Position numbers and translations under genes: made by a program. Under the pieces are notes generated by a model. The model did no database searches, had not been told where the DNA came from, and worked only from the letters and a program-made list of their open reading frames with translations. From a virus, in the IMG/VR virus record IMGVR_UViG_3300042321_001127, positions 1 through 41,750 of that record: a stretch of DNA of 41,750 nt, one strand, 5' to 3'. This document shows, one piece after another, positions 1 to 41,750 of the stretch. How positions within the stretch are numbered: the stretch's first letter is position 1; each line of letters opens with the position of its first letter.

Positions 1-2
1 AC

Positions 3-1928
3 GATTTAGTAGACGCATTTGTATTTGACGTTGAAACAGTAGGCGATCACCGTGGAGACCCACGTCAAAATATTGTTATGTGGATTGCATTTGCAACCCA
101 CGACCGCGTAGATGTTATTCCTATGGGACACCCTAATGGTGAGTACATTAGAACAGAATACCCACTTCTTCCGTCTGCGCAAGATAGAATTATTAAGGGC
201 TTACCTTTGCGTGCTTCTGATTACAGCAAAGATGAAAAGAAAGCCAAGAAGATCTTTACAGAAGGTCCAGAACAGTTAACTCCTGGAGAAGTCTTTAAGG
301 CTCTTAAGCCTTTGTTTGCTAGTGATAAGGTAAAGATTGGCCACAATCTAAAGTTTGATTTACAGAGTGTAACCAAGTATCTTGGCACACTTCCTGCACA
401 ACCATATGCTTGCACACTCAATGCTGCATTTATTCTTAATACACAAAATCGTAACAGCCTTGGTCTAGATGACTGCCTTAAGCGTGAGTTTGATTACAAC
501 ATGGTTAAAGGTGTAGGTAAAGAAGTAGAGGTTTATTCTTTTGAGGAAGTAGCAACTTATGCTGCTCTAGACGCAGAGTGGACTTGGAAGTTGTGGAACA
601 AGTACTCGGAGCAATTAGATGTTGACAGCCTACGTGGCGTGTTTAACCTTGAGATGGATGTTTTAGATGTTATCTGTAGCATGGAGTTACGTGGTGCAGA
701 TATAGATGTAGCAGAGCTAGAAAAGCTAAAAGATAACCTAGAGTTACAACTAGAAATTACTAAGGGAGATATCTACAGTTTAGCTGGAAAAGCTTTTAAT
801 ATTAATAGTATTCCAGAAAAGCAAAAGCTTTTGTTTTCTAGTAAAAAAGAAGGCGGACGTGGACTACGCCCTAAAGTTCTTACACCAGCCGGCGAGAAGC
901 GCATGGAATCCGGCACCCCATCAACGGTATCTGACTATTCGGTATCAGAACCTGCACTAAGAATGTTTGCAGGAAAAGATGCTCTTGTAGATGCGTTTCT
1001 CAACTATTCTGATCTAAATAAGTTATTAACTACTTATGTTATTCCTTACTTAGGTGGGGATATTACACGCACCCTTCTTGGTAAATCAAAGACGGTTGCA
1101 AAGAAAAGTCTGCTTCTTGATGGACGTATCCACACAGACTTTATTCAATATGGCGCAGAGACGGGAAGATTTTCTAGTCGCAATCCAAACTTACAGAACG
1201 TGCCGGCTCCGCACACTGTAAACGGGAAAGCGATTAGAAATCTTTTCGTTGCTCCAGAGGGACACTCTCTTGTTGTTGCAGACTACTCTCAGATTGAGCC
1301 ACGAGTAATTGCATCCTTTAGCCAGGATAGAATTATGTGTGGAGCATATTTAAACGGAGAAGACATCTATACAACTGTAGGTAACACTATGGGCGTAGAT
1401 CGTAAAGCTGGAAAGCAACTTGTGTTGTCTTTGGCATATGGTGTTGGCCCTGACAAAGTTGCTGCATCCATCGGCTGTTCTGTTGCAGAGGCACGTGAAT
1501 TGTTAGATAGTTTTGTGGCTAAATTTCCTGCAGTGGCTAGATACAAGAAGCACGTAGTGACTGAGAGCCGTAGGCGTGGTCCAGTACCTTACGCATTGAC
1601 CTATATGAACAGGCGCCGTTATCTACCTGAGCTTAGATCTTCCTTGGTTTGGGAGCGTTCTAGGGCTGAAAGACAGGCGTTTAACACGGTAATCCAGGGG
1701 TCTGCAGCAGATCTCATAAAACTTGCTATGATTAGGGCACATAAACTTATACCTGAAGGGTCAAGCCTAATCTTGACTATTCACGATGAGTTGGTAACTA
1801 TCTCTCCAAATCATTTAATTGAGGAGACAGAAGCAGCTATTCGTGAAGCAATGGAAGGTATTAACGCTCTTAGCATTCCGCTATTAGCAGATGTAAAGAC
1901 TGTAACCCGTTGGGGAGAGGCTAAGTAG
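3..1928 (+). CDS. polA: DNA polymerase I, family A (5' end outside window)
   Basis: Replicative family A polymerase with a proofreading domain. The reading frame is open from the first bases of the window, so the N-terminus is missing. The first ATG, at 78, is internal because the exonuclease Exo I motif FDVET is encoded upstream of it at 24-38. Exo II (IGHNLKFD) and Exo III (YAALDAEW) follow, so the 3'-5' exonuclease looks intact. Polymerase motifs in order are TGRFSSRNPNLQNVP, motif A VADYSQIEPR, motif B RKAGKQLVLSLAYG and motif C LTIHDELV. Aligning motif B to E. coli Pol I (R754, K758, Y766) places Leu at position 762, where Phe or Tyr is common. The stop overlaps the next GTG start by one base. 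RecA and nuclease genes follow on the same strand, which fits a replication operon. Confidence 0.96.
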   Translation, partial: DLVDAFVFDVETVGDHRGDPRQNIVMWIAFATHDRVDVIPMGHPNGEYIRTEYPLLPSAQDRIIKGLPLRASDYSKDEKKAKKIFTEGPEQLTPGEVFKALKPLFASDKVKIGHNLKFDLQSVTKYLGTLPAQPYACTLNAAFILNTQNRNSLGLDDCLKREFDYNMVKGVGKEVEVYSFEEVATYAALDAEWTWKLWNKYSEQLDVDSLRGVFNLEMDVLDVICSMELRGADIDVAELEKLKDNLELQLEITKGDIYSLAGKAFNINSIPEKQKLLFSSKKEGGRGLRPKVLTPAGEKRMESGTPSTVSDYSVSEPALRMFAGKDALVDAFLNYSDLNKLLTTYVIPYLGGDITRTLLGKSKTVAKKSLLLDGRIHTDFIQYGAETGRFSSRNPNLQNVPAPHTVNGKAIRNLFVAPEGHSLVVADYSQIEPRVIASFSQDRIMCGAYLNGEDIYTTVGNTMGVDRKAGKQLVLSLAYGVGPDKVAASIGCSVAEARELLDSFVAKFPAVARYKKHVVTESRRRGPVPYALTYMNRRRYLPELRSSLVWERSRAERQAFNTVIQGSAADLIKLAMIRAHKLIPEGSSLILTIHDELVTISPNHLIEETEAAIREAMEGINALSIPLLADVKTVTRWGEAK

Positions 1929-2338
1929 TGTTCCGTAGAAAAAAGAAAGACCGGATATCTGTAGAGACCGTACCTTTGCCTGTACTTATTCGTCAAGTAA
2001 TTTACGACTCAATGCTTATGCCAACAGAAGATATTGCAAACGCTTTAGGTTTGCCGCCAATTTCTGATGAAGTTGCTGATATGGAAGAACAAGCAAGTGA
2101 AGAACGTTTAGAACGTTTTGCTAGCCTTATTCCATTTATAGATTCTCACGCCGACATGATGTCTAAGATTGCTACCTCAGCGTATTTGTTAGAAGAGTCT
2201 GATGAGGAAGCAAAAATTAAAGTAGATGAGGTAGCGGATTTAACTAAGTTGTTTAGGTTAGTTGCTTTGTCATCTTCTTTATCTTGTGTTTCAACATTGT
2301 TTAACTTAGGGCTAGTAGAAATGGTAGATTATGAGTAG
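1928..2338 (+). CDS. Hypothetical protein downstream of the polymerase
   Basis: A 136-aa protein starting at GTG, which overlaps the polymerase stop codon by one base. A GGGGAGAGG stretch just upstream serves as ribosome-binding site. The N-terminus is basic (MFRRKKKDR). The rest is acidic and helical with no motif I recognise. The tight coupling suggests co-translation with the polymerase, but no function can be assigned. Confidence 0.8.
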   Translation: MFRRKKKDRISVETVPLPVLIRQVIYDSMLMPTEDIANALGLPPISDEVADMEEQASEERLERFASLIPFIDSHADMMSKIATSAYLLEESDEEAKIKVDEVADLTKLFRLVALSSSLSCVSTLFNLGLVEMVDYE

Positions 2339-2717
2339 TAACGATTGGTGGGCAAATAAACTTGGCACTAAAGGTACAGGAGTTTCAACTCCTGCTACAG
2401 GTCCTCTACCAGGAAATGTGTACAAGGCAACTACAAACCAACCTACAGTACGTGTAGATTATGATCCTGAACAAGATCAACTAGTAAGCAAGGCTGTAAG
2501 TTCACGTAGCTCAGCTACCTGCCCAAATTGTATGTCTGGTAATTATTTTGCACCACAAGGTACAGAGCGTATGCGTTGCTACGACTGCGGGTACCCTGTT
2601 ATACAGTCTGCTACTGGAAGTGGACTTCCAAGTTCCTCTTCAGGACCAGCAACACCTAGTAAACAAGTAGGTACATCAGGATTTAATCCAACAACAATCG
2701 TAGATAGGATAGGATAA
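2331..2717 (+). CDS. Zinc-ribbon protein with disordered flanks
   Basis: A 128-aa protein overlapping the previous gene by 8 nt. The centre holds a zinc ribbon, CPNC followed about 17 residues later by CYDCG. Both flanks are rich in Ser, Thr, Pro and Gly and look disordered. It sits between polymerase and RecA genes, so a nucleic-acid role is plausible, but that is inference. The stop overlaps the RecA start as TAATG. Confidence 0.8.
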   Translation: MSSNDWWANKLGTKGTGVSTPATGPLPGNVYKATTNQPTVRVDYDPEQDQLVSKAVSSRSSATCPNCMSGNYFAPQGTERMRCYDCGYPVIQSATGSGLPSSSSGPATPSKQVGTSGFNPTTIVDRIG

Positions 2718-3775
2718 TGGCAGTTATTAACGCAGAGGCACTGAAAGTAGTCGCTCAATTAAACAAGAAGTATGGTGCAAATACCGTAGTTGCTGCTAAT
2801 AACGTTGTAACAACCCAGCGTATCACTACAGGTTCTTTAACGTTAGACGTTGTCCTAGGTGGGGGATGGCCTATGAATCGTTGGGTAGAGTTAGTGGGTG
2901 AGGCATCACATGGTAAGACAGCTCTTGCCCTAAGAACTATTGCTGCTAATCAAAAAGTAAACCCAAATTTTACTGCTGTATGGATTGCTGCAGAGGATTT
3001 TGATTCAAAGTACGCCGAGCTCTGTGGCGTTGTAACTGAGCGAGTTATCCTTGTTGAGACTAATAGTATGGAGAATGCGTATGAAGCGGTTATTAAATTT
3101 ATGGAAAGCAAAGCTGTGGATATGGTCGTTATTGATTCTCTTCCTGCCTTGGTTCCTGGAGCAGAGGATGAGAAAGAAATGGATGAATTCACCGTTGGAC
3201 GAGGGGCCCTCATCACCAACAAGTTCTTCCGAAAAGTAGCGTCAGCTACTAAAAGAGATTTGATTGAATCAGAACGTCCAGTATTGGGCATGATGATCAA
3301 TCAATACCGTATGAAGATCGGCGTTATGCACGGCGATCCTCGTACTACTCCAGGTGGTCTTGGTAAAGATTATGCGTATAGCGTTCGTTGTGAAGTAAAG
3401 CGTGACGAATGGCTAGAGGTGGGCACTGGACAGGATAAGCGCCGTGTGGGGCAAACAATCCGCGTCCGCACAATTAAGAACAAGACCTATCCACCACAGC
3501 AGACAGCCTACCTCGACTTCTACTTCTCTGACGGAGGACCAGTTGACGCTGGGGGTTATGATTCCGGTAAGGAAATTGTTGCCCTATCCATCCTCAACGG
3601 AATTGTAGATCGTCGTGGTGGCTGGATGTACTATAACGACCGTAAGTGGCAGGGATCGCAGGCTCTTATTGATTCTCTTCGTGAAGAAGTTGATCTAAGA
3701 TCTGAGCTCACTGCTGCAGTAATGGATACATTAAAGTCTGCTCCAGTATTGATGCTAAGTACAGATGAAGAGTGA
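2717..3775 (+). CDS. recA: RecA-like recombinase
   Basis: ATP-dependent strand-exchange protein for recombination and recombination-dependent replication. The 352-aa length matches bacterial RecA. Walker A is GEASHGKT at residues 61-68 and Walker B is VDMVVIDS at about 134-141. AAEDFDSKYAELCGV matches the RecA segment that carries the catalytic Glu. Further on, RPVLGMMINQYRMKIGVMHG and TTPGGLG resemble the DNA-binding L1/L2 region. The start overlaps the upstream stop by TAATG. Context (polymerase, nucleases) supports a replication and recombination module. A phage RecA/UvsX-like protein is an alternative name for the same role. Confidence 0.93.
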   Translation: MAVINAEALKVVAQLNKKYGANTVVAANNVVTTQRITTGSLTLDVVLGGGWPMNRWVELVGEASHGKTALALRTIAANQKVNPNFTAVWIAAEDFDSKYAELCGVVTERVILVETNSMENAYEAVIKFMESKAVDMVVIDSLPALVPGAEDEKEMDEFTVGRGALITNKFFRKVASATKRDLIESERPVLGMMINQYRMKIGVMHGDPRTTPGGLGKDYAYSVRCEVKRDEWLEVGTGQDKRRVGQTIRVRTIKNKTYPPQQTAYLDFYFSDGGPVDAGGYDSGKEIVALSILNGIVDRRGGWMYYNDRKWQGSQALIDSLREEVDLRSELTAAVMDTLKSAPVLMLSTDEE

Positions 3776-4082
3776 AGGACAAAAACAATCGTTAAAGCAT
3801 GAAAAACGATTGCAAAAGATTACGGGTGGCCAGCGCAGTGCTGCCTCCGGAGCTTTTTGGTCACGTAAGGGTGACGTTAGAGATGACGAACTCCTTATTG
3901 AACATAAGTGGACCGGTAAGAAATCTGTGACTATTAAGTCAGAGGTTTTAAAAAAAATTACAACCGAAGCAATTTTAGACAGTCGCAAGCCTGTGCTAGG
4001 GTTGCACCTTGATGGTGAGAATTACGTCGTTCTATTAGAGGAGGATTTCTTTGAATTACGTAATTCAATAAGAGGTGAATAG
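3765..4082 (+). CDS. Small PD-(D/E)XK nuclease, possible Holliday-junction resolvase
   Basis: A 105-aa protein overlapping the recA end by 11 nt. SGAFWSRKGDVRDDELLIEHK fits the compact PD-(D/E)XK nuclease pattern: Asp37, then Glu46-x-Lys48. The last third, with VLGLHLDGENYVVLLEEDFF, resembles the strand-helix end of small resolvase-like folds. Linkage to recA suggests cleavage of recombination intermediates. No other metal ligand can be confirmed by eye, so the family call is an inference. Its stop overlaps the GTG start of the whiB-like gene. Confidence 0.65.
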   Translation: MKSEGQKQSLKHEKRLQKITGGQRSAASGAFWSRKGDVRDDELLIEHKWTGKKSVTIKSEVLKKITTEAILDSRKPVLGLHLDGENYVVLLEEDFFELRNSIRGE

Positions 4083-4429
4083 TGCGTTATAGTGATGACC
4101 CGGCCTGGACTTGGCGATATGAAGCTAAGTGTAGAGGGGTAGACACAGAGTTGTTTTTCCCACCACGGGATAAAGAATTGTATAAGCCAATAGCAGATGC
4201 TGCAAAGGCAATCTGTTGGGGCAAGGACGGGCAACCAGCTTGCCCGGTTCGCAAAGAATGCCTTAAAGAGGCTATACTTAATGATGAACAGCATGGAATT
4301 TTTGGTGGCATGTCCCACAGAGAACGTAATGCAGCACGTCGTAAGTATGAGAAAAAAGGTTTAACTTTAAACCAATGGCTTGAGAAAGAGGGTATGAAAT
4401 ATGGCAAAACCGAGGACTCTAGAGAGTAA
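4082..4429 (+). CDS. whiB: WhiB-like iron-sulfur transcription factor with altered Cys spacing
   Basis: WhiB proteins are actinobacterial regulators that bind a 4Fe-4S cluster and the main sigma factor. This 115-aa protein has the family layout: Cys17, the FFPP segment (25-28), a Cys cluster at 45, 54 and 60, the turn GIFGGMS (usually G-[VI]-W-G-G) and a basic tail (HRERNAARRKYEKK). The middle pair is Cys45-x8-Cys54 instead of the usual C-x2-C. The start is GTG overlapping the upstream stop. Phage WhiB proteins are known in mycobacteriophages (for example WhiBTM4), where they act on the host WhiB2 regulon. This member supports an actinobacterial host. Confidence 0.87.
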   Translation: MRYSDDPAWTWRYEAKCRGVDTELFFPPRDKELYKPIADAAKAICWGKDGQPACPVRKECLKEAILNDEQHGIFGGMSHRERNAARRKYEKKGLTLNQWLEKEGMKYGKTEDSRE

Positions 4430-5264
4430 AGAACTTAAAAAGTTTCTTAGCACAAGTAAAAGAGAAACACGGTTGATGGGTGCTATAGAGCGTCATGTTC
4501 TATCTAAGCCCTTTGATTCCCGCAATATGGAGGTCATACACCCTTCTGATATTATTAAACCGGAGTGGTGTGCGTTAGCTCAATACCATGCACTTCTTGG
4601 TAACTATAAAGAGGTGCGTGAAAAGCCTGCTCTACGCCTAGCATCTATCTTTGCTGAAGGTCATACTATCCATGCTAAGTGGCAAAATTGGTTAAAAGAA
4701 ATGGGTGTTCTATACGGCAAGTGGTCAGACTCTACAGGTACTTCTTGGGCCGTGTCTAAAGATGTACATAAGAGTGTGGACTACGCCGAAGTACCGCTAC
4801 GCAGTGCTAAGCATAAAATAAGCGGACACGCTGATGGTTGGGTGAAAGGTCTTGGAGACGATTTCCTAATTGAGATTAAGTCTGTTGGTGTAGGTACTCT
4901 ACGTTTTGAAGCTCCTGCGTTACTTGCGCAATCAGACAATGATCTAGAAAAAGCCTGGAAAAATATTAAAACACCTTTTCGTTCTCACCTTTTGCAGGGC
5001 CAGGTATACCTACATCTTTGCCACCTAATGGTAGAAGAAGGCTTACTTCCTAATGCCCCTAAAGAAATTGTATTTATCTATGAACTTAAAGCCAATCAAG
5101 ACTATAAGGAATTTGTAGTACAATACAACCCAGAGTTTACACAAGAAATTTTTGACAAGGCACTAGATGTAGCTTGGGCCGTAGACAATAACCGCCCACC
5201 AGTTTGTAGTATTAATTCTGTAAATGGCTGTGAACGATGCGCACCATTCAAGGAGGAAAAATGA
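4401..5264 (+). CDS. Cas4/RecB-like PD-(D/E)XK exonuclease with Fe-S type cysteines
   Basis: A 287-aa nuclease candidate. The core reads GHADGWVKG (Asp145) then FLIEIKS (Glu158-x-Lys160), the PD-(D/E)XK pattern of the RecB family, with an upstream EGHTIH helix (about 86-91) where the RecB/Cas4 His lies. Cys57 plus the C-terminal set Cys269, Cys277 and Cys280 has the spacing seen in AddB/Cas4 nucleases that hold a 4Fe-4S cluster. Probable role: resection of DNA ends alongside the RecA-like protein. It overlaps the whiB-like gene by 29 nt, and its stop overlaps the next start as ATGA. No cas1/cas2 genes or CRISPR repeats are nearby, so a CRISPR role is not implied. Confidence 0.83.
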   Translation: MAKPRTLESKELKKFLSTSKRETRLMGAIERHVLSKPFDSRNMEVIHPSDIIKPEWCALAQYHALLGNYKEVREKPALRLASIFAEGHTIHAKWQNWLKEMGVLYGKWSDSTGTSWAVSKDVHKSVDYAEVPLRSAKHKISGHADGWVKGLGDDFLIEIKSVGVGTLRFEAPALLAQSDNDLEKAWKNIKTPFRSHLLQGQVYLHLCHLMVEEGLLPNAPKEIVFIYELKANQDYKEFVVQYNPEFTQEIFDKALDVAWAVDNNRPPVCSINSVNGCERCAPFKEEK

Positions 5265-5743
5265 GCATAAGCAGAGATGTACTAGCATCACTAAACGAGC
5301 TAGGTTTTTCACTTACCGTCAAGCCAGAATATGATATCCCTGTACTTCCTAGAGATATTACAGAGCTAGATGACGAAGGTCTTATGGATTTGTTTGTTCA
5401 GTTTACCCAGTGGAATGATCATCTATCTGGCGCACAGGCTCTATCTATTATCAATGAGAGAGAAGCACAACGAAACCTGGACAACGCAGAAGCAGCTAGT
5501 ATGCTTAGCAACTGGACTGGTGCAAAAGGTGACCGTATTACGTTAATTAAGGCGCAGATCGCATCTAGCAAAGATATCCAAGATCTACAGCATGAGTTAG
5601 ACATTAAGTACGCTTTTCGTAAACTAATTGAAACCAGAACTCTCAATGTCGAGAGAGACTCACAAGTTGTATCTCGTGAGCTTACTCGACGTACATCAGA
5701 TGGTGGTGGAATGAGATCAAGAACTAGGAGATTCAACACATGA
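5261..5743 (+). CDS. Hypothetical protein in the recombination block
   Basis: 160 aa when started at the ATG at 5261, which follows AAGGAGG with 5-nt spacing and overlaps the upstream TGA (ATGA). An earlier in-frame ATG at 5237 lies before that ribosome-binding site and is less likely. The protein is charged and helical (residues 40-145 could form coiled coil), with a basic C-terminus (RSRTRR). I recognise no family. Gene coupling suggests a partner of the nuclease or RecA-like protein. Confidence 0.78.
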   Translation: MSISRDVLASLNELGFSLTVKPEYDIPVLPRDITELDDEGLMDLFVQFTQWNDHLSGAQALSIINEREAQRNLDNAEAASMLSNWTGAKGDRITLIKAQIASSKDIQDLQHELDIKYAFRKLIETRTLNVERDSQVVSRELTRRTSDGGGMRSRTRRFNT

Positions 5744-5886
5744 CCTGGGAACAACTACAGTTATTTACAGATGAAGAGGTTGGTATTAAGCACGTAGAAA
5801 AGACGTGGAAGTACCGTGAAGAAGAACTGCGTAAGCAGATTGCAAAAGAAGTGTGGGAGGCAATCACAGGGGAGCCTCATGCCTAG
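5740..5886 (+). CDS. Small charged hypothetical protein (48 aa)
   Basis: A short ORF starting MTWEQLQLFTDEEVG and ending EAITGEPHA. Its ATG overlaps the previous stop (ATGA), and its end overlaps the next gene by 8 nt. This coupling on both sides is the main support. The central part is one Lys/Glu-rich helix. The upstream gene's tail provides an AGGAG-like sequence. Confidence 0.6.
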   Translation: MTWEQLQLFTDEEVGIKHVEKTWKYREEELRKQIAKEVWEAITGEPHA

Positions 5887-6226
5887 TCAGAGTAGGAAAC
5901 ATCGTGGATATAGATCACAAAAAGTTGTGGCAAATTACTTGGCGGAAAATGGGTTTCCATTTGCTGAGAGCACTGGTGCTGGTCGTAGTGGTACTGATGT
6001 TACTGGAACAATCGGGATTGACTGGGAAGTAAAAGCACGCAAGGATTTTAATCCTAGCGCCGTAATAAAGCAGTTAAAGGAACGTCATAATGGAAAAGAC
6101 TTACCTGTAGCTGTACTGCGCTTAAACGGGCAGGGAGAGGCCTCTATTGGGGAATGGGTGACACTCCTTAGACTAGAAGATTTTGTTTCTCTACTTAGGG
6201 CAGCGGGATACGGAGATACACCGTAA
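5879..6226 (+). CDS. PD-(D/E)XK nuclease, Holliday-junction-resolvase-like
   Basis: 115 aa from the ATG at 5879, preceded by AGGGGAG. Upstream in-frame codons would run through the previous small gene and lack a ribosome-binding site. The sequence starts with a basic helix (SRKHRGYRSQKVVANYL), then GAGRSGTDVTG (Asp40) and IDWEVKARKDF (Glu50-x-Lys52), followed by KQLKER and a hydrophobic strand. This is the order found in archaeal Hjc/VRR-Nuc-like resolvases and in proteins annotated as resolvases in actinophages. It is the second small PD-(D/E)XK gene in the block, so division of labour with the protein at 3765 is unclear. Confidence 0.72.
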   Translation: MPSQSRKHRGYRSQKVVANYLAENGFPFAESTGAGRSGTDVTGTIGIDWEVKARKDFNPSAVIKQLKERHNGKDLPVAVLRLNGQGEASIGEWVTLLRLEDFVSLLRAAGYGDTP

Positions 6227-6277
6227 TATAGTCTATTAGGTGGGCGATCATAAATCGAACCTAAAGGACTACAAACC

Positions 6278-6559
6278 GTGACCGAACAAGAACAAGAAGA
6301 ACAATTCTTACGTGTAAGTGCCGGATCTAATGCACAAGCCGTAGGATCAGCTATTGCACACGCTCTATATGAAAAGCCGCAGGTTAAACTGCGGGCTGTA
6401 GGAGCATCTGCAGTAAATCAGGCAGTAAAGGCAATTGCAATTGCAAGAGGCTATGTGGCCCCAAGAGGACTGGATCTGACATGCAGACCAGGCTTCACCA
6501 CAGTAGAGTCTCGTGATGGCAGTATTTCTGCGATAGTCTTTACTATCTCAGTAAATTAA
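6278..6559 (+). CDS. SpoVS-like (stage V sporulation protein S family) protein
   Basis: A 93-aa protein from GTG, preceded by AAAGGA. It matches the SpoVS pattern over nearly the whole length: LRVSAGSNAQAVGSAIAHAL, then VGASAVNQAVKAIAIARGYV, then GLDLTCRPGF and a final strand with AIVFTISV. In Bacillus, SpoVS affects sporulation and septum formation. The fold is an Alba-like dimer with a proposed nucleic-acid-binding role. Its use by a phage is unknown; a DNA/RNA-binding or host-development role is inference. The 51-nt gap before it is the first sizeable one in the operon. Confidence 0.88.
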   Translation: MTEQEQEEQFLRVSAGSNAQAVGSAIAHALYEKPQVKLRAVGASAVNQAVKAIAIARGYVAPRGLDLTCRPGFTTVESRDGSISAIVFTISVN

Positions 6560-6602
6560 TATATCATTTATACCGAGAGATCTCTAACAGTTAGGTATCA
6601 AA

Positions 6603-6962
6603 ATGGCAAAATCAGATCAAGACGCAGCTCTAGCAGGTATGGCCGCACAAGGTCGTACCCCAATGGGTAAAGAAGGAATTAAGTTTACTTCTCCTTCTGC
6701 TTCACCAGAGGCAGGTACTCTTGTACCTAAGAAGAACACTGCAGCTGGCGACCCAACCGCTATGGGAACAAAGGCAAATCGTGTAAACGAGCCTATTGCA
6801 CCTGGTGGAGAACGCAAGGGCGGTGCGTATTCAATCAAGGCTTCTTACATGAAGCCTACAGATCCAGCAGCAGGTTTAACACAGGCTAATGGACGTATCG
6901 TGTCACCATCAGTGGTTCGAAGCACACAAAGCTTTGGCCAAGGAGTTGGCACTTCTTACTAA
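6603..6962 (+). CDS. Low-complexity hypothetical protein before a terminator
   Basis: A 119-aa protein rich in Ala, Gly, Pro, Ser and Lys. It has no predicted core, so it is probably disordered or a small virion-associated protein. No clear Shine-Dalgarno lies upstream (TTAGGTATCAAAATG). It is the last gene of the first + strand block and is followed by a 15-bp perfect hairpin. Codon use resembles its neighbours. Function unknown. Confidence 0.7.
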   Translation: MAKSDQDAALAGMAAQGRTPMGKEGIKFTSPSASPEAGTLVPKKNTAAGDPTAMGTKANRVNEPIAPGGERKGGAYSIKASYMKPTDPAAGLTQANGRIVSPSVVRSTQSFGQGVGTSY

Positions 6963-6975
6963 ATTGTAGTAGAAT

Positions 6976-7011
6976 AATAATAGAGGCTTATTAATTTAAG
7001 CCTCTATTATT
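6976..7011 (+). terminator. Hairpin terminator after the replication block
   Basis: Perfect 15-bp inverted repeat, 6976-6990 with 6997-7011, around a TTAATT loop. The centre is GC-rich (AGAGGCTTA) and the outer part AT-rich. Only a short T stretch follows, so termination could be weak or the hairpin could be a processing site. Confidence 0.7.
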
Positions 7012-7026
7012 TACTTTGGAGGCGCA

Positions 7027-7266
7027 ATGAGTTTAGATGCTTTGTATAGTGAAGCAAAAGAAAAAAATACCTTTGTAGCAGGCAAATGTGTAGTTGGTGC
7101 CTGGTCTATTTCCCTTGACGAAAACAATCGCACAGCTTTTGAAAATTCTTTAAACGATGACGATTTCTCAACTAGAAGCCTTCATAGTTTGTACAAATCT
7201 GCAGGTGCAACATTCGGTATAACGTCGCTCAAAGAGCACAGAAATGGGAACTGTTCATGTCGCTAG
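7027..7266 (+). CDS. Small hypothetical protein paired with the metallophosphoesterase
   Basis: 79 aa with GGAGG at 7-nt spacing. The C-terminal segment GATFGITSLKEHRNGNCSC looks like a short helix-turn-helix-type tail with two cysteines. It overlaps the downstream metallophosphoesterase gene by 10 nt, so the two are probably translated together. DNA binding is only a guess. Confidence 0.72.
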   Translation: MSLDALYSEAKEKNTFVAGKCVVGAWSISLDENNRTAFENSLNDDDFSTRSLHSLYKSAGATFGITSLKEHRNGNCSCR

Positions 7267-8414
7267 AAGATGCATACAATAATGCCAAAGCAGACTCAGC
7301 ATTAAATTCTATTGAGAAGCTGCTAAAGAACAACGGATTAACTGCAGAAGATGTTGGTAAGGTTAGCAAGGTTAGCCTATCTAACAACCCTGACGATACA
7401 AAGATTATCCTTTCTCCAAAATGGAGCGAAGGACCGGCCTGGCAACCTGTACAACATGCAGAGCCTGTAGTGATACAGCCAAAGATTCGTACAACAGGTC
7501 TTATAAGCAGTGACTGGAAAGTTGCTGTTGCGTTACCCGATCCACAGATTGGTTATCGCAAATATGAAGATGGCACGTTAGACCCATTTCATGATGAGGC
7601 TGCTATGGATGTAGCTTTACAGATCGTAGATCTAGATCACGGTCATCCTCTTACACAAGTTATTAACTTGGGAGACTTCTTAGATCTCCCTATGTACGGA
7701 ACCTACGAACAGGAGACTAATTTTGCTCACACTGCCCAGCTTGCTATTAATCGTGGTCATCGTTTTCTTGCTGAGCAGCGTGCTAATGCCGGCGTGGATG
7801 CGAGAATTATCCTTCTTGAAGGTAATCATGACAAGCGTCTCAATCGCTTTATTAACACTAACGCTGCTGCTGCTTACGGTATTAAAGTAGCAAACATTCC
7901 AGATGCTTGGCCTGTGCTAAGCCTACAAAACTTACTACGTTGCGATGAGTTGGGAGTTGAGTTCATCGATGGATACCCAGCTGCTGCGCATTGGATTAAC
8001 AAGCGTCTTCGTGCTATGCACGGTGACAGGGCTAACTCTTCTGGCTCTACGGCTGCGCAATACGCAAATTCAAATCCGAATATTTCCACGCTCTTTGGCC
8101 ATACACATCGTATGGAACAACAGAGTAAGACGGTATTTGATCGTGATCAGGCAATTAAGAGTGTCTCTTTTTCACCTGGATGCCTCTGCCGAGTGGATGG
8201 AGCTGTCCCATCTGTTAAAGGTGGTATTGATGTTAAGGGGCAAGCACTACAGTATTTTGAAAATTGGCAACAGGGTGTAAGCGTTATCTTCTACAAAGAC
8301 GGGGATGATGATAGCTTCCACTTTGACCAAGTTCATATCCATAAAGGTAAGACAATGTACCGTGGTGAAGAGATTCACTCAACGGTTGATAAGTTTGGTA
8401 CTCCACTAGCGTAA
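7257..8414 (+). CDS. Calcineurin-like metallophosphoesterase
   Basis: A 385-aa two-metal phosphoesterase. Motifs in order: ALPDPQIGY (motif I with Gln in place of His), NLGDFLDLP, LEGNHDKRL, AMHGD and FGHTHRM. Together these give the GD / GNHD / HGD / GHTH metal ligands. About 85 N-terminal residues precede the catalytic domain. Phage members of this family may act on nucleic acids (SbcD/Mre11-like) or small phosphoesters; the motifs do not decide. It overlaps the preceding small gene and ends at a strong terminator shared with the convergent lysis genes. Confidence 0.88.
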   Translation: MSLEDAYNNAKADSALNSIEKLLKNNGLTAEDVGKVSKVSLSNNPDDTKIILSPKWSEGPAWQPVQHAEPVVIQPKIRTTGLISSDWKVAVALPDPQIGYRKYEDGTLDPFHDEAAMDVALQIVDLDHGHPLTQVINLGDFLDLPMYGTYEQETNFAHTAQLAINRGHRFLAEQRANAGVDARIILLEGNHDKRLNRFINTNAAAAYGIKVANIPDAWPVLSLQNLLRCDELGVEFIDGYPAAAHWINKRLRAMHGDRANSSGSTAAQYANSNPNISTLFGHTHRMEQQSKTVFDRDQAIKSVSFSPGCLCRVDGAVPSVKGGIDVKGQALQYFENWQQGVSVIFYKDGDDDSFHFDQVHIHKGKTMYRGEEIHSTVDKFGTPLA

Positions 8415-8451
8415 CTTGTTCTGCACTTTACCTAGCCATCAGGCCAATAAA

Positions 8452-8480
8452 AAAGCCCCCCGTAATTGGGGGGCTTTCTT
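8452..8480. terminator. Bidirectional terminator between convergent operons
   Basis: Stem AAAGCCCCCC (8452-8461) with GGGGGGCTTT (8468-8477), loop GTAATT. T-rich sequence follows on the + strand and an A-run precedes, so it can stop the + strand metallophosphoesterase transcript and the - strand lysis transcript. Confidence 0.92.
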
Positions 8481-8488
8481 ATTTGTAA

Positions 8489-9040
8489 TTACTTACCGCA
8501 AGTAGGGCACTTAGCTGGGGCAGCAGGTGCTGTAACAGCTCCAGTAAACTTAGGGCGACCAAAACCTACGATAGAAATTTGAACCTTCTTAGGGTTCTTC
8601 TTGTAGGCACGAAGCTTCTTTGAAACCTGTCCGCCATTTCGCTGGCTTCCTTTTTCATCTGGGCTTGTGTTTCCTTCAATACACCAAACAGTTCCATCAC
8701 CGTTGTCCTTGATAACAATTCCAACGTGAGAGATACGGTCTACACCATCTGATGGGAAATCAAAATAGGCGATATCTCCAGCATCTGGGTCTGCAATGTC
8801 TCCATCAATCCAAGCTTTGGCTTTCTTAAATGCTGCTGCACCACCTGGTGTGTAAACGGTATTAGGTACCTTTACTCCAGCTTCGTTAGCGCACCAGTTT
8901 ACGAAAGAACCACACCATGGCTGAAAGTTAGCCTTTGTGTAAGCACCGTACTTTGTTTCATTATCTTTAGGACCTTCGATGGTACCTAGCTCTGCTGTAG
9001 CAACTTCAATGAGTTTAGCTGCTGTTCCTTTATCTGCCAT
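8489..9040 (-). CDS. CHAP-domain endolysin
   Basis: Peptidoglycan hydrolase for host lysis, 183 aa from the ATG that overlaps the upstream TAA. A TTG further upstream is possible but unnecessary. The CHAP active site is visible: QPWCGSFVNW (Cys43), RISHVGIVI (His105) and IEGNT (Glu122/Asn124). CHAP enzymes act as amidases or endopeptidases. The C-terminus has a Pro/Ala linker and ends in CPTCGK, a lone CxxC tail rather than a full cell-wall-binding domain. It is the last gene of the cassette, after two holin-like genes and a secreted protein. Confidence 0.9.
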   Translation of the reverse strand: MADKGTAAKLIEVATAELGTIEGPKDNETKYGAYTKANFQPWCGSFVNWCANEAGVKVPNTVYTPGGAAAFKKAKAWIDGDIADPDAGDIAYFDFPSDGVDRISHVGIVIKDNGDGTVWCIEGNTSPDEKGSQRNGGQVSKKLRAYKKNPKKVQISIVGFGRPKFTGAVTAPAAPAKCPTCGK

Positions 9041-9432
9041 TAGTCTTTGTCCCAATCTTCGTCAACTGGTTGTTCTGCGGGTACTTCGCCCTCAGGCTTA
9101 GTTGCAACTGCTGTTGCGTAAGAAACAGCGCCTGCTGAACTGATTAAAATATCTGTACCGTTCTGCTTAGCTTCAACCTTTAGGTCAGACTCAGTCTTAG
9201 CCTTAGTATCAACTGCAGAGAACGCTGAGTTAATCTCTTCTAGATCTAGCTTTCCGTCATTCATAAAGCCACGAGCTAGTTTTTCTACGACTGCTGCGAC
9301 GGCTGTAAGTCCGGCAACTGTTACTGCTGTAAGTGTGTCTACACCTGCAATAGCACCAGCACCAATAACTGATAAACCACTAGCTGCAAATACAGCTATG
9401 ATTCTCAATAAAATATTTCCGATTGATTTCAT
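9040..9432 (-). CDS. Holin, r1t-like
   Basis: A 130-aa protein with two hydrophobic segments (about residues 5-30 and 32-50), followed by ARGFMNDGKLDLEEINSAF, the short motif typical of phage r1t-type holins. The C-terminal third is polar and acidic. Holins open the membrane so that the endolysin reaches the wall. It overlaps the endolysin start by one base and the upstream small membrane gene by ATGA. Confidence 0.78.
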   Translation of the reverse strand: MKSIGNILLRIIAVFAASGLSVIGAGAIAGVDTLTAVTVAGLTAVAAVVEKLARGFMNDGKLDLEEINSAFSAVDTKAKTESDLKVEAKQNGTDILISSAGAVSYATAVATKPEGEVPAEQPVDEDWDKD

Positions 9433-9599
9433 TCTTCATCCTTTGGGTTACGTAGAGGATAAGTAACTGCCCATGCAAATAGTGTTCCTATGATTGCGTA
9501 ACCAACTACGGTCTTTGCAGACCCATCAAGAACAACCCAGGCAATAAACATGCCTAACAATGTCCATAGTTGGTCAACCATATCTCTTAGTACTCTCAC
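9429..9599 (-). CDS. Small two-helix membrane protein, possible second holin
   Basis: A 56-aa protein starting at GTG with AGGAG 7 nt upstream. The GTG overlaps the TGA of the upstream gene (GTGA), and the stop overlaps the holin start (ATGA). Two hydrophobic segments ([14 protein letters not shown] and [15 protein letters not shown]) are joined by a short polar loop and followed by a charged tail (RNPKDEE). Size, topology and location suggest a second holin or antiholin, by inference. Confidence 0.78.
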
Positions 9600-11965
9600 G
9601 GTTTTCTCCTGTATCCTGATTGTCCAGAGGCGCCTCCGCCTCCTCCTCCGCCCCCACCACCTGTAGATCCACCGGATGTGGTTCCACCTGTAGTTCCTGC
9701 CGCTGCAGCAACAGCGTTCATCGCAGCTCCTGCTGCAATAACTGTTGCAACAACCATATCGGTTGCTTCTTCACGTTCTTGTGTGCTCATATCCGCACCG
9801 ATACTTCCGAGTGCTTGAAGGGCTTGACTAGGGTCATCAAATATTGCGCCAATTAATTCTGCAGGGTTCTCTAATAATACAAGGGCTGCAGCAACGTCTG
9901 CTGTAATTATAACTTCATTTCCATTTTCATCCTGCCTAACCTCGACAGGAGTCTCTGGTGGAAGATCCTTATACTCAATACCAGCCTCTTGTATATCCTC
10001 TGCAGTAAGGGCCTCACCAGGAGCAAGATTCTCAATTAATTTGTCTACAACAATCTCTTTTTGTTCTTCAGTCAAAGTTCCGGCTTCAGCGGCATCTTCT
10101 AGAGCTTTTTCTTCTGCAGCTTCCTCAGCCGCTAAACGCTCTGCCTCTGCCTTTGCTTCTGCTTCTAACTTATTAGCTTCGGCTTCCGCAGCTGCTTCTT
10201 CTGCAGCAAGTCTGTCAGCCTCAGCTTTAGCAGCGGCTTCTTCAGCTGCGATTCTGTCGGCCTCTGCTTTTTCTGCCGCTTCTTCGGCTGCAATTCGGTC
10301 CGCTTCTGCCTTTGCTGCCGCCTCTTCTGCAGCAATTCTTTCAGCCTCTAGTCTTGCGTCCTCTTCTGCTTTAGCTTTTGCCTCTGCTTCTGCCGCAAGT
10401 CTCTCAGCTTCAGCTTTAGCTGCTGCTTCTTCTGCCGCTATTCTATCGGCTTCAGCTTTAGCTGCTGCCTCCTCGGCAGCAATGCGCTCAGCTTCAGCTT
10501 TAGCTGCTGCTTCTTCTGCAGCAATACGTGCAGCTTCTGCTTCAGCAGCAGCTTTTTCAGCTGCTATACGATCTGCTTCTGCTTTTTCAGCTGCAATTCT
10601 TGCTAGTTCATTAAGACGCTCTTGCTCTACTCTCTCTGCCTCAACGCGAGCCGCTTCAGCAATTGCTGCTAGGCGAGCAATTTCAGCTAATCGGGCGTTC
10701 TCTGCTGCAATAGCTGCTTGTCGCTCTGCCTCAATTCGTGCTGCTTCAGCAATTGCCGCTTGCCGTGCCGCTTCTGCTTCTGCCGCTGCAATAGCTGCTA
10801 AGCGTGCTGCCTCTTGTTCCGCCGCAATACGTGCAGCTTCTATTGCTGCTAAACGTTGACGTTCTAATTCTGCAAGTCTTGCTGCTTCTTGTTCTGCCGC
10901 TAAACGTGCTGCCTCTTGTTGGGCTGCTAACAATGCGGCAGCCTCTCTTTCAAGTCTAGCAATTTCTGCTAGTCTAGCAACTTCTGCCAATCTTGCTATT
11001 TCAGCAACTCTGGCAGCTTCTGCAGCAATTGCTGCAAGTCTCGCATTCTCCGCATCAATGGCAGCTTGTGCGGCTGCTGCTTCTGCGGCAATCTCTTCTG
11101 CGGTCTTTCCAATTTTAAGAGTTACAACATTTGAACTTTCAGAATAAAGAGCCAAAGTGTCATTGTCTGATCTAATACTAAAGGACCAAACAGTACCACT
11201 TGGCTTTAGTTGTTCTAATGTTGAATGGGGAATTGTTATAGTTGTATTAAGAGCATTGGCATCTCCAACATTTCCTGTTGCAATACCCCAGCCACCGCCA
11301 TCGGCGCTAAAAGAAATAGCATATCTTTCTGGCTGAGTGTTGCCAGTATTGGGAGCCTCCCAAGTCAAGACAGTTGCTGTTGCACCATCAACGACTGTAA
11401 GATTTCTTGGTGCCCCTATTGTTTTAGCTACTGGTGCTGCTTGGGAGGTAAATGCTGACGCTGGAATAATGTCCATAGACCCAGATTGATCCCAGTGCAA
11501 AAATACGTTTGCTCCACCGCCATTTTCATAATACATTAGCTGTATAGATTTTGTAACTCCTGCTGTAAAGGGTATTGGAGAACTTGTCGTTCCCCCTCCA
11601 CCCTTATCAAACCAGTCGTCTGTTACTAACGCACCATCAATATAAAGTCTAGTTCCATCGTCTGCTATTGCCAAAAAGGATATGTTTTGGGTAACGTCGC
11701 TACGTATTGACCCCGTAAATACGACAATTACATCTTCTGATGGTCCCCCAAGAACACTGCCGGAACCCCATTGAAAGTTAATGTTTGGTACATTTGTTGT
11801 TAGTATAGGGGACGCTCCTTGAGGAATATAAGGAGCGTTGTTCTGACCCTGCACACTATATACTTGAGCAGTTAATCCTTCTGCTGCTTGTGCCTCTGTC
11901 GGTACAACAAAAAGCCAACCTGTTGACATCAGGAAGGCTGCAAATATTCTTAATTTTTTACTCAA
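9596..11965 (-). CDS. Secreted PA14 - fibronectin III - long coiled-coil protein
   Basis: 789 aa starting at TTG. The codon just upstream is an in-frame stop, and AGGAG lies 8 nt before. Residues 1-28 form a classical signal peptide ending AQAA. Residues 30-175 read as a PA14 domain ([26 protein letters not shown]), a carbohydrate-binding beta barrel. Residues 185-286 look like a fibronectin III domain. Residues 288-628 are an Ala/Glu/Arg-rich coiled coil, partly exact 14-residue repeats of the form [15 protein letters not shown] hydrophobic helix (about 736-756) and a Gly-rich, Arg/Lys-ended tail close the protein. It is export-type and could anchor on or bridge host envelope sugars. Its place upstream of holin and endolysin suggests a role in lysis, superinfection exclusion or adhesion. 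Confidence 0.87.
10121..10603 (-). repeat. Degenerate 42-bp coding repeats (14-residue coiled-coil units)
   Basis: Within the secreted protein gene, eight or more tandem units encode [15 protein letters not shown] with small changes and one interruption ([14 protein letters not shown]). Fourteen residues equal two heptads, so copy-number change would keep coiled-coil phase. Codons vary between units, so the repeat is older at the DNA level than at the protein level. Confidence 0.8.
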
Positions 11966-11982
11966 TCAATGATCTCCTTCTT

Positions 11983-11996
11983 ACTATGATCATAGT
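11983..11996. promoter_or_regulatory. 14-bp palindrome ACTATGATCATAGT in divergent intergenic region
   Basis: Perfect palindrome between the divergent secreted-protein gene (-) and the membrane-protein gene (+). Thirteen of its bases recur at 37368-37380 in the other divergent control region. It could be an operator. It also contains TATGAT on both strands, which could serve as a -10 box in both directions. Confidence 0.5.
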
Positions 11997-12063
11997 TTAG
12001 CATTACACGGTGTATTTTATACGCCATAGTTTACACATTGTCACTACAACTTCCGGAGATTAC

Positions 12064-12315
12064 ATGACGTTACAAGACTGGGTAGCATTAGTATTAAGTG
12101 TTCTGACTATAGTCGGTATTATGGCAGGCGGTATTAAGTTTCTTGTAAAGCATTATTTGATCGAACTTAAACCAAATTCAGGCTCATCAATGAAAGATCA
12201 AATTTCAAGATTAGAATCTCGCATTAACGAAGCAGACGCAAAACGATCAGATATGAATAGAAAATTAGATCATATGTATGATCTTCTTATCGAATATATG
12301 GCTAAGTCAAAGTAG
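12064..12315 (+). CDS. Small membrane protein with cytoplasmic coiled coil
   Basis: 83 aa from the ATG at 12064 with CCGGAG 5 nt upstream. An in-frame ATG at 12010 has no ribosome-binding site. One transmembrane helix (about residues 6-28) is followed by a charged helix with heptads (ISRLESRINEADAKRSDMNRKL in part). This layout occurs in phage holin-like or spanin-like accessory proteins. Function is not assigned. It is divergent from the lysis operon. Confidence 0.78.
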   Translation: MTLQDWVALVLSVLTIVGIMAGGIKFLVKHYLIELKPNSGSSMKDQISRLESRINEADAKRSDMNRKLDHMYDLLIEYMAKSK

Positions 12316-12322
12316 GCTTATT

Positions 12323-12976
12323 ATGCCTAAAGATGTACCTAAAATAATTTGGCAAACACATAACTACCTATATGAAGAACTGCCAGAACATTTAAGGCAA
12401 GTAACTCAAACCTGGATAAATCTAAATCCAACCTGGGAGTACAGGTACGTTAATCATATAGATAGGGAAGAGTTTGTAAAAACAGAAGACCCAGTACTAT
12501 ATACCCACTATAAGAAATTAAATTTTATAACTCAAGCAGATATATGGCGATACTTAGTAACCTATAAATATGGGGGAGCATACGCAGATATGGACTCGGT
12601 ATGTCAAGTTCCCCTAGACTACATGCTTGATACTTTACAGTGTGACCACGACCTTTTAGCAACTAGTCAGTCAGGCCCGCTTGAATATAATAACTGTAAT
12701 TATATTGTAGGTAAGAACTCAAAAAATCTTGAAATAATTATAAAAAACATGAAAGATAAAGCCTATTTAACTGATGATTTATATAACTGGGCTTGTCCCT
12801 TAACTCGTTTTGTTGATCAAGCTTCCGCAAGTGATACGGCCTGTAATGACTTTTACGGTGCCCTGCATTCAAAAGATTTTAAGTCTGCTTTTTACGATAC
12901 TTTTGAGGTAGATTACTACGGAAAGCGTGTGCCTTACAATGAATTAATACGTGATCTTGGGGTTGCAGCCCTATAA
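12323..12976 (+). CDS. Glycosyltransferase, GT32 / DXD sugar-transferase family
   Basis: 217 aa from the ATG at 12323. The longer in-frame start at 12278 overlaps the upstream gene without a ribosome-binding site. The N-terminal VPKIIWQTHNYL, WINLNPTWEYRYVN and the core ADIWRYLVTYKYGGAYADMD with its DxD metal motif are hallmarks of the GT32 family that includes capsular polysaccharide and mannosyl transferases. The enzyme transfers a sugar from a nucleotide donor. In a phage it could decorate virion proteins or alter host surface sugars; its neighbours do not settle this. The Shine-Dalgarno is weak (TAGG). Confidence 0.88.
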   Translation: MPKDVPKIIWQTHNYLYEELPEHLRQVTQTWINLNPTWEYRYVNHIDREEFVKTEDPVLYTHYKKLNFITQADIWRYLVTYKYGGAYADMDSVCQVPLDYMLDTLQCDHDLLATSQSGPLEYNNCNYIVGKNSKNLEIIIKNMKDKAYLTDDLYNWACPLTRFVDQASASDTACNDFYGALHSKDFKSAFYDTFEVDYYGKRVPYNELIRDLGVAAL

Positions 12977-12992
12977 CCTTTCGCTGTATACT
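12963..12992 (+). promoter_or_regulatory. Candidate promoter before the 64-aa gene
   Basis: TTGCAG (12963-12968), an 18-nt spacer, then TATACT (12987-12992), about 47 nt upstream of the ATG at 13040. An 8-bp inverted repeat, CTTTCGCT (12978-12985) with AGCGAAAG (13024-13031), overlaps the spacer and leader and could be an operator or leader hairpin. Confidence 0.4.
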
Positions 12993-13039
12993 AGTAGTAG
13001 ATCCTTTACTGGGTCCCAACCAAAGCGAAAGAGGAATAA

Positions 13040-13234
13040 ATGACTAAAGCACAACTTCAGGCAATGCTAGGTACTTACCTACGAGCAGCGGCATCTGCAG
13101 TAGCGGCCCTGTACATGTCTGGTATTACAGATCCAAAGATCTTGGCTAACGCTTTCATCGCAGGACTTGTTGGTCCGCTAGCTAAGGCTGTTAATCCTAA
13201 GGACACTTCTATTGGCATCGGTGCTAAAAAGTAA
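13040..13234 (+). CDS. Small amphipathic/membrane protein (64 aa)
   Basis: 64 aa with AGAGGA upstream. Two moderately hydrophobic segments (residues 10-27 and 33-50) contain Gly and Ala, followed by a basic, Gly-rich end. It could be a small holin-type or virion protein. It has its own candidate promoter and a terminator, so it may be a single-gene transcript. Confidence 0.7.
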   Translation: MTKAQLQAMLGTYLRAAASAVAALYMSGITDPKILANAFIAGLVGPLAKAVNPKDTSIGIGAKK

Positions 13235-13251
13235 CATCATTTAATAGTAAT

Positions 13252-13280
13252 AGGCCGGAGGTTAACCCCTCCGGCCTCTT
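13252..13280 (+). terminator. Rho-independent terminator
   Basis: Stem AGGCCGGAGG (13252-13261) with CCTCCGGCCT (13268-13277), loop TTAACC, then CTT. It closes the 64-aa gene transcript just before the next gene's promoter. Confidence 0.88.
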
Positions 13281-13291
13281 GCATTTCACGG

Positions 13292-13297
13292 TATTAT
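13292..13297 (+). promoter_or_regulatory. -10 box of a leaderless promoter
   Basis: TATTAT is followed by exactly 6 nt and then ATG at 13304, with no Shine-Dalgarno. The preceding terminator occupies the -35 region. The same -10/N6/ATG layout recurs at 15097, 38391 and 40826. Confidence 0.55.
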
Positions 13298-13303
13298 GTA
13301 GCC

Positions 13304-13840
13304 ATGCCTTCATCACATCAAAACTGGCAGTATCTAGGAGCCAGCGGTTACATCGGTGCTTATACAACCACCGGTGGTGGAGGCACGCCTGTAATCCCAC
13401 GAAGCAGTATGGACTTTGCCCGTATGGGTGTAGGTCGTGCTCCTCAAGCTGAATACCCAGATGGTTACCTAGGAACAATTCGTTCACGCCGTGATGATAG
13501 AGGTAACGGAACTGATACAGTTTTAGATTCATTAAAGAATCGCCAGAACCAACGAGCATACCAACGAGGTGTTCACAAAGGTGAGCGCATCGATCCTGCT
13601 CAGTACATGTGGCCAGAAAATTTAGAGCCAGATCGTAGAATTAACCCTAAAAATTATAAGATGATGGATAATGATGGCGGCTTAACCATGGTTGCAAAGC
13701 GTTATACACCAGAGGTGGATCTTGTCCCAGCCCCACACCTAGTAAATGACGGTAAAGCAAACATCTCTTCTAACGTGCCGGCTGAGTTTAATCCACGCAC
13801 AGCACAGTACTTCCAGCATTTAAAACCAAGGTGGCAATAA
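13304..13840 (+). CDS. Hypothetical protein, probably structural
   Basis: A 178-aa protein rich in Gly, Arg, Asn and Pro, with a Gly-rich start (YTTTGGGGTPVIPRSSMD). No family recognised. It opens a run of short, basic, mostly disordered proteins to 20.3 kb that could be virion accessory proteins. Translation appears leaderless. The stop overlaps the next start (TAATG). Confidence 0.75.
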   Translation: MPSSHQNWQYLGASGYIGAYTTTGGGGTPVIPRSSMDFARMGVGRAPQAEYPDGYLGTIRSRRDDRGNGTDTVLDSLKNRQNQRAYQRGVHKGERIDPAQYMWPENLEPDRRINPKNYKMMDNDGGLTMVAKRYTPEVDLVPAPHLVNDGKANISSNVPAEFNPRTAQYFQHLKPRWQ

Positions 13841-14046
13841 TGTCTTACGAAGGAAATCCATACAATTACGACTGGGAAGAACAACACGACAATAAAGAAA
13901 CTCACCCGCGCATGGGGAGACTTCTTAAATTAGATTTAGGTCACGGTGTTGGCTGTGACCGCTGCAATCAGCGTAAACTTGTAAAGATTGAAGAAGCTAC
14001 AAGAAATGCCGGTTTTTATAGGGGCAAAGGAGATGCAAATGGGTGA
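13840..14046 (+). CDS. Small protein with one CxxC knuckle
   Basis: 68 aa from the ATG overlapping the previous TAA. The only visible motif is GCDRCNQRKLVKIE, a half zinc-ribbon that could dimerise around a metal. Acidic N-terminus, basic C-terminus. Function unknown. It overlaps the next gene by 8 nt. Confidence 0.72.
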   Translation: MSYEGNPYNYDWEEQHDNKETHPRMGRLLKLDLGHGVGCDRCNQRKLVKIEEATRNAGFYRGKGDANG

Positions 14047-14551
14047 GAGTCGTAATCAAAAACGACGCAATCGCCTACCGGAAGTTTCTATGCCAGGCCA
14101 CGATTGTAATGAAGTAGGCGGTTGTTACACTACAGCTGAAGTAGGTGCTTTATTTGGTATGACAGATTCAGGAACAAAATCTGTAATTCGTCGTACAAAA
14201 CCAATACCGGGACAAGCTCCAGCAGGTGACGAAGAAAATATTCCGGAAAATTTGAAGGCATTTCCATATGTTCGTGTACCTCACGGACTTGCAGGAACAC
14301 GCCTACACTTTCCTAAAAAGCTTGTACATGACATGTTTTATAAAAAACAAACTCCCCAAGCTGAGATCCATCAATCTGGAAGATTAGTTACATCTCTCAA
14401 AGATCATACTTGCCCTACATGCAAGGATCAAATGCCCGCAGCTAATGCGGGGGAGCACTATGAGACAAATCATAAGCCTTTTAGGTGCAATGCCTGCAAG
14501 GTAATTTTCCGAGGAACTGCAGAAAGGGACGGACACACTCACGATGGATAA
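14039..14551 (+). CDS. HTH plus zinc-finger protein
   Basis: 170 aa from the ATG with AAAGGAG 6 nt upstream. Residues 29-55 (CYTTAEVGALFGMTDSGTKS) look like a MerR/excisionase-type helix-turn-helix. Residues 125-168 carry CPTCKDQ, HYETNH, CNACKVIF and a final HTH, giving a C2H2-like or paired zinc finger. Together they suggest a nucleic-acid-binding protein, perhaps a regulator. No exact family is recognised. It overlaps its neighbours on both sides. Confidence 0.72.
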   Translation: MGESRNQKRRNRLPEVSMPGHDCNEVGGCYTTAEVGALFGMTDSGTKSVIRRTKPIPGQAPAGDEENIPENLKAFPYVRVPHGLAGTRLHFPKKLVHDMFYKKQTPQAEIHQSGRLVTSLKDHTCPTCKDQMPAANAGEHYETNHKPFRCNACKVIFRGTAERDGHTHDG

Positions 14552-14903
14552 TCAAGACGGCGTATACGATCACAGCAAGGGCCGAAGCATTGTAAGCGAT
14601 GAGCCAGAACCGTCCTTACTTCGCTATGATTACATGGGTCCGTTTGCGAATGCGCAAGAGGCATTCATGGCTCGTGCCCTAAAGGCTGCAACAATGCCTG
14701 GAGAACTGCTACAAGATATTGTTCGCCCACCACTACCACAAATTATATTGTTCCCACCACGTTATGGCTACAGAACACGTGAACTAGGTATTATGGATGT
14801 AATGGACGTTAACAACGAATTCCAACCAACTCGTGTAGACTTTACTGGAGAGAAGGGCTCATACCAAGGATCAGCCCGTAACATGTCAGAATCGATCTGG
14901 TAA
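14544..14903 (+). CDS. Hypothetical protein
   Basis: A 119-aa protein overlapping the zinc-finger gene by 8 nt and the next gene by one base. It holds a helical centre (AQEAFMARALKAATMPGELL) and a Pro/Arg-rich segment (PPLPQIILFPPRYGYRTREL). No motif assigns a role. Confidence 0.75.
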   Translation: MDNQDGVYDHSKGRSIVSDEPEPSLLRYDYMGPFANAQEAFMARALKAATMPGELLQDIVRPPLPQIILFPPRYGYRTRELGIMDVMDVNNEFQPTRVDFTGEKGSYQGSARNMSESIW

Positions 14904-15070
14904 TGGAAGAAGACATTAATGTTGAAACTATCTATCAAGGTAGTAAGATTTGTCCTAAATGCGGTCACTTTATGAATCCTGTAGAGGTTCTATATGCAGG
15001 TGGTAAACTATGTCCTAGCTGTAGGAACTCTCAGTATGAGTACCACGCTAAACGAGGCATGGCCGGTTAA
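14903..15070 (+). CDS. Small zinc-ribbon protein (55 aa)
   Basis: Starts at the ATG overlapping the previous TAA (TAATG). KICPKCGH and KLCPSCRN, 16 residues apart, form a complete four-Cys zinc ribbon. The end is basic. It is one of about sixteen small CxxC proteins in this window. The partner is unknown. Confidence 0.78.
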   Translation: MEEDINVETIYQGSKICPKCGHFMNPVEVLYAGGKLCPSCRNSQYEYHAKRGMAG

Positions 15071-15073
15071 GGC

Positions 15074-15102
15074 TTGACAGTAGAGAAAATTAAGGGGATA
15101 CT
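15074..15102 (+). promoter_or_regulatory. Strong promoter, probably leaderless
   Basis: Consensus TTGACA (15074-15079), a 17-nt spacer, GATACT (15097-15102), then 6 nt to the ATG at 15109. The predicted start point is the A of the ATG. An AAGGGG within the spacer is too far from the ATG to be a normal Shine-Dalgarno. Confidence 0.7.
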
Positions 15103-15108
15103 TATACT

Positions 15109-15258
15109 ATGAGTAAAGTCAAAAACCCACATGGTGGGGATATGGATTACAAAGTTAAAAAGCTGGAAGCCATGACTCCAGAGAAAAAAGCTAAGGCCGA
15201 AGCTATGGCTAAAGCAAAAGCTAAACCAGCTCCTAAAAAGAAAGCGGGAAAGAAATAA
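15109..15258 (+). CDS. Lys/Ala-rich basic miniprotein (49 aa)
   Basis: 49 aa, ending in a run of Lys and Ala like histone H1 tails. The strong promoter directly before it implies high expression. It could bind DNA, for example in packaging, by inference from composition. The stop overlaps the next ATG (TAATG). Confidence 0.72.
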   Translation: MSKVKNPHGGDMDYKVKKLEAMTPEKKAKAEAMAKAKAKPAPKKKAGKK

Positions 15259-15548
15259 TGGGAATTCGTAGTTACATACGGGATCGCAAGCAAGTTAAGG
15301 CTTCACGTGCTACAGAGTCAGGTGTACCCAATATTAATTATGAATCTGCCCTTGATAATTGGGGTAAGCCAGATCCTGAACATGTTAAGAAGATGGACAA
15401 GGCATATGAAGAACATATGCACGCTTCTCGTGAAAAAAGAAAAGCTAAAGAGGCAGAAGCTGAAGAACGTAAAAAGCCAACTCCAAAAGCGAGAGTTATA
15501 AAAGAACCTTCAGACGACAGTCGCATGAGATACCTCGGCGACGATTAA
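15258..15548 (+). CDS. Paralogue A of the MGIRSYIRDR-tag proteins
   Basis: 96 aa, beginning MGIRSYIRDRKQVKASRA and continuing as a charged, disordered or helical chain. The first 18 residues are nearly identical to those of the gene at 15852, and the DNA is also alike there, while the remainders do not resemble each other. This suggests a shared docking or targeting tag, or a partial duplication. No known family. Confidence 0.78.
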   Translation: MGIRSYIRDRKQVKASRATESGVPNINYESALDNWGKPDPEHVKKMDKAYEEHMHASREKRKAKEAEAEERKKPTPKARVIKEPSDDSRMRYLGDD

Positions 15549-15568
15549 AAGGAAAAGGAAAATTAATT

Positions 15569-15850
15569 ATGGCCGTTAACGAATCACGCTCATTAAATAC
15601 AAGCTTAAACTCAGGATCAACTGACGGTAAGTACCGTAAGGTTCGTCCAAACACTGAGGTTGCTAAGGGTACAGGCGAAGACCTAACTCTTGCTAACCGT
15701 CGTGGACTAAACCCATATTGGAACTATGACTATATTGATCAAGAGGCCTCATCTATGGTAGAGCCTGGATCAATGACTGCCCCAACAGGTTCACGTCCAG
15801 CAACAGATGTAGCAGACACATTTAATAACAAAATGGGTGCTAGTAACTAA
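15569..15850 (+). CDS. Hypothetical protein between the tag paralogues
   Basis: A 93-aa polar protein, rich in Asn, Ser, Thr and Gly, with AAGGAAAAGGA upstream. It has a compact aromatic patch (NPYWNYDYID). It lies between the two genes that share the N-terminal tag and ends one base before the second. Function unknown. Confidence 0.75.
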   Translation: MAVNESRSLNTSLNSGSTDGKYRKVRPNTEVAKGTGEDLTLANRRGLNPYWNYDYIDQEASSMVEPGSMTAPTGSRPATDVADTFNNKMGASN

Positions 15851-15851
15851 C

Positions 15852-16199
15852 ATGGGAATTCGTAGTTATATACGAGATCGTATACAGGTAAGGGCTTCAC
15901 GTGCAGGTAATGGTGCTACAGCCGCATCTGAATTTGTTCCACCGCGTAAACCACCACGCCCAGGCGCAGGAGCACCAACAGGTTCACTACCAAAACCAAA
16001 GCGTGAGTCCGGTAACCCACCTTCCAGCACTCCACGACTAAGTCCAAAAGAAAAAAACATGCATAAGAAACCTGATTATAAAGAGAATGCACGAATAACA
16101 ATGAAAGAAAAAAGCGCATTACCTATTGATTGGGATAAAGAATCTTCTAAATCTAAGTGGCCAGAAGACGATAGACGTAGTCAGATTGACAGAATTTAA
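15852..16199 (+). CDS. Paralogue B of the MGIRSYIRDR-tag proteins
   Basis: 115 aa from the ATG at 15852, aligning with the start of paralogue A (MGIRSYIRDRIQVRASRA). After the tag it is Pro/Lys/Arg-rich and disordered, ending acidic. No enzyme motif. The conserved tag alongside a divergent body points to a common binding partner. Confidence 0.78.
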   Translation: MGIRSYIRDRIQVRASRAGNGATAASEFVPPRKPPRPGAGAPTGSLPKPKRESGNPPSSTPRLSPKEKNMHKKPDYKENARITMKEKSALPIDWDKESSKSKWPEDDRRSQIDRI

Positions 16200-16211
16200 C
16201 AAGGAGTAGTT

Positions 16212-16655
16212 ATGGACGACATGGGCACACCAGGTCCTAAACACCCTGCACACAGGGGGTTAAAGGCCCCTGATAATGTTATTAAAATGCCAACTAATGT
16301 TGAAGTTCAAGCACGTCTAGCAAAAAATAAACTTGTAGATAAGCTTAGAGGAAAAACTATCGATGGCCATTTAGAAGATTTAGCAAATGTTCCAATAGAA
16401 AAAATGACTCCCGGAGCAGCTGCTAGATTTGATGCTCATCTTGAATCATTAATGAAAGAACACGAAGGTAGAAAAGCTCAATTGTCTAAAGGTATGCAAG
16501 AAGGTTCACGACATGTTCCAGATTACTTGTCTGTAGCAACAGAAAAGCAACCAGAAGGTGTAAGTTGGATTGGCGAAGCCCATGAAATCCGTGCAAGAAA
16601 AGAAACAGAAAAGCAATTTGGAATAAAGATTCCAAAAGGAGACAAAGATGAATAG
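16212..16655 (+). CDS. Hypothetical helical protein
   Basis: A 147-aa protein with AAGGAG at 5-nt spacing. Charged helices dominate residues 25-105 (VEVQARLAKNKLVDKLRGK and following). No family recognised. It overlaps the next gene by 8 nt. Confidence 0.75.
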   Translation: MDDMGTPGPKHPAHRGLKAPDNVIKMPTNVEVQARLAKNKLVDKLRGKTIDGHLEDLANVPIEKMTPGAAARFDAHLESLMKEHEGRKAQLSKGMQEGSRHVPDYLSVATEKQPEGVSWIGEAHEIRARKETEKQFGIKIPKGDKDE

Positions 16656-16896
16656 CCCTCAAGATAGAGCAAGATCTCGTAAGCAGGTCTTGCTTCCTGG
16701 GCATCGTCCTCCACGTCGTTCCGGTGTAGTTTCTTCTGCAGACATTGAGGCAGCAGTTGCTGCCAGTGGTATTCCTGACGAGCCGTCAGATATTCGTAAG
16801 AAGGATGGCAAAGTAATTAAGCCTTTGCGTTCTAAGCCTGTATTAGAGGGCGAAAAGTCAGATAACCCTGAAGAACGTAAGTTATACGGTAAGTAA
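16648..16896 (+). CDS. Small basic hypothetical protein
   Basis: 82 aa with AAAGGAG upstream, inside the end of the previous gene. The N-terminus is basic (DRARSRKQVLLPGHRPPRRSG), and a short helix DIEAAVAASGIPDE resembles a Lsr2-type 'ASGI' loop only faintly. Role unknown. Confidence 0.7.
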   Translation: MNSPQDRARSRKQVLLPGHRPPRRSGVVSSADIEAAVAASGIPDEPSDIRKKDGKVIKPLRSKPVLEGEKSDNPEERKLYGK

Positions 16897-16898
16897 AA

Positions 16899-18401
16899 AT
16901 GGCTAAGGACATTGAGAAAGTAAATAAACAACCCGAATCAGGGTTTACTGAGCTGTCCGAAAATGATTTAAATAACGAGCTTGCTACCACAGAAGATAGT
17001 TCTACTGGTGTTCAAAGCTACTCTGATTTACGAGATGCAGATGGCAATGACCTTAGTTCAGGTTTTTCCATCTCAACACCATTAGGAAAACGACGTCAAC
17101 GTCCACCTGCTCAAACAGCAACTACTACCGGTGGTGGAGATGTACCATTTAGCAAGCATTTTACTTTAGATCCAAGCAAATACACAACTAATACTGCCCT
17201 TGAGTCTATGGAAACTGGCGGAGATATATCTCTTCGTAGTGCACATAACCGTGCACCACATTTACATTGCGAGTTTGGAAATCCGTCTGGCGCACACTCT
17301 GAGAATAGGCGTGCACGTGACCTTGTTTACGCAAATGACCGACCTACAGGGGTTCCAGAAGTACCGATGGCTGCTTGCGCATACCACTCAGGAAAAATTC
17401 GTGAAAAACTTGCAAAAGATTCAACAAGTGCAATTAGTTTTAAACCAATCATAAGCGAATCTCAAGTAGAACGTCATCGCATGATGGTAGATATGATTAA
17501 AAAAGATAGTACTCTTAGTGCAGAGGGTGATTTACTAAATCTGGGTATGTCTGGTGCTGAAGCTCTTTCTGGTCGTGAAACTGAAGGTTTTTATACAGCC
17601 ACATCTAAACCAAGAACTACTGCGCTTGAAGAGGCAACTGCACGACGACCAGGTATAGCATTTGATGATATGACTAGCGGTAGTGATATAACATCTGCTC
17701 TTGAAGAGCTTGGAGATTATGTAAAAAGAAATGGCGGAAGAGTACGCCCAGATTCTAATTTTACAGAAGTAAAAGACACTGCAGTATCTCGTTGGAATTT
17801 TCCTACAAAATCTGCCATGTCGCCAGGAGAAGTACGAAGAAATCAAACAGGGTCTCTGACACCAGGCGCATCTCACGCAGACCGTCTTAAGCATGTATTA
17901 ACTCTCAAAGATCAGGGTGTTCCTAATTGGGAGGAACAAGGCAGCATGCTTGGAATTACCGCTACCCATGTTCGTAGAGCTGAAGCAGCTAAGGGTACAC
18001 CTTTAGAGTATATTCAGTCAATAGACCCTCAAACATACAGAATTTCAAACGTAGGTACGACTGCAACTACTACCCCACAACAGCTATATGGTGGTGGGGC
18101 AGAAGACTCAGTTACTTCCTACATTAAAGCAAAAAATCCTCGACATACTTACGGACTCTCAGACGATGGTGAACTAACTAAGTTGAGTGATGTAGGCGTA
18201 TTAGCACTTGATAAAATGGAAGAAGCTGAAACAGCTAATAGGGTTGCTATTGCTCAAGATGAAAGTGCTGCAAAATTGCGTGAAATTGAGCGTATCAAGA
18301 CAGACCCAGACTATCGTAGACAAAAGTTTCTTGAGGCCCGCAAAGGACGCCTTTCTGAGTTCCGTCAGCAAACTGGACAAACCCCCCCTCCTATAGAGTA
18401 G
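16899..18401 (+). CDS. Large hypothetical protein with C-terminal HTH-like segment
   Basis: 500 aa, the largest product of this sub-region. Residues 1-90 are polar and disordered. About 120-170 holds a His/Cys-containing patch (APHLHCEF, MAACAYHSGK). About 328-372 reads as a helix-turn-helix (LKDQGVPNWEEQGSMLGITA). The C-terminus is charged coil. No known family is recognised; virion or DNA-associated roles are both possible. Weak upstream ribosome-binding site. Confidence 0.75.
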   Translation: MAKDIEKVNKQPESGFTELSENDLNNELATTEDSSTGVQSYSDLRDADGNDLSSGFSISTPLGKRRQRPPAQTATTTGGGDVPFSKHFTLDPSKYTTNTALESMETGGDISLRSAHNRAPHLHCEFGNPSGAHSENRRARDLVYANDRPTGVPEVPMAACAYHSGKIREKLAKDSTSAISFKPIISESQVERHRMMVDMIKKDSTLSAEGDLLNLGMSGAEALSGRETEGFYTATSKPRTTALEEATARRPGIAFDDMTSGSDITSALEELGDYVKRNGGRVRPDSNFTEVKDTAVSRWNFPTKSAMSPGEVRRNQTGSLTPGASHADRLKHVLTLKDQGVPNWEEQGSMLGITATHVRRAEAAKGTPLEYIQSIDPQTYRISNVGTTATTTPQQLYGGGAEDSVTSYIKAKNPRHTYGLSDDGELTKLSDVGVLALDKMEEAETANRVAIAQDESAAKLREIERIKTDPDYRRQKFLEARKGRLSEFRQQTGQTPPPIE

Positions 18402-18408
18402 AATAGAT

Positions 18409-18431
18409 ATAGGGTAGAATATCTTCCCTAT
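18409..18431 (+). other. Intercistronic hairpin
   Basis: ATAGGG-T-AGA / TCT-T-CCCTAT pairing with an ATA loop, between the 500-aa gene and the strong ribosome-binding site of the next. It could be a processing site or weak attenuator. There is no T-run, so it is not called a terminator. Confidence 0.4.
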
Positions 18432-18448
18432 AACCCAAGGAGGGGCTA

Positions 18449-19030
18449 ATGACTATTCCTATTTTAGGTGGCGGTGCACAACCAGCCGACCAAGGAACAT
18501 ACACAGAAATTAAGGACGATGGTCCTAAGCTTCGTTTGCTGTATTGCTACAACTGCAAAACAATTGAGGAGTTACCTGACTTTGAAGGTAATCCAGATGA
18601 CGATGTAGTACTGCAGGTACTTATAGATCGTCATGAATCTGCTGGAATTCCTCATAACGGATTCTTAGCTAAGATTGGCGTGAAACTATATTCACGTCCA
18701 GAAGTTCGTAAACAGATTATTGAGAACTTACGCAATAAAGTTGGTGGGGGACTTGCGGATATTGATCCTGACTACTATACTACTAAAGCAACATTCTTTG
18801 ACGATGCAATGAAGTGTTTTAATCTTCATCTTAGGCCATCAGAAGGTTGTCCAGATTGGCAAGCAAAGAACAAACGTCTTATACCTAAGGGTACAGACGA
18901 TATTAGAAAAGATTTGGGGCTTGAAAGTGCCGCAAAGTCTGCAAGCACAAAAGTATTTTTGTGTGATTTCTGTCCAGCAAAAACATACGTCGTAGATCAA
19001 CAGCGCAAAGCTGCTGGTCTTTACAAATAG
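18449..19030 (+). CDS. Zinc-binding hypothetical protein
   Basis: A 193-aa protein with AAGGAGGGG upstream. It has YCYNCKTIEELPDF near residue 33 and FLCDFCPAKTYV near 171, two CxxC knuckles that could form one zinc site across the chain. The central part is mixed helix/strand. No family recognised. It is probably co-transcribed with the next two genes. Confidence 0.76.
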   Translation: MTIPILGGGAQPADQGTYTEIKDDGPKLRLLYCYNCKTIEELPDFEGNPDDDVVLQVLIDRHESAGIPHNGFLAKIGVKLYSRPEVRKQIIENLRNKVGGGLADIDPDYYTTKATFFDDAMKCFNLHLRPSEGCPDWQAKNKRLIPKGTDDIRKDLGLESAAKSASTKVFLCDFCPAKTYVVDQQRKAAGLYK

Positions 19031-19039
19031 GGAGATAAC

Positions 19040-19315
19040 ATGTCAGAAGAAACTACCAACAACATGCCAGACACATCAGGACTACCGAAACTTAAGTTTG
19101 GTTTCGCTATTGTAGTTTCAGAATCAGGTGATGTATTTTTAGAGCGAAACACTCAGGTTCTGAACGTTCCTGTAGAGCGTGAAGCATCTATGCTAGAAGT
19201 ACGCCGGTATATCTCAGAGATCTTAATTGATCTTCAAGCACAATCTGCTGCAGAATACGTAGCTTTGAAGCTTTCTGCACTTGCTCCTAAAGAAGAAGCA
19301 AAACCAACAGAATAA
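19040..19315 (+). CDS. Small hypothetical protein
   Basis: 91 aa with AGGGAGA upstream. Beta-rich centre (KFGFAIVVSESGDVFLERN) followed by a helix (SMLEVRRYISEILIDLQAQSAA in part). It has the look of a small tail-assembly or accessory protein, but no family is recognised. Confidence 0.75.
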   Translation: MSEETTNNMPDTSGLPKLKFGFAIVVSESGDVFLERNTQVLNVPVEREASMLEVRRYISEILIDLQAQSAAEYVALKLSALAPKEEAKPTE

Positions 19316-19363
19316 TTCTATGCAAGCCAAGACGTAACGACGAAGAAGAGGGAGAATAGGCCT

Positions 19364-20281
19364 ATGAGTTACTTAGACGATTTAGGCGAGGCCCCAGGTA
19401 TTACACCTGGCGATACATCCTACTTTAGTTCTCCCTCTTCTACTCTTGATCCCCATATATTTGAGGGGGATCACCTAAAGTCTTGGGTAAAGTCAGGCAT
19501 TCTATCTATGCTGTTTGATTACTTGGGTAAGAACTACACAAGCCCACAGCTATGGACCCATGCTTGGCTTGCAGGATCTGGTGTCTCATATCAATGGGAA
19601 GCGTCTAGATCACCAGGTGACTTAGATTGTTTAGTTGGAATTAACTACGTTATGTTTAGACAACTTAACTCAGAATTCTTAGGGTATTCAGATCAAGAAA
19701 TTGCATCCACATTTAATGAGGGTTTTACACAAGAGTTGATGCCTAAAACCTCTAACTGGGAAGGCTATGAACTTACATACTATGTAAATCCACAGTCAGA
19801 TATCAGAGATATCAATCCTTACGCAGCTTATGATCTAACTTCAGACTCATGGACAGTTAAGCCAGAGCAATCTTCACAGGCACCATACAGTAGAGATTGG
19901 GAACAACAAGCTCAACGAGACCACAGTACTGCTACTGACTATGTAAATCGTTACTCCAATGCTTTAAACGAAATTCGTTCAGCATCTAACCCTGCTCACC
20001 GAGTGAGCGCAGAACGTAAACTTAATTTAGCAATGGAGCAGGCTGTTGGGCTCTTTGATGAGATTCATTCTGGCCGTAAGATTGCTTTTAGCAAAGTTGG
20101 GGCTGGTTACTCAGATTTTAATAATTACCGCTGGCAGGCAGGTAAACGTTCAGGCGCCCTAAATGCTTTAAAAACTATTAAAGAACGTAAAAAACTTGCT
20201 GATTCTAAGCAGCAACAAGAAGTTTATGGAATGGAGCTTCCTAATACGGATACGTTAATTAGGAGATCTCTTCGTGGATAG
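19364..20281 (+). CDS. Nucleotidyltransferase-like protein
   Basis: A 305-aa protein. WLAGSGVSYQWEASRSPGDLD (residues 69-88) fits the pol-beta nucleotidyltransferase signature: a Gly-Ser step, then Asp86-x-Asp88 after the expected gap. A strand, YELTYYVN, could supply the third acid region. The C-terminal half is helical. Such enzymes transfer NMP to RNA, protein or antibiotics; the target is unknown here. It sits upstream of HAD-like and TGT-like genes, so a nucleotide or nucleic-acid modification role is plausible. Confidence 0.62.
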   Translation: MSYLDDLGEAPGITPGDTSYFSSPSSTLDPHIFEGDHLKSWVKSGILSMLFDYLGKNYTSPQLWTHAWLAGSGVSYQWEASRSPGDLDCLVGINYVMFRQLNSEFLGYSDQEIASTFNEGFTQELMPKTSNWEGYELTYYVNPQSDIRDINPYAAYDLTSDSWTVKPEQSSQAPYSRDWEQQAQRDHSTATDYVNRYSNALNEIRSASNPAHRVSAERKLNLAMEQAVGLFDEIHSGRKIAFSKVGAGYSDFNNYRWQAGKRSGALNALKTIKERKKLADSKQQQEVYGMELPNTDTLIRRSLRG

Positions 20282-20375
20282 TTGCAGGAAATGTAATCAT
20301 GTTTTAGAGTATAGTGTTTGTGATATAGAAGATTGTAAATGCATTTGCGTTAGGAAAAATACCCCGGAGGATTAA
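20274..20375 (+). CDS. Tiny Cys-rich zinc-ribbon-like protein (33 aa)
   Basis: Starts at GTG inside the end of the previous gene, with AGGAG 8 nt upstream. It contains CRKCNH, then CDIEDCKCIC: six cysteines in 33 residues. Just one base separates its stop from the next TTG start. The good ribosome-binding site and coupling support it in spite of its size. Confidence 0.6.
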   Translation: MDSCRKCNHVLEYSVCDIEDCKCICVRKNTPED

Positions 20376-20376
20376 A

Positions 20377-20841
20377 TTGGCTACAGCATTAGTTTCACTA
20401 GAAGGCGTATTAATGAAGGAGAATGGGGATCCTATCCCCGACGGTGTAAAGTTATACAGAGTTCTGTGTGAGCACTACCGTATTGTAATCTGCTCAGATA
20501 TGTCTCAAGAGCATACAGATCATTGGCTTCGCTCCAACCTAATTATTGGTTATGGAGATATCTATGATGATAGATACTTCTTTGAGGGGCAAGACTTACG
20601 TTCTCGCCAGCTAGCTATTGCTAGATCTAAAGGCCGCGTTGAATTGTTTATAGACCCAGATGCAGATCGCTGTGCGGAAGCGCTTCAACTAGGTGTTACA
20701 ACTATACTATTTGCCTCCCCTAAATTTGTACGAACAACGCGCAAAGTACGACCTTGGGAAGACATGAGGGCTGAGGTTGAGCGTCAGAAAGATGCCCTAC
20801 TTGACGCCCACCTTGGAAGCCAATTAAAGAGATTTGAATGA
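20377..20841 (+). CDS. HAD-like protein with lost catalytic Asp
   Basis: 154 aa from TTG with GGAGG 6 nt upstream. The fold order is HAD-like: ATALVSLEGVLM where D-x-D-G-T is expected, IVICSDMS as motif II, and LFIDPDADRCAEALQLG as the motif III/IV region. The nucleophile position is Ser7 and the second Asp is Glu9, so phosphatase activity is doubtful. It may bind a phosphate ligand or act as a regulatory subunit. It overlaps the next gene by ATGA. Confidence 0.65.
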   Translation: MATALVSLEGVLMKENGDPIPDGVKLYRVLCEHYRIVICSDMSQEHTDHWLRSNLIIGYGDIYDDRYFFEGQDLRSRQLAIARSKGRVELFIDPDADRCAEALQLGVTTILFASPKFVRTTRKVRPWEDMRAEVERQKDALLDAHLGSQLKRFE

Positions 20842-22337
20842 ACATAGTCTTTATGGGCGGAGAGGTCCCCTCACATAGGATCCTTCTGGCGGATGCCGGA
20901 GTAAAGCACATAGGTGTTAGTTATTATCGACTGGTTAAGCGTGGACTCCCAAAGACCAAAGAATACTTGCTTGACGAACGATTCCCAGAAGATATTAAGA
21001 TCTATATTGATGGTGGGGGCCATCAACTCAATGATCTTAATTTGAGTCAGCGCGAGCTTGAGGAATACGCCGCAAGCTATCAAGACTGGTTAGTCATCAA
21101 CCAAGACAGAATTACTCTTGCCACAGAGATTGACTCTAAAGTTCTAGGTACTAACTGGATTAATCATGAACGTAGGACGTTTTGGGAAGACTTTGGGCTG
21201 GATAAGTTCTCTGCTGTATGGCACCAAGATACAGGTCACACGGCTCTCTACGGCCTTGCAGAGAGGTACCCTAACGTCTCTTTACTTGGAGAGTCACTAG
21301 AAGACGATACAAGCCTTGCAGCCCGTACAAGGGCACTTTTAAGTCAATTCCCTGACCTACAATTTCATGGGGTGGCATGTGCCAAGCCTGATAATTTACG
21401 CCAGGTTCCTTTGGCAACGGCAAGTACTCTATCCTGGTTAAGTCCTATGATGCGTGGCGAGACAATTGTCTGGGATGGCGCTAGACTAGTGCGCTACCAA
21501 AAGAAGATGAAAGACCAGGCACGCCCGAGATACAAAGCTATCATCGAGAAGGCTGGACTAGACTTTGATAAAATTATTAATGACGATAGTAACGAGGTAA
21601 CTCGCCTCGCTATATGGTCCTACCTGCAGCTGGAGGCGTCCTTGGAAAAGAAAAAGAACCATCTAACTATCGTAAATGACGAGAAGTTATCTGATAACAG
21701 TGTGCACATAGATAGTGCAGGTTCTGCGGAAACTAGGGGGTTGGAACCTGATAACAGGGGTGTTGAGGTGCGGAAAGATTTTACGCCACGCAAGCCTGAA
21801 GAGATCAGAACTCTACCTGTTTTTGGGGTTTCAACTAAGACAATTATTGATAAAGATGCCGATGGAAGAGATGTTGTAAGGGACGCAACAATCCTAGAAA
21901 GTACATCTACATCTTTCCGTCAGTGCAATACTTGCTTCGTTGCTAGCAATTGCCCGGCCTTCAAACCTAACAACAGCTGTGCTTTTAACCTCCCAGTAGA
22001 GGTAAAAACCAAGGAACAATTAAAGTCCTTACTTAACGCAATTATCGAAATGCAGGGCGCTAGAGTCGCTTTTGCACGTTTTGCTGAAGAATTAAACGGC
22101 GGATACCCGGATCCTAACACTGGTCAAGAGATTGACCGACTCTTCAAAATTATTGGGGAGGTGAAGAAGTTAGAGGAGAATAAAGAGTTCGTTAGGATGA
22201 CAGTAGAGAGACAAACCTCGGGCGGAGTTATGTCAGCCCTCTTTGGGGACAAGGCAAATACCTTGAGAGAACTCTCGGGAGGTAGCATAAGTGAGGATGA
22301 ATCTAGTAGAATTATAAGAGATAGTTTAGAAGGCTAG
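20838..22337 (+). CDS. TGT/DpdA-like TIM-barrel candidate with C-terminal Cys cluster
   Basis: A 499-aa protein. The N-terminal about 270 residues look like a TIM barrel with a binding loop YIDGGGHQL, a later VINQDRITLATEID segment, and FHGVACAKPDN with ATASTLSWLS. This order resembles tRNA-guanine transglycosylase-like enzymes, including phage DpdA, which inserts 7-deazaguanine into DNA. No queuosine-precursor genes are in the window, so the assignment is tentative. The C-terminal part has a four-Cys set (CNTCFVASNCPAFKPNNSC) and a long helix, as in small DNA-binding modules. It overlaps the HAD-like gene by 4 nt. Confidence 0.55.
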   Translation: MNIVFMGGEVPSHRILLADAGVKHIGVSYYRLVKRGLPKTKEYLLDERFPEDIKIYIDGGGHQLNDLNLSQRELEEYAASYQDWLVINQDRITLATEIDSKVLGTNWINHERRTFWEDFGLDKFSAVWHQDTGHTALYGLAERYPNVSLLGESLEDDTSLAARTRALLSQFPDLQFHGVACAKPDNLRQVPLATASTLSWLSPMMRGETIVWDGARLVRYQKKMKDQARPRYKAIIEKAGLDFDKIINDDSNEVTRLAIWSYLQLEASLEKKKNHLTIVNDEKLSDNSVHIDSAGSAETRGLEPDNRGVEVRKDFTPRKPEEIRTLPVFGVSTKTIIDKDADGRDVVRDATILESTSTSFRQCNTCFVASNCPAFKPNNSCAFNLPVEVKTKEQLKSLLNAIIEMQGARVAFARFAEELNGGYPDPNTGQEIDRLFKIIGEVKKLEENKEFVRMTVERQTSGGVMSALFGDKANTLRELSGGSISEDESSRIIRDSLEG

Positions 22338-22378
22338 TACCTGATAATAGTGACCAATTAGTAGAAAAGGGATATACC

Positions 22379-24409
22379 TTGTTTTCATTCAAGTTAACAG
22401 AAGAATACGTAAACGCATACCGGGGAAAGCCAGTTCCATGGGGATACAAGGATGCCGCCGGCAATGCAGTTGGTGAGATTATCTTCCTACGAACATACTC
22501 TCGTCTTAAAGAGGACGGAACCAAGGAGACTTGGGTAGATGTATGTGAGCGGGTTATCAATGGCATGTACTCTCTACAAAAAGATCACGCTAAATCCCAG
22601 CGCCTTCCTTGGTCAGACTCAAAAGCTGCTGCTTCAGCCAAAGAAGCCTTTGATCGTCTATTTAATTTGAAGTGGACTCCACCAGGCCGTGGGCTTTGGA
22701 TGATGGGTACGCCTCTTATTAATATTCAGAGAAACTCTGCAGCACTTCAGAATTGTTCTTTCGTATCTACAAACTCAATGACTAAGCTAGATCCGGCCAA
22801 GCCGTTTGCTTTCCTAATGGAGGCATCTATGCTGGGAGTTGGGGTTGGATTTGATGATAAGGGCGCCGATAAAGAATTTACAATCTACGAACCACAGAAA
22901 GGGGAAGAGCATGTCATCCCAGATACCAGAGAAGGATGGGTCGAATCCACATCCGCTCTCATCAATGCTTACCTACGACCAGATACAAAGGCTCCAGTAT
23001 TTCGTTACGAAGAAATTAGACCAGCAGGCACGCCAATCAAAACCTTCGGAGGAACAGCCGCAGGGGCAGAACCACTAATCAAACTACACAACTATATCTC
23101 TAAGATCTTTGATGGCCGTGCAGGGGAAAAATTAACCCGCCGAGACATTGCAGATCTGGGTAACCTAATTGGAGTGTGTGTGGTCTCCGGAAACGTACGA
23201 CGTTCAGCTGAGCTCTTAATTGGTCGTATTGAAGATGATGAATTTCTCAACTTAAAGAATGCAGAAGTATATCCAGAACGCAACAGCTATGATCCTGCAG
23301 CTCCAGGTTGGGGTTGGATGTCAAACAACTCAGTTGAGGCCAGCGTAGGTACAGATCTATCTAAGATCATTGATGGTATCGCACGTAACGGTGAGCCAGG
23401 AGTAGTTTGGATGGATGTTACACGTAAGTACGGAAGACTATCAGATCCTGAGAACAATAAAGACTGGCGTGCAGCAGGGTACAACCCTTGCGCTGAACAG
23501 TCACTGGAATCTATGGAGTGTTGTACTCTTGTAGAGACTTACCTTAACCGCCATGACAACTTAGAGGATTACAAGCGTACTCTCAAGTTTGCTTATCTCT
23601 ATGCTAAGACGGTTACCCTCTTGCCAACTCACTGGGAAGAGACTAACGCGATCATGCAGCGTAACCGCCGTATTGGTACTTCAATGTCAGGTGTGGCAAA
23701 CTTTGCAGACCTACGTGGTTTGCCTGTGTTACGTACTTGGATGGATGAAGGGTATAAGACAGTTCAAACATATGATAAGTCATACTCAGAGTGGCTTGGT
23801 ATCCGTGAGTCTATTAAGACTACAACTGTGAAGCCATCCGGAACCGTATCTATTCTGGCAGGAGAATCACCTGGAGTACACTGGACACCAGGAGGTAAGT
23901 ATTTCCTTAGAACTATTCGCTTTGGGAATAACGACCCAATGCTGCCACTATTTAAGATGGCAAAGTACCGGGTAGAACCTGCATCTGAATCACCAGAAAC
24001 AACTTCAGTTGTGTTCTTTCCAGTAAAGTCTATGTCTGTACGTTCAGAGCGAGAAGTATCTATATATGAGAAGATGGCACTTGCTGCTACTGCTCAACGA
24101 TATTGGTCAGATAACTCTGTATCTGTTACTATTAGTTTTGATCCTGATACTGAAGCCAAGGCTATCGGTACAGCTCTACATATGTACGACGGACAACTAA
24201 AGACTGTATCGTTCTTGCCTATGGATCCAAATAGTTATCCTCAAATGCCGTACACTCAAAGCACTGAAGAAGAGTATGAGAGCGGAACAATGACACTATT
24301 CCCGATTGACTTCACCGGAGTCTATGAGGGATTAGGTACAGACGCAATTGGTGAAGCGTACTGCACCACAGATGCATGCGAAGTAAAACTGATCAGAGAC
24401 AACGCCTAA
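22379..24409 (+). CDS. nrdJ: Ribonucleoside-triphosphate reductase, adenosylcobalamin-dependent (class II)
   Basis: A 676-aa monomeric class II enzyme that reduces NTPs to dNTPs with coenzyme B12. It starts at TTG behind AAAAGGGA. By comparison with the Lactobacillus leichmannii enzyme: Cys126 (in QNCSFVST) and Cys382 form the redox pair, Cys371 and Glu373 in NPCAEQ are the thiyl radical and acid residues, and the C-terminal CTTDAC (C-x4-C) is the reductant shuttle. ADLGNLIGVCVVSGNVRRSA is also typical. The enzyme supplies deoxynucleotides for phage replication. An AAA+/VWA pair of CobS/CobT type is encoded elsewhere in the window. Confidence 0.94.
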   Translation: MFSFKLTEEYVNAYRGKPVPWGYKDAAGNAVGEIIFLRTYSRLKEDGTKETWVDVCERVINGMYSLQKDHAKSQRLPWSDSKAAASAKEAFDRLFNLKWTPPGRGLWMMGTPLINIQRNSAALQNCSFVSTNSMTKLDPAKPFAFLMEASMLGVGVGFDDKGADKEFTIYEPQKGEEHVIPDTREGWVESTSALINAYLRPDTKAPVFRYEEIRPAGTPIKTFGGTAAGAEPLIKLHNYISKIFDGRAGEKLTRRDIADLGNLIGVCVVSGNVRRSAELLIGRIEDDEFLNLKNAEVYPERNSYDPAAPGWGWMSNNSVEASVGTDLSKIIDGIARNGEPGVVWMDVTRKYGRLSDPENNKDWRAAGYNPCAEQSLESMECCTLVETYLNRHDNLEDYKRTLKFAYLYAKTVTLLPTHWEETNAIMQRNRRIGTSMSGVANFADLRGLPVLRTWMDEGYKTVQTYDKSYSEWLGIRESIKTTTVKPSGTVSILAGESPGVHWTPGGKYFLRTIRFGNNDPMLPLFKMAKYRVEPASESPETTSVVFFPVKSMSVRSEREVSIYEKMALAATAQRYWSDNSVSVTISFDPDTEAKAIGTALHMYDGQLKTVSFLPMDPNSYPQMPYTQSTEEEYESGTMTLFPIDFTGVYEGLGTDAIGEAYCTTDACEVKLIRDNA

Positions 24410-24419
24410 GGAGATACCA

Positions 24420-24563
24420 ATGACTGAAAATGAAATCAACCCAGATCTATTCGATGAAGATTTCGAAGAAGATCTAGAAGACGGATTCGAAGATTTTGAC
24501 TTCGATGAAGATGAATTAGATGAGTTGGAAGACGGAATTCTAGACGACCTAGAAGACCTGTAG
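24420..24563 (+). CDS. Extremely acidic 47-aa protein
   Basis: AAGGAG lies 7 nt before the ATG and the gene directly follows nrdJ. Twenty-six of 47 residues are Asp or Glu, and there is no Lys, Arg or His. Such composition is typical of DNA mimics that block restriction or DNA-binding proteins, and also of simple acidic tails. Which applies is unknown. A terminator follows. Confidence 0.75.
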   Translation: MTENEINPDLFDEDFEEDLEDGFEDFDFDEDELDELEDGILDDLEDL

Positions 24564-24570
24564 TCGCGCC

Positions 24571-24581
24571 CAACACAAACA
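24571..24581 (+). promoter_or_regulatory. Dispersed motif site 1: CAACACAAACA
   Basis: Copy on the + strand, in the sense of nrdJ transcription, 4 nt before the terminator stem. It is one of ten copies (see findings). Confidence 0.75.
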
Positions 24582-24585
24582 AATT

Positions 24586-24617
24586 AGCCCCCGACCATTA
24601 CGGCCGGGGGCTTTTTG
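24586..24617. terminator. Bidirectional terminator after nrdJ operon
   Basis: Stem AGCCCCCG (24586-24593) with CGGGGGCT (24605-24612), then T5. The facing - strand operon ends just beyond, so it may serve both. Confidence 0.92.
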
Positions 24618-24627
24618 TTTGCATTAA

Positions 24628-24840
24628 CTAACTAGCGACTACTCTACCTGATATGTCTGTAAGTTCATAGTAGGTTGTATTTGCTTCATCAACGTCCTCG
24701 TACGCATTGTCTAAATCCTCGATGTATATATCACCGTTGATTAGGCCTTCGTATATGTCTTGAGCATGCTCGCTGTCATCAGCGTCAAATGCAAGTACAC
24801 CACTACGTTCTGTATTGAATAGCATTTTGTATCTAGGCAT
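24628..24840 (-). CDS. Small acidic hypothetical protein
   Basis: 70 aa with AAGGAG upstream and a TAATG overlap with the preceding gene. Strand-helix-strand pattern with an acidic stretch (IEDLDNAYEDVDEA). Similar in style to other small proteins of the - block (25859, 27043). Function unknown. Confidence 0.75.
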   Translation of the reverse strand: MPRYKMLFNTERSGVLAFDADDSEHAQDIYEGLINGDIYIEDLDNAYEDVDEANTTYYELTDISGRVVAS

Positions 24841-24971
24841 TAACTTTCTCCTTCTGTAGGTTCATCTTTGCACTTGCAGTTCTCGCAATCACAGCCTCCA
24901 GGATTGCTTTCATTGAGCTCTTTCATTAAGTCATTGACTGTCTTAAAAGGACCTACTGTTTCCATATCCAT
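24840..24971 (-). CDS. Small Cys-cluster protein (43 aa)
   Basis: Coupled at both ends by TAATG overlaps. It ends in GGCDCENCKCKDEP, a compact four-Cys cluster after an N-terminal helix. Probably a metal-binding miniprotein. Function unknown. Confidence 0.7.
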   Translation of the reverse strand: MDMETVGPFKTVNDLMKELNESNPGGCDCENCKCKDEPTEGES

Positions 24972-25261
24972 TATGCATTCCTCTTAAATGATATAGCGCC
25001 TGCAAATGTAACAGGCTTTTCCTTGGCGTCTAACTCTGAACCAGGTAACATCTTTACAGATTTACGTGGCGTGGTTGCTAGCAGCACTTCCTTAATCCAT
25101 CGTTTTGCAGCCGATGCGTTAGACCATGCTGCTTGGTACGAATCGTAAGGCATATTATCCATACCCTCATCGAATATAGATATGCTTGCCAGCCAGGCAC
25201 CACCTTTTGATTGGTTCTTTACGATACTTGCACTAAACACACTGCTTACTTTTTTAACCAT
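24971..25261 (-). CDS. Hypothetical protein
   Basis: 96 aa. A mixed strand/helix domain with KGGAWLASISIFDEGMD and a helix SNASAAKRWIKEVLL, resembling small phage proteins of the WGR/strand-pair type only in general. Not recognised. It follows the HicA-like gene after 10 nt. Confidence 0.74.
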   Translation of the reverse strand: MVKKVSSVFSASIVKNQSKGGAWLASISIFDEGMDNMPYDSYQAAWSNASAAKRWIKEVLLATTPRKSVKMLPGSELDAKEKPVTFAGAISFKRNA

Positions 25262-25271
25262 TTATTTGCTC

Positions 25272-25508
25272 CTATAGTTGTATATTTTGGTGAAACCCCA
25301 CTATTTTGAGATCTCGTCGTATATTTTTACCTGCTCTTTGATCACCTAAGGACTGTGACCCAAAGAATACCACCTTCTTAGTCTTTGGATTTAGAACCTT
25401 TACGTGATGTTTTCCATTAGTTATAGATACTTCAAGCCCTGCATCTTCTAATGCAGCCACTAGCTTGCGAATCTCTTTGCTTTTTATCTTTGGATTTGCA
25501 AACAACAT
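25272..25508 (-). CDS. HicA-like protein (dsRBD-type mRNA interferase fold)
   Basis: A 78-aa protein. KSKEIRKLVAALEDAGLEV, then NGKHHVKVLNP and FFGSQSLGDQRAGKNIRRDLK, match the HicA layout: helix, strand with Gly-x-His-His (His34/35), strand, helix. HicA toxins cleave mRNA and are paired with HicB antitoxins. No HicB-like gene adjoins it; the next gene (24971) is not similar. It may be a phage RNA-binding relative rather than a toxin. AAGGAGG lies upstream. Confidence 0.68.
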   Translation of the reverse strand: MLFANPKIKSKEIRKLVAALEDAGLEVSITNGKHHVKVLNPKTKKVVFFGSQSLGDQRAGKNIRRDLKIVGFHQNIQL

Positions 25509-25527
25509 TACATTTCATCCTCCTTAT

Positions 25528-25556
25528 AGTGTAAACTATCTGGTGTTAGCTCTCAT
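25528..25556 (-). promoter_or_regulatory. Possible promoter of the HicA-like operon
   Basis: TACACT (25533-25528 on the - strand) lies 19 nt before the ATG and just before AAGGAGG. It is the same -10 hexamer as the better promoter at 25833. No good -35 is visible. Confidence 0.3.
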
Positions 25557-25576
25557 AGAACAGAGTTCACACCCTC

Positions 25577-25608
25577 AAATCCCCCGGATTGCGCCCCGGG
25601 GGATTTTT
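25577..25608. terminator. Terminator between 25607 and 25508 genes
   Basis: 11-bp stem AAATCCCCCGG (25577-25587) with CCGGGGGATTT (25596-25606). T5 follows on the + strand and T3 on the - strand. It most likely ends the - strand transcript coming from the gene ending at 25607. Confidence 0.75.
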
Positions 25609-25813
25609 ACTTTTGTACGATAGATACGATGCCAGCCATCTCACCAGGACGGTCCAGGTCAATTACCCTTACCCACTCCTCCTTGTTGCGGTCGTACAGC
25701 TTTAGAGACCACTCACGGTTAGCTTTATCTGCCTGGTCATCGATACGCCACTTTTTAACTTTGACCTTGAATGTTATTTCCAGGTCGTACAGGTCGGATT
25801 CACTTTCTGCCAT
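25607..25813 (-). CDS. Small hypothetical protein
   Basis: 68 aa with GGGAG upstream, beta-rich (LEITFKVKVKKWRID, EWSLKLYD, VRVIDL). It has its own promoter, in whose spacer a copy of the dispersed motif sits, and its own terminator. Function unknown. Confidence 0.75.
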   Translation of the reverse strand: MAESESDLYDLEITFKVKVKKWRIDDQADKANREWSLKLYDRNKEEWVRVIDLDRPGEMAGIVSIVQK

Positions 25814-25832
25814 GTTTCTCCCATCTGTTATT

Positions 25833-25862
25833 AGTGTAGCCGATTTGTTTGTGTTGGGTCAA
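25833..25862 (-). promoter_or_regulatory. Promoter with the dispersed motif in its spacer
   Basis: On the - strand: TTGACC (25862-25857), an 18-nt spacer, TACACT (25838-25833). The spacer contains CAACACAAACA (25856-25846). A protein bound at the motif would block this promoter. Confidence 0.6.
25846..25856 (-). promoter_or_regulatory. Dispersed motif site 2
   Basis: CAACACAAACA on the - strand, co-oriented with transcription, inside a promoter spacer. Confidence 0.75.
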
Positions 25863-26056
25863 GTTACTTCTACGCCACTCTCATCATAGATAGTTCCTAG
25901 GTCAATCCAGCATGCTTCGTGATCTTGAGCCCATCCAGAACGGTCATCCTCAAAGATGGTGTTTTCTGCCAGCTCCTCTGCTTCAGCTACTGAATCTGCG
26001 TGTACCCATACGTCATAGATTAGGTGTTCATGTATAGTTACTTTATATGGTTTCAT
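25859..26056 (-). CDS. Small acidic hypothetical protein
   Basis: 65 aa, coupled to the upstream gene by a TAATG overlap. Strand-helix pattern (KVTIHEHLIYDVWVHADS, AEAEELAENTIFEDDRSGW), a layout seen in small phage proteins named only by domain of unknown function. The stop codon overlaps the -35 of the promoter at 25857. Confidence 0.76.
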   Translation of the reverse strand: MKPYKVTIHEHLIYDVWVHADSVAEAEELAENTIFEDDRSGWAQDHEACWIDLGTIYDESGVEVT

Positions 26057-26205
26057 TAATGCACCCAGTCTCTTATGTTGTAGTCTTCGTAGGTTGATTG
26101 TACAGAGTCATTTAGATCTGCAATTAGAAGCTCTATTTCATCACCTGTCCAACCCTCTACCATAGACTTTGTTATTGTAGATTGCCATACGATGTCTTCG
26201 TCCAT
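26056..26205 (-). CDS. Small hypothetical protein (49 aa)
   Basis: Start chosen at the ATG at 26205, behind AAGGAG. The longer in-frame extension overlaps the previous gene without a ribosome-binding site. Acidic, helical, ends IRDWVH. Function unknown. Confidence 0.68.
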   Translation of the reverse strand: MDEDIVWQSTITKSMVEGWTGDEIELLIADLNDSVQSTYEDYNIRDWVH

Positions 26206-26215
26206 TTGTTTCTCC

Positions 26216-26668
26216 TTATTTCTTTGCTGTTGTACGAAACGTATTCTCAGGCGTAGGCCATTGATACGGTAAATCATCCGGTACATTAAACATATAGTGT
26301 TCCGGATTCTTGCGCTTTAGGTTTGATTTGTGAGACCTATGAAACTTGCGTTTACCTACCCACCAAGGCTTTTCAAAGCTTTCAGGTGGGAATGTATACT
26401 GTTTATAGAGTTCACTAACTTGCTTTGATACATTGTCTTCAAAGCCACGGCGCTTCCACTCGTTACAGATAGCATAGATGTATTCTATAAGGCTACCTGC
26501 ATGTCCACGCCACATCACTGCAGCTGGGTGGTTACGCCATCCCTTAGTTAGACCCAAGTTGGCCCTCAGTATTTGCAACGCCTCTACTCGTTGCTTCCCA
26601 AGTCTCTTGTTGTCTAAGGATTCGGCTGTTTTATCATAATCAGGCCATGGCAAGAATGTATTTACCAT
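26216..26668 (-). CDS. Pyrimidine-dimer DNA glycosylase-like protein
   Basis: 150 aa from the ATG at 26668 with AGGAG 5 nt upstream. MVNTFLPWPDYDKTAESLDNKRLGKQRVEALQIL, GWRNHPAAVMWRGHAG and ICNEWKRRGF match a phage/bacterial family commonly annotated as pyrimidine dimer DNA glycosylase (T4 DenV-related fold). That enzyme excises UV cyclobutane dimers. The link is from memory of family patterns and the catalytic N-terminus is not proven. UV repair would suit a phage of sunlit water, which is inference. Confidence 0.55.
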   Translation of the reverse strand: MVNTFLPWPDYDKTAESLDNKRLGKQRVEALQILRANLGLTKGWRNHPAAVMWRGHAGSLIEYIYAICNEWKRRGFEDNVSKQVSELYKQYTFPPESFEKPWWVGKRKFHRSHKSNLKRKNPEHYMFNVPDDLPYQWPTPENTFRTTAKK

Positions 26669-26676
26669 GCTTACTC

Positions 26677-26868
26677 CTATTCCCCGGCGTAGCCAGCTAG
26701 AACAAGCTCTTTCATTATGAATGATTGTCGTTTGTGAAACGACACTGGTGTTTCTTTTATGTAGCAATCTAATGGGTTATCATGAAACCACATTATCTCT
26801 ACATTTGCTTTGGTTGTTACGAATGTGCTTTTACCTTCAATAGGTGAGCCACAGTGACTGCATAACAT
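26677..26868 (-). CDS. Small protein with N-terminal zinc knuckle
   Basis: 63 aa with GGAGGAG upstream. Starts MLCSHCGSPIEGKSTFVT; a second half-site (DCYI) and His residues in MWFHDNP could complete metal binding. Function unknown. Confidence 0.72.
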   Translation of the reverse strand: MLCSHCGSPIEGKSTFVTTKANVEIMWFHDNPLDCYIKETPVSFHKRQSFIMKELVLAGYAGE

Positions 26869-26869
26869 A

Positions 26870-27043
26870 CTACTCCTCCTCTTCTTCTAAGCCAAGCATT
26901 GGTATAAGATCTTCTGCGTTGTGTCTACGAAGAAGTCTCCTAGCTAATGCTTTGCTTTTACTATAGCGTTGTTCTTCACGCTGTTTGATTGTTTGAATTA
27001 CCCATTGTTCTGGGTCTGATTGTCTTAGCGCCTCTAAATCCAT
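26870..27043 (-). CDS. Small charged helical protein (57 aa)
   Basis: MDLEALRQSDPEQW start, basic middle (KSKALARRLLRRHN), acidic end of five Glu. The start overlaps the upstream TAA (TAATG), and the last bases supply the ribosome-binding site of the next gene. Function unknown. Confidence 0.7.
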   Translation of the reverse strand: MDLEALRQSDPEQWVIQTIKQREEQRYSKSKALARRLLRRHNAEDLIPMLGLEEEEE

Positions 27044-27234
27044 TAGAGAACCGCTGATAGACGAATGTGATTATCTTGAGCCCATTCAATTGGCTCGGAG
27101 ATAGATTCTATTGTTAAGTGAGAACCACCGTCCGCAACTTCATCTGAGGCAATGAGCAAGAACATCTGCGCACTCTCATAGTCGTTGAATGGACCCACTA
27201 AAGTCTCAGTGAGACTGTCGAATACTACATACAT
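27043..27234 (-). CDS. Small hypothetical protein
   Basis: 63 aa with GGAG at 8-nt spacing. YVVFDSLTETLVGPFNDYESAQMF resembles small phage proteins with a strand-turn-helix core. A copy of the dispersed motif lies directly before its ribosome-binding site. Function unknown. Confidence 0.75.
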   Translation of the reverse strand: MYVVFDSLTETLVGPFNDYESAQMFLLIASDEVADGGSHLTIESISEPIEWAQDNHIRLSAVL

Positions 27235-27246
27235 TTGACGCTCCTT

Positions 27247-27257
27247 TGTTTGTGTTG
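27247..27257 (-). promoter_or_regulatory. Dispersed motif site 3
   Basis: CAACACAAACA on the - strand, between the VWA gene stop and the ribosome-binding site (GGAG) of the 27043 gene. Confidence 0.75.
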
Positions 27258-27259
27258 GA

Positions 27260-29116
27260 TTAACGACTGCGCTTTTTGATGGCGCCTGTAACTACTGACT
27301 TTGCAAACGGTAGAAGATCCTTGGCTGTACTAATACGGCCAAAGACTTCTGTCTTGTGCTTGAACTGGTCCATACCCATGCTGTGGTTCTCTTGATAGTA
27401 TTCCATATCCCTGTCAGACATGATTAGTGTCATAACAGTTAGCACGCCACGTTTGTTGATACGCTCAATGATTTCGTCATTTTTTGACGCATCAAACGCA
27501 CCGTCAGTAACTAAGAACAGCATCTTATTTTTCTTACGAGAAGACATAAGTAACTGCTCGGCTGCTACAAGCGTGGAGTATGGATTGGTACCACCATTGC
27601 CATAGATGAATTTGTACTGGTTTTTGTTTGCTTGTTCCTCACGACGATAGGCTACCTCAGCCTCATCGTCAAAGGCATACACCGTAACCGGTGCAGAGAT
27701 TGATTCAAGTGCACGTTTAATAGTCCAACAAGCAATAGACGCATGCATGTCATTTCTACCACTAGACATAGAACCAGAACGATCCACAAGAATCACTGCT
27801 TCTACATCTGCACCATCATTACCTTCATCCCAACGGTCAAAGGCTTCATCAATCTCGCAGCCTCTAAACACACGCTGCATGTTTAGTCGACCACTAGCTT
27901 CCTCACGATGCCACATAGGCTCACACTCATCGCGCAAGCGTTGAAGTTCTTTGGCAAAGCGTCGTGATAGTTGTAAGGATTCATCTGGAACTCTGGTTAG
28001 GTCAAACTTACCACGCTTTATGTTATCGTCGTGTTTGCCATCACCACCAATGATTACCTTTTGTTTAGTTTTGACGTCTTGTTGTACATCCTTGCGTTCT
28101 AACACAGTTTGTATAACATCGTCTAGCATTTCTGTTACGTTGTCTGGTATACCACCTAGACTAGCGTGATGGCCCGTGCCTCCATTGGGGTCTGGGCTTT
28201 GCGTACCTTGTTGATTACGCTCACGAATGTCTAGCGCTTCGTCAGCAGTTTGTGGTGCAGGGCTGGAGCCATTGTTTGTGTTGGGCTTGTTTGGGTTTGG
28301 TTTACGAGAGACAGCTGTTGACTCTGCTGAGTTACCACCACCAGTCCTGCTTGCGTCTTTCTCCTGTGCCTTGCCAGGTTCGGGACGACCTTTGGATACT
28401 GGGTCTCTGTTTGTACATCCACCCATACCTTGAGGTAACTCGGGCAGACCTAGAGGACCAATAACTTCGTCATTGAATCGTTTGATAAGTTCCTGTGCCT
28501 TGTCATAGTCACGAGGAAATGCTAAGACACGATACTGATCTACGATGTCAGCGATTACTGGTATTAACTCTGGTGCTACAAACAAGTCACGAAAGGCTTG
28601 TCTAACTTCCAGAGGTAAGTATCTACGACCACGTACTAACAGATAGTTACTTGATGAGGACTCTGGCGTATTGCCAAGCCACCTAGCAACTGTTGCTGTT
28701 AGGAATGGTACTACAGATGGATAGCGTGCTACAAGCAACGTCTCGATACGCTGGTCCTCCAGCATGTTTGCTGCTTGTAGATACTGATTCTCTACTACCC
28801 ACTTCATGAATGTTGTTCCACGCCTTGGGGTATAGAGTTGATGTGCCATCTCGTGATAGTTAAGGCCGTTGATTTGAGTCAATGTCTCTAAATCAATCTC
28901 CTCAATTTCACTGGCATTGAATGTAATTGATGCGCCATCAGACCACGCAGGTGCGGGGCCATCAGGAACAACATTTACAATGACTGGGTCACCAGTCAGT
29001 ACACGGTCTGCTTGTTCATAGACACGACATAGCGCATTAAGACGAACAGTTCTTAGCTGTTCCTCTTCCGCACGTACCTCTGCCATCCAACCGGTTTCAA
29101 TCTCGTCTTTAAACAT
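27260..29116 (-). CDS. VWA-domain metallopeptidase-like protein (CobT-like partner of the AAA+ gene)
   Basis: 618 aa with AGGAG upstream. Residues 88-92 read HEMAH, a zinc-peptidase HExxH motif, and NMLEDQRIE (117-125) supplies the typical downstream Glu. A disordered Pro/Asn/Gly-rich linker (about 235-325) follows. The C-terminal VWA domain has a MIDAS: DRSGS (445-449), Thr510 and Asp538 in VTDG. CobT and MoxR-associated VWA proteins pair with AAA+ ATPases, here the next gene upstream. The pair could act as a metal chelatase subunit or as a chaperone that remodels a target. The HExxH site points away from plain CobT. A motif copy (28273) lies inside the linker. Confidence 0.85.
   Translation of the reverse strand: MFKDEIETGWMAEVRAEEEQLRTVRLNALCRVYEQADRVLTGDPVIVNVVPDGPAPAWSDGASITFNASEIEEIDLETLTQINGLNYHEMAHQLYTPRRGTTFMKWVVENQYLQAANMLEDQRIETLLVARYPSVVPFLTATVARWLGNTPESSSSNYLLVRGRRYLPLEVRQAFRDLFVAPELIPVIADIVDQYRVLAFPRDYDKAQELIKRFNDEVIGPLGLPELPQGMGGCTNRDPVSKGRPEPGKAQEKDASRTGGGNSAESTAVSRKPNPNKPNTNNGSSPAPQTADEALDIRERNQQGTQSPDPNGGTGHHASLGGIPDNVTEMLDDVIQTVLERKDVQQDVKTKQKVIIGGDGKHDDNIKRGKFDLTRVPDESLQLSRRFAKELQRLRDECEPMWHREEASGRLNMQRVFRGCEIDEAFDRWDEGNDGADVEAVILVDRSGSMSSGRNDMHASIACWTIKRALESISAPVTVYAFDDEAEVAYRREEQANKNQYKFIYGNGGTNPYSTLVAAEQLLMSSRKKNKMLFLVTDGAFDASKNDEIIERINKRGVLTVMTLIMSDRDMEYYQENHSMGMDQFKHKTEVFGRISTAKDLLPFAKSVVTGAIKKRSR
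28273..28283 (-). promoter_or_regulatory. Dispersed motif site 4 (inside CDS)
   Basis: CAACACAAACA on the - strand, encoding part of PNTNN in the VWA-protein linker. Confidence 0.7.
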
Positions 29117-29128
29117 ATAACTCCTGTC

Positions 29129-30535
29129 TTAGATAGATGAACTAGCTGTTGTTAACCATTCTGATACTTGTTGTTCGATAGTCTTGTCTGGCTCTTGCTC
29201 AACTTGAACAGGCACAGCAATACCAAAGTCTGTTTTGATATTGTGTTCGTGAGTTTGGAATACCAAACGCACAGATGCTTGCTCATCACTACTGAAGTGA
29301 GCAATGAAGTTCTCGATAGCAAACTCATAGCCAAGGTCAGAGTCCTTGATGAACTCTTCTACTTCGATGAGCATGTTAGTTGAGATTGGTGTCTCATACT
29401 GACCCTTAGCAGCCTCAGTACGAAGTTGCTTAGTGACTAGTAAGAGAGCTTTAGATGAGACCAGCTTAGCCTCTACCGCATCATCGTAATCCCATGACAG
29501 TTGAATGTCAAAGCGATTACGCATAGCGAAGTTAAGTGGTGTAGTGCCGATGTAGTCTGGATTCATGGTCGCAAAGATTGTAAGGTCTTTGTGGGCCACG
29601 ATTGTTTCACCCATGTGGTCAAGAAGCGTAATGCTACGACGACCATCAGTGAGTGGGTATAAAGTGGTGTAGATTTTAGGGCTGATGAAGTTCATCTCAT
29701 CGAGCAGTAAAACACCACCGTTGCGTACAACATCAGTTACTGGACCATCGATCCAACCATAACTGCCATTGCCATCAGGAATAAAGCCACCGAACAACTG
29801 GCGTGATTCCATAGATGCGTTACCAGATACTGTAGCCATGCGAAGACTGCGAGATGCTGCCCACGCTTCTACAGCTGTTGTTTTACCTGGACCTGTAGGG
29901 CCATAGATAAGAACGTTAATACCATTAGCACGTGCTTTGTCAAAGGTTGTGAAGTCTTCGACCCCATACACCTTACGATGTACGTAACGCTCAGCCAATT
30001 TCATTGGAGGAACGGTTGCTAGTGATACGTTGAACGAAGGCGCTGATGTTGTTGGCGCTAGGTCGTCCATTGTTTGTGTTGGAACAGGTACTACTAGAGG
30101 AACTGTAGTGCTTGTCGCAGCACGGTTATCTGTTACATAGGTTTCCAATGAGTCATCTCCCATACTGATTCGGTTATAGAAATCGCAAATGATTTCTACC
30201 ATTGGTGTTGTGTCTTGTGTAGCAGCGGCACGAGTATGCTTGTCGCATGCTTTAGTGCCAAGTACTGGGGAATAACCTTTGGAGGTCATAGCCCGTTCAT
30301 CTGCCGGTGTTACATACACACCGACAGGAGTACGAGTTAGTACTTCCTTGGTATCTATTGTGAACACAGTGAGCTGGTCTAGTGTTGTTTCCTCCCACTT
30401 ATTGTGGGGGCCTTTTGTACCATCAGTCTCACGTGAGTAGATGCGTACCTCACCATTGTGTGGAGTAATAAGAACCTGACGGCGCTTATTTCCCATGCTT
30501 GGTTCGTACGATTCTGTGAACATTGCGATATCCAT
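29129..30535 (-). CDS. AAA+ ATPase, MoxR/CobS type
   Basis: A 468-aa ATPase. The N-terminal about 190 residues are a separate domain with a linker. Walker A GPTGPGKTT (212-220), Walker B VLLLDEMN (275-282), sensor 1 TMNPD (323-327) and the Arg-finger region FAMRNRFD (337-343). The body order matches MoxR/CobS ATPases. Twelve nt separate it from the VWA gene, so they form one unit. CobS energises cobalt insertion into hydrogenobyrinate with CobN and CobT. MoxR ATPases more generally assemble protein complexes. No CobN is in the window, so cobalamin chemistry is only one option. An AAGGGC ribosome-binding site is visible. Confidence 0.88.
   Translation of the reverse strand: MDIAMFTESYEPSMGNKRRQVLITPHNGEVRIYSRETDGTKGPHNKWEETTLDQLTVFTIDTKEVLTRTPVGVYVTPADERAMTSKGYSPVLGTKACDKHTRAAATQDTTPMVEIICDFYNRISMGDDSLETYVTDNRAATSTTVPLVVPVPTQTMDDLAPTTSAPSFNVSLATVPPMKLAERYVHRKVYGVEDFTTFDKARANGINVLIYGPTGPGKTTAVEAWAASRSLRMATVSGNASMESRQLFGGFIPDGNGSYGWIDGPVTDVVRNGGVLLLDEMNFISPKIYTTLYPLTDGRRSITLLDHMGETIVAHKDLTIFATMNPDYIGTTPLNFAMRNRFDIQLSWDYDDAVEAKLVSSKALLLVTKQLRTEAAKGQYETPISTNMLIEVEEFIKDSDLGYEFAIENFIAHFSSDEQASVRLVFQTHEHNIKTDFGIAVPVQVEQEPDKTIEQQVSEWLTTASSSI
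30071..30081 (-). promoter_or_regulatory. Dispersed motif site 5 (inside CDS)
   Basis: CAACACAAACA on the - strand, in the linker of the AAA+ gene, encoding VPTQT in a different frame from site 4. Confidence 0.7.
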
Positions 30536-30590
30536 ATATCATTGCCCTTCGTTGTTATTGGTATCGTTCCCTTACCCAATGTAAGGAAAA

Positions 30591-30830
30591 TTAGTCGTCG
30601 TTAAACAGTTTATCTTCCATGACTGTAGCAAATGTAAACAGTGCCTGCTTATGCTCAGGCCACTCTGTTATTAAACTAAACAGAATGTCATGTTCTACTG
30701 CTTTTTCTATAACTTTGTGAAATTTGTCAACAGCATAGTCTAAGAACTCTTCACGTTCCTCTTCAGGAATCATGTTAATAGTAAACTCTTCTGTTGGCAT
30801 TGAGTCTTCATCATCACATTCGTGACACAT
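30591..30830 (-). CDS. Acidic hypothetical protein
   Basis: 79 aa with AAGGAG upstream. Starts MCHECDDED (one CxxC), then a helical acidic body. It is the first gene after a structured untranslated region (30831-31077), so its expression may be controlled by that RNA. Function unknown. Confidence 0.75.
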   Translation of the reverse strand: MCHECDDEDSMPTEEFTINMIPEEEREEFLDYAVDKFHKVIEKAVEHDILFSLITEWPEHKQALFTFATVMEDKLFNDD

Positions 30831-31077
30831 GTATTGCTCCTTGTCTATTTGTAAATACCTGGTTGGCTTACCCCCGTTGCTTACAGGGACGGAATGTCAC
30901 CGCACATTGTCTTCTCAGCTCGCATATATTGGGTTTACACCACCAATACGGTAACCATGTAAATTATTCTGGTCTAGGATCTATTTAGTATGCTTGAGGT
31001 TGGCTTAGCCAACCAGGTATGTTAAGTAATTAAGGGAAAGTTGTTTTCTGACGCAACAGTCATCCCGCACTCAGTCC
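30831..31077 (-). ncRNA. Structured untranslated region, candidate regulatory RNA or leader
   Basis: No ORF of note. On the transcribed (-) strand, ATACCTGGTTGGCT (31020-31007) can pair locally with GCCAACC (7 bp, 3-nt loop, 31014-30998) or distally with AGCCAACCAGGTAT (30868-30855), 14 bp perfect. A further pair, AGTAATTAAGG with CCTTAATTACT (around 31024-31085), brackets the start. Competing pairings of this type suggest an attenuator or switch. No tRNA cloverleaf or known riboswitch is recognised. Confidence 0.5.
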
Positions 31078-31350
31078 TTAATTACTCCAGTGTTGCTGTG
31101 TTTGCTCAGCGTATTCAGTTTCGTATACTCTGTTCAACCACGGTTTATCACGATGCATGATACGACGCTTGCCAGACTCTCTGGTAGATTCGTAACATCC
31201 CATATAGGATTCGTGATAGTACTCATAACCTTTGTATCTAGTGTTTAGAACTGCAACACTAGGTTGACCGTCTCTTATACGGCGACCACAATTACCACAG
31301 TTGATTAGATCAATTGCGGTTGTTGGGTCTTCCTTTTTCTTGTTGGACAT
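31078..31350 (-). CDS. Zinc-ribbon hypothetical protein
   Basis: 90 aa with AAGGGC upstream. INCGNCGRRIRDG is a CxxC knuckle, and YMGCYES plus a His-containing segment (YYHESY) may complete a site. Basic and polar. The dispersed motif lies 15 nt before the start codon. Function unknown. Confidence 0.75.
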   Translation of the reverse strand: MSNKKKEDPTTAIDLINCGNCGRRIRDGQPSVAVLNTRYKGYEYYHESYMGCYESTRESGKRRIMHRDKPWLNRVYETEYAEQTQQHWSN

Positions 31351-31364
31351 GTACGCCCTTCATT

Positions 31365-31375
31365 TGTTTGTGTTG
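31365..31375 (-). promoter_or_regulatory. Dispersed motif site 6
   Basis: CAACACAAACA on the - strand, between the 31377 gene stop and the 31350 start. Confidence 0.75.
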
Positions 31376-31376
31376 G

Positions 31377-31838
31377 TTATGGTTGTAGTAATGGTAGCTC
31401 AATGGTTTCCCATATACTTCTAGCATTGGATGTGCTATTAGAAATAAGGGACTTGAACATTGCAGCATCCATTTGTTTGTCAAACGCTATAGCTGTTGTC
31501 TTTAGGAAGTTACTTGTGCGATTGGGGTTGTTACGCACAATGATTCTTCCTGCTAGTACAGTTTCACCCCAGCTTAACGCAAGAGGAGCAGCATACTCAC
31601 TATAGACTCTGAGAGTATCAACTCCATCTTCTGTTACTTGTTGTGACGCTACAGCAGCAGATAAGAGTTCCAAGATAGTTCTTTGTCTATCTGTATCTGT
31701 AACTCTGTCTACTAAGTAATTTAGTACACCGTCTCTAAAGTTGGTGCTTTGATTACTTAACTCAATAAAGTTTCTAGGGATTAACCCAGAGGCCAAGCCA
31801 ACAGCACATTCCGATATATCGTATGTACTGTTAGTCAT
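31377..31838 (-). CDS. Hypothetical helical protein
   Basis: 153 aa from the ATG at 31838 with a GGTGGG ribosome-binding site. An in-frame ATG at 31889 would give 170 aa and overlap the upstream gene by 26 nt. Mostly helical, with ILELLSAAVASQQVTEDG and a middle ALSWGETVLAGRIIV. No family recognised. Confidence 0.72.
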   Translation of the reverse strand: MTNSTYDISECAVGLASGLIPRNFIELSNQSTNFRDGVLNYLVDRVTDTDRQRTILELLSAAVASQQVTEDGVDTLRVYSEYAAPLALSWGETVLAGRIIVRNNPNRTSNFLKTTAIAFDKQMDAAMFKSLISNSTSNARSIWETIELPLLQP

Positions 31839-31863
31839 GTGCCCACCTATTGAGACGCCTGGA

Positions 31864-32598
31864 TCATACGTTACTTGTAGGTCCAACATACTCTGCCACG
31901 ATCCTTTCTAGATCTGTTAGTGGTTGTTTGTATATCTTTCTATCCTTTACTTTGATTGGAGAACCATCCCAAAGTAAAGAAACTCGTTTACTGCCATAGT
32001 CACGCTTACCTATACCTTGACAGGAATAACATTCGTATCCTCGTGGTACTTTGTGACTTGTTTTTTCATTGTGCTCACATAGCAACATGTGTCTACCACG
32101 TTGTCGTTCTGTATCTGATATTGTTACTTCAGGGTGCTTAGAGCACAGTCCTGTACGGTCATCAATATCCCAACAGACCTTACCATTACACCAACCATCT
32201 ACCCTACCTGTTTTATTACAAGTACGGCAACCCTGTATCTTTACAGGTGTTAACGGTGCATCTACTTCGTATAGTTGAAATTTAAAGTTGCGTTGAACAA
32301 CCTCTATTCCAGCATACTTCCACAAGGTATAGCGTGTGCTTTGTGCTTTTAATGGATTGAATGAGTGACCCCAAATTGTAGTTGTTTGTTCACCATTAAG
32401 AGTCATTGTGTTATCTGGGTGAATAGTAATAATTGGAAAGTTGTTTAACCAAGGCATTACTATTTCAATATTGCCACCACGTTTGAATTTGTTGGCGTGT
32501 TGGATACGTAAGCCACGGTCATACAATGTGCGTTCGTATTTTTTACGACCATTGGCTAAGTAACTTTCCCACTCAAAATATGTACGCATTTTCCACAT
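31864..32598 (-). CDS. Zinc-finger protein with DnaJ-type Cys repeats
   Basis: 244 aa, start overlapping the upstream TAA (TAATG). The N-terminal half is strand-rich (IEIVMPWLNNFPIITIH). Residues about 123-205 hold GCRTCNKTGRVDG, WCNGKVCW, CEH and YECYSCQGIGKRDYG; the CxxCxGxG repeats resemble the DnaJ zinc centre. A role in binding unfolded protein or nucleic acid is inference. Confidence 0.77.
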   Translation of the reverse strand: MWKMRTYFEWESYLANGRKKYERTLYDRGLRIQHANKFKRGGNIEIVMPWLNNFPIITIHPDNTMTLNGEQTTTIWGHSFNPLKAQSTRYTLWKYAGIEVVQRNFKFQLYEVDAPLTPVKIQGCRTCNKTGRVDGWCNGKVCWDIDDRTGLCSKHPEVTISDTERQRGRHMLLCEHNEKTSHKVPRGYECYSCQGIGKRDYGSKRVSLLWDGSPIKVKDRKIYKQPLTDLERIVAEYVGPTSNV

Positions 32599-32912
32599 TA
32601 GTTGGACTCGATTGTTTCGAATAATCCTGCGTTACATATTGCAGGTTCTGGATCCTCCAGGTCAACATAGCGAAGTTCAATGACACGCTCACGGTCCCGC
32701 TCTAATGTTTGTGTTGGGTCATCGTCTGTATACCATACAGATGTTAGTGAGATGACAGATGAGTTGGGCTTTAGCATCTTGAGGGCAAAGCCTAGTCCAT
32801 CCATTAGACCACTGTAATATGCGCGGGCATTTTGTTGTTCAATGCCGTGTAGTTCTGCGTGCTCCTCTAGTATTTGCTGCTCTATTGCAGCAATAACTTT
32901 TTTCTTACGCAT
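32598..32912 (-). CDS. Hypothetical protein
   Basis: A 104-aa protein. Basic start, long helix (EQQILEEHAELHGIEQQNARAY), then a segment with a motif copy encoding DPTQT. It overlaps the next upstream gene by 8 nt. Function unknown. Confidence 0.75.
   Translation of the reverse strand: MRKKKVIAAIEQQILEEHAELHGIEQQNARAYYSGLMDGLGFALKMLKPNSSVISLTSVWYTDDDPTQTLERDRERVIELRYVDLEDPEPAICNAGLFETIESN
32706..32716 (-). promoter_or_regulatory. Dispersed motif site 7 (inside CDS)
   Basis: CAACACAAACA on the - strand, encoding PTQT within the 32598 gene. Confidence 0.7.
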
Positions 32913-33180
32913 TTAATAACTCCTTGAGTTTATCAGGGTCAAACGCTGGTGCGATTGATGTTGGTTGATACACCTTGCCAGTCTTCCAGTGAGGAATTGA
33001 CTTGTGATTCCAACGACCACCTTTTGCTTTCCAAGCCTCACGCTTAGCGTGATTCTCTGGGCTTCGGTGATTGATAGCTGTGAAGTTGGTCTTTGGTGGT
33101 TGAGCAGGGCCTGGGTTCTTTTTCCATGCCTTGCCATTGGGGCGGCTATCATTACGAGCCCCTTTTGATTTTGTAGCCAT
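32905..33180 (-). CDS. Basic Lys/Pro/His-rich protein
   Basis: A 91-aa protein with high Lys, Arg, Pro, Asn and Trp content (KAWKKNPGPAQPPKTNFTA). It looks disordered and nucleic-acid binding by charge. Only 4 nt separate it from the next upstream gene. Function unknown. Confidence 0.72.
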   Translation of the reverse strand: MATKSKGARNDSRPNGKAWKKNPGPAQPPKTNFTAINHRSPENHAKREAWKAKGGRWNHKSIPHWKTGKVYQPTSIAPAFDPDKLKELLNA

Positions 33181-33184
33181 TTAT

Positions 33185-33424
33185 CTATCCTTCCGGCGTA
33201 GATTGTGTGTGGATACTTTCCACTACACTGTATAGCGTATCGATGCCATCATCCCATAGCATCAATGCTTCTTTGCGGGTGCAGCCGTGAAACAACACTG
33301 CTTCTGTTAAGAATAATAGTTTGTTTGTAGTATTGTCAAACGTTGGGGCGGGTACTTCTTGTTCTTGCCATACATACTGAGTGCCATCTGGCGTTTGTAC
33401 ATATTTACCTACTAGCTCTGTCAT
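33185..33424 (-). CDS. Hypothetical protein
   Basis: 79 aa from the ATG at 33424 behind AAAGGAT. The longer frame from 33469 lacks a ribosome-binding site. A helix with LLFLTEAVLFHGCTRKEALML and an acidic end. No family recognised. Confidence 0.7.
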   Translation of the reverse strand: MTELVGKYVQTPDGTQYVWQEQEVPAPTFDNTTNKLLFLTEAVLFHGCTRKEALMLWDDGIDTLYSVVESIHTQSTPEG

Positions 33425-33448
33425 TGCTATCCTTTCGGGTATAAGTAA

Positions 33449-33505
33449 TGAGCAGTTTAGCCTTGTCATGCTCAGGACAGGAGTTCTTTTACCTCAGGAA
33501 GAACT
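33449..33505 (-). other. Two intergenic hairpins
   Basis: TGAGCA...TGCTCA (about 33449-33474) and AGTTCTT (33482-33488) with AAGAACT (33499-33505). They lie in the 115-nt gap between two - strand genes and could mark weak termination or processing. There is no T-run of note. Confidence 0.4.
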
Positions 33506-33539
33506 TTAGAAACCAACCGCACTAGGCGTTATTAAGTTG

Positions 33540-33977
33540 TTATCGGATGAATGATGCCCAAGTTGAAGATGAGTTGATCTTGAACTCAGTATCAGTTGCG
33601 CCTTCGATTAGAGCGATAGCATTTTCCACCTGTTCGTACTCACTAACATCTTTGTTATAGCTAGTGTTTTTGTAATCAGGTCTGCGATCATTTGATGGTC
33701 GCTCACCTAAAGCATCCAATGCCAATTGAGGATCAAAAGAGAAGTTCAATTGGAATCGGTTATGATATGTATTTGTATCCATATCATTTGCTTTGGACAG
33801 ATTTGCTTTAGCCCAAGTAGCTGCTTTTTTATCCCAAGCTTGTTGACGTTTTTCAAGAGTTGCATTATCTTTTTCCCATGCAACTATCTCTGCGTCCATA
33901 CGCTTGAGCGTGTCGTTTAACTTCTTGAGCAAGTCTTTCTTTGCCCAAGTTGTTGCTATTACTTTAGTGCTAGCCAT
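33540..33977 (-). CDS. Coiled-coil hypothetical protein
   Basis: 145 aa from the ATG at 33977 with AAAGGAGG upstream. The in-frame extension to 34139 would read through the motif copy and structured leader and lacks a ribosome-binding site. Residues 10-65 form a Lys/Trp-rich coil (KKLNDTLKRMDAEIVAWEKD). YHNRFQLNFSFD begins a second half. Function unknown. Confidence 0.74.
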   Translation of the reverse strand: MASTKVIATTWAKKDLLKKLNDTLKRMDAEIVAWEKDNATLEKRQQAWDKKAATWAKANLSKANDMDTNTYHNRFQLNFSFDPQLALDALGERPSNDRRPDYKNTSYNKDVSEYEQVENAIALIEGATDTEFKINSSSTWASFIR

Positions 33978-34004
33978 GGGCCAGCCCTCCTTTGTGTGTG
34001 GGTT

Positions 34005-34015
34005 TGTTTGTGTTG
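34005..34015 (-). promoter_or_regulatory. Dispersed motif site 8
   Basis: CAACACAAACA on the - strand, 27 nt before the 33977 start codon and upstream of its AAAGGAGG. Confidence 0.75.
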
Positions 34016-34084
34016 GGGCGTGTCTCCACATGCCCGTTGATAGTTTATAGTCTCTATCATTATGACTTTTGATTGGCACTACAT

Positions 34085-34324
34085 TATTGCTTTCGGTCAT
34101 CGTACGTAGCCAATATCGTGTGAGCCCACGAAGTCTCACGAGGATAAAGGGTCCAACAGTGGGGTCGGATACATCTATTAGGGTTACCTATTCTCATAGG
34201 AATACCGTTCGAAGCCTTAGCACACTCTATTCCTCGCCCGTCATGTCAGAGCCGGTAGTGTTCCTTGGATTGTCTATACAATCCGATAGTAACGCGTCAC
34301 GTTACTATCGCATTGTACAGAGGC
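34085..34324 (-). ncRNA. Hairpin chain, candidate untranslated RNA
   Basis: A stretch without a credible gene. Adjacent perfect hairpins: 34285-34309 (10-bp stem, 5-nt loop) and 34267-34284 (7-bp stem, 4-nt loop). Then CCTAT-GAGA-ATAGG (34210-34197), closed by a GNRA tetraloop on the - strand, and a GTGAG/CTCAC stem near 34110-34145. It begins right after a - strand terminator, so it may be an independent small RNA or a long leader of the 33977 gene. No tRNA fold is found. Confidence 0.45.
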
Positions 34325-34371
34325 AAAAAAAAGTAGGGCGGGGGAGAGTCCCGCAACTCTCAACCCCGCCC
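34325..34371 (-). terminator. Strong - strand terminator
   Basis: Two-part stem, GGGCGGGG with CCCCGCCC and inner GAGAGT with ACTCTC (34336-34371), followed on the - strand by T8. It ends the transcript of the 34390 gene. Confidence 0.92.
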
Positions 34372-34389
34372 ATAGCATAGGTCCGCAGC

Positions 34390-34623
34390 CTATGCTTTAT
34401 TGTGTGGTGCTACGCCAAAGTCTCCCACGACATGGCGTGCTACCTCTAAATATATTTCTGCGTTAGAGAATAGATCTTCTGGGTGGTACAACTCATCGGG
34501 TTTACATCCCCAGTTATGCTTTAGATACTCTTTAAGTCCAGGAACTAATCTATCTACAAAATCACCTGGTGTCATGTATCCATGGGCAATTAGTTCTTTT
34601 TTATCTGGCATCTTTTTACTCAC
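34390..34623 (-). CDS. Hypothetical protein
   Basis: 77 aa from a GTG behind AAAGGAG that overlaps the previous gene's end by 8 nt. The longer frame from 34689 lies inside that gene. Helical, with HGYMTPGDFVDRLVPGLKEYL and YLEVARHVVGDFG. No family recognised. Confidence 0.74.
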   Translation of the reverse strand: MSKKMPDKKELIAHGYMTPGDFVDRLVPGLKEYLKHNWGCKPDELYHPEDLFSNAEIYLEVARHVVGDFGVAPHNKA

Positions 34624-34759
34624 TTTGTATCTCCTTTTTCCATAGGTTACGCATGCGCTTAGACCAACGCTTTTTGTTGGGTATAGCACTTGCTGCGTTT
34701 GAGCGTCGTAATTGCTGTATTCGTCTTACCTTGTCTTTGTTGGGGGATTTGCGGAACAT
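34616..34759 (-). CDS. Very basic 47-aa protein
   Basis: AGGAG lies 5 nt upstream. About one third Lys/Arg (RRIQQLRRSN, KKRWSKRMRNLWKK). Its start lies inside the preceding small gene in another frame, a 34-nt overlap. It may bind nucleic acid. Support is the ribosome-binding site and the chain of couplings. Confidence 0.62.
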   Translation of the reverse strand: MFRKSPNKDKVRRIQQLRRSNAASAIPNKKRWSKRMRNLWKKEIQSE

Positions 34760-34872
34760 GTGGCTCCTAGATTGTTTGTGTTGGCACACTTTTTACATAG
34801 GTCATTATCATCTATATCTGTGTACCAGTTTTGTTCATTACATTGTTTACATGGGTAAACTGAACCCGTCAT
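34726..34872 (-). CDS. Small zinc-ribbon protein (48 aa)
   Basis: YPCKQCNEQNW and DLCKKCANTNN, 15 residues apart, make a four-Cys ribbon. The ATG follows the upstream TAA directly. A motif copy encodes ANTNN. The ribosome-binding site is weak. The ribbon in frame is good evidence that it is real. Confidence 0.66.
   Translation of the reverse strand: MTGSVYPCKQCNEQNWYTDIDDNDLCKKCANTNNLGATCSANPPTKTR
34773..34783 (-). promoter_or_regulatory. Dispersed motif site 9
   Basis: CAACACAAACA on the - strand. It lies inside the zinc-ribbon gene and 14 nt before the start of the basic 47-aa gene. Confidence 0.75.
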
Positions 34873-35001
34873 TTACTTATCCATTGTTTCTTTTACTATG
34901 TGTACTTGTAGGCGCATAACACCTACCTCAACTAGCATTTTAGTTACTACTTCTTGTAGTTCGGTAAGTGCTTTATCTATATCTTCAAACTCTTTACGCA
35001 C
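34873..35001 (-). CDS. Small helical protein (42 aa)
   Basis: GTG start with AAAGGAG 9 nt upstream, overlapping the whiB-like gene end by 8 nt. One heptad-like helix (DIDKALTELQEVVTKMLVEV). The stop abuts the next ATG. Function unknown. Confidence 0.62.
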   Translation of the reverse strand: MRKEFEDIDKALTELQEVVTKMLVEVGVMRLQVHIVKETMDK

Positions 35002-35260
35002 TTTTCTTTTCTCCTTTCAACCTACCAGTGTTATCTAGTGGTGTGGTGTAACCTAAGCCTTCGTACATAACTCCAGCCCAGATACCTTGGATACCTGCTG
35101 TATTGCGTGAGTAAGTAAAGCACTTGGTATACATAGAGCAAGACTTACAGATAGGTACTACTAACTGTAATGATTTGCGGGTATCATCAAGAGATGAAGG
35201 GAAGAACATCTCTTGATCCATAGTGGCACAGGCTTGTGTGCCGTCAAACTCGGGGAACAT
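34994..35260 (-). CDS. whiB: WhiB-like iron-sulfur transcription factor, second copy
   Basis: 88 aa with all four Cys in canonical spacing: Cys11, then ICKSCSMYTKC (Cys38, Cys41, Cys47). FFPSS follows the first Cys and GIQGIWAGV is the family's Gly-Trp turn. The tail is basic. It has no close resemblance to the 4082 copy outside these motifs, so the two probably have separate targets. The ATG overlaps the upstream TAA. It lies in a block of Cys-rich miniproteins. Confidence 0.88.
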   Translation of the reverse strand: MFPEFDGTQACATMDQEMFFPSSLDDTRKSLQLVVPICKSCSMYTKCFTYSRNTAGIQGIWAGVMYEGLGYTTPLDNTGRLKGEKKSA

Positions 35261-35412
35261 TACTTGTTTCGCCTTTCATCTCGTAGTGCTACTTGTAGGC
35301 GTCTAACCTCTTTGGTTAGGCGGATGTTCTCACGCCAAAATAAGCACATGACTGTCACTGAACCTAACAGCGCAATCATTATGCCAAGCGTTGTACCATT
35401 ATCTAGTACCAT
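35260..35412 (-). CDS. Small single-pass membrane protein (50 aa)
   Basis: One transmembrane helix (TLGIMIALLGSVTVMCLFW) and a basic heptad tail (RENIRLTKEVRRLQVALRDE). It overlaps the whiB-like gene start (TAATG). It is preceded by copy 1 of the duplicated RNA element. Possibly a membrane-anchored regulator, by inference. Confidence 0.68.
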   Translation of the reverse strand: MVLDNGTTLGIMIALLGSVTVMCLFWRENIRLTKEVRRLQVALRDERRNK

Positions 35413-35432
35413 GATGACCTGCTTTCTACTCT

Positions 35433-35526
35433 CAGATAGAGAGTGGGAGATACATAGGGAAAGTGAAGACCTACACGCTACCGTGAGCCTCAGCCTATTG
35501 TCCTATGTACCTTCCGCTTACTACCT
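35433..35526 (-). ncRNA. Duplicated RNA element, copy 1
   Basis: The ends, 35433-35458 and 35502-35526, pair into an imperfect stem of about 18 bp. The element closely matches copy 2 (36001-36114): 23 of 26 positions in one arm and 21 of 25 in the other. Differences keep pairing (a G-C becomes A-U, a wobble becomes Watson-Crick). It lies between two - strand genes, 21 nt before a start codon. Confidence 0.62.
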
Positions 35527-35543
35527 TGCTTTTTTCGGGGGGA

Positions 35544-35735
35544 TTACTTGCCAAACTTGAGCCAGTTAAGAAAGGCTATGGCAATAGATAGAGGCACCTT
35601 ATGTGACGGGGTGCGATAGATTTGATAGTTGAATAGGTACAACCAATCAATAGTTTGCTTACTAGACATACCACAAGCACGAGCAACCTCGTGAACACGA
35701 GGCGGGCTTGCTACTGTGTATTTACGATTGGACAC
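35544..35735 (-). CDS. IF2_N-like / HTH small protein
   Basis: 63 aa from GTG with AAAGGAG upstream. PPRVHEVARACGMSSKQTIDWLYL matches the N-terminal helical module of translation factor IF-2 (consensus around V-x-E-L-A-x-x-L-G-x-S-S-K). The basic remainder could contact DNA or RNA. In a phage it may be a small nucleic-acid-binding regulator. Confidence in the fold is moderate. Confidence 0.62.
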   Translation of the reverse strand: MSNRKYTVASPPRVHEVARACGMSSKQTIDWLYLFNYQIYRTPSHKVPLSIAIAFLNWLKFGK

Positions 35736-35860
35736 TTACTGTCTCCTTTGGTGAAAAAACGGCGGGGGACTGTTTGATTACTATCTTTTTAGATAGAAGA
35801 GCATAGACAATGAGACCATTGATAGATACAACAGTCTTAGATGTGGTGATAGTAATTGAC

Positions 35861-35974
35861 TCAGTAATGGCAATCACACTCACATGGACCACACAGACAC
35901 TCTCCAGCCTTGTAACACTTGGAGTGTTGGATAGCAGCCTTTTGATGACTAACTTTACAGCAATCTGTACTCAT
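35861..35974 (-). CDS. Cys-rich miniprotein (37 aa)
   Basis: AAGGAGG lies 6 nt before the ATG, an excellent ribosome-binding site. Eight Cys of 37 residues, ending GECLCGPCECDCHY with alternating Cys, plus three His. This resembles metallothionein-type metal clusters. It follows copy 2 of the RNA element. Confidence 0.7.
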   Translation of the reverse strand: MSTDCCKVSHQKAAIQHSKCYKAGECLCGPCECDCHY

Positions 35975-36000
35975 AACAGACCTCCTTGTTAGATACTCCA

Positions 36001-36114
36001 CAGATAGGGAGTGAGAGATACACAGGACGGAGCAATATCACATTGGCTCTCCTTTTATCCAGTCCTTACGCTGACCAAGGCGCAGGCTTCCTATGTATCT
36101 TTCACTAACTACCT
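36001..36114 (-). ncRNA. Duplicated RNA element, copy 2
   Basis: Arms 36001-36026 and 36090-36114 pair over about 17 bp on the - strand. The right arm contains the stop codon of the 36105 gene, and the left arm ends 27 nt before the 35974 start. The middle is longer than in copy 1 and not alike. RNase III-type processing or a leader switch would both fit. Confidence 0.62.
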
Positions 36115-36215
36115 GATAACTCTTCGCAATAACACTCTATGTAGCCACACTTGGGACAAGTAGGGCATACGCAATGCTTGTGTGTATGACCACAGTCACA
36201 CAGTTCTTTACTCAT
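36105..36215 (-). CDS. Cys-rich miniprotein (36 aa)
   Basis: GGGAG lies 5 nt before the ATG. It reads MSKELCDCGHTHKHCVCPTC and then CGYIECYC: eight Cys and three His. Metal-binding by composition. It is not clearly homologous to the 35861 protein but of the same style. Confidence 0.68.
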   Translation of the reverse strand: MSKELCDCGHTHKHCVCPTCPKCGYIECYCEELSGS

Positions 36216-36530
36216 AAGCACTCCCTTCTTACCTGATAACAGACCTAGACCCTAGTCGTAGACCTGGTTGTACTGCCACGCTATGTATGTACATAGTTAG
36301 TAGTGGCCTAGCCCGCGTATGAAGGGTGCGGACTAGACCACCTAACAGAAAGAACACTTAGTTAGTTAATAGGCTAGCGACATGGCTACTGTGTGTGTCT
36401 ATACATCCTGTTCATCCACACCTCGCAGGATGGGTATTACTAGGGAGTAGCAGTACGACACTATGTATGCCCACATTATGGACATACATAGAGGCAGGGA
36501 GCATTTCTGCCCCCTGCGACTATGACTAGA
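36216..36530 (-). ncRNA. Gene-free, hairpin-dense stretch
   Basis: No credible gene on either strand over 315 nt. Hairpins: CTAGCCCGC (36308-36316) with GCGGACTAG (36328-36336); CATCCTG with CAGGATG near 36390-36432; CTATGTATG (36461-36469) with CATACATAG (36483-36491); and 36494-36517, a 10-bp stem that on the - strand closes on a GAAA tetraloop. It lies downstream of the 36531 gene and upstream of the Cys-rich genes. Confidence 0.45.
36494..36517 (-). terminator. GNRA-capped hairpin after the 36531 gene
   Basis: GCAGGGGGCA-GAAA-TGCTCCCTGC on the - strand, with one wobble pair, 14 nt after the gene's stop. There is no T-run, so this is a possible factor-assisted terminator or mRNA 3'-end stabiliser. 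Confidence 0.45.
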
Positions 36531-37055
36531 CTAAACTGTTTCTAGTGTGTTCTCCATCAACTCGTTGAGAGAAGGGAGGTCGATACTGCGTAGCAAGGTG
36601 TTGATGATGTCTTTCACCTTGCCTTCCTCGGTGTTGGTTGTAGTACCCGCACCGAGTAGTGCCTTAGCGTGCTTTTCCAAGCCTGCGAATGATGTCTTGC
36701 GTACGGCATCATAGTCGATAGGAGTGTTGTCCAGTTCCTTCTGTAGTTCGTTGATACGAGCAATGACTGTATCTACGCCCTCTGTCTGGATGTGGTTGTA
36801 AATCTCTGCCCACTTAGCAGACAATACAGACGAACGCTTGACGATGTCCTTGGTTTCCATACCCAGACGGGCTGAGATGTAGCCACCAAAGAGTGCTACC
36901 GCTTGACCAGCAGATGGTTTGCCACCATCATACACATCAAGGATAGTTGCTTCAGGGTTCTGCTTAAACCCCTGTGCGAACACATCAATGGACACGGACT
37001 TGGACTCTAAAGATTTGTAAGAGGTCTTTAGTTCCTCTATTGTGATTGTAGTCAT
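36531..37055 (-). CDS. Hypothetical protein, first gene of the leftward block
   Basis: 174 aa with AAAGGGA upstream. Helical, with a Gly-rich middle (DGGKPSAGQAVALFGGYISARLG) and a C-terminal leucine-rich helix. As the first gene after the divergent control region, with a structured 5' leader, it may be expressed early or in a lysogen-like state. No family recognised. Confidence 0.77.
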   Translation of the reverse strand: MTTITIEELKTSYKSLESKSVSIDVFAQGFKQNPEATILDVYDGGKPSAGQAVALFGGYISARLGMETKDIVKRSSVLSAKWAEIYNHIQTEGVDTVIARINELQKELDNTPIDYDAVRKTSFAGLEKHAKALLGAGTTTNTEEGKVKDIINTLLRSIDLPSLNELMENTLETV

Positions 37056-37224
37056 AGGTTTCCCTTTAACGGTAAATCAGGGCGCTATGCCCCGTGCTAC
37101 CTATGGCACAGCACTATCTGCCACCATAGGTAGCGACACAATAGAAATGTCGCTTATGCCTAAGGGTAAGCCTTCTACCCTAACTTTTGCTCTGGACACC
37201 CTAATCTTATTTGTCCCTTTTTGA
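37056..37224 (-). promoter_or_regulatory. Structured 5' leader of the leftward block
   Basis: Three hairpins: GCTACCTATGG (37096-37106) with CCATAGGTAGC (37124-37134), 11 bp perfect; GCGACA with TGTCGC (37133-37153); and AGGGT with ACCCT (about 37163-37181). They lie between the probable leftward promoter and the start codon at 37055. Confidence 0.5.
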
Positions 37225-37287
37225 CCCCCCCACCCTTAAACGCCTTTGCCCCAATTTGTCTTCCAGGTGAGATTGACTAGTGGGCCT

Positions 37288-37317
37288 ATTATGGGTATGG
37301 CAGTGGCCAAATGTCCG
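37288..37317 (-). promoter_or_regulatory. Candidate leftward promoter
   Basis: On the - strand: CGGACA (37317-37312), an 18-nt spacer, CATAAT (37293-37288). One copy of the repeated word lies in the spacer. The leader to the 37055 start would be about 225 nt. Confidence 0.42.
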
Positions 37318-37400
37318 AATTGTGACATTTATAACATTTTGTAAATTTGGCGGGGGAAATCGGGGGAACTATGATCATAGAAATTTTTGGGGGTATACAT

Positions 37401-37429
37401 AGGACAGGCAGTGGCTAATTGGCTATACT
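37401..37429 (+). promoter_or_regulatory. Candidate rightward promoter for the hsp20 gene
   Basis: AGGACA (37401-37406), a 17-nt spacer, TATACT (37424-37429). The spacer begins with the repeated word GGCAGTGGCTAA. Predicted leader about 53 nt. Confidence 0.55.
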
Positions 37430-37488
37430 GGTAATAGAGCGCTCAACAATGAGGCTCAAACTACTAGTTATCGTCTAAGGAGATAATT

Positions 37489-38025
37489 ATGGCTATTATG
37501 CCGTCATCAGGAAAACACGACCCACAACACCATACAGATCGCTACACAGATCCGTGGGGCCCAAAGAGTCCGAAGGACTACTCTTATACTAAGATCCCTA
37601 AGATCGACACACCAATTACCATTACATCACTGTTTCCACAGTTTGATCGGTGGGCAATCGGGTTCGATCCTCTATTTGATACATTCAAGCATGTCTCTGC
37701 CAATACTAAGACCGCAGGGTATCCTCCATACAACATCTTTAAATCAAAGGACAACTATGTCCTTGAGATCGCTGTAGCAGGGTTTGCTAAGGAAGATATC
37801 AAGATTACCGTACAAGAGCTCACACTGACCGTAGAAGGCTCCTCAATGCCATCTGTGGACCAGTACGTGCACAAGGGTATCGCAGCACGTGACTTCAAGC
37901 AAGACTTCGTCTTAGCTGAGTACGTAGTTGTAAATGGTGCAGAGTTGAAGGATGGTATGCTTCGTATTATATTGAAGCAAGAGCTACCAGAAGCAAAGAA
38001 GGCAAAGACTATCGAAATCTCATAG
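37489..38025 (+). CDS. Small heat-shock protein, Hsp20/alpha-crystallin family
   Basis: 178 aa with AAGGAG upstream. The N-terminal arm includes GFDPLFDTFKHVS. The alpha-crystallin domain (about 80-170) starts YPPYNIFKSKDNYVLEIAVA and continues GFAKEDIKITVQELTLTVEG, YVHKGIAARDFKQDFVLAEY and LKDGMLRIILKQELPE. It is an ATP-independent chaperone that holds unfolding proteins. Similar IbpA-like genes are common in cyanophages and other aquatic phages, where they may help virion assembly. It is the first gene right of the divergent control region. Confidence 0.94.
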   Translation: MAIMPSSGKHDPQHHTDRYTDPWGPKSPKDYSYTKIPKIDTPITITSLFPQFDRWAIGFDPLFDTFKHVSANTKTAGYPPYNIFKSKDNYVLEIAVAGFAKEDIKITVQELTLTVEGSSMPSVDQYVHKGIAARDFKQDFVLAEYVVVNGAELKDGMLRIILKQELPEAKKAKTIEIS

Positions 38026-38108
38026 TCTGATACACTTGACCTGGGTAAGTCTTTAAACTGCCCTATTATTGTAAATACAAAGGCTCCCCGCCGAAAGTTT
38101 GGAAAATT
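38026..38108 (+). other. Intergenic gap with promoter-like words
   Basis: It holds TTGACC (38036-38041) and TATTAT (38064-38069), but the 22-nt spacing is too long for a normal promoter. Nothing else is seen. Confidence 0.3.
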
Positions 38109-38216
38109 ATGGAAAAATTAATATTGGATGTGCTCTGCTACAATTGTGGAGTGATGTTTCAAGTACCTGTAGGAACTAAGAACCCAACTGCAAGATGTAA
38201 GGAGTGCTCCGACTAA
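38109..38216 (+). CDS. Tiny zinc-ribbon protein (35 aa)
   Basis: LCYNCGVMFQVP and RCKECSD: two CxxC knuckles, a complete ribbon. No strong ribosome-binding site (TTTGGAAAATT). The stop overlaps the next ATG (TAATG), supporting coupling to the second ribbon gene. Confidence 0.68.
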   Translation: MEKLILDVLCYNCGVMFQVPVGTKNPTARCKECSD

Positions 38217-38377
38217 TGCCTAACTATGACTACAAGTGTAATGAATGTGGGATGGTACGAGAGATCTACCGTGAATTTGGTGAAGATCACGAACCTACTT
38301 GTTGTCAGTCTAGTATGTCACGTGTATGGACAGCTACCCCCGCCGTATTTCGTGGTGGAGGCTGGGGCGGACAATAG
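38216..38377 (+). CDS. FmdB-like zinc-ribbon protein (53 aa)
   Basis: MPNYDYKCNECGMVREIYREF, then PTCCQSSMSRVWTATPAVFRGGGWGG. The start, the CxxC, the second Cys pair and the Phe-Arg-Gly-Gly-Gly-Trp end match the FmdB family of putative regulatory proteins. The biochemical role of that family is not established. Confidence 0.82.
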   Translation: MPNYDYKCNECGMVREIYREFGEDHEPTCCQSSMSRVWTATPAVFRGGGWGGQ

Positions 38378-38396
38378 TCCTAAAACCCGGTAAACT
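38368..38396 (+). promoter_or_regulatory. Leaderless promoter
   Basis: CGGACA (38368-38373), a 17-nt spacer, TAAACT (38391-38396), then 6 nt to the ATG at 38403. No Shine-Dalgarno. The -35 lies in the end of the FmdB-like gene. Confidence 0.6.
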
Positions 38397-38402
38397 ATTA
38401 CT

Positions 38403-38876
38403 ATGGCAGATAAATATAGATCAAGTAGGTTTAAACCTGAGGTTGACCCCGATAACTATGCTGCTATAGCCGCTGCTTTAAAAAACGAGAGAGAACGTAG
38501 TCGTCTCTGCGGACCAGGATATCAAGAGATTGATGCTCCGACATCTGGTGGACCTCGTCCAAGAGCTAAGAAGTGTTGCTACAACTATAACACTAAGACA
38601 TTGATCATTGTAATGACTGACCCAGGTCCTGGCAACCTTCCTAAGTACACTTGGATTGAATATGCCGATGTAGATGACTTTTTGTGGGAAGGCCTAAAGG
38701 ATGCAAACTCTACAAATGAGTTTGTACAAGAAGCCTTGTTAAACCACCCGTATACAGTAACTGACTCTGGATCCTTGCCTAGAACACGTGGAGAGGCCTT
38801 CCACAACGAGATTCAGGCCAATGAAGAGTATTATGGCAAATATGGCCCTGATGGTGCACCAATTCCAAATTACTGA
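38403..38876 (+). CDS. Hypothetical protein, KTSC-like core
   Basis: 157 aa. A basic start (KYRSSRFKP) and then CCYNYNTKTLIIVMTD, KYTWIEYADVDDFLWEGLKDA and NEFVQEALLNHPY, an order reminiscent of the small KTSC domain found in phage proteins. The ends are polar. The domain call is tentative; the translation start is supported by the -10/N6/ATG layout. Confidence 0.7.
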   Translation: MADKYRSSRFKPEVDPDNYAAIAAALKNERERSRLCGPGYQEIDAPTSGGPRPRAKKCCYNYNTKTLIIVMTDPGPGNLPKYTWIEYADVDDFLWEGLKDANSTNEFVQEALLNHPYTVTDSGSLPRTRGEAFHNEIQANEEYYGKYGPDGAPIPNY

Positions 38877-38905
38877 TACCATATACATCTACTGAGAGGG
38901 TTACC

Positions 38906-39085
38906 ATGGGAAGAAATCATTTTTCTAAAGCTGGTGGGCCATATTTTATTAACAACGGTGTCACTAGACATAAAGACCATCATAAGCACGATGACTCTCA
39001 TACTCACTCATATATGTTTGAGGTCGGGCCTTTTCGCAAGTTATTTAATTTAGTAAAGTCTAAATTTAAAAAGGGGCCACTATGA
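38906..39085 (+). CDS. His-rich small protein (59 aa)
   Basis: GAGGG lies upstream of the ATG at 38906. The middle is His/Asp-rich (RHKDHHKHDDSHTHSY) and could bind metal. The C-terminus is basic and amphipathic. The stop overlaps the next ATG (ATGA). Function unknown. Confidence 0.7.
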   Translation: MGRNHFSKAGGPYFINNGVTRHKDHHKHDDSHTHSYMFEVGPFRKLFNLVKSKFKKGPL

Positions 39086-39648
39086 CAACGCTTGCTGCAA
39101 TACAAGGTGATGGTTGGACTGTTATTGGATGTGACTCACGCGCATCAGATGAAGATGGTCGTTTCATGGAACTGTCTACGGATAAAATAATTAATAACAA
39201 TGGTGTACTGATAGCGGTCTCCGGCGCTTCTAGAGGTGGAAACATTGCACAGTTTGGTTGGAAGCCACCAAAGCCTCGTGTAGGTGAAGATCTAGATTTA
39301 TTTATGACACGGACATTTATACCTTCAATGCGTAAAGCTTTTCAAGATGCAGGCTTTGAAGGTAAAGAAGACGGTGATTCAGCTTGGCATGACTCTAACC
39401 TGTTAGTTTCTGTTCGTGGAGTCATCTACCCTATATTTAATGACTACTCTTGGGATAGAGAAGCCCGCAACGTATACTACGCAGGTAGCGGCGGAGATTT
39501 AGCACTTGGTGCTTTGGAAGCCCTAAACTACACAAAAATTAAAACCCCACAAGAAGCAGAGTCAATTCTTAAGAAAGCTATTGCTATTGCTATTAAGCAT
39601 GATATTTATTCTGGCGGAAAGATCGTTACACGCATACAAGAGGCGTAA
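39082..39648 (+). CDS. Proteasome beta/HslV-like Ntn hydrolase
   Basis: A 188-aa protein. After Met removal the N-terminus is TTLAAIQGDGWTVIGCDSR. Thr1 is the expected nucleophile and Asp17 falls exactly at the catalytic position of beta subunits. A Lys follows at 34 where Lys33 is expected, and YYAGSGGDLALGAL matches the Gly-Ser-Gly region. It is probably a self-compartmentalising or single-ring peptidase, or an inactive relative. It precedes an abundant-looking virion-type gene, so processing of a structural protein is possible. Confidence 0.82.
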   Translation: MTTLAAIQGDGWTVIGCDSRASDEDGRFMELSTDKIINNNGVLIAVSGASRGGNIAQFGWKPPKPRVGEDLDLFMTRTFIPSMRKAFQDAGFEGKEDGDSAWHDSNLLVSVRGVIYPIFNDYSWDREARNVYYAGSGGDLALGALEALNYTKIKTPQEAESILKKAIAIAIKHDIYSGGKIVTRIQEA

Positions 39649-39711
39649 TCTCTGGGATTATTGTCCCTGTCCAATCCCGGACACTCACATTGATCAAGTG
39701 AAGGAATACAT

Positions 39712-40767
39712 ATGTCAAGTTACAACGAACCGGCAGCTATTGGGTCTCCCAGCGGTACCGGCGCAGAAACAGTCGCAATTGCGGCACAACCAGCTGGAGT
39801 TAACAACAACGGTAACGCTACCGACTCAGCAGGAAATTTACGAGTAGATTTTGTATGGGGATCACGCCCACCTCTACCAAACGACGAACGTGCTGATGGA
39901 ACTCCAACAGCAACAGTTGCATACGGTGCTGCACAAAACGCACAGTGGACAACTACAGGAAAGATTGATAGTGCACGCTTAAACGCAGCACTTGGAAATC
40001 ACTCAGACATTGAAGCTGAGTGGGCAGGTTTCCCAGGTTACATCGAAGCAGCAGGTAACTACAAGGTTACAGCAGCTTCAGGTAATGGAACAACTGTTAC
40101 ATACACATCACTAAACCACCTTGCACCTGGAGACGTTATCAATGTTACAGGTCTTACAGAATCAGCTTACAATCTATCAGCAGTAACTGTTGCTACAGCT
40201 AACAAGCTACAGTTCACAGTAACTAACTCAGCTAACGCTGGTGAAATTACAGGACAGTGGTACGGTAAGGCAGAATCAACAACAGCTCGTTCAGCAGCTG
40301 ATGGTGCAGGCCTTGGTTACATTGTAGTACCTTCAGTAGTTGGTAACACTACAGCAGTAGCCCTTGATACTCTTAAGGATGCTGGTTACGAAGCAGCTAA
40401 CATTACAACTGCAACAGCAGCTACAAACGCTGCTTCAACAATCACAGCAGTTGCACGTACAGGTACAACAGCAACAATCACCTCATCAGGTGCTGGCGCT
40501 AAATACCCAGTTGGAACTAAGATTACTGTTGCAAACCTAGTATCACCAGATACAGCGCTCAACGGTACATTCACAGTTACAGCAGTTGCTACAAACACTG
40601 TTTCTTACACAACCACAACTTCAGGAACACTATCAACAACAGGTCTCTCTGTTGCTGGCCTCACAGGTGTTGCTGGAACAATCAAGACTCAGTCAGTTGC
40701 AGCTGGAACAGGTTCAGTCCTCTCAACAGCTACAATTACAATCACACCGTTTGCGACAGCTTCATAA
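39712..40767 (+). CDS. Ala/Thr-rich probable virion protein with PASTA-like segment
   Basis: A 351-aa protein with GAAGGAA upstream. Ala, Thr, Val, Gly and Asn dominate, with many beta strands and few charged residues. VPSVVGNTTAVALDTLKDAG (about 208-227) fits the PASTA consensus. The flanking repeats (TITAVARTGTTATITSSGAG; NGTTVTYTSLNHLAPGDVI) look like small Ig-like/beta modules. Codons are uniform (ACA, GCA, GTT), as in highly expressed genes. It is a candidate decoration, tail or fibre protein. A motif copy and a strong terminator follow directly. Confidence 0.75.
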   Translation: MSSYNEPAAIGSPSGTGAETVAIAAQPAGVNNNGNATDSAGNLRVDFVWGSRPPLPNDERADGTPTATVAYGAAQNAQWTTTGKIDSARLNAALGNHSDIEAEWAGFPGYIEAAGNYKVTAASGNGTTVTYTSLNHLAPGDVINVTGLTESAYNLSAVTVATANKLQFTVTNSANAGEITGQWYGKAESTTARSAADGAGLGYIVVPSVVGNTTAVALDTLKDAGYEAANITTATAATNAASTITAVARTGTTATITSSGAGAKYPVGTKITVANLVSPDTALNGTFTVTAVATNTVSYTTTTSGTLSTTGLSVAGLTGVAGTIKTQSVAAGTGSVLSTATITITPFATAS

Positions 40768-40773
40768 GCTTCT

Positions 40774-40784
40774 CAACACAAACA
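40774..40784 (+). promoter_or_regulatory. Dispersed motif site 10
   Basis: CAACACAAACA on the + strand, 7 nt after the stop of the virion-type gene and 3 nt before the terminator stem. This mirrors the layout at 24571. Confidence 0.75.
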
Positions 40785-40787
40785 AAT

Positions 40788-40816
40788 AGCCGGGAGTTCA
40801 CGCTCCCGGCTTTTTG
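40788..40816 (+). terminator. Rho-independent terminator
   Basis: Stem AGCCGGGAG (40788-40796) with CTCCCGGCT (40803-40811), loop TTCACG, then a T-run. Confidence 0.94.
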
Positions 40817-40823
40817 CTTTAGT

Positions 40824-40836
40824 GGGATACTATCCC
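40824..40836 (+). promoter_or_regulatory. Leaderless -10 box within a palindrome
   Basis: GATACT (40826-40831), then 6 nt, then ATG at 40838, with no Shine-Dalgarno. The hexamer sits in GGGATACTATCCC, a 13-nt near-perfect palindrome that could also be an operator. Confidence 0.5.
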
Positions 40837-40837
40837 T

Positions 40838-41035
40838 ATGACATACTTATTGGCGGAAGAAGATATTTCAGTAAATGTGAGGGAATCCTGCGACCTTTGC
40901 TCGGCTAGGGCCCTGATCGTGGTACTATTCCCCTCTGGGGAATTGACCTTCTGCATGCACCATTATAATAATAATGCTCATGCGCTTACAGATCAAGGCG
41001 GAGTTGCTAAACTTTTGCCAGTACCTAAAGATTAG
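40838..41035 (+). CDS. DUF7455-like zinc protein
   Basis: 65 aa. CDLCSARALIVVLFPSGELTFCMHHYNNN matches the pattern of a small actinobacterial family (DUF7455): CxxC, a strand pair, then Cys-x-His-His. It probably binds one zinc. The role is unknown, but the family is one more sign of an actinobacterial host. Confidence 0.78.
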   Translation: MTYLLAEEDISVNVRESCDLCSARALIVVLFPSGELTFCMHHYNNNAHALTDQGGVAKLLPVPKD

Positions 41036-41048
41036 ATGGGATCAAAAG

Positions 41049-41573
41049 ATGTTTATTTTTAATAGCCAGAGAATGGTTCAATCCAATAACGGCATGGGTC
41101 GTAACCGAACCTATGGCGGCATAGGATCAATCTTTAGACAAAAAAGCGCCTTTGAATTAGAGAAGCAACTAATCGATCATCGTGCAGATGCAAGCATCCG
41201 CATTAACACAGCTACCAATGAATCACGTGGAGAGCAAGATCGTAAGAAGGCCGTTATTGGTGCTGCTACAGGTGCTTGGGGTAAAGCACAAGAGACTAAA
41301 GAATTAGGTAAGAGGGCTCGTGGTCAACGTAGGCACCTTAAAGAACTTAACCGCGCAACTAATAATACTGATGAATTTATTGACGATCCAAAAAATCCTG
41401 GAACAAAGATTAAAAACCCTGATCGTTGGACTGGTGAAGTTGTAGATGCATCAGTAGGTGAAGCTAAGGGAATCTTCCAGCGTAAGGGTGCAAATCCTGG
41501 TAAGGGAGACGAAGCAACACCAGATCTTGATGATGTTGAGACATTTGAGCCTGGAACTAAGGACAAAAAATAA
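41049..41573 (+). CDS. Hypothetical basic protein
   Basis: 174 aa from the ATG at 41049. The longer in-frame start at 40974 lies inside the previous gene without a ribosome-binding site. Basic and helical (RAKKAVI-type segments, KELGKRARGQRRHLKELN), with an acidic C-terminus. Possibly scaffold-like or virion-associated. It ends in a TAATG overlap. Confidence 0.7.
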   Translation: MFIFNSQRMVQSNNGMGRNRTYGGIGSIFRQKSAFELEKQLIDHRADASIRINTATNESRGEQDRKKAVIGAATGAWGKAQETKELGKRARGQRRHLKELNRATNNTDEFIDDPKNPGTKIKNPDRWTGEVVDASVGEAKGIFQRKGANPGKGDEATPDLDDVETFEPGTKDKK

Positions 41574-41750
41574 TGGCAAAAAAGAATTATGGTCGTGGAA
41601 AAGGTAAAGACGATCCGCGCAAGGCACCCAAAGATGTAAAGCCAACTACTACACCTGAAGAACAAGATGCCGCTAGAGCAGCTCTTGAGGAAGGGTTGCG
41701 CCAAAAAGCTGCAAAATCTCGTGCTAATGAAGATGATGTTAGATCTTCTA
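41573..41750 (+). CDS. Hypothetical protein, 3' end outside window
   Basis: Starts at the ATG overlapping the previous TAA and stays open to the end of the window (59 codons). Lys/Arg-rich and then Ala/Glu-rich (MAKKNYGRGKGKDDPRKAPK). No function assigned. Confidence 0.65.
   Translation, partial: MAKKNYGRGKGKDDPRKAPKDVKPTTTPEEQDAARAALEEGLRQKAAKSRANEDDVRSS

Follow-up and report, generated by a model that had tools for sequence, protein, structure and literature searches.

A conserved RNA hairpin family before tiny genes in uncultured, probable actinobacteriophages

Tiny phage genes come and go, and how they are fitted into operons for expression is largely open. The window analyzed here, a stretch of 41,750 bases from virus record IMGVR_UViG_3300042321_001127, raises this question in a concrete form. 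Two similar elements lie between tiny genes of a leftward operon, and each can fold into a long imperfect hairpin. The original prediction described them as a duplicated RNA element with compensatory changes and offered RNase III sites, leader switches or mobile hairpin elements as explanations. We asked what these elements are and what they could do at the borders of small genes.

The window encodes two WhiB proteins and a RecA (PF00154, E 1.8e-51). Based on the WhiB genes and the nearest cultured phages, we infer that the hosts are actinobacteria, probably water-dwelling ones. The leftward operon diverges from a rightward HSP20 gene (37489-38025, + strand, PF00011) near 37.2-37.5 kb and is headed by a 174-aa ORF (36531-37055, - strand) that had no match in Pfam and PHROG searches. 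Upstream of this first ORF, several hairpins (CUACCUAUGG...CCAUAGGUAG and others) at 37060-37200 (- strand) form a possible leader or promoter region. The virus also carries a proteasome-like hydrolase gene (39082-39648, + strand, PF00227, E 4.6e-7). A tRNA search of the window found none, and a distant blastn search of 34000-38000 against 50,697 phage records gave no match.

Two elements and their family

Both elements are present on the - strand at the predicted sites. Copy 1 (35434-35526) consists of a 5' arm at 35502-35526 (columns 12-36 of alignment A2, with covariation), a variable centre of 43 nt at 35459-35501 and a 3' arm at 35434-35458 (columns 106-130). Copy 2 (36002-36114) has its 5' arm at 36090-36114, a centre of 63 nt at 36027-36089 and its 3' arm at 36002-36026 in the same alignment. 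The two copies share 22 of 26 positions in the 5' arm (85%) and 22 of 25 in the 3' arm, where 23/26 and 21/25 had first been counted. The arms of each copy do pair, and the earlier estimate of about 17-18 bp was too low: RNAfold gave 21 base pairs in copy 1 and about 23 in copy 2. The predicted exchange of G-C in copy 1 for A-U in copy 2 is real, as are the two changes to Watson-Crick pairs (C.A to U-A and G.U to A-U); a fourth pair change, U-A to U-G, had been overlooked. Predicted at 37 °C, like all fold energies given here, copy 1 folds at -37.6 kcal/mol (z -3.03, 2/200 shuffles as good) and copy 2 at -45.5 kcal/mol (z -4.10, 0/200). More stable folds exist in the window. The most stable two, at 34271-34380 and 24531-24640 (both - strand, z -11.4 and -9.2), are a long near-perfect hairpin beside GC-rich hairpins and a terminator-like nested hairpin.

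The placement before - strand start codons, next to Cys-rich miniproteins and a WhiB gene, was also borne out. Copy 2 is flanked by two Cys-rich ORFs, one of 36 aa (36105-36215), whose last codons and stop are overlapped by the 5' arm of the element, and one of 37 aa (35861-35974) that begins directly after the element at ATG 35974. Copy 1 is preceded by a 63-aa ORF (35544-35735) and followed directly by a 50-aa membrane-like ORF (35260-35412), which begins at ATG 35412 and has the WhiB gene (34994-35260, Pfam PF02467, E 1.6e-7) after it. The order of element, small membrane ORF and WhiB recurs in four relatives (L008, L015, L019 and L020).

A covariance model, R1, was built from 25 members, and a looser pattern scan of all loci was added. 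Together they yielded about 45 distinct elements in related IMG/VR virus records. R1 matched copy 1 at 35423-35537 with 91.5 bits and copy 2 at 35991-36125 with 76.0 bits. R1 was run on 25 whole virus records and matched in 22 of them; each holds about one to three elements, grouped in a single region, and copies are restricted to one syntenic region per genome. The inner-arm pattern matched 22 stretches in viral contigs, several of them in contigs recovered independently through the neighbouring MoxR-like ATPase and HSP20 proteins. Eleven pattern matches that by eye had no outer stem or start-codon context were set aside; R1 was applied to two of these and matched neither. The single pattern match in a cellular genome was unsupported by the covariance model.

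Rfam gave no match to the window, and none to the elements at the gathering threshold or at E<=1. The sole hit, to mir-641 on the opposite strand, was at chance level (E 0.15) and scored far under that family's gathering cutoff. R1 found nothing at E<=10 in positions 30000-52797 of TM4, which is most of the right half of that genome, and no match in the searched parts of BRock and Cantare, the nearest cultured phages by protein similarity. The two window elements are therefore members of a previously unlisted RNA hairpin family, whose lineage is that of uncultured actinobacteriophages with a leftward operon of tiny genes. Further family members and stability above shuffled controls, the two points on which the original prediction had staked itself, were both found.

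Stems P1 and P2 and their place between genes

The main stem, P1, covers about 25 positions arranged as 6 bp, a 2x2 mismatch, 5 bp, a 1x1 mismatch and 11 bp. The 1x1 mismatch is conserved (A.C in 18/25) and divides P1 into an upper part of 11 bp and a lower half. In alignment A2, made with MAFFT and without structure, P1 comprises 25 pairs, with 87.5% of cells paired. Here 14 of the 25 pairs were double-changed against 6.6±1.3 in shuffles, a count biased in part at the inner 10 pairs since members had been collected by requiring pairing there. When the P1 partner was slid, the signal was lost (at most 7 double-changed pairs). The outer 15 pairs, which lie outside member selection, were therefore tested alone and gave 9 double-changed pairs against 4.4±1.0, a value reached in 0/500 shuffles.

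The outer helix contains 51 G-U cells and 9 A-C cells. Read on the opposite strand, a G-U pair becomes an A-C mismatch, so this excess identifies the structured strand as the one co-directional with the genes. The forward strand also scored above the reverse in every element that the covariance model matched on both. The transcribed strand is thus the structured one. The inner arm sequence is well conserved (G..ACA.A.G / C.U.UGU..C), while in three elements (L008, L136 and L129) the arms have strongly diverged yet remain paired. Selection on the RNA structure of P1 is strongly supported by this covariation. The earlier phrase "structure rather than sequence" can be kept for its first half only, since the inner arms are conserved in sequence as well.

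A second, alternative mini-hairpin, P2, had been missed. The 3' arm ends in CACUCUCUAUCUG and is followed by GAGAGU or an equivalent, which together form P2 directly upstream of the ribosome-binding site. In copy 1, P2 (ACUCUC-UAUCU-GAGAGU) lies at 35428-35444, and in copy 2 (ACUCC...GGAGU) at 35995-36012, in both cases overlapping the 3' arm. P2 was present at an MFE of -5 or below in 39/45 elements against 8-15/45 in shifted windows, with a mean z of -1.95±0.20 against -0.15 to -0.70. When P2 strands were swapped between elements, the real pairing was reached in 0/2000 permutations, and compensated variants occur (ACUAUC/GAUAGU, ACUUCC/GGAAGU and AUUGGU/ACCAAU). Among the rare 5' strands alone the result was not significant (373/2000), partly because the partner in L120 and L129 falls beyond the stretch used. 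Members without P2 include L019, L020, L027 and L113. Because P2 is built from nucleotides that also form the lower half of P1, the two are mutually exclusive. Full P1 is predicted to be favoured over upper P1 plus P2 in 44/45 elements, by a median of 5.1 kcal/mol, and P2 would therefore be expected only where the 5' arm has been cleaved away or is masked.

The elements span the gap from a stop codon, or from a structured RNA of about 300 nt, to the next start. A Shine-Dalgarno (SD) sequence and the start of an ORF of at least 30 aa lie within 40 nt of the model end in 36/45 elements, compared with 11.8% of random nearby positions. The SD lies outside both P1 and P2. The upstream edge is not fixed: it can lie within the last codons of the preceding ORF, as the 5' arm does in copy 2, L035, L142, L136 and L129, or a few nucleotides past the stop. 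The first element in many clusters follows the structured RNA and has no ORF directly upstream, and the role of the elements should therefore be independent of an upstream ribosome. Tandem first copies in L120, L131 and L038 have no start codon after them.

The structured RNA itself (36224-36523, - strand), likewise absent from the original prediction, is noncoding, conserved and about 240-330 nt long; the 174-aa ORF lies on one side of it and the first hairpin element on the other. It was aligned as A3 in 17 sequences, the window and 16 relatives, and had no Rfam match. It has two hairpins on the 5' side, a domain on the 3' side and a tail, CURUUAUCAGGUA, that hardly varies. In its RNAalifold structure, 15/29 pairs were double-changed against 8.8 in shuffles; since that structure came from A3 itself, the comparison is somewhat favourable. 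This upstream RNA is the second viral RNA here that had not been listed. In six of the sequences, including the window, one of its hairpin loops carries a conserved C-rich CCCUUCA; pairing of this loop with SD sequences is conceivable.

Exchange of centres and genes at element borders

The centres of the elements range from 0 to 111 nt and fall into 25 clusters among 45 elements. In L008, L128 and L007 only 0-5 nt remain, and what is kept is therefore the stem, not a loop aptamer. On the same grounds, a riboswitch with a conserved loop aptamer was rejected. By centre clustering and pattern scan, the copy 1 centre (GACUGAGGCU...AGCGUGUAGGUC-like) belongs to the commonest class, class 0, which also occurs in ten other elements, and the copy 2 centre is unrelated to it. 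The window therefore holds two copies of an element, as predicted, though not a simple recent duplication. Class 0 centres precede several unrelated genes, a gene beginning MSVQARLCC follows three different centre classes, and some classes are common to diverged genomes. By eye, the internal loop of the class 0 centre (GAC-UGAG-GCU / AGC-GUGUAG-GUC) seems to recur with its strands swapped in class 5 centres (L029 and L036), which would suggest a 3D motif that is retained whichever way round it lies.

Three relatives with nearly identical flanks, L138, L142 and L137, differ from each other by a gene cassette, an extra tandem element and a replaced centre. The cassette, a 36-aa Cys-rich gene, shows precise presence and absence: L142 has it, and L138 and L137 do not. 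It lies between two direct repeats of TTATCAGGTA and is also found in L035 and in the window (36105-36215). In the window, one repeat (36110-36119, - strand) forms the 5' edge of copy 2 and the other (36230-36239, - strand) is the 3' tail of the upstream structured RNA. Relatives that differ exactly at element borders are direct comparative evidence that these borders, not recognized as such before, act as seams for the gain, loss and exchange of genes, elements and centres.

The exchange machinery is probably ordinary homologous recombination. Phage_integrase (PF00589) was absent from 15 records with positive controls, several of these records being fragments; no RNase III homologue was found in 15 records and no Y1 transposase in 13. 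Given these results and the RecA encoded in the window, homologous recombination would be the simplest route.

Possible function and comparison with known systems

The elements probably mark sites of message cutting or control as well as gene exchange. Our main reading, to which we assign a probability of roughly 0.45, is an intercistronic RNA hairpin that processes or insulates the message and whose arms double as recombination seams. In the ground state, the whole gap from the stop of one gene, or the end of the structured RNA, to the next ribosome-binding site would be folded into P1, with a dispensable and exchangeable tip. P1 would serve as a processing site for an RNase III-like endonuclease that cuts the polycistronic RNA into gene-sized pieces. 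Like RNase III sites, it lies between cistrons and forms an imperfect helix of about two turns, with 21-23 pairs per copy. Since the 15 records contained no RNase III homologue, the enzyme must be assumed to come from the host. Removal or unwinding of the 5' arm would free the 3' arm to refold into P2, and this hairpin, at the new 5' end and beside the ribosome-binding site, may protect the downstream piece. Processing with a protective 5' hairpin would explain the gap-wide stem, the dispensable tip, the second hairpin and the free ribosome-binding site together, and it needs neither an upstream ribosome nor a ligand. RNase III requires no conserved inner arm sequence, so a sequence-reading protein may be involved; the conserved inner arms leave room for such a factor or for selection that keeps arms alike for recombination. 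It is possible, if tentative, that the element is a dual-job junction, in which removal or occupation of the 5' arm would give every downstream gene a mini-hairpin that protects or regulates it, while the arms accept any small gene or tip. If true, this would be a plug-in expression cassette for phage accessory genes, with control kept on insertion.

The roles first proposed come close to the best readings, although the original prediction did not single out one mechanism among them. A leader switch would take the form of a bistable leader without cleavage, where a protein, a small RNA, temperature or an upstream ribosome shifts the RNA between P1 and upper P1 plus P2 and so changes downstream translation. 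Two supported, mutually exclusive structures that share the ACUCUC strand fit such a switch, as does the position of P2 adjoining the SD, and a terminating ribosome could open the 5' arm in the five elements where it overlaps the upstream ORF. We nevertheless regard it as doubtful: the SD is free in both structures, full P1 is favoured by about 5 kcal/mol, first elements have no adjoining upstream ORF, and the tip, which varies widely and can be lost, does not resemble a riboswitch aptamer. Excision of the hairpins as small RNAs, with variable centres that pair with different targets, is very unlikely. Stable hairpins of about 100 nt with a conserved scaffold and many centre classes, some of them shared across diverged genomes, would suit it, but centres of only 0-5 nt would not.

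Two further explanations place the function in DNA. Gene cassettes could be mobilized by a single DNA strand folded like attC, or by a small, non-autonomous transposon in hairpin form. Conserved arms around a variable tip, a single orientation, small genes between copies and the precise gene gain and loss at TTATCAGGTA repeats all speak for it. It is still unlikely given the negative searches for integrase in 15 records and for Y1 transposase in 13, the confinement of copies to one syntenic region per genome and the attC core RYYYAAC, which does not lie at the element ends in L114, the one locus scanned; P2 and the conserved placement before start codons would also be left unexplained. A phage regulator that binds paired sites in duplex DNA, the role suggested for the extended start-associated sequences (ESAS) of Cluster K mycobacteriophages, would account for the conserved inner arms near WhiB genes, and ESAS occupy the same kind of place, with DNA binding favoured by their authors (PMC3203893). 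This explanation is quite improbable in view of the covariation, the asymmetry of G-U over A-C, the strongly diverged arms that still pair and the spacing from near zero to 111 nt. A sigma-70 consensus scan, to which other promoter types are invisible, listed no promoter-like site within the elements, which also led us to set aside a promoter explanation. Whatever its function, the family offers a concrete, testable junction: a structure-conserved RNA before many tiny genes, with gains and losses at its borders.

Several known systems resemble this junction in part. The T7 RNase III sites, such as R1.1, are long, imperfect hairpins that lie between cistrons of early polycistronic RNA and contain internal mismatches (PMC8708148). 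The present elements share this form, and cleavage would be common to both if our reading is correct; conserved arm sequence, an exchangeable centre and the alternative P2 set them apart. The attC site of integrons is a folded hairpin with an unpaired spacer and a variable terminal structure between cassette genes (PMC2727003). This likeness is one of shape only, as no integrase was detected in 15 records, the family shows an RNA-strand pairing bias, and neither of the two elements of L114 has the boxes RYYYAAC/GTTRRRY at its ends.

Closest in evolutionary behaviour are the PeSL cassettes of T4-type phages, as gene shuffling at cassette borders is seen here too. The PeSLs of Arbiol 2010 and Comeau 2014 reportedly join an early promoter to a terminator-like stem-loop. 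In the elements here, the sigma-70 scan listed no promoter-like site, and no U-tract follows P2. Passages of PMC4503421 link these small intergenic stem-loops to the shuffling of small genes.

Closest in position are the ESAS, which also lie in wide intergenic gaps directly upstream of the starts of small non-structural genes of actinobacteriophages, and whose inverted repeats, mostly in one orientation, enclose a spacer of variable length. ESAS are 17-bp inverted repeats with a spacer of 4-13 bp and are linked to the 13-bp SAS GGGATAGGAGCCC at the start codon; their authors judged base-pairing unsupported and proposed DNA binding (PMC3203893). Similar repeats occur in Cluster EF Microbacterium phages (PMC7302621). 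By inspection, ordinary SD sequences and no SAS precede the start codons here, and TM4 30000-52797 had no covariance-model match. The present family is further distinguished by a stem of about 25 positions with strong covariation, a centre of 0-111 nt and P2. Start-associated inverted repeats of actinobacteriophages can therefore be RNA hairpins, the very possibility judged unsupported for ESAS.
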